In this document: piece by piece, positions 1 to 20,244 of the stretch
How positions within the stretch are numbered: position 1 is the stretch's first letter
Layout of the letters: each line of letters starts with the position of its first letter
Virus record (IMG/VR): IMGVR_UViG_3300046007_003048
Span: 1-20,244 of that record
Length of the DNA stretch: 20,244 bases
Strand: one strand, 5' to 3'
From: a virus
Notes under the pieces: model-generated
Database searches by the model: none
What the model saw: the letters and a program-made list of their open reading frames with translations, nothing else
What the model was told of the DNA's origin: nothing
Program-made: the position numbers and the translations under genes

Positions 1-1
1 T

Positions 2-250
2 GATCCGCATGATAGTAAGCCTAGACTACAGATTTTCAGCAGTTGCAAGGAATTGATAAAAGAATTGTCAACCCTGCCACTGGATACAAAGAACCCGGAA
101 GATGTGGACACAGACGCGCCGGATCACTTTTATGATGCTTTGCGATACGGCTTCCTTAGCCGCCCAGCAAAGCCAACATTATTATCGAATCGCGGGGCAA
201 TTATCCGCCCGGCACCTCCTGTCATCCTGAACCGAAAGACTGGTTACTGA
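2..250 (+). CDS. terL: Terminase large subunit, C-terminal end (partial, cut by window start)
   Basis: The reading frame is open to the window edge, so only the last 82 residues are seen. The large terminase is the packaging motor: an ATPase that drives DNA through the portal, plus an RNase H-fold nuclease that cuts the concatemer. The piece here fits the end of the nuclease domain. It contains a PRLQIFSSCKELIKEL stretch followed by DTDAPDHFYDALRYGF. The D-H-x-x-D-A-L-R-Y signature is typical of terminase C-termini and carries an acidic residue thought to bind catalytic metal. The ATPase half lies outside the window. A TTG at 53 would give a 65-residue reading, but the family match runs upstream of it, so it is not the true start. 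The next gene begins one base after the stop. Terminase directly before portal is the usual order in tailed phages and supports the call. Confidence 0.9.
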   Translation, partial: DPHDSKPRLQIFSSCKELIKELSTLPLDTKNPEDVDTDAPDHFYDALRYGFLSRPAKPTLLSNRGAIIRPAPPVILNRKTGY

Positions 251-251
251 A

Positions 252-482
252 ATGAAAACAAAGAACGCCCCCTTCCTTACCGGCGGCACCACTTCCAACA
301 GCATGGACTTTACTGCTTGTTGCGAGAGTGTTCTCTACAAGCCGATGCCCAAAAAAGGCGGCAACCGCGCAGCAATGAGTGCAAAAGAGGATGTTCCTTT
401 GTATGCACCTATGCCTAAAAAAGGCGGTAAGGGTTCAAACATGACCCTTCCGACCGGCGGCGCTAACAATCTCGTGAACTAA
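252..482 (+). CDS. Small phage protein with two PMPKKGG repeats, unknown function
   Basis: I do not recognise this 76-residue protein. It starts at an ATG one base after the terminase stop and ends two bases before the portal start, so it should be co-transcribed and perhaps translationally coupled. No strong Shine-Dalgarno sequence precedes it. Two copies of the heptapeptide PMPKKGG, each preceded by Y-K or Y-A, occur near residues 30-37 and 52-59. A TGG motif near each end (FLTGGTTS and LPTGGANN) gives the protein a loosely mirrored layout. Two adjacent cysteines lie near residues 23-24. It is basic and glycine-rich, with no membrane segment, and is probably flexible. Its place between terminase and portal suggests a packaging or head role, but that is only a guess from position. 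Confidence 0.7.
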   Translation: MKTKNAPFLTGGTTSNSMDFTACCESVLYKPMPKKGGNRAAMSAKEDVPLYAPMPKKGGKGSNMTLPTGGANNLVN

Positions 483-484
483 TA

Positions 485-2647
485 ATGAACGTCGAAGCGG
501 ACATTTCAGAGGAGCTTCTTGCTATCGGGCCGGAGGAGCTACAGAACGTAGCCTCCCCTGAAGCATATAGCCCTGCTGAATACGATAAAAAAGCCCGTTT
601 TCAGCGGGTACACGCATTCGTCCGCGACAGGTACACCATTGCCAAGGATGCCCGGATGCCGCATGAAACGCGGTGGCTCGAAGCATTGAGGGCATGGCGC
701 GGGGATTTATCGGCAGAAGAATCGGCAAATCTTGCTCAACTTCGGCAGTATAACCCCACTGTTTCAGAGATTTTCATCAAGATCACCAAGACAAAAGCAG
801 AAGCTGCCCATGCGCAGATTCTTGAAGTTTTGTTGAGTGATAACAAGTTCCCTATCGGTGTGAAGCCAACCCCAATTCCCCAAGGAATTGAAGAAGTTGT
901 ACACCTCACCCCTGAGCAACAGGGGCCGCAAGATGTGTATGGATACCCCGGCGATGGAAAAGAAATTCCTCGCGGTGCTACAGCATCTACCATGCTTTCC
1001 GGCTTTGGCGATACGCTGAAGCGTAAGATCGGCAATATAACCGGCAAATGGAAAGAAGGCCCCAGCCCGGACAAGACAAAAGTTCCGCAGGTTCACCCTG
1101 CCGAAGAAGCCGCTTACCGTATGGAGCGGCGCATCCAAGACCAAATTGAAGAAACCCGGCTTATTGATGATCTCATCAAGGCCACACAAGAGCAGGTGAT
1201 TTATGGCACAGGGGCAATCAAAGGGCCGTACTCCGTATATGAAACCATCCCAAAATGGGAAAAAAGCGGCTCCGGCGGGCAAAGGGTCTATGCCCCGCTC
1301 CAGCAGTTGTTCCCGAAAGCGCAGTTCGTAACCATCTGGAACCTGTTTCCAGACCCGGAAGCAACCGGCATTGACGAATGCGAATACCTGATTGAGCGCC
1401 ATTTGCTTGGCCCAAGCAAGGTTCGTGAACTGATGAAGCGGCCATTCTTTGATAAGATGGCTTTGCAGCGGATTCTGGATCAAGCCCCGGAACAACTGAC
1501 AGAGACGTGGGATTATCAATTAGATGATTCCAACCTCTCGGCAAAGCCCATGCGATATGAGATTATCGAATATTGGGGCACTTTGGATCGGGAAACGCTG
1601 GAAGCGTTGCAGGTGAATATCCCGGAAGAATACCGGGGTGCAGACACTGTACACGTCAACGTGTGGGTTGCCAAGGACGAGGTGTTGCGTATTGTTGTGA
1701 ATCCGTTCACGCCGTCACGGATTCCATACCAGATGTTCCCTTATGAGCGTCACCCTGCCCAAATCTGGGGCATTGGTGTGCCGGAGAACATGAGCGATAC
1801 GCAAGCGGCAATGAACACGCATTACCGCGCCGCTCTAGATAACCTGAAGTTTGCCGGTTCATGTATCTTTGAGGTAGATGAAACAAACCTGTCCCCCGGA
1901 CAGGATATGACGGTTTATCCTGGTAAGATGTTCTTCCGCCAAGGCGGGGCACCTGGACAAAGCATTTACTCGATCAGCTTTAACAATACGGCTCCGGCAC
2001 ATATCCAGATGTTCGACAAGGCAAGGCAACTTGCCGACGAGTCCACTGGAATTTATTCCTACAGCCACGGGGCAACTGGGGTATCAGGGACAACTCGAAC
2101 AGCTTCCGGGATGTCGATGCTGATGGGCGCTGCCGCTCTGAACATCAAAAAAGTTATCCGGAATATTGACCAGTATCTTCTTGAGCCTTTAGGGGCAGCT
2201 TACTTCCACTGGAATATGCAGTTCTCTGACGACATCGAAGTTGTTGGAGACTTGAAGATTATTGCCAAGGGCACGACTGCCCTTCTGCAAAAAGAAATCA
2301 AAACACAACGCCTGTTGTCGCTGGTTCAGGTTGGCGCAAACCAGATTATGGCTCCGTTCATTAATTGGCCGGAAATCATCAAAGAGATTGCGCGTAGCCT
2401 TGACCTCGACCCGGATAAGGTCATCAACGACCCACAACAGGCCATGCTTTATATGATGGCACTCAATGCAGGACAAGCACAAGGCGCTCAAGGAGCTGGC
2501 CTTCCTTCTGGTGGAGGACAGATGCCAGAGGGTGGAGGCGCTACTGGAGGCGTCAATCCAAGAGACGTTACAGGAAGTGGTGGCGGCACCATCGGAGTCG
2601 GAGCTTCTCCGATGCCAGGGGAAGCTGGCTTTTCTGGTAACACTTAA
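485..2647 (+). CDS. Portal protein
   Basis: This 720-residue protein is the portal, the dodecameric ring at one capsid vertex through which DNA enters and leaves and to which the tail attaches. The length fits the large portals of P22-like and marine podoviruses. Residues 35-125 contain a conserved N-terminal region (RWLEALRAW, then a YNPTVSEIF stretch). Residues 420-455 hold W-G-I-G-V-P-E-N-M-S-D-T-Q followed by N-x-H-Y-R-A-A-L-D-N, a typical portal core signature, and 535-550 hold TRTASGMSMLMGAA. Residues 135-205 look like a less ordered insertion. The last 55 residues are Gly/Ala/Pro-rich. That tail is overlapped in another frame by a plausible small gene (2466-2696). The ATG at 485 lies two bases after the previous stop. 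The family assignment is strong; the role of the tail is unknown. Confidence 0.92.
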   Translation: MNVEADISEELLAIGPEELQNVASPEAYSPAEYDKKARFQRVHAFVRDRYTIAKDARMPHETRWLEALRAWRGDLSAEESANLAQLRQYNPTVSEIFIKITKTKAEAAHAQILEVLLSDNKFPIGVKPTPIPQGIEEVVHLTPEQQGPQDVYGYPGDGKEIPRGATASTMLSGFGDTLKRKIGNITGKWKEGPSPDKTKVPQVHPAEEAAYRMERRIQDQIEETRLIDDLIKATQEQVIYGTGAIKGPYSVYETIPKWEKSGSGGQRVYAPLQQLFPKAQFVTIWNLFPDPEATGIDECEYLIERHLLGPSKVRELMKRPFFDKMALQRILDQAPEQLTETWDYQLDDSNLSAKPMRYEIIEYWGTLDRETLEALQVNIPEEYRGADTVHVNVWVAKDEVLRIVVNPFTPSRIPYQMFPYERHPAQIWGIGVPENMSDTQAAMNTHYRAALDNLKFAGSCIFEVDETNLSPGQDMTVYPGKMFFRQGGAPGQSIYSISFNNTAPAHIQMFDKARQLADESTGIYSYSHGATGVSGTTRTASGMSMLMGAAALNIKKVIRNIDQYLLEPLGAAYFHWNMQFSDDIEVVGDLKIIAKGTTALLQKEIKTQRLLSLVQVGANQIMAPFINWPEIIKEIARSLDLDPDKVINDPQQAMLYMMALNAGQAQGAQGAGLPSGGGQMPEGGGATGGVNPRDVTGSGGGTIGVGASPMPGEAGFSGNT

Positions 2648-2696
2648 GAATACGCTGAGGAAAAACATTGAACGGGCAAACACCAAGCGCGATTGA
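2466..2696 (+). CDS. Possible overprinted small gene in the +1 frame of the portal 3' end
   Basis: A 76-residue frame overlaps the last 182 bases of the portal gene and the first 29 bases of the next gene. Unlike the other out-of-frame readings it looks like a real protein: mostly helical, charged, with KELAFLLVED, EALLEASIQETLQEV and ELLRCQGKLAFL. The E-L-L-R-x-Q-G-K pattern resembles small podophage proteins that I recall being encoded just after portal genes; that match is from memory and unverified. It runs on past the portal stop as a Lys/Arg-rich helix. Against it, a TGA at 2454-2456 limits the start to the ATG at 2466, with no good ribosome-binding site upstream. Gly/Ala-rich DNA also tends to read as Glu/Leu in this frame by composition alone. 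A frameshift product fused to the portal is an alternative. Confidence 0.5.
   Translation: MQDKHKALKELAFLLVEDRCQRVEALLEASIQETLQEVVAAPSESELLRCQGKLAFLVTLKNTLRKNIERANTKRD
2656..2660 (+). promoter_or_regulatory. Ribosome-binding site supporting a TTG start
   Basis: TGAGG lies seven bases before a TTG at 2668. This is the reason for starting the next gene at TTG rather than at the ATG at 2752, which has only a weaker G-rich stretch upstream. Confidence 0.6.
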
Positions 2697-3894
2697 ACAG
2701 ACCCCCGTACAAACCGGGGTTCAGCCAGTGCAGCCCATTGGTGGGTCTGTCATGGCTCCTGTTTACGCGCCTAATGTTTCCTCGCAATACGCCAGCATTA
2801 CACCAAGCACAACGGAAGTAAACCTTCCTTCCGTGAAGCAGCCCGGAACGGGCGAGATGGTGGGAAGCATCGCTCAGAGTGTTGCTACCAAGTATATTGG
2901 GAAAGCCGCCCTGAGTGCTGTTAAGGGGTATATGGCTTCTGCGGGCACCGCTGCTGCAAGTACCGGTGCTTATGCCACAGGCGGCGCTCTTGGATTCAGC
3001 GCCCTGCCTTCCGTTGCTTCCGCTGGAACGGCTGCGGCAGGAACAGCCGCTGGAACCACAGCAGCAGCAACTGGCACATTAGGTTCAGCAGCAGCAGGAG
3101 CAAGTACAGCACTAGGCACCGTGGCAGCTTATGCCGGGCCAGTGGCTCTTGGTTACTTTGGCGGAACAATGATGTCCAAAGTAACCGGCGGTAACCCCGT
3201 CGGAAGCGGCATTGGCGGCGCGACGGGAGTTGCCATCGGCCTTGCGGCTGGTCTTGGCCCAGTAGGGCTGGTACTCGCTGGTATCGCCGGCAGCGCAATC
3301 GGAGGATTGTTTGGCAACAAAAAGCCTTCTGGCAAAGCCGCTGGAGGAGGGTTTAACCCATTCACGGGCAAAGTGTCTGGCTTTGAATCCAAAGGGCAAG
3401 ACAACGTAGGCGCTTGGAACGAACAGACCGGGCGCATTGTATCTTCTGTTGATCGGATGCAGACCATCTTGAATCTGGAAGACAAGATTTTCGAAGACAC
3501 ACAATTCATGCAAGGTAAGCTGGGTTTTAACCGTTTATCTTATGAAGTGAGTAGCCGAGATACTACGCAGTTTCACCTTGATCCCACCCAAGGGGTTGCT
3601 GGCGGCAAACGTCAGACACTCGGCGCATATGGGGTAGGCGACTTTGATACCCTACAGTTCAAAAGTGTTAAGGGAATTGCAGATCGACTTGCTCAATCAG
3701 GTCTGGTGACAGACCAGAAATACATTGACCGTATTTCACAGTCAAAAGCAACCAAAGTTGCTGATTTCCTTGATGATATTGAGTTTGGATTGAACCGGGA
3801 AGATATGCCGAAGGCGCAAGGCCCGTCTGTTGGGGCAATTACAGACGATCAATCTTTTGAAGAATTTTACCGCGAGTGGAGCAAAAACCGATGA
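2668..3894 (+). CDS. Gly/Ala-rich, probably membrane-active virion protein
   Basis: I cannot assign this 408-residue protein to a named family. The likely start is TTG with TGAGG seven bases upstream; the ATG at 2752 (28 residues shorter) is the alternative. Residues 1-60 are Pro/Gln/Thr-rich and probably disordered. Residues 90-172 are a small-residue run of Ala, Gly, Ser and Thr. Residues 178-216 form a glycine-zipper-like hydrophobic stretch including GPVGLVLAGIAGSAIGGLFG, of a kind seen in membrane-inserting peptides. Residues 225-408 are a soluble domain with no motif I know. Position between portal and scaffold, with a glycine-zipper segment, suggests a virion protein ejected with the DNA or involved in membrane passage; that is inference. 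It overlaps the next gene by the four bases ATGA. A perfect 11-bp inverted repeat lies inside it. Confidence 0.8.
   Translation: MNGQTPSAIEQTPVQTGVQPVQPIGGSVMAPVYAPNVSSQYASITPSTTEVNLPSVKQPGTGEMVGSIAQSVATKYIGKAALSAVKGYMASAGTAAASTGAYATGGALGFSALPSVASAGTAAAGTAAGTTAAATGTLGSAAAGASTALGTVAAYAGPVALGYFGGTMMSKVTGGNPVGSGIGGATGVAIGLAAGLGPVGLVLAGIAGSAIGGLFGNKKPSGKAAGGGFNPFTGKVSGFESKGQDNVGAWNEQTGRIVSSVDRMQTILNLEDKIFEDTQFMQGKLGFNRLSYEVSSRDTTQFHLDPTQGVAGGKRQTLGAYGVGDFDTLQFKSVKGIADRLAQSGLVTDQKYIDRISQSKATKVADFLDDIEFGLNREDMPKAQGPSVGAITDDQSFEEFYREWSKNR
3151..3186 (+). repeat. Perfect 11-bp inverted repeat inside a gene
   Basis: GGTTACTTTGG at 3151-3161 and its exact reverse complement CCAAAGTAACC at 3176-3186 are separated by 14 bases. 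Two G-U wobbles could extend the RNA stem outward. No U tract follows, so it is not a standard terminator. It lies in the Gly-rich segment of the host gene. Confidence 0.75.
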
Positions 3895-4379
3895 AGCAGG
3901 ATATGCTGGGGGGAACGGTTCCGGCAGGGGCAGAAGAAATGCCGCCGGAAGAAATGGCCCCAGAGCAAGGCGGAATGGAGGCTATGCCACCGGAAGCCGC
4001 TATGCAGCAGGCACCGGAAGAATCCCCCGCTGGCCCGGATGATGAGACAATCCGACAGAACGTATTAGAACATATCGCCTCTCTGACAGATGAGCAGAAA
4101 AACTGGATTCAGGCAAACCTTACGCCTGAAACGTGGGCGATGATCACCCTTTTGAATGGCCGAGCCGTTGGTGAGGCGCTCCGGCCATTCGTTGATGAAT
4201 CTGTTATCCTTGTGCCGATGGATCGGCGGGAGTTCCAGCAGATGTATCAACAAGGTTCGCAAGAAGCGGAAGCAATGAGCGGACAGAAGCCCTCCCAGAA
4301 ACCACAACAAAGCCCGGCTACCGCTCCGATGAGCGCCCCGGTGCAGCAACCAAATGCACCCGCAGCCACTTTGTCGTAA
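3891..4379 (+). CDS. Pro/Glu-rich head-module protein, unknown function
   Basis: This 162-residue protein lies directly upstream of the scaffold gene. I chose the ATG at 3891 because it makes an ATGA overlap with the preceding stop and has GGAG nine bases upstream; the in-frame GTG at 3876 is less likely. Residues 14-50 are a Pro/Glu/Met-rich linker with repeats such as MPPEEMAPE and MPPEAAM. Residues 51-125 are a predicted helical core containing LTDEQKNWIQANLTPETW. The last 35 residues are Gln/Pro/Ala-rich and disordered. There is no membrane segment. Small proteins with disordered ends between portal and scaffold are common in podoviruses and may take part in procapsid assembly, but I know of no established role for this one. 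Confidence 0.8.
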   Translation: MKQDMLGGTVPAGAEEMPPEEMAPEQGGMEAMPPEAAMQQAPEESPAGPDDETIRQNVLEHIASLTDEQKNWIQANLTPETWAMITLLNGRAVGEALRPFVDESVILVPMDRREFQQMYQQGSQEAEAMSGQKPSQKPQQSPATAPMSAPVQQPNAPAATLS

Positions 4380-4397
4380 GACAAACCCTGAGGATTA

Positions 4398-5087
4398 ATG
4401 CCTTTACTCGATATGAGTTTCGCCGCAGCCCCTGTTGAACAGGCGGTTATGGCACCAGAGTCAACGACCAGTACGACAGATTACTCTCCAACAGCCCCCG
4501 AACAGGCCACCGCTGGAACTGGAGACCCTGAAAGGAAACGGTACGACGACAACCAAGACTGGGCGCAGCGTTATGCACACCTCCGCTCTGCTTCTGACAA
4601 ACAGAAGAAAGAGTTTGAGACACGCATTGCTGAACTAGAAAAGACAATCACTAACCTGTCTGCCGCTCTGAAAAGTGACGGCGCATCTGACAAAGATATT
4701 GAGAAAGCTCAGAAAGAGATTGCTCAGAAGGAAGCGCGGGAGAAAGTTCTTCGCCGGTTTCCTGATGCAATCAAAATCCGACACTCGGAACAATTCAAGA
4801 CCTGGCTTGAGGCACAGACCAAAAAAATCAAGGGCCTACTTGCCAGCGATGATGCTGACGATGTTATTTCCGTTCTGGAACTCTACACCGCTCGCATCAA
4901 TCAGAATGGTTCCCGTGTAGAAGCCTCTCTTGGCGTGGATATGCCCAATGCCAAAGAACACCTTCCTCCGGAAAAGAAAGTCTGGACTGCTTCTGAAATC
5001 AATAAGATGCCGCTGAAACAGTTTGCCAAATACAAGGATGAAATCCTTAAGGCGCGGAAAGAGGGCAGATATGATCCAAACCGCTAA
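4398..5087 (+). CDS. Capsid scaffolding protein
   Basis: This 229-residue protein is the likely scaffold that directs coat assembly into a procapsid and then leaves. Residues 1-45 are low-complexity (Ala, Pro, Thr, Glu). Residues 50-120 are strongly charged and helical with a coiled-coil look, for example ETRIAELEKTITNLSAALK. The C-terminus (about 195-229) has the pattern W-T-A-S-E-I-N-K-M ending in KARKEGRYDPNR, which matches the basic helix-turn tail of many podophage scaffolds that binds coat. Its position directly before the major capsid gene is standard. The start at 4398 has TGAGGA only three bases upstream, which is tight; the next in-frame ATG at 4413 has no ribosome-binding site at all. 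No protease domain is visible, so the scaffold is more likely released whole than self-cleaved. Confidence 0.85.
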   Translation: MPLLDMSFAAAPVEQAVMAPESTTSTTDYSPTAPEQATAGTGDPERKRYDDNQDWAQRYAHLRSASDKQKKEFETRIAELEKTITNLSAALKSDGASDKDIEKAQKEIAQKEAREKVLRRFPDAIKIRHSEQFKTWLEAQTKKIKGLLASDDADDVISVLELYTARINQNGSRVEASLGVDMPNAKEHLPPEKKVWTASEINKMPLKQFAKYKDEILKARKEGRYDPNR

Positions 5088-5103
5088 CCAAGGAAAATGA
5101 AAT

Positions 5104-6021
5104 ATGTCTTTCCCCTCAGCCGGTTCGTACAATAACCTCCCGAACGGGGTTTTCGATCCGGTAATCTATTCCAAATCGACCCTCCTGTATCTGCGTGAAA
5201 ACACCATTGCAGATCAAATCACTTCCACCGGCTTTTATGGCGAAATCTCCGACATGGGTTCGGAAGTTCGTATTCTGAAACAGCCGAAAGTGACTGTTTC
5301 GGATTATGTCCGGGGCCAAGTGATTCAGCCGCAGCCGCTGCTTGATGAGCAAATCTCGCTGGTTATCGACAAAGCCAAATACTTCAGCTTTGCGATTGAC
5401 GACATCGAGCAGGCTCATAGCCATGTGGACTACACGGAAATGGCTCTGAACTCTGGTGCATATGAGCTTGCCAAAGCCTACGACCAAGACGTTCTCCGCG
5501 CCATGATGCTGGGCGCTGGTGCTGGTTCTGCTGACCTTGGCACCGACACTGTTTCTGGCTCCAAGCCAATTGGCTTTGGTTCGAGTGACATCTCGCCGGT
5601 GGACATGGTAGGAACTCTGCTCCGCGACCTGCGTTTGCAGAATGTTCCGGAAGATGAACTGTTCCTTGTTGCAGACCCATACTTCTTCCAAGCCCTCTAC
5701 AAAGAAGATAGCAAGATGATCGACGCCTCGATCACCGGGGATGCAACCTCGCCGGCACGTCAGGGCATTCGTGCTTATCGCAGTTCTGTCTGGGGCTTTA
5801 CGATGTATGTGACGACCCATGCTCCGCTGAGTTCAAGCCAAAGCTTCCGCACCATCATTGCAGGCCACAAAGGCGCAACCGCCGCTGCGAAGAACCTGGT
5901 CAAACAGGAAAACTTCCGTAGCCCGGACACCTTCGGTGATCAGCATCGGGGCCTTCTTGTGTGGGGCCGCAAGGTCATCCGCCCGGAAGCCCTGAAAGTT
6001 GCTTACGTCAGCTACACCTAA
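5104..6021 (+). CDS. Major capsid protein (HK97 fold)
   Basis: This 305-residue protein is the major coat protein forming the icosahedral shell. It begins MSFPSAGSYNNLPNGVFDPV, a typical podophage coat N-terminus with no cleaved delta domain in view. A stretch near residues 20-60 (YLRENTIADQIT, then a G-S-E-V-R-I segment) fits the N-arm and E-loop. Residues 90-135 fit the spine helix (DDIEQAHSHVDYTEMALNSG, then AYDQDVLRAMM). The C-terminal half (DELFLVADPYFFQAL, then WGFTMYVTTHAPL) fits the P and A domains of the fold. The length is usual for the group. AAGGA nine bases before the ATG gives a clear ribosome-binding site, expected for the most abundant virion protein. The scaffold lies just upstream and a strong terminator follows the next gene. 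Confidence 0.92.
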   Translation: MSFPSAGSYNNLPNGVFDPVIYSKSTLLYLRENTIADQITSTGFYGEISDMGSEVRILKQPKVTVSDYVRGQVIQPQPLLDEQISLVIDKAKYFSFAIDDIEQAHSHVDYTEMALNSGAYELAKAYDQDVLRAMMLGAGAGSADLGTDTVSGSKPIGFGSSDISPVDMVGTLLRDLRLQNVPEDELFLVADPYFFQALYKEDSKMIDASITGDATSPARQGIRAYRSSVWGFTMYVTTHAPLSSSQSFRTIIAGHKGATAAAKNLVKQENFRSPDTFGDQHRGLLVWGRKVIRPEALKVAYVSYT

Positions 6022-6034
6022 GGAGTAAAAGAGC

Positions 6035-6493
6035 ATGGCGCTTTTCACTAATCTTGTTTCTGGCACTTCCCCCGCTACTGGGCTGAGTGCCTACACCTAT
6101 AACCCCGTCATTGTCAAGCAGGAGATTGATCTCGCAAAACTGCGCACAATCACGGGATTTGCTACCGGGGATCAGATTGCTCTGCTCTCTGTTCCGGCTG
6201 ACACCCTCGTTCTTGGCCTTGTGCTGGAGAACGTGACAGCCGTCACCAACGTCACGCGCTTTGATCTTGGCGATGGGGGTTCCGATACCCGTTTCGTCAA
6301 CAACGCAGCTACGTTCACCGCTGGCACCAACCACACCATCGTGCTTGATGCTCCGTATCACTATGCTGGTGCGGACACCATCGACCTCAAGGTCACGGGC
6401 ACGATTGCCAGCGCAACCGGCACCGTCCGCATCGTGGCCGTTCTGGCTGATGTGAGCCGGAACGAACCTGCTTCCTCGCCCGTTCTGGGCTAA
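6035..6493 (+). CDS. Probable capsid decoration / head surface protein
   Basis: This 152-residue protein follows the coat gene by 13 bases and has the best ribosome-binding site in the window, TAAGGAGT about eight bases before the ATG, so high expression is likely. It is rich in Thr, Val, Ala and Gly with alternating hydrophobic residues (IALLSVPADTLVLGLVLE, VRIVAVLADVSRN), pointing to an all-beta sandwich. There is no signal peptide or membrane segment. Position, predicted beta fold, small size and strong expression fit a decoration or head-fibre protein on the capsid surface, or a minor head protein. No family-specific motif is visible, so the role is inferred from context. A terminator hairpin begins seven bases after the stop. 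Confidence 0.7.
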   Translation: MALFTNLVSGTSPATGLSAYTYNPVIVKQEIDLAKLRTITGFATGDQIALLSVPADTLVLGLVLENVTAVTNVTRFDLGDGGSDTRFVNNAATFTAGTNHTIVLDAPYHYAGADTIDLKVTGTIASATGTVRIVAVLADVSRNEPASSPVLG

Positions 6494-6499
6494 ACTGGT

Positions 6500-6534
6500 G
6501 GAGGGGCTTCGGCCCCTCCCTCTTTCTTGTTTTT
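6500..6534 (+). terminator. Rho-independent terminator after the capsid module
   Basis: The arms GGAGGGGC (6500-6507) and GCCCCTCC (6512-6519) form a perfect 8-bp GC-rich stem closed by a TTCG tetraloop (C-UUCG-G, an exceptionally stable RNA loop). A pyrimidine-rich run ending in five Ts follows (CTCTTTCTTGTTTTT). It would end or attenuate transcripts of the highly expressed head genes. The T run ends three bases before the next start codon. Confidence 0.92.
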
Positions 6535-6537
6535 GGT

Positions 6538-7218
6538 ATGGCACTCACATTCCTTGATCTCACTAATCGCGTACTCCGGGCACTTAATGAAGTGGAACTG
6601 GATATGATTACGTTTGGTTCAACGTATGGGTTTCATTCCGAAGCCAAGTCGGCAGTCAACGCCGCAATCAGGAAGATTCTGGAGGAAGAAGAATACGAAT
6701 GGCCTTTCCTTCATGCGGAAGGGAACCAGACGCTTGTCATCGGGCAAAGCACTTACAATATGCCCGCCAACTGCTTCAAGATGGACTGGGATTCATTCTA
6801 TTTATCAGCGACCTCTACCGTTGCAGCAGCGCATCTGGGGTTTATCAACTTTGATCAGTATCGTCAACTGATTCGGGCGCATGATCTGAATAATGCGACG
6901 GTATCCGGGTATGCTGTTCCACGGAATGTTACAATGCATCAGTCAGGAACAAAATTTATTCTGACCCCAGCACCAGATGCCGCTTATGTGGTGAACTTTG
7001 AGTACTTTACTCGCCCGGCAAATCTGGTGGCGTATAACGACACTGCTATTATCCCTGATGCCTTTGAAGATGCAATCTTCCACGGAGCTATGTATCACGC
7101 TTATATGTTCCGGGATAACGTGGAACAAGCTGGTGCAGCACAAGGGCAGATGGACGCTGCTGTCCGCATGATGCGCAGGGCACTGATTAACCGTTCCACC
7201 ACAATGCGGGCGCTCTGA
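6538..7218 (+). CDS. Head-to-tail adaptor protein
   Basis: This 226-residue protein matches the podovirus adaptor type (T7 gp11 / P22 gp4-like group) that forms a ring below the portal. The N-terminus (MALTFLDLTNRVLRALNEVE) is typical of the family, followed by helices at about 33-55 (AVNAAIRKILEEEEYEW). The middle has alternating beta segments (QTLVIGQSTYNMPANCFKMD, then TKFILTPAPDAAYVVNFEYF). The C-terminal helices include FEDAIFHGAMYHAYMFRD and a final region of Arg and Met. Size and position between the head module and the nozzle gene agree. The ATG at 6538 sits immediately after a terminator with no Shine-Dalgarno sequence in the preceding 15 bases; the family-like N-terminus still argues for this start. 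The stop overlaps the next start as TGATG. Confidence 0.82.
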   Translation: MALTFLDLTNRVLRALNEVELDMITFGSTYGFHSEAKSAVNAAIRKILEEEEYEWPFLHAEGNQTLVIGQSTYNMPANCFKMDWDSFYLSATSTVAAAHLGFINFDQYRQLIRAHDLNNATVSGYAVPRNVTMHQSGTKFILTPAPDAAYVVNFEYFTRPANLVAYNDTAIIPDAFEDAIFHGAMYHAYMFRDNVEQAGAAQGQMDAAVRMMRRALINRSTTMRAL

Positions 7219-8756
7219 TGGATCGTTGGGGCACATTCAAAATTATCTGCGCCGGTGGGATGGATGAGTCACAGAACCTCATTCTACAAGGCGAAAGTGC
7301 GGGGGCAGAATCAGGCCCCGGCGGGGCACTTTTGTTACAGAATTATGAGCAAGACGCTTCCAGCGGATATAAGACGATCCTCGGATATTCAAAGTACAGC
7401 ACCAGCACTGTCCCCGGATCAGGGAGAGTTTTAGGTGTAAAGGTTGCTCTTGGCGGCGTCATTGCCGCTAGAGGGGATAACGTATATTTTTCGTCTGGTA
7501 CAGGGTGGGGGTCACCTATTAATACCTCAGCGAGAGCCGGGGTGTCTTCCGCAGGAAAGTACCGATTTATCGATTATATTGAAGTCGCCCCCCGTATTGT
7601 AATGTGTGACGGCGTGAATCACGCTGCTTTGTGGAATGGGACGACATACACGCTTATTAACGGTTCTGGCGCACCAACAAATCCATCCTTTGCTGCATAT
7701 CATAAATATCGCCTTGTTCTTAGCGGGTATTCCGCAAACAGGGCTGCGATTTCAATATCTGCCCCAAACCACGACACCAACTTTCAGGGATCATCTAACG
7801 CTATTGAGTTAGCGGTTGGAGATGAAATCGTCGGGTTAAAATCATTCCGGGAGATACTGTACATCTTTTGCAAGCGTTCGATCAAGAAACTTGTGGGGGA
7901 CACCCACGATAACTTTGCGATTCAGAACGTCACAGACAAGATCGGATGTATTGCTACGGACTCTATTCAGGAAGTGGGCGGCGATGTTGTATTCCTCGCG
8001 CCGGATGGAATCAGGTCTTTGGCCGGGACAGAGCGCAATGATGACCTTGAGTTGTCCTCGGTGTCTCGCCCGGTCAAGCGCACGCTGGATGCCCAGCTTT
8101 CCGGCAGGGTGAATAATGACTTCTCAGCAATGCCTATTCAAAACAAATCGCAATACCGTTTATTTATTTATAATAGCACAGCTATTGACTCTGCTACTTT
8201 TGGCTTGATTGGCAAACTGAATCTGGATCAGCGGCTCCAGTTTGCGTGGAGCCTGATCCGGGGCATGAATGTTGCCTGTTGCGATTCAGGGTATATAGGA
8301 AATATAGAATATTCCGTGTTTGGCCACCCATCCAATGGGTATGTTTATCGGCAGGAAAGCGGCAATACATTTGATGGTGCCCTGATCCCATATGTTTATG
8401 TCACCCCCTTTTATACTATTGGTGACGAAACACTGAGAAAAGTTCTTCATAAAATAAATATGTATGTGCGTAAGGAAGGCATATTTAATATGAATATATC
8501 ACCGGTATTTAATTACGGAGACTCAAATACTATTTCTCCCCCGACAATTCAGGTTAATGACACGCAATCATTATCCATATTTGGAACAGGGGTTTATGGA
8601 ACATCCGTTTATTCAGGGCTACTTGATTCAAGATATACTAAAAATTTACAAGGATCATTTAGAAATATGAGCCTTCACTTATCGTCCAGCAATGTGACTT
8701 CCCCACATAAAATTGATTCAATTCACCTTGAGTTCGCACTAAAAGGTCGCAGGTAA
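7218..8756 (+). CDS. Tail nozzle / packaged-DNA stabilisation protein
   Basis: This 512-residue protein fits the group of podovirus tail nozzle and DNA stabilisation proteins (P22 gp10, T7 gp12 functional equivalents) that form a beta-propeller hexamer plugging the head exit. It is almost all predicted beta strand with repeated blade-like units, for example GGVIAARGDNVYFSSGTGW, then IVMCDGVNHAALWNGTTYTL, then GGDVVFLAPDGIRSLAGTER. The LAPDGIRSLAGTE type of motif recurs in this family. It starts with TGATG overlap to the adaptor gene, implying coupled translation, and is followed by the fibre gene, the expected order. The last third of the gene (about 8140-8750) is visibly richer in A and T and in ATA and AGA codons than the first part, which suggests that segment was exchanged. 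Confidence 0.75.
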   Translation: MDRWGTFKIICAGGMDESQNLILQGESAGAESGPGGALLLQNYEQDASSGYKTILGYSKYSTSTVPGSGRVLGVKVALGGVIAARGDNVYFSSGTGWGSPINTSARAGVSSAGKYRFIDYIEVAPRIVMCDGVNHAALWNGTTYTLINGSGAPTNPSFAAYHKYRLVLSGYSANRAAISISAPNHDTNFQGSSNAIELAVGDEIVGLKSFREILYIFCKRSIKKLVGDTHDNFAIQNVTDKIGCIATDSIQEVGGDVVFLAPDGIRSLAGTERNDDLELSSVSRPVKRTLDAQLSGRVNNDFSAMPIQNKSQYRLFIYNSTAIDSATFGLIGKLNLDQRLQFAWSLIRGMNVACCDSGYIGNIEYSVFGHPSNGYVYRQESGNTFDGALIPYVYVTPFYTIGDETLRKVLHKINMYVRKEGIFNMNISPVFNYGDSNTISPPTIQVNDTQSLSIFGTGVYGTSVYSGLLDSRYTKNLQGSFRNMSLHLSSSNVTSPHKIDSIHLEFALKGRR

Positions 8757-8757
8757 T

Positions 8758-10392
8758 ATGCCAACAGGTTACACCAGACAGTCAGCAGCAGAGATTGTTA
8801 CCGGCCAAACAATCAACGCCTCATCTTTTAATAACGAGTTCAACGCCATTCAGACGGCGATGGATGTAAGTGCCGGGCACACTCATGATGGAACGGTTGG
8901 GGGAGGTGCGCCAATTACTTTGACGACCTCGGTGACAGGCATCCTCCCCATTGCTAATGGGGGCACGAATGCTTCTACCGCTGCGGGCGCTCGCACCAAC
9001 TTAGGGCTTACTATTGGCACGAATGTGCAAGCATACGACGCCGGGCTGCAATCCATTTCTGGATTGACAACGGCTGCAAACAAAATGATTTATACCACGG
9101 CTTTGGACACTTACGCCGTAACTGATTTAACTGCCGCTGGGCGAGCATTGTTGGATGATGCGGATGCGACTGCACAGAGAACCACACTTGGCTTAGGCAC
9201 GCTTTCCACACAGAACGCGAACAGCGTATCTGTCACCGGCGGAACAATTACCGGCATCACAGACCTTGCTATTGCAGATGGGGGGACAGGCGCAAGTGAC
9301 GCCGCCACTGCTAGAACCAATCTTGGCCTTGCTATTGGTACAAACGTACAGGCGTATGATCCTGCCCTACAGTCTATTTCTGGACTAACCACGGCAGCGA
9401 ACCAGCTGATATACACAACGGCATCGGATACTTATGCCGTGACGGGGCTTACAGCAGCAGGCCGCGCCATCCTTGATGATGCGGATGCGGCAGCACAAAG
9501 AGCCACGTTAGGGCTGGGAACAATCGCTACCCAAAATGCTTCTTCGGTTTCTGTCACGGATTTAACAGCATCTGGCGATATTACAATCGCGGATAAAATC
9601 ATCCATTCCGGAGATATTGATACGTCTATCCGGTTTCCGGCTGTGGACACGGTGACTGTGGAGACAGGCGGCGTTGAGCGGCTGCGGGTTGCGTCTGGCG
9701 GCAATGTCGGTATTGGCACAACATCTCCTGCTGTTAAATTACATGTCAGTAGTTCGTACACATCGCCAACTGGCGGTATTGATGCCGGAATCCAATGCGC
9801 TGTCACCAATACCGCAGGGTACTCTGGTTTGCAGATCCTATCAGGCAACACTCAGGCGGCTTATATACACCTTGGCGACACGGACGATGCTGACCGTGGC
9901 GCAATCATTTATGATCATAGTGGAGATTTTTTGCGCTTTGATACCAACGCCGCAGAACGGATGCGCATCACATCCACTGGCCAAGTTGGCATCGGCACCA
10001 CGCCAAGCGAACAACTCCACATCACTGGAAACTTCCGCATTGGATCGGCTGTACAGGCCACACCCAGCGGATCAGCGCCATTGTATGCAGCGCGGGCATG
10101 GGTTAATTTCAACGGCACTGGAACTGTTGCAATTCGTGCCAGTGGTAACGTGACAAGCATCACGGATAATAACACCGGGGATTATACGGTGAACTTTACC
10201 ACGGCTATGCCGGATGCGAATTATAGCACAGTCACTGCATCTCAATGGCAAAGTGGCGCAGCGACAAACACAACTTTAAGTGTAAGTGCAACAAACGCCC
10301 CGACATCTGCTGCAGTCCGTTTAATTAATTTTAACGGCAACACCGGGGCATTAAGTGACCCATCATACGCCAACGTCGCAATTTTCAGGTAA
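8758..10392 (+). CDS. Tail fibre protein with tandem repeats
   Basis: This 544-residue protein is a tail fibre, the receptor-binding appendage. Residues 1-52 are a typical virion-anchoring N-terminus (SSFNNEFNAIQTAMD, then GHTHDGTVGGGAPI). Residues 63-159 and 170-266 are two copies of a 107-residue-period repeat sharing NGGT/DGGT, ART-NLGL, IGTNVQAYD, LQSISGLTTAAN, LTAAGRA, DDADA and LGLGT. These match the fibre-shaft repeats seen in many phages. A second repeat type occurs at 306-330 and 399-424 (V-G-I-G-T-T-S-P-A-V-K-L-H-V and V-G-I-G-T-T-P-S-E-Q-L-H-I). The C-terminal 105 residues (from LYAARAWVNFNGTGTVAIRA) resemble a beta domain found at the tips of various fibres. No chaperone-like autoprotease motif was noticed. 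The shaft repeats make it prone to recombination. Confidence 0.85.
   Translation: MPTGYTRQSAAEIVTGQTINASSFNNEFNAIQTAMDVSAGHTHDGTVGGGAPITLTTSVTGILPIANGGTNASTAAGARTNLGLTIGTNVQAYDAGLQSISGLTTAANKMIYTTALDTYAVTDLTAAGRALLDDADATAQRTTLGLGTLSTQNANSVSVTGGTITGITDLAIADGGTGASDAATARTNLGLAIGTNVQAYDPALQSISGLTTAANQLIYTTASDTYAVTGLTAAGRAILDDADAAAQRATLGLGTIATQNASSVSVTDLTASGDITIADKIIHSGDIDTSIRFPAVDTVTVETGGVERLRVASGGNVGIGTTSPAVKLHVSSSYTSPTGGIDAGIQCAVTNTAGYSGLQILSGNTQAAYIHLGDTDDADRGAIIYDHSGDFLRFDTNAAERMRITSTGQVGIGTTPSEQLHITGNFRIGSAVQATPSGSAPLYAARAWVNFNGTGTVAIRASGNVTSITDNNTGDYTVNFTTAMPDANYSTVTASQWQSGAATNTTLSVSATNAPTSAAVRLINFNGNTGALSDPSYANVAIFR
8944..9555 (+). repeat. Two tandem 107-codon repeats in the tail fibre
   Basis: Copy one spans about 8944-9234 and copy two about 9265-9555, a 321-base period. 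They are close at protein level but differ at many synonymous positions, so the duplication is old or both copies are kept by selection. Confidence 0.8.
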
Positions 10393-10398
10393 AAACCA

Positions 10399-10650
10399 AT
10401 GAACCAAAGAATCATTTACCAGACTGATGACGGCGGCGTTGCTGTCATCATCCCAGCACCGGAAGCGGTGGAAAAGTACGGCATTCAGGCCATTGCTGAA
10501 AAGGATGTGCCGGAAGGAAAGCCGTTCAAGATTGTGGATGCGTCTGTCATCCCGACTGACCGCACATTCCGAGGAGCGTGGACGGTCAAAGCAGAAGACT
10601 TGACTGATGGCGTTGGCACCAGCATTACCAGCTTTGAGGTGGAACAATGA
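10399..10650 (+). CDS. Small tail-fibre-adjacent protein, unknown function
   Basis: This 83-residue protein starts six bases after the fibre stop, with CAGGT eight bases upstream of its ATG. It begins MNQRIIYQTDDGGVAVIIP and continues with a DVPEGKPFKIVD and RTFRGAWTV pattern. Small proteins of this appearance are commonly encoded next to fibre genes in many tailed phages. Predicted structure is mixed alpha/beta with no membrane segment. A role in fibre assembly or as a minor tail component is plausible from position but not established. The stop overlaps the next start as ATGA. Confidence 0.75.
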   Translation: MNQRIIYQTDDGGVAVIIPAPEAVEKYGIQAIAEKDVPEGKPFKIVDASVIPTDRTFRGAWTVKAEDLTDGVGTSITSFEVEQ

Positions 10651-10877
10651 TCAAGATTGATCTGGCGCGTTCAAAAGACATCGCGCACGACATTCGGCGG
10701 CGGCGGCGTGCAGAAGCATTTGCACCTCTTGATGATGCCATTGCCAAGCAGATTCCGGGCGTCGATCTCGAATCTTTGGAAATTCAACGGCAAGCTATCC
10801 GTGATGCAGACGAAAAATTACAAAATCAAATAGACTCTGCGGAGTCTATACAAGAACTCTCAGAACTCATCAAATAG
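10647..10877 (+). CDS. Small helical tail-fibre-adjacent protein
   Basis: This 76-residue protein overlaps the previous gene by ATGA and has GAGGTGG upstream (10636-10642). It starts MIKIDLARSKDIAHDIRRRR, with an unusual five-arginine run encoded by four CGG codons and a CGT. It continues as amphipathic helices (APLDDAIAKQIPG, ESLEIQRQAIRDADEKLQNQ, ending SIQELSELIK). The pattern I-D-x-x-x-A-x-x-I at the start, L-D at about 28 and x-x-R-Q-A-L/I-R-D later is common to small proteins beside phage fibre genes, often paired with the gene upstream. The function is unknown. An 8-bp perfect hairpin lies near its 3' end. Confidence 0.78.
   Translation: MIKIDLARSKDIAHDIRRRRRAEAFAPLDDAIAKQIPGVDLESLEIQRQAIRDADEKLQNQIDSAESIQELSELIK
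10830..10849 (+). repeat. 8-bp perfect hairpin with 4-base loop near a gene end
   Basis: ATAGACTC (10830-10837) and GAGTCTAT (10842-10849) flank TGCG. It lies inside the coding region, ending 28 bases before the gene end, and has no U tract after it, so it is not a classical terminator. It could be an mRNA processing or stability element, or chance. Confidence 0.55.
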
Positions 10878-10889
10878 AAAGTGACTCAA

Positions 10890-11072
10890 ATGGCTAAAAA
10901 AGAGAACTGGATTAAAGATGCAATCAAGAAGCCGGGCGCACTACGCAAGGCAATGAAAGCCAAAGAGGGGGAGAATATCCCCAAAGAGAAGCTGGCAAAG
11001 GCCGCTAAAGCATCCGGCAAAATGGGGCAGCGGGCACGACTTGCCCAGACTCTTGCCAAGATGAAGAAATAG
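10890..11072 (+). CDS. Small basic phage protein (60 residues)
   Basis: This very basic protein begins MAKKENWIKDAIKKPGALRK and includes an I-P-K-E-K-L motif and a QRARLAQTLAKMKK end. Small Lys-rich proteins with W-I-x-x-A-I-K-K-P-G-A-L and R-A-R-L-A-x-T-L are widespread in tailed phages near structural genes. Their function is unknown; DNA or RNA binding, or packaging with the genome, would suit the charge. I chose the ATG at 10890 because the family pattern begins there; a GTG at 10881 would add three residues. The ribosome-binding site is weak. It is the last gene before a promoter. Confidence 0.8.
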   Translation: MAKKENWIKDAIKKPGALRKAMKAKEGENIPKEKLAKAAKASGKMGQRARLAQTLAKMKK

Positions 11073-11073
11073 A

Positions 11074-11101
11074 TTGCATTTTACCTAAACTGTGGTATAA
11101 T
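11074..11101 (+). promoter_or_regulatory. Sigma70-type promoter with extended -10
   Basis: A perfect TATAAT at 11096-11101 is preceded by TG at the extended -10 position (TGGTATAAT). TTGCAT at 11074-11079, 16 bases upstream, is a poor -35 (three of six matches), which an extended -10 tolerates. It lies in the 46-base gap before the internal-protein module. Initiation near 11108 would give a leader of only about 11 bases beginning at the ribosome-binding site AAAGG (11108-11112). Confidence 0.7.
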
Positions 11102-11118
11102 GCCAGTAAAGGTTTGAT

Positions 11119-12459
11119 ATGGCTACAACTGGTTATGCGCAGGGAGCTACAGGAAGCAAGGGTTCGCCAATTAACCCGGCGCAACCTGTACAACCGCAAC
11201 CTGCTTTCACTGCGCTACAAAACACACCTCTCCCGGCATCTGTTCAGCAAACAACGGTTGCAGCGCCAAGAGCTTCAGCAACACAGACGCCAGCGGCGGC
11301 ACAATCCACCGCATCCGGCACACCCGCTGGCGCGGTTTCTGTTGTTGATCTCGTCTCTCGGCAGGTGCAAAACCCTAACCTGCCAGCAGGGACAAGCCTG
11401 ACTCCGGTTCTGATGAATCCCCAGACGGGCGAGTTCATGAACCCACAAGCCGGTGCTTTAGATAGCATCACCGGCATGACGACGACACAGGCCGCTGTGA
11501 CGCCGGGGCAAGTTTCCACGGAAACAATTCCCGGACTAACTACCCCTGCCCCACAGGTGCAGGCAGCATTGAATCAGGGGCAAAATCTGCCTCAAGCCGT
11601 TGCAGCACAAGGACAAGTTGCGCCGGAAGCAACGGTGCAAGGTCAGCTCCAGAACCTGATGAACTTTCAAGCCGGGGAAACCCCTGCTTGGGCAAAGGGT
11701 TCTGTTGCACTGGCTCAGGATGTTCTGGCCGCAAGGGGCCTTGGATCGTCCAGCATTGCCGCCGGGACGATTGTGCAGGCGCTTCAGAACGCCGCTCTGC
11801 CGATTGCACAGCAGGACGCACAGACATATTTCCAAATGTCTGTTGCCAACTTGAGCAACGAACAACAGACACGCCTTGAGAACCTCCGCGTGGCGCAACA
11901 GGCGATGTTTACGGATACGGCAGCCCTGAATGCTGCCCGGCAGTTCAATGCCACGAATGACATTCAGGTGCGCCAGTTTCAGGCGAACCTTGTTGCGCAA
12001 GTCCGGGATCAGAATGCAAACCGCGCTCAGGCGATTACTCAATTCAATACGGAACAGGACAACGCCGTAAAAAAGTTCAATACTGAACTTGTCAACCAGC
12101 GGCAGCAGTTTGAAGCACAAGCCCGTTTTGCCATTGACCAAAGTAATGTCTTGTGGCGCAGAAGCATCAATACAGCGAACACGGCAGCGGTTAATGCCGC
12201 AAACCAGTTCAATGTTCAGAACCGCTTCAACATATCTCAGACGGCGCTGAACAATACTTGGCAGCAGTGGCGTGATGCTGCAAGTTGGGCGTTCATGTCC
12301 AGCGAGAACGCCGCAAACCGCAGCTTTAACCTTGCGGTGGCCGCAAACAACCGGCAGTATGCAGAGGATGTATATCAGCGGGATCGTAAAACTACGATGG
12401 CTTCTGCTGCTGCTGCCATTTTCACTGATGTATTCATGCCTAGCTTTGGTGCAACATGA
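11119..12459 (+). CDS. Virion protein with Gln/Phe/Asn repeats
   Basis: This 446-residue protein opens the third module, just downstream of a promoter and with AAAGG six bases before its ATG. Residues 1-75 are Gln/Pro/Thr/Ala-rich and disordered. Residues 75-190 are low-complexity with PQTGEFMNPQAG and repeated Q-V segments. Residues 190-240 contain AARGLGSSSIAAGTIVQALQ, a motif that recurs in phage virion proteins. Residues 245-425 form a long helical region with repeated Q-F-N units at irregular short spacing (ARQFNATND, ITQFNTEQD, VKKFNTELV, ANQFNVQNRFN), and W-R-R-S-I-N-T-A-N-T-A-A-V-N. I recall similar proteins in marine phages annotated as virion structural proteins; the role is not established. 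A long alpha-helical internal or tail component is a reasonable inference. It overlaps the next gene by ATGA. Confidence 0.8.
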   Translation: MATTGYAQGATGSKGSPINPAQPVQPQPAFTALQNTPLPASVQQTTVAAPRASATQTPAAAQSTASGTPAGAVSVVDLVSRQVQNPNLPAGTSLTPVLMNPQTGEFMNPQAGALDSITGMTTTQAAVTPGQVSTETIPGLTTPAPQVQAALNQGQNLPQAVAAQGQVAPEATVQGQLQNLMNFQAGETPAWAKGSVALAQDVLAARGLGSSSIAAGTIVQALQNAALPIAQQDAQTYFQMSVANLSNEQQTRLENLRVAQQAMFTDTAALNAARQFNATNDIQVRQFQANLVAQVRDQNANRAQAITQFNTEQDNAVKKFNTELVNQRQQFEAQARFAIDQSNVLWRRSINTANTAAVNAANQFNVQNRFNISQTALNNTWQQWRDAASWAFMSSENAANRSFNLAVAANNRQYAEDVYQRDRKTTMASAAAAIFTDVFMPSFGAT

Positions 12460-12866
12460 GCGATTTTTTTTCTAACATCTTTGAAGACCTATACGACTAT
12501 GGCGCGGATTCAGTGGACAAGCTGTTTTCCGCCGGGAAAGACTTGGTACGGGAAACACGGTTGGATAAAATGTTGTCCGGCGATGAGTATGACTTTTCAG
12601 GGCGTACTGGCTCAAGCCCGTTAGGGGGGAAGTTCATGGAATCCTTGCGCATTGCCCCGCGCAAGCCAGTGGATACAGATGCAAACTCTGTGGCGATGTT
12701 TGCCATGCCACAATCCTTCCAAGCCACACAGACACGCGGCAATGAAGCCGTCAGTGCCAAGGCGCTGGAATCAGAGTGGCTGGATCGACTAGGCTCTTTG
12801 TATGCCTCTATGGCGAAACTGTCCCGGACAACTGAAACATCGTTGAAGAAATATGGAACCGATTGA
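12456..12866 (+). CDS. Small protein of the internal-virion-protein module
   Basis: This 136-residue protein is not recognised. It begins MSDFFSNIFEDLYDYGADSV with an amphipathic helix and has a KLFSAGKDLV continuation. The middle (about 45-95) is polar and probably loose. The C-terminus is helical (EWLDRLGSLYASMAKLS). It overlaps the upstream gene by four bases (ATGA) and the downstream gene by 14 bases, so translation is probably coupled across the three. No membrane segment or enzyme motif is visible. Tight coupling to its neighbours suggests it is a virion component of the same complex. Confidence 0.8.
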   Translation: MSDFFSNIFEDLYDYGADSVDKLFSAGKDLVRETRLDKMLSGDEYDFSGRTGSSPLGGKFMESLRIAPRKPVDTDANSVAMFAMPQSFQATQTRGNEAVSAKALESEWLDRLGSLYASMAKLSRTTETSLKKYGTD

Positions 12867-13350
12867 TCTTATGTCTGCCCCGGTTCCGGGGCAATCTTTA
12901 ACTCAGCCGCCGGGTAATGCAAACTGGGAAAATCCCCCGCAGTTTGTTGACCCGGCTATTGCTTTGGAATATGTCTGGGAAACAATCACCAAGCCCCGCA
13001 AGGCGTTCCAGATTAGTGTCCTGTTGAAGAAGGGGATGCCAGCAGAGTATATCGCCCGGACACTGGTATTCACGGGCTTTTCTGCCGGTAAGTGGTCGGC
13101 AGACCTTGCGCTCTTGATTTCCCGGCCAGTCCTGTATCAGATTGTTGCCGTGGGCGCTTTGCAAAAAGTAAAGAACATCAAAATCTTCAATGACCGCCAA
13201 GACCCAATGGCGGCGGTGTTTGAAGAATCTGACTTTGCGCCGGACGAAGAAGAAGTCGAAGTCGATGAAGAAGACGACGACATGGAAGAAGGCGAAGAAG
13301 AAGATGATGAGGAAGAAGATATGACTGAGAAGAAAGGGCTTCTGGACTAA
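12853..13350 (+). CDS. Phage structural protein with PGQSLT motif and acidic tail
   Basis: This 165-residue protein has an N-terminal segment containing PVPGQSLTQPPGNANWENPP followed by P-A-I-A-L-E-Y-V-W. A very similar P-G-Q-S-L-T ... W-E-x-P-P-x pattern occurs, as I recall, in small virion proteins of marine T4-like and other phages; the function is unknown. Residues 50-115 are a compact helical and hydrophobic region (YIARTLVFTGFSAGKWSADL). Residues 125-158 are almost all Glu and Asp, encoded by a nearly pure purine stretch around 13240-13330. The very end (TEKKGLLD) is short and mixed. The acidic tail may be flexible or mimic nucleic acid charge; that is speculation. The stop overlaps the next start as TAATG. 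Confidence 0.8.
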   Translation: MEPIDLMSAPVPGQSLTQPPGNANWENPPQFVDPAIALEYVWETITKPRKAFQISVLLKKGMPAEYIARTLVFTGFSAGKWSADLALLISRPVLYQIVAVGALQKVKNIKIFNDRQDPMAAVFEESDFAPDEEEVEVDEEDDDMEEGEEEDDEEEDMTEKKGLLD

Positions 13351-15026
13351 TGGTAAGCGATATTCTTTTTGGTGCCGTTATGGGCACCGCACAGGCCATA
13401 TCTTCCAAGCGCGACTTTGAGCGGGAAGTGTTTGCGCAAGATCGAGAACGCGCCGCTCGCATGGACGAGCTGCGAGAGACTTACCGGATTCAAGGGGAGA
13501 ATGCCCTAGCGGTCAAGAGGGAAGAGCTTAAACAGCAGGAGATGAAGAGTCAGGCGGATGCTGAAGGAAAAATCTCGGAGCTGACAAATTTGGTCTCGAC
13601 GATGTACCCTGACAATGACCATGAGACAAACCGGGGAATTGGCGCAGCAATGTACAGCGCCGGGCTTAGGCCGCATACCGTTGCTTCCCCCGGCAACGAA
13701 CCCCTTGTCCGCAGATTTGCTTCTGCCGCAAGGGTGTCCCGGCGACCAACTACTGGAGCCGCCCCACAAAGCGTTACCACGGAAACAACAGCCCCCAGCG
13801 GCGATGTGGACTTGAGCGCTTGGGATAAAGATTTGGAGGCAGCAACACCTAATCAATATGGTGCCCCTAGTGCGACGCCAGTTCCCCCCAGAACCCTTGT
13901 GAATGCTCGTCAAGAGGGAGAATCGTACTACCCGTTCTCCTCTGTAGAGCCATCTCAGACAGGAAGTGGCCATACTGTTAAAGAAGGCAATGTATGGACA
14001 AAGTTTGTCGTACAATCAGACCAATTAAGTTTGGATAATCAAAAGTTATTGGAGTCAATGCAAAAAAGTATCATGGACTCTGTTGAAGATGTTAAGAACC
14101 CAAATGCCAATAATTACACCTCGCTGTTAAAAGTGTTCCCTATGAATGCCAGGGGAAAATTTGATGGCGTGGAACCACAAGAAATGTCTTCTGCGCGGGG
14201 AGCAATTATTAGTGCTATGGTACATGATTTATCCATGCACCCGGCGACAGCAGAATTGGAGCCGGGGAGACCTGTGGCGGGTTTTCTGGATAAACCCCCA
14301 TACCTTAATGTGCTAGACAAAGACCGCATTAAAAATAATGCAAACGAGTTAGGGGCTATACTTGCTGTATTACAAAGCGGGAGAAATGATGATGAAATTT
14401 TTGCCGCTGGAAAAGCATCCCCCGTCAGGAACAGCTTATTATTGCGGGCAGGGAACCTTATATTTGGTCAATCCCCTGAAAAATCTGGCACCGCCAGCTA
14501 TGAAGATTTAGCTTTGAAGTATGAAAGTGTTTTGGCAACCTTGGATGTCCGTGTAGGAGATGGGACATCAGAACTATTACTTGGTCTTTATACGGCGCAA
14601 CATGGCCTGCCCGGAAGGGACGGAATGCCACGCAACCAATATGCCAAGAAAGTTGTTGAGAGTAGCCGTGCCGCTGCTCAGGCCACACAAGAGCAGCCCG
14701 CGCCGACTACGGCTCAAGGGGGCGAAACTGAAGGCCCTCTATGGGCGAAAGTGGCCCGGCGCATGGGAGTTAGTGTTGAGGAGGCAAAAAGGGTCGTTGG
14801 TGATGAACAGGCCCCTGCTCCGCAGCAGCAAACAAAGCTGCCGGAGGAAACACAAGATACTTTGCGCGGCCAGATGTTTGAGAGGGCGGTTTCGTTTATG
14901 TCTCCTGCTCTTGAGAAGGACGGGCTTAATACGCAAGACGTTGTTCGCATTGACAAGATTCCAGACCGACAAGCGATCCGAGTTTTCTTTAAGGATGGGT
15001 CTTCTAAATACTACTACCCAAAATAA
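13350..15026 (+). CDS. Internal virion protein candidate with N-terminal coiled coil
   Basis: This 558-residue protein starts in a TAATG overlap with the upstream gene. After a short hydrophobic N-terminus (MVSDILFGAVMGTAQAISSK) comes a charged helix at about 20-80 with a coiled-coil look (RERAARMDELRETYRI, REELKQQEMKSQADAEGK). Residues 125-215 are Pro/Thr/Ser-rich and disordered. Residues 215-440 are a mostly helical globular part without a motif I know. Residues 440-500 are Gln/Pro-rich, and the C-terminal 55 residues form a small mixed domain ending KDGSSKYYYPK. It lies between the smaller virion proteins and the giant protein, a position often taken by the middle internal core or ejection protein of podoviruses. 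No lytic transglycosylase or peptidase motif was found. The central part is A/T-richer than its surroundings. Confidence 0.75.
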   Translation: MVSDILFGAVMGTAQAISSKRDFEREVFAQDRERAARMDELRETYRIQGENALAVKREELKQQEMKSQADAEGKISELTNLVSTMYPDNDHETNRGIGAAMYSAGLRPHTVASPGNEPLVRRFASAARVSRRPTTGAAPQSVTTETTAPSGDVDLSAWDKDLEAATPNQYGAPSATPVPPRTLVNARQEGESYYPFSSVEPSQTGSGHTVKEGNVWTKFVVQSDQLSLDNQKLLESMQKSIMDSVEDVKNPNANNYTSLLKVFPMNARGKFDGVEPQEMSSARGAIISAMVHDLSMHPATAELEPGRPVAGFLDKPPYLNVLDKDRIKNNANELGAILAVLQSGRNDDEIFAAGKASPVRNSLLLRAGNLIFGQSPEKSGTASYEDLALKYESVLATLDVRVGDGTSELLLGLYTAQHGLPGRDGMPRNQYAKKVVESSRAAAQATQEQPAPTTAQGGETEGPLWAKVARRMGVSVEEAKRVVGDEQAPAPQQQTKLPEETQDTLRGQMFERAVSFMSPALEKDGLNTQDVVRIDKIPDRQAIRVFFKDGSSKYYYPK

Positions 15027-15041
15027 TTTACAGGCTGTACA

Positions 15042-18000
15042 ATGGCTGACCTCAAAACCCCATCAGGGTATATTATCAAATCAACAGATGACCCCATTGA
15101 AGAAGCTCTGGATTCAGGGGGGGAGATTATATTACTTGATGACAAAAAGTCACCTTCCCCTGCCCCACGGAAGGAAGATGATGCGCGAAAAAAGCCCTCT
15201 GAAAATGAACAGCGCCCTCAAGTAGAGGACTTTGTATATTATGACAAGGAAGTACCATTAAATACAATAGATCCGGGCGATGAAGTTATCTATTCGCCAG
15301 AAAAAAAGCGCAGGTCTTATCTTGATATTCAAAAAGAAGAAGCGAGGATTGAAGCAGAACGGAAAGCATTTAGCGATGCAGTAGATGCTTCTCGCCCTAG
15401 TACAGGAAAAGTTGAACAGGTTGCCTCGGTTGAACCGCAGCCTGATTATCAAGCAATATCTGAATCTCAAATAGACTCTCAACGCCCTAAAACTGGTGTC
15501 GAGAAGTTAGAGCCGCTCAATTTTGATAACGAGAAAGACTTTTCCCGCTGGCTGTTTGGATCAGAAACGGCTCCGAAGGAGCTTCAATCTGCTCCAGTAG
15601 CGGAGTCCACGCAGGAGGAGCCGCCTGTTGACATCAACAACGATAAGTCGTTGTCCAAGTTTCTATTCGGCAAGGAAACTTCTTCGGAAAAACTTGCGCA
15701 AGCAAAACCGCTTAATGTCATGGAGGCTTTCGTTGCTGGGAATAGAGGCACTGTATTAGGGGCCTTAGTACGGGGATTAAACCCGGAATACGGGGAAGAT
15801 GTTGAGCGCAGGGCGGAAGCAGTTGGGCTTTATTACCCAAACTCATCCTTTGCCAAGGACGTTGTTACAACTACAAGTTATGTAGCAGGGGCGTTGTTTA
15901 CCCCGGAAACATTTGCTGGTTTCGGGTCAGTTAAGGCATTAGGTAAGGTAAGCGAGAAATGGGTTGCCGCCACCATGCGTAATGGGGGCGTAGGGGTACT
16001 GGAGAGGATTGTTCCCAATGTTGTAAAGAGCGGTTATGAAGCGTTTATGGCCTCTTTGGTAGGCCAGACGGCGAATGCCGTGGTTGACATCGGACAAGGG
16101 GAAGATGTTGACCTTGAACAAGCGGCGAAAACCGTGGGGTTCAACACCATGACTGCCGCGCTTTTTGGTGGCGCTATTGGAGTAAAATTGTCAGAAACCG
16201 CCGAGGTCAAAGCCGTCGCCAACACCAAAGCCATTCCCGGATTCCAGACGCAAGTCGCCGTTGGCGACCAGATATACAAGATTGACGGCACAGGATCATG
16301 GGCGGACACAGCCTCCCGTCTGTCCAAAGAAGCGAACATCGGGGAGCTGGAAGCCCTCGCCCGGACTTCTGGCATTGAGGGAGCGGGCAAGGACATTGTT
16401 TCCGGGAGAGATACCATTCCCGTTCTGCAAGCGTACACGACAAACTATGTCCGTGGCGGGGCAAGCCTTGATACAGTCACTAATGAACTGAAAGCCGGAC
16501 TAGCACAGCTTGGCTTTAGTAAACAAGGGGCGCTCACTCAAGCCCGTGTTATGGCTGCGGAAGCGAAAGACCGCGTTCGTAAAGAAGCCGCCGGGATGAG
16601 CAACCGGGCGTGGACACAGTACTTCAAGGATACCCGCACACAAGGCTCAACTGTTGGGCAGGTGAAGGAAGAAACCTCCATCCTTGCGGATGTGAAGAAC
16701 ATTTCCGGCCTTACCAAAGAGGGCCGGAAACTGTTGGATCAAGTGACGGGGGTTCCGTCCAATCCCACCCTGCTGAATAAATTCTTCCTGGGATGGCACA
16801 AGTTCACCGACACCGTGCAGCGCACGTTTCTTGCTGACGGCGCGTATATGTTCAAGATTCTTGCGCAGGCAATCAATCGCTCTGATAATCCGAATATGGG
16901 GGTTATGCCTTCGCGGAATCATCAAGCAATCACAATGTTCGAGAATCAAAACGCTCTAGCGCGTGCTGCTATGGAAGGGCAAGTTGGTAACAGGCTTATC
17001 CCTCGCTCCCTTACAAGAAACATTAAGAAGTCCGTAAAGTCATTATTCAAAATATTCAATGACAATGGCCGGAACCTTGACCCGGATAAGGTGAATGATG
17101 TTTTCTACACCTTCACGGACTTGGACAACCAGATCACGAACCGCATCGAGGCAGAGCGGTTGCTACGGCAAATTGACAAGAATGTCCAGACAGACCCCAA
17201 CACGGGGGAGCTGTTCGTCATTGATTCCAGTGGACAAAAGTTTACCGCTGTTTCAGATGACGCAAGCAGGACGACAGTTATCTTTGACGCTGCCGGGAAA
17301 AAGGCAGTCGTCAACAATGAGTTCCTTGAAGCGCGATATATCCCAACAAAAGACAGCTACCAGACCCTGCAAGCCCGCGCTGCAACGTATCGCGGTGATG
17401 ACACGCTCAAACCGCTTCTGGAGGATATTAATACGTTTAACGAATGGGCGCTGGATATGTACCGGCAAGCCGGAAGGCTTTCGCAGGAAGAAGTCGCCTT
17501 GATCCGGCAGAAAAACCCAAACTACACCCCGAACGTCCGCATTGCGGAAAGAGACGACGCCCTCGGTGGAACAGAAGTCAGTCAGAGCAGCACCAATGCC
17601 ATGCAGCGCCGGAAAGGGAGTGCAACGGTAGAGCGCCAACACGCGGTGCAGTCCTATGTGTCCAGCATCTCCACGAGCATGGCTAAAGCAGAGATGATGA
17701 TGCAAGACCGTGAAGTATTCAACCTGCTTCTTGAATTGCCGGATGAGTATTTTTCCAGAGTCGTTGTTGATGTTGACAAGGCAACATACCTGAAAGCCAT
17801 TCAAGGGCGGGAAGCCGGACAAAAAGGCGGAGCCTTTAAAGCATCACAACAACGCGCCGCGCAAGACCCAACCAAGATCAAGGCGCGGGATCAGCTACAG
17901 TTCTATGTGAATGGGGACTTGGTGACTGTTCGACTGAATCCTGATACCCCTATCGCCCGGTCTCTGGCTGATATGCGGGAAGCGATGTCGCGCACCAAAG

Positions 18001-20009
18001 ACAGATTCGAGTCCAAATGGGCGAATAAAGGAGCTGAACTCCTGAGCGGGAAGTGGTATGCGGACTATACCCGCTTTATGGTATCGACGCTGGATGCCAC
18101 ATTTGCGCCTTTGCAGTGGTATCGGGATCAGTTGGATGCTATCGCCAAACTGCCCCCGGAAGTGCGACGTTTCCGAGACTGGACGCCATTTTATAGCGCT
18201 GCACTGGAGTCTTTCCGGCTAAACAAGAGCTTGAGCAAGTTTCCCGAAGTTGTGTCCGACCTTGGAATCACTGACATGAGTTCCATGAGTGGTATGTCCA
18301 GAACTGCTGCTGGCGACGCAGCAGATCAGGCCAAACAGGTACGGGCCGTTATGGGGCAAGAAACGGCTTTCGGCAGCAAACGAGCCGGGGCGGTTATGGC
18401 CAAAACCCGCGCAGCCTTCCGGGCGTATGAATACAACTGGATTACCCGGATGGAGATGGGAATGCGGATGTCCATTTATAAAACCGTGCGGGACAAAGGG
18501 TATAATCACCAAGAAGCCCTCACAGTGGCCAAAGATATGTCAGGCAACTTCTGGGCAAAGTCCGGCGACAAACGCTTCCGCAACCTTTACTCCCTGTCCG
18601 CTTTCGCCAACGCTTCCTTGCAGGGGATGAATGACATCTTCCGGCGATTCCGATATGACTCCCCTACCCTTATGAAGTATGGTATGGTGGGGATTGTGTT
18701 CCCCTCGATGGGGATACACGCATGGAATATGGAGCAGAAGGATGAGGAAGGGCGCTCCATTATCAAGCAGGTTCCGCAGTATCTGCGGGAGAACAACGCA
18801 ATTATTGTGAAGCCGGAAGATATGCGTGTTCCCGGCGATGCTCCCTATTGGGTGCTCCCGGTAGGCTTTGGCCCTTCCCGTATCTTCTGGAACATTTCCC
18901 AGCACGTTTATGAAATGGCTGCGACGGGCGACACAAACGCGGAGAAGCTGTTGCTTTCCGTGGGCCGGAACGTCCTCACCATGAATATGCCAAACTTCCA
19001 GACGGGCTTGATACCGGACATAATGGAGGCCCCACTTAACCTTGTTGCTGGTGTAGATGCTTTCGGGAATCTTATTGTCCCCCCCGGAAAGCAAGATGAG
19101 ACAAACCCGGCAAAAATTGTAAAGCCAGATACGTCTCTTGCAGCAAGGGTCATGTCAGAACAGACGGGCATAAACCCCTTATACTCTGATGTTATTCTGA
19201 AAGAGTTTCTCGCCGGGTTCGGTACGAAGGTTGTTCTCCCTCTTGTTGATGAGGTTATTTCTCAATATGGGAACTACCCAGAAAAGCCGGAAAAGGAATG
19301 GATTGCCAAAGCCGTGTTCCCTTTCCACGGCCTTATTGCCGGGAAAGACCCACAGGATCAGGCGTATGTAAGCCAGTTCTGGAACTTGTATCAAAGAGGT
19401 AAGCAGGCAAATGAGAGCTATGAGGCTCTCCTGAAAGAGCATGAAGAAGACCCCACTGCCGAAACTCTGGCGGCAGTGGACGAGTTCGAGAAAGACGACG
19501 ACTTAATGTCTTTGGCGACTATCTTTGCTGAAATGCAGCCGCTGGCAAAAGACTTGCGGCAGAAGCAGGACTTGGCTGCGGAAATTGCCCTCACAGATAA
19601 ATATGATGTCGCTACGCCGGAACGTGAGTTTTCCGGCGATCCACAGAAGAAAGCCGAGGTGGACAGGCTACAGTCTGAAATCAACCGGACTCTCGCTGAA
19701 TTTGTGGAAACGCGGGTTATGGCGCGTATCGGGGATGACCTGCCAGAATCATTCAGAACGTATGCTGAAATCCGCCCACCACAGAATTTTATGGACGCTG
19801 CAATCAGTTCTGTTTCCCTTGTTGGATCACCAGAGTTCATTAAAAAAGCGGCACAAGAATGGAGAGACTTTAACGCATGGCTCACAGAGACTGAAGCGCC
19901 GGAAGGCGAAGGAAAGTCGTGGCTCTCCATTAGTTTCCCCGGCCAAGCCGGATACACCACACAAGAGGAAATAAACAATGAAAGCACAAGCAATTCTGAC
20001 ATGGATTAA
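15042..20009 (+). CDS. Giant internal virion / DNA ejection protein with LPD38-like region
   Basis: This 1655-residue protein is by length and position the counterpart of the largest podovirus internal core protein (T7 gp16 role), thought to enter the host with the DNA. Residues 1-220 are acidic and disordered, with two repeated motifs: R-P-[SK]-T-G near 118 and 148, and S-[RK]-[WF]-L-F-G-[SK]-E near 168 and 205. Residues 225-390 are Gly/Ala-rich with hydrophobic stretches (TSYVAGALFTPETF, TMTAALFGGAIGVKL). Residues 575-610 hold FFLGWHKFTDTVQRTFLADG. Residues about 954-1345 fit the LPD38 'large polyvalent protein' region: FYVNGDLVTVRLNPD, YNWITRMEMGMRMSIYK, SAFANASLQGMNDIF and YWVLPVGFGP. The C-terminal 250 residues are helical and charged. 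No N-terminal transglycosylase motif is visible, unlike T7 gp16. AGG lies seven bases before the ATG. Confidence 0.85.
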   Translation: MADLKTPSGYIIKSTDDPIEEALDSGGEIILLDDKKSPSPAPRKEDDARKKPSENEQRPQVEDFVYYDKEVPLNTIDPGDEVIYSPEKKRRSYLDIQKEEARIEAERKAFSDAVDASRPSTGKVEQVASVEPQPDYQAISESQIDSQRPKTGVEKLEPLNFDNEKDFSRWLFGSETAPKELQSAPVAESTQEEPPVDINNDKSLSKFLFGKETSSEKLAQAKPLNVMEAFVAGNRGTVLGALVRGLNPEYGEDVERRAEAVGLYYPNSSFAKDVVTTTSYVAGALFTPETFAGFGSVKALGKVSEKWVAATMRNGGVGVLERIVPNVVKSGYEAFMASLVGQTANAVVDIGQGEDVDLEQAAKTVGFNTMTAALFGGAIGVKLSETAEVKAVANTKAIPGFQTQVAVGDQIYKIDGTGSWADTASRLSKEANIGELEALARTSGIEGAGKDIVSGRDTIPVLQAYTTNYVRGGASLDTVTNELKAGLAQLGFSKQGALTQARVMAAEAKDRVRKEAAGMSNRAWTQYFKDTRTQGSTVGQVKEETSILADVKNISGLTKEGRKLLDQVTGVPSNPTLLNKFFLGWHKFTDTVQRTFLADGAYMFKILAQAINRSDNPNMGVMPSRNHQAITMFENQNALARAAMEGQVGNRLIPRSLTRNIKKSVKSLFKIFNDNGRNLDPDKVNDVFYTFTDLDNQITNRIEAERLLRQIDKNVQTDPNTGELFVIDSSGQKFTAVSDDASRTTVIFDAAGKKAVVNNEFLEARYIPTKDSYQTLQARAATYRGDDTLKPLLEDINTFNEWALDMYRQAGRLSQEEVALIRQKNPNYTPNVRIAERDDALGGTEVSQSSTNAMQRRKGSATVERQHAVQSYVSSISTSMAKAEMMMQDREVFNLLLELPDEYFSRVVVDVDKATYLKAIQGREAGQKGGAFKASQQRAAQDPTKIKARDQLQFYVNGDLVTVRLNPDTPIARSLADMREAMSRTKDRFESKWANKGAELLSGKWYADYTRFMVSTLDATFAPLQWYRDQLDAIAKLPPEVRRFRDWTPFYSAALESFRLNKSLSKFPEVVSDLGITDMSSMSGMSRTAAGDAADQAKQVRAVMGQETAFGSKRAGAVMAKTRAAFRAYEYNWITRMEMGMRMSIYKTVRDKGYNHQEALTVAKDMSGNFWAKSGDKRFRNLYSLSAFANASLQGMNDIFRRFRYDSPTLMKYGMVGIVFPSMGIHAWNMEQKDEEGRSIIKQVPQYLRENNAIIVKPEDMRVPGDAPYWVLPVGFGPSRIFWNISQHVYEMAATGDTNAEKLLLSVGRNVLTMNMPNFQTGLIPDIMEAPLNLVAGVDAFGNLIVPPGKQDETNPAKIVKPDTSLAARVMSEQTGINPLYSDVILKEFLAGFGTKVVLPLVDEVISQYGNYPEKPEKEWIAKAVFPFHGLIAGKDPQDQAYVSQFWNLYQRGKQANESYEALLKEHEEDPTAETLAAVDEFEKDDDLMSLATIFAEMQPLAKDLRQKQDLAAEIALTDKYDVATPEREFSGDPQKKAEVDRLQSEINRTLAEFVETRVMARIGDDLPESFRTYAEIRPPQNFMDAAISSVSLVGSPEFIKKAAQEWRDFNAWLTETEAPEGEGKSWLSISFPGQAGYTTQEEINNESTSNSDMD

Positions 20010-20172
20010 GGCCCGCCTTGCGGAGCCTTCCACAAAAGCGGGCCTGTTGGTACTGTTAAGCGGTATCGGAATCAGCGTCAGCCCGGAACTACTATCCTCA
20101 AGTCTAGGGACGGTTGTTGCCCTGATTGGACTGTATGAAGTAATTCGGAAAGAAGCTACGAAATCCGAGTGA
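19978..20172 (+). CDS. Small membrane protein, possible holin
   Basis: This 64-residue protein overlaps the end of the giant gene by 32 bases and has AGAGGAAA well placed before its ATG. Residues 1-20 (MKAQAILTWIKARLAEPSTK) are an amphipathic, basic N-terminus. Hydrophobic segments run from about 21 to 36 (AGLLVLLSGIGISV) and 43 to 56 (LGTVVALIGLYEVI), followed by a charged KEATKSE end. Small proteins with K-A-R-L-x-E-P-S-T-x-A-G-L recur in phages next to lysis genes and are often annotated as holin-like, though few are tested. With two short hydrophobic segments and late placement it may be a holin making inner-membrane pores for endolysin; other small membrane roles remain possible. No endolysin follows in the window. 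Confidence 0.7.
   Translation: MKAQAILTWIKARLAEPSTKAGLLVLLSGIGISVSPELLSSSLGTVVALIGLYEVIRKEATKSE
20009..20045 (+). repeat. 8-bp GC-rich inverted repeat at the giant gene's stop
   Basis: AGGCCCGC (20009-20016) and GCGGGCCT (20038-20045) are exact reverse complements around a 21-base loop. The repeat begins at the last base of the giant gene's stop codon and lies inside the membrane-protein gene. No U tract follows. It could slow ribosomes or polymerase between the two genes, or be chance. Confidence 0.5.
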
Positions 20173-20244
20173 CGTCGTAGAAGTTCTTTGCCACATCTTC
20201 AAAACGCTCTCGCGTTTTGTCCCACTTTCGCTGCAACTCTTTCA
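20156..20244 (-). CDS. Possible 3' end of a gene on the opposite strand (partial)
   Basis: Read on the minus strand from the window's right edge, one frame is open for 28 residues before a TAG at 20158-20156. The peptide is charged and helix-like (KELQRKWDKTRERFEDVAKN, then FYDVTRIS), unlike random sequence. The + strand here has no ATG or GTG start after the membrane-protein stop. This would be a convergent gene overlapping that stop by 17 bases. Only a short fragment is visible, so its identity is unknown and the call is tentative. Confidence 0.45.
   Translation of the reverse strand, partial: KELQRKWDKTRERFEDVAKNFYDVTRIS

Follow-up and report, generated by a model that had tools for sequence, protein, structure and literature searches.

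A second reading frame at the portal 3′ end

The 3′ end of the portal gene in the virus record IMGVR_UViG_3300046007_003048 (positions 1 to 20,244, the whole stretch analyzed here and denoted the window) raises the question whether the same nucleotides encode two proteins. The original prediction, made from the window sequence, pointed to a second, +1 frame that overprints the last 182 bases of the portal gene and left open whether this is an overlapping gene or gives the portal an alternative tail through a frameshift, with the caveat that the nucleotide composition of the tail might by itself yield such a frame. The overlapping-gene reading is well supported by homology, conservation, dual-frame constraint and predicted fold. 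The features involved are the following.

485–2647, + strand: portal protein gene, SU10-type, 720 aa (matches to PF23899, phrog_332 and phrog_1216)
2466–2696, + strand: nested gene, 76 aa, in the +1 frame relative to the portal, from ATG 2466–2468 to TGA 2694–2696 (ORF list, independent profile, recoding controls, frozen silent sites, AlphaFold2)
2466–2647, + strand: dual-coding stretch, 182 nt, specifying the Gly/Pro/Ala C-terminal tail of the portal and the predicted helical hairpin protein (divergence at four-fold sites)
2616–2621, + strand: codons of Gln51 and Gly52, the core motif of the small protein; in the portal frame these bases fall in the codons for Pro-Gly-Glu (alignment of 95 members and sequence)
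2668–3894, + strand: next gene, 408 aa when counted from TTG 2668 as its presumed start (ORF; residues 1–408 matched by relatives)

The identity of the portal product is apparent from its matches to the Pfam family SU10_portal (PF23899, E = 6e-23) and to the PHROGs phrog_332 (E = 9e-63) and phrog_1216, a portal family (E = 1.5e-28); a portal scan of genome contigs gave no match. The location and frame of the nested ORF are as predicted in the ORF list, and the ORF indeed passes the portal stop, ending 49 nt beyond it; with TTG 2668 as the start of the next gene, it overlaps that start by 29 nt.

The product of the next gene matches no family in PHROGs or Pfam. It is Gly/Ala-rich, contains a hydrophobic glycine-zipper-like stretch (GVAIGLAAGLGPVGLVLAGIAGSAIGGLFG) and has only very close detectable relatives; possibly, it is a membrane-active ejection protein. 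On the other side of the portal gene, a 76-codon ORF without a PHROG match (252–482) lies between the presumed end of the terminase gene and the portal and contains a repeated PMPKKGG motif.

Homology, conservation and dual-frame constraint

The nested frame stays open in 20.9% of the synonymous recodings of the window portal tail and, in relatives, with a probability of up to 0.56, so that openness of the frame by itself is not significant. The compositional caveat thus holds for the existence of an open frame but fails for the sequence that the frame encodes. A profile was built solely from the annotated CDSs of 15 separate genes located behind the portal gene with little or no overlap (from phiM6, CRP-3, HMO-2011, RHph_N3_13, CHOED, MQM1 and others) and compared with 1442 ORFs from both strands of 14 nested sequences, the window included. 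The window ORF was recovered with E = 1.3e-5, as were 12 of the 13 other nested ORFs; the nested +1 ORF ranked at the top in 13 of the 14 sequences (E = 8e-15 to 4e-5), and the other matches begin at E = 0.58. The single nested ORF that was missed (locus L011, E = 5.1) was recovered by a broader family profile, and against the joint profile the window ORF reaches E = 7.7e-18. Its score of 21.7 bits was attained by none of 1000 synonymous recodings (best 4.6 bits) and by none of 1000 versions in which the synonymous codons of the tail were permuted among themselves (best 12.6 bits), with the same outcome for ten other nested genes. A tblastn search with a nested product as the query likewise retrieved separate post-portal genes in Rhizobium phages (E = 3e-5). 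Homologs outside the overlap, which the original prediction proposed to seek, thus exist as a separate gene in HMO-2011-type, Rhizobium, Vibrio, Aeromonas and Pseudoalteromonas phages.

These homologs, assigned by profile, include gp50 of Puniceispirillum phage HMO-2011 (N386_gp50), CRP-3 gp37, CRP-738 gp41, SmphiM6_11 of phiM6, EVB79_104 of RHph_N3_13, CHOED_090 and MQM1_05, all of which are annotated solely as hypothetical proteins. Gp50 and its counterparts occupy the same site after an SU10-type portal and resemble the window product in length, Gln-Gly core and predicted hairpin, but follow the portal gene with an overlap of at most 74 nt, in contrast to the 182 nt of dual coding in the window. 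The Pelagibacter phages HTVC103P, HTVC104P, HTVC115P and HTVC033P share with the window the nesting of this gene in the +1 frame of the portal tail, and their deposited records contain no CDS at this position.

To place the two layouts on a common scale, portal ends were compared across 290 sequences (the window and collected loci); a portal was found in 287, and after reduction 211 distinct, complete ends remained. The small gene occurs at 209 of them and is lacking at two, which belong to distant outgroups. The extent of its overlap with the portal gene is bimodal: 44 genes are separate (from a 156-nt gap to a 74-nt overlap), and 165 are nested (176–257 nt). Every one of the 165 nested genes is in the +1 frame and starts with ATG, and the frame is free of stops in all of them, down to portals that are only about 42% identical. 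Conservation of the nested protein accordingly extends across related aquatic phages numbering well above one hundred, and relatives at a greater distance have it as an ordinary, separate gene. In most phages with a separate gene, it overlaps the portal gene by 1–11 nt (coupling), and the gene order is portal, small gene, further genes that include the putative scaffold gene, and coat. The position of the small gene, between the portal and the scaffold/coat genes, is constant; in the window it adjoins the 3′ end of the SU10-type portal gene as well, being nested in the tail. The family consists of small (about 60–95 aa) proteins with a predicted helical-hairpin fold, the genes of which come immediately after the portal gene in podophages of the HMO-2011 type and their relatives, nested in the window lineage and the HTVC-type Pelagibacter phages and with little or no overlap in the others.

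The Roseobacter phage records CRP-1 (approximately 3815–4030, E = 1e-23) and CRP-345 (approximately 3764–3977, E = 5e-24) contain the small gene, but the interval from the portal to the gene that follows has no annotated CDS. In ctYwJ313, where the small gene spans 3825–4040, the annotated CDS 3900–4040 appears to be a truncated form of it, and another short CDS is called at 3809–3898.

Each third codon position of the portal falls on a second position in the nested frame, so that dual coding is expected to freeze silent sites. Between the window and locus L005, 3 of 38 four-fold sites of the portal differ in the overlap compared to 61% in the portal body (binomial p = 1e-11); between the window and locus L003, the difference is 0 of 42 compared to 24% (p = 1e-5). 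Across nested pairs ordered by falling portal identity, four-fold divergence is 0.04, 0.12, 0.23, 0.34 and 0.30 in the overlap versus 0.26, 0.48, 0.55, 0.65 and 0.60 in the portal body. No such drop is seen over the final 180 nt of the portal in separate pairs (0.28, 0.48, 0.59, 0.63 and 0.65 versus 0.25, 0.49, 0.54, 0.57 and 0.62 in the body). Along the gene, the two bins ahead of the nested ATG have divergences of 0.46 and 0.29, and the bin immediately downstream of it has 0.11. Silent change in the portal frame is thus strongly suppressed exactly over the ORF and shows no drop in separate relatives. Each of the three observations that the original prediction named as refuting was therefore looked for and came out opposite. 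The portal amino acid sequence is more variable in the overlap than in the body, so the freeze is not caused by low mutation or recent exchange.

The start site bears on the mode of expression. When pairing of the 15 upstream nt with the anti-SD sequence at less than −3.5 kcal/mol is taken as a Shine-Dalgarno-like site, 93% of the nonredundant nested starts (n = 115) possess such a site, compared to 18% of control +1-frame ATGs in portal bodies. The remark that no good ribosome-binding site is seen is therefore correct for the window, where the ATG is present and pairing is weak (−1.8 kcal/mol), but not for the family. The region 2451–2465 in the window clade (the window, L003 and L005) lacks the Shine-Dalgarno-like site that precedes nearly all other nested starts.

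Three other explanations of the ORF have to be weighed against these data. The ORF could be a compositional artefact, a functionless Glu/Leu-rich frame that opens whenever Gly/Ala/Pro codons are read one base later. The frequent openness of recoded tails is what such an artefact predicts, but no recoded control reaches the profile score, the product is homologous to separately encoded proteins, silent change is suppressed with a boundary at the ATG, and separate relatives carry the same portal tail with no suppression; the recoding control and the separate homologs refute this explanation, and its probability is close to nil. The silent constraint could also reflect a nucleic acid element (RNA or DNA), such as a signal that serves the next gene, with no protein involved, given that silent constraint by itself does not separate protein from nucleic acid function and that divergence is somewhat low already in the bin immediately before the ATG. 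Yet the constraint covers the entire ORF, and the +1 product has independently encoded homologs, which makes an element of this kind just as improbable.

Programmed frameshifting, whereby a +1 shift near the portal end would produce a portal with an alternative helical tail and no free small protein, is marginally more credible but still very unlikely. The +1 frame, the extension of the ORF beyond the portal stop and the weak initiation signal of the window itself are compatible with such a shift. Against it stand the invariant ATG and the conserved upstream Shine-Dalgarno-like site, the free-standing homologs with their own starts in other phages, and the onset of suppression at the ATG itself. 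The presence of an ATG of their own in the homologs, in 93% of cases together with a Shine-Dalgarno-like site, favors an independent gene, so that from the two alternatives of the original prediction the overlapping gene is supported and the frameshifted tail disfavored. Taken together, the data make it highly probable that ORF 2466–2696 is a real +1 gene over the portal 3′ end, with proposed internal initiation and, as its product, a putative small head-morphogenesis factor.

The small protein and its proposed role

The prediction of a helical 76-residue product agrees with the AlphaFold2 model (alignment of 95 members), a hairpin of helices 17–39 and 44–74 with a mean pLDDT of 85 and 93–98 in the core blocks. 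An independent alignment of eight separate genes yields the same layout (helices 16–39 and 43–60, pLDDT 91). Among the 95 aligned members, Gly52 is invariant and Gln51 is conserved in at least 90%; the columns with at least 90% conservation correspond to positions 20, 27, 41, 43, 44, 46, 51, 60 and 64 of the window product.

Sequence searches of Pfam, PHROGs, NCBIfam and PDB with the product and the family gave no meaningful match and no function-bearing family. Several candidate matches were considered. In the two best PDB sequence matches (C4HR1_4r), no stretch passes by itself; the Foldseek matches, at E = 0.09 or worse and VIA-align Z below 9, are generic for two-helix hairpins. The EscE/YscE type III needle co-chaperone family (TIGR02501) is approached by a separate member of the family, from CRP-13, at 16.8 bits, below the cut-off of 38.25, and is not matched by the window ORF. 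A match to phrog_1461 is confined to HMO-2011 gp50 (E = 9e-4, and 1.2e-4 in a second search), the window ORF having none.

The portal mRNA would carry an internal initiation site, the nested ATG, and ribosomes would consequently produce the small protein together with the portal. The small protein could function as a head-morphogenesis factor in the building of the portal ring and procapsid, perhaps as a chaperone-like partner of the portal or scaffold protein; as no function-bearing family was matched, this assembly role is proposed from the position of the gene and its constant linkage to the portal. A positional parallel is provided by Salmonella phage 7-11 (kuravirus-like), in which gp006, a small helical protein of 75 aa, is encoded between an SU10-type portal and a scaffold gene; it has no detectable sequence similarity to the window family. 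In the description of the virion structure of SU10 (PMC9509320), to which 7-11 is related, gp6 is the portal and gp9 the capsid protein; gp7, whose place in 7-11 is taken by the small gene, is not mentioned.

Origin of the nested and separate layouts

Overprinted genes are a known kind of viral gene, for example, Rz1 inside Rz. As in overprinted viral genes generally (reviewed in PMC8227390), a +1-frame gene lies over another gene here, with the codon usage of the portal frame nearer to that of the genome; what distinguishes the present case is the partner, a portal tail, and the separate homologs in sister phages. The new element is this nested arrangement with free homologs as an internal control. 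The search of open-licence papers, the HMO-2011-type literature included, found no mention of the nested gene, and the family appears to be known only as hypothetical genes of HMO-2011-type phages, with the nesting unreported.

The portal tail motif and the small protein each occur in nested as well as separate forms, which accordingly represent one family in two layouts. The motif scores 41–70 bits in all separate tails except three. The idea that the low-complexity portal tail was shaped by the other frame is not borne out, since separate relatives keep the same Gly/Pro-rich motif with no overlap.

With regard to the direction of change, the favored scenario is an ancestral overlap that was later resolved by tandem duplication. 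In its full form, with roughly even odds, the gene was born by overprinting within the portal tail in a podophage ancestor, and tandem duplication of the tail later freed it in the HMO-2011/Roseobacter/Rhizobium and the Vibrio/Aeromonas lines. The reverse history, in which the separate layout is ancestral and nesting arose later, when the portal frame ran into the small gene, is a less probable but substantial alternative. It is compatible with the portal tree, the rooting of which is uncertain and which requires two changes between the layouts; a grouping of every separate form into one clade is not rejected by the AU test (p = 0.117). It would also account for the lack of residual similarity to a duplicated copy in separate phages: a search for a decayed duplicate, in the form of the portal tail in the +1 frame or the small gene in the −1 frame, gave only the trivial overlap in HMO-2011, CRP-1 and CRP-345, and the coding-capacity test of separate portal tails is insensitive, the nested positive controls being weak too. 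However, the tail motif and the small protein are each homologous across the layouts; merging two existing sequences would need convergence, while a nested pair is separable by one tandem duplication. In addition, in 110 of 115 overlaps the portal frame is the one with codon usage nearer to that of the genome, as is expected of a small gene that arose by overprinting. Because the nested frame is no better in this respect than other +1 frames, this sign that the small gene is the younger of the two is only a hint.

The nested gene adds a conserved gene to four cultured Pelagibacter phages in which the deposited annotation lacks it, within an abundant marine group (HMO-2011-type and HTVC103P-type), and points to an unstudied small protein that accompanies the portal in nearly all portals examined. 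With nested and free versions of one gene available, these phages constitute a natural experiment on overlapping genes, in which the cost of dual coding and the formation and resolution of overlaps are measurable with an internal control. If the scenario of overprinting followed by escape is true, this family would be a natural example of virus gene birth in which nested ancestors and freed descendants coexist today.
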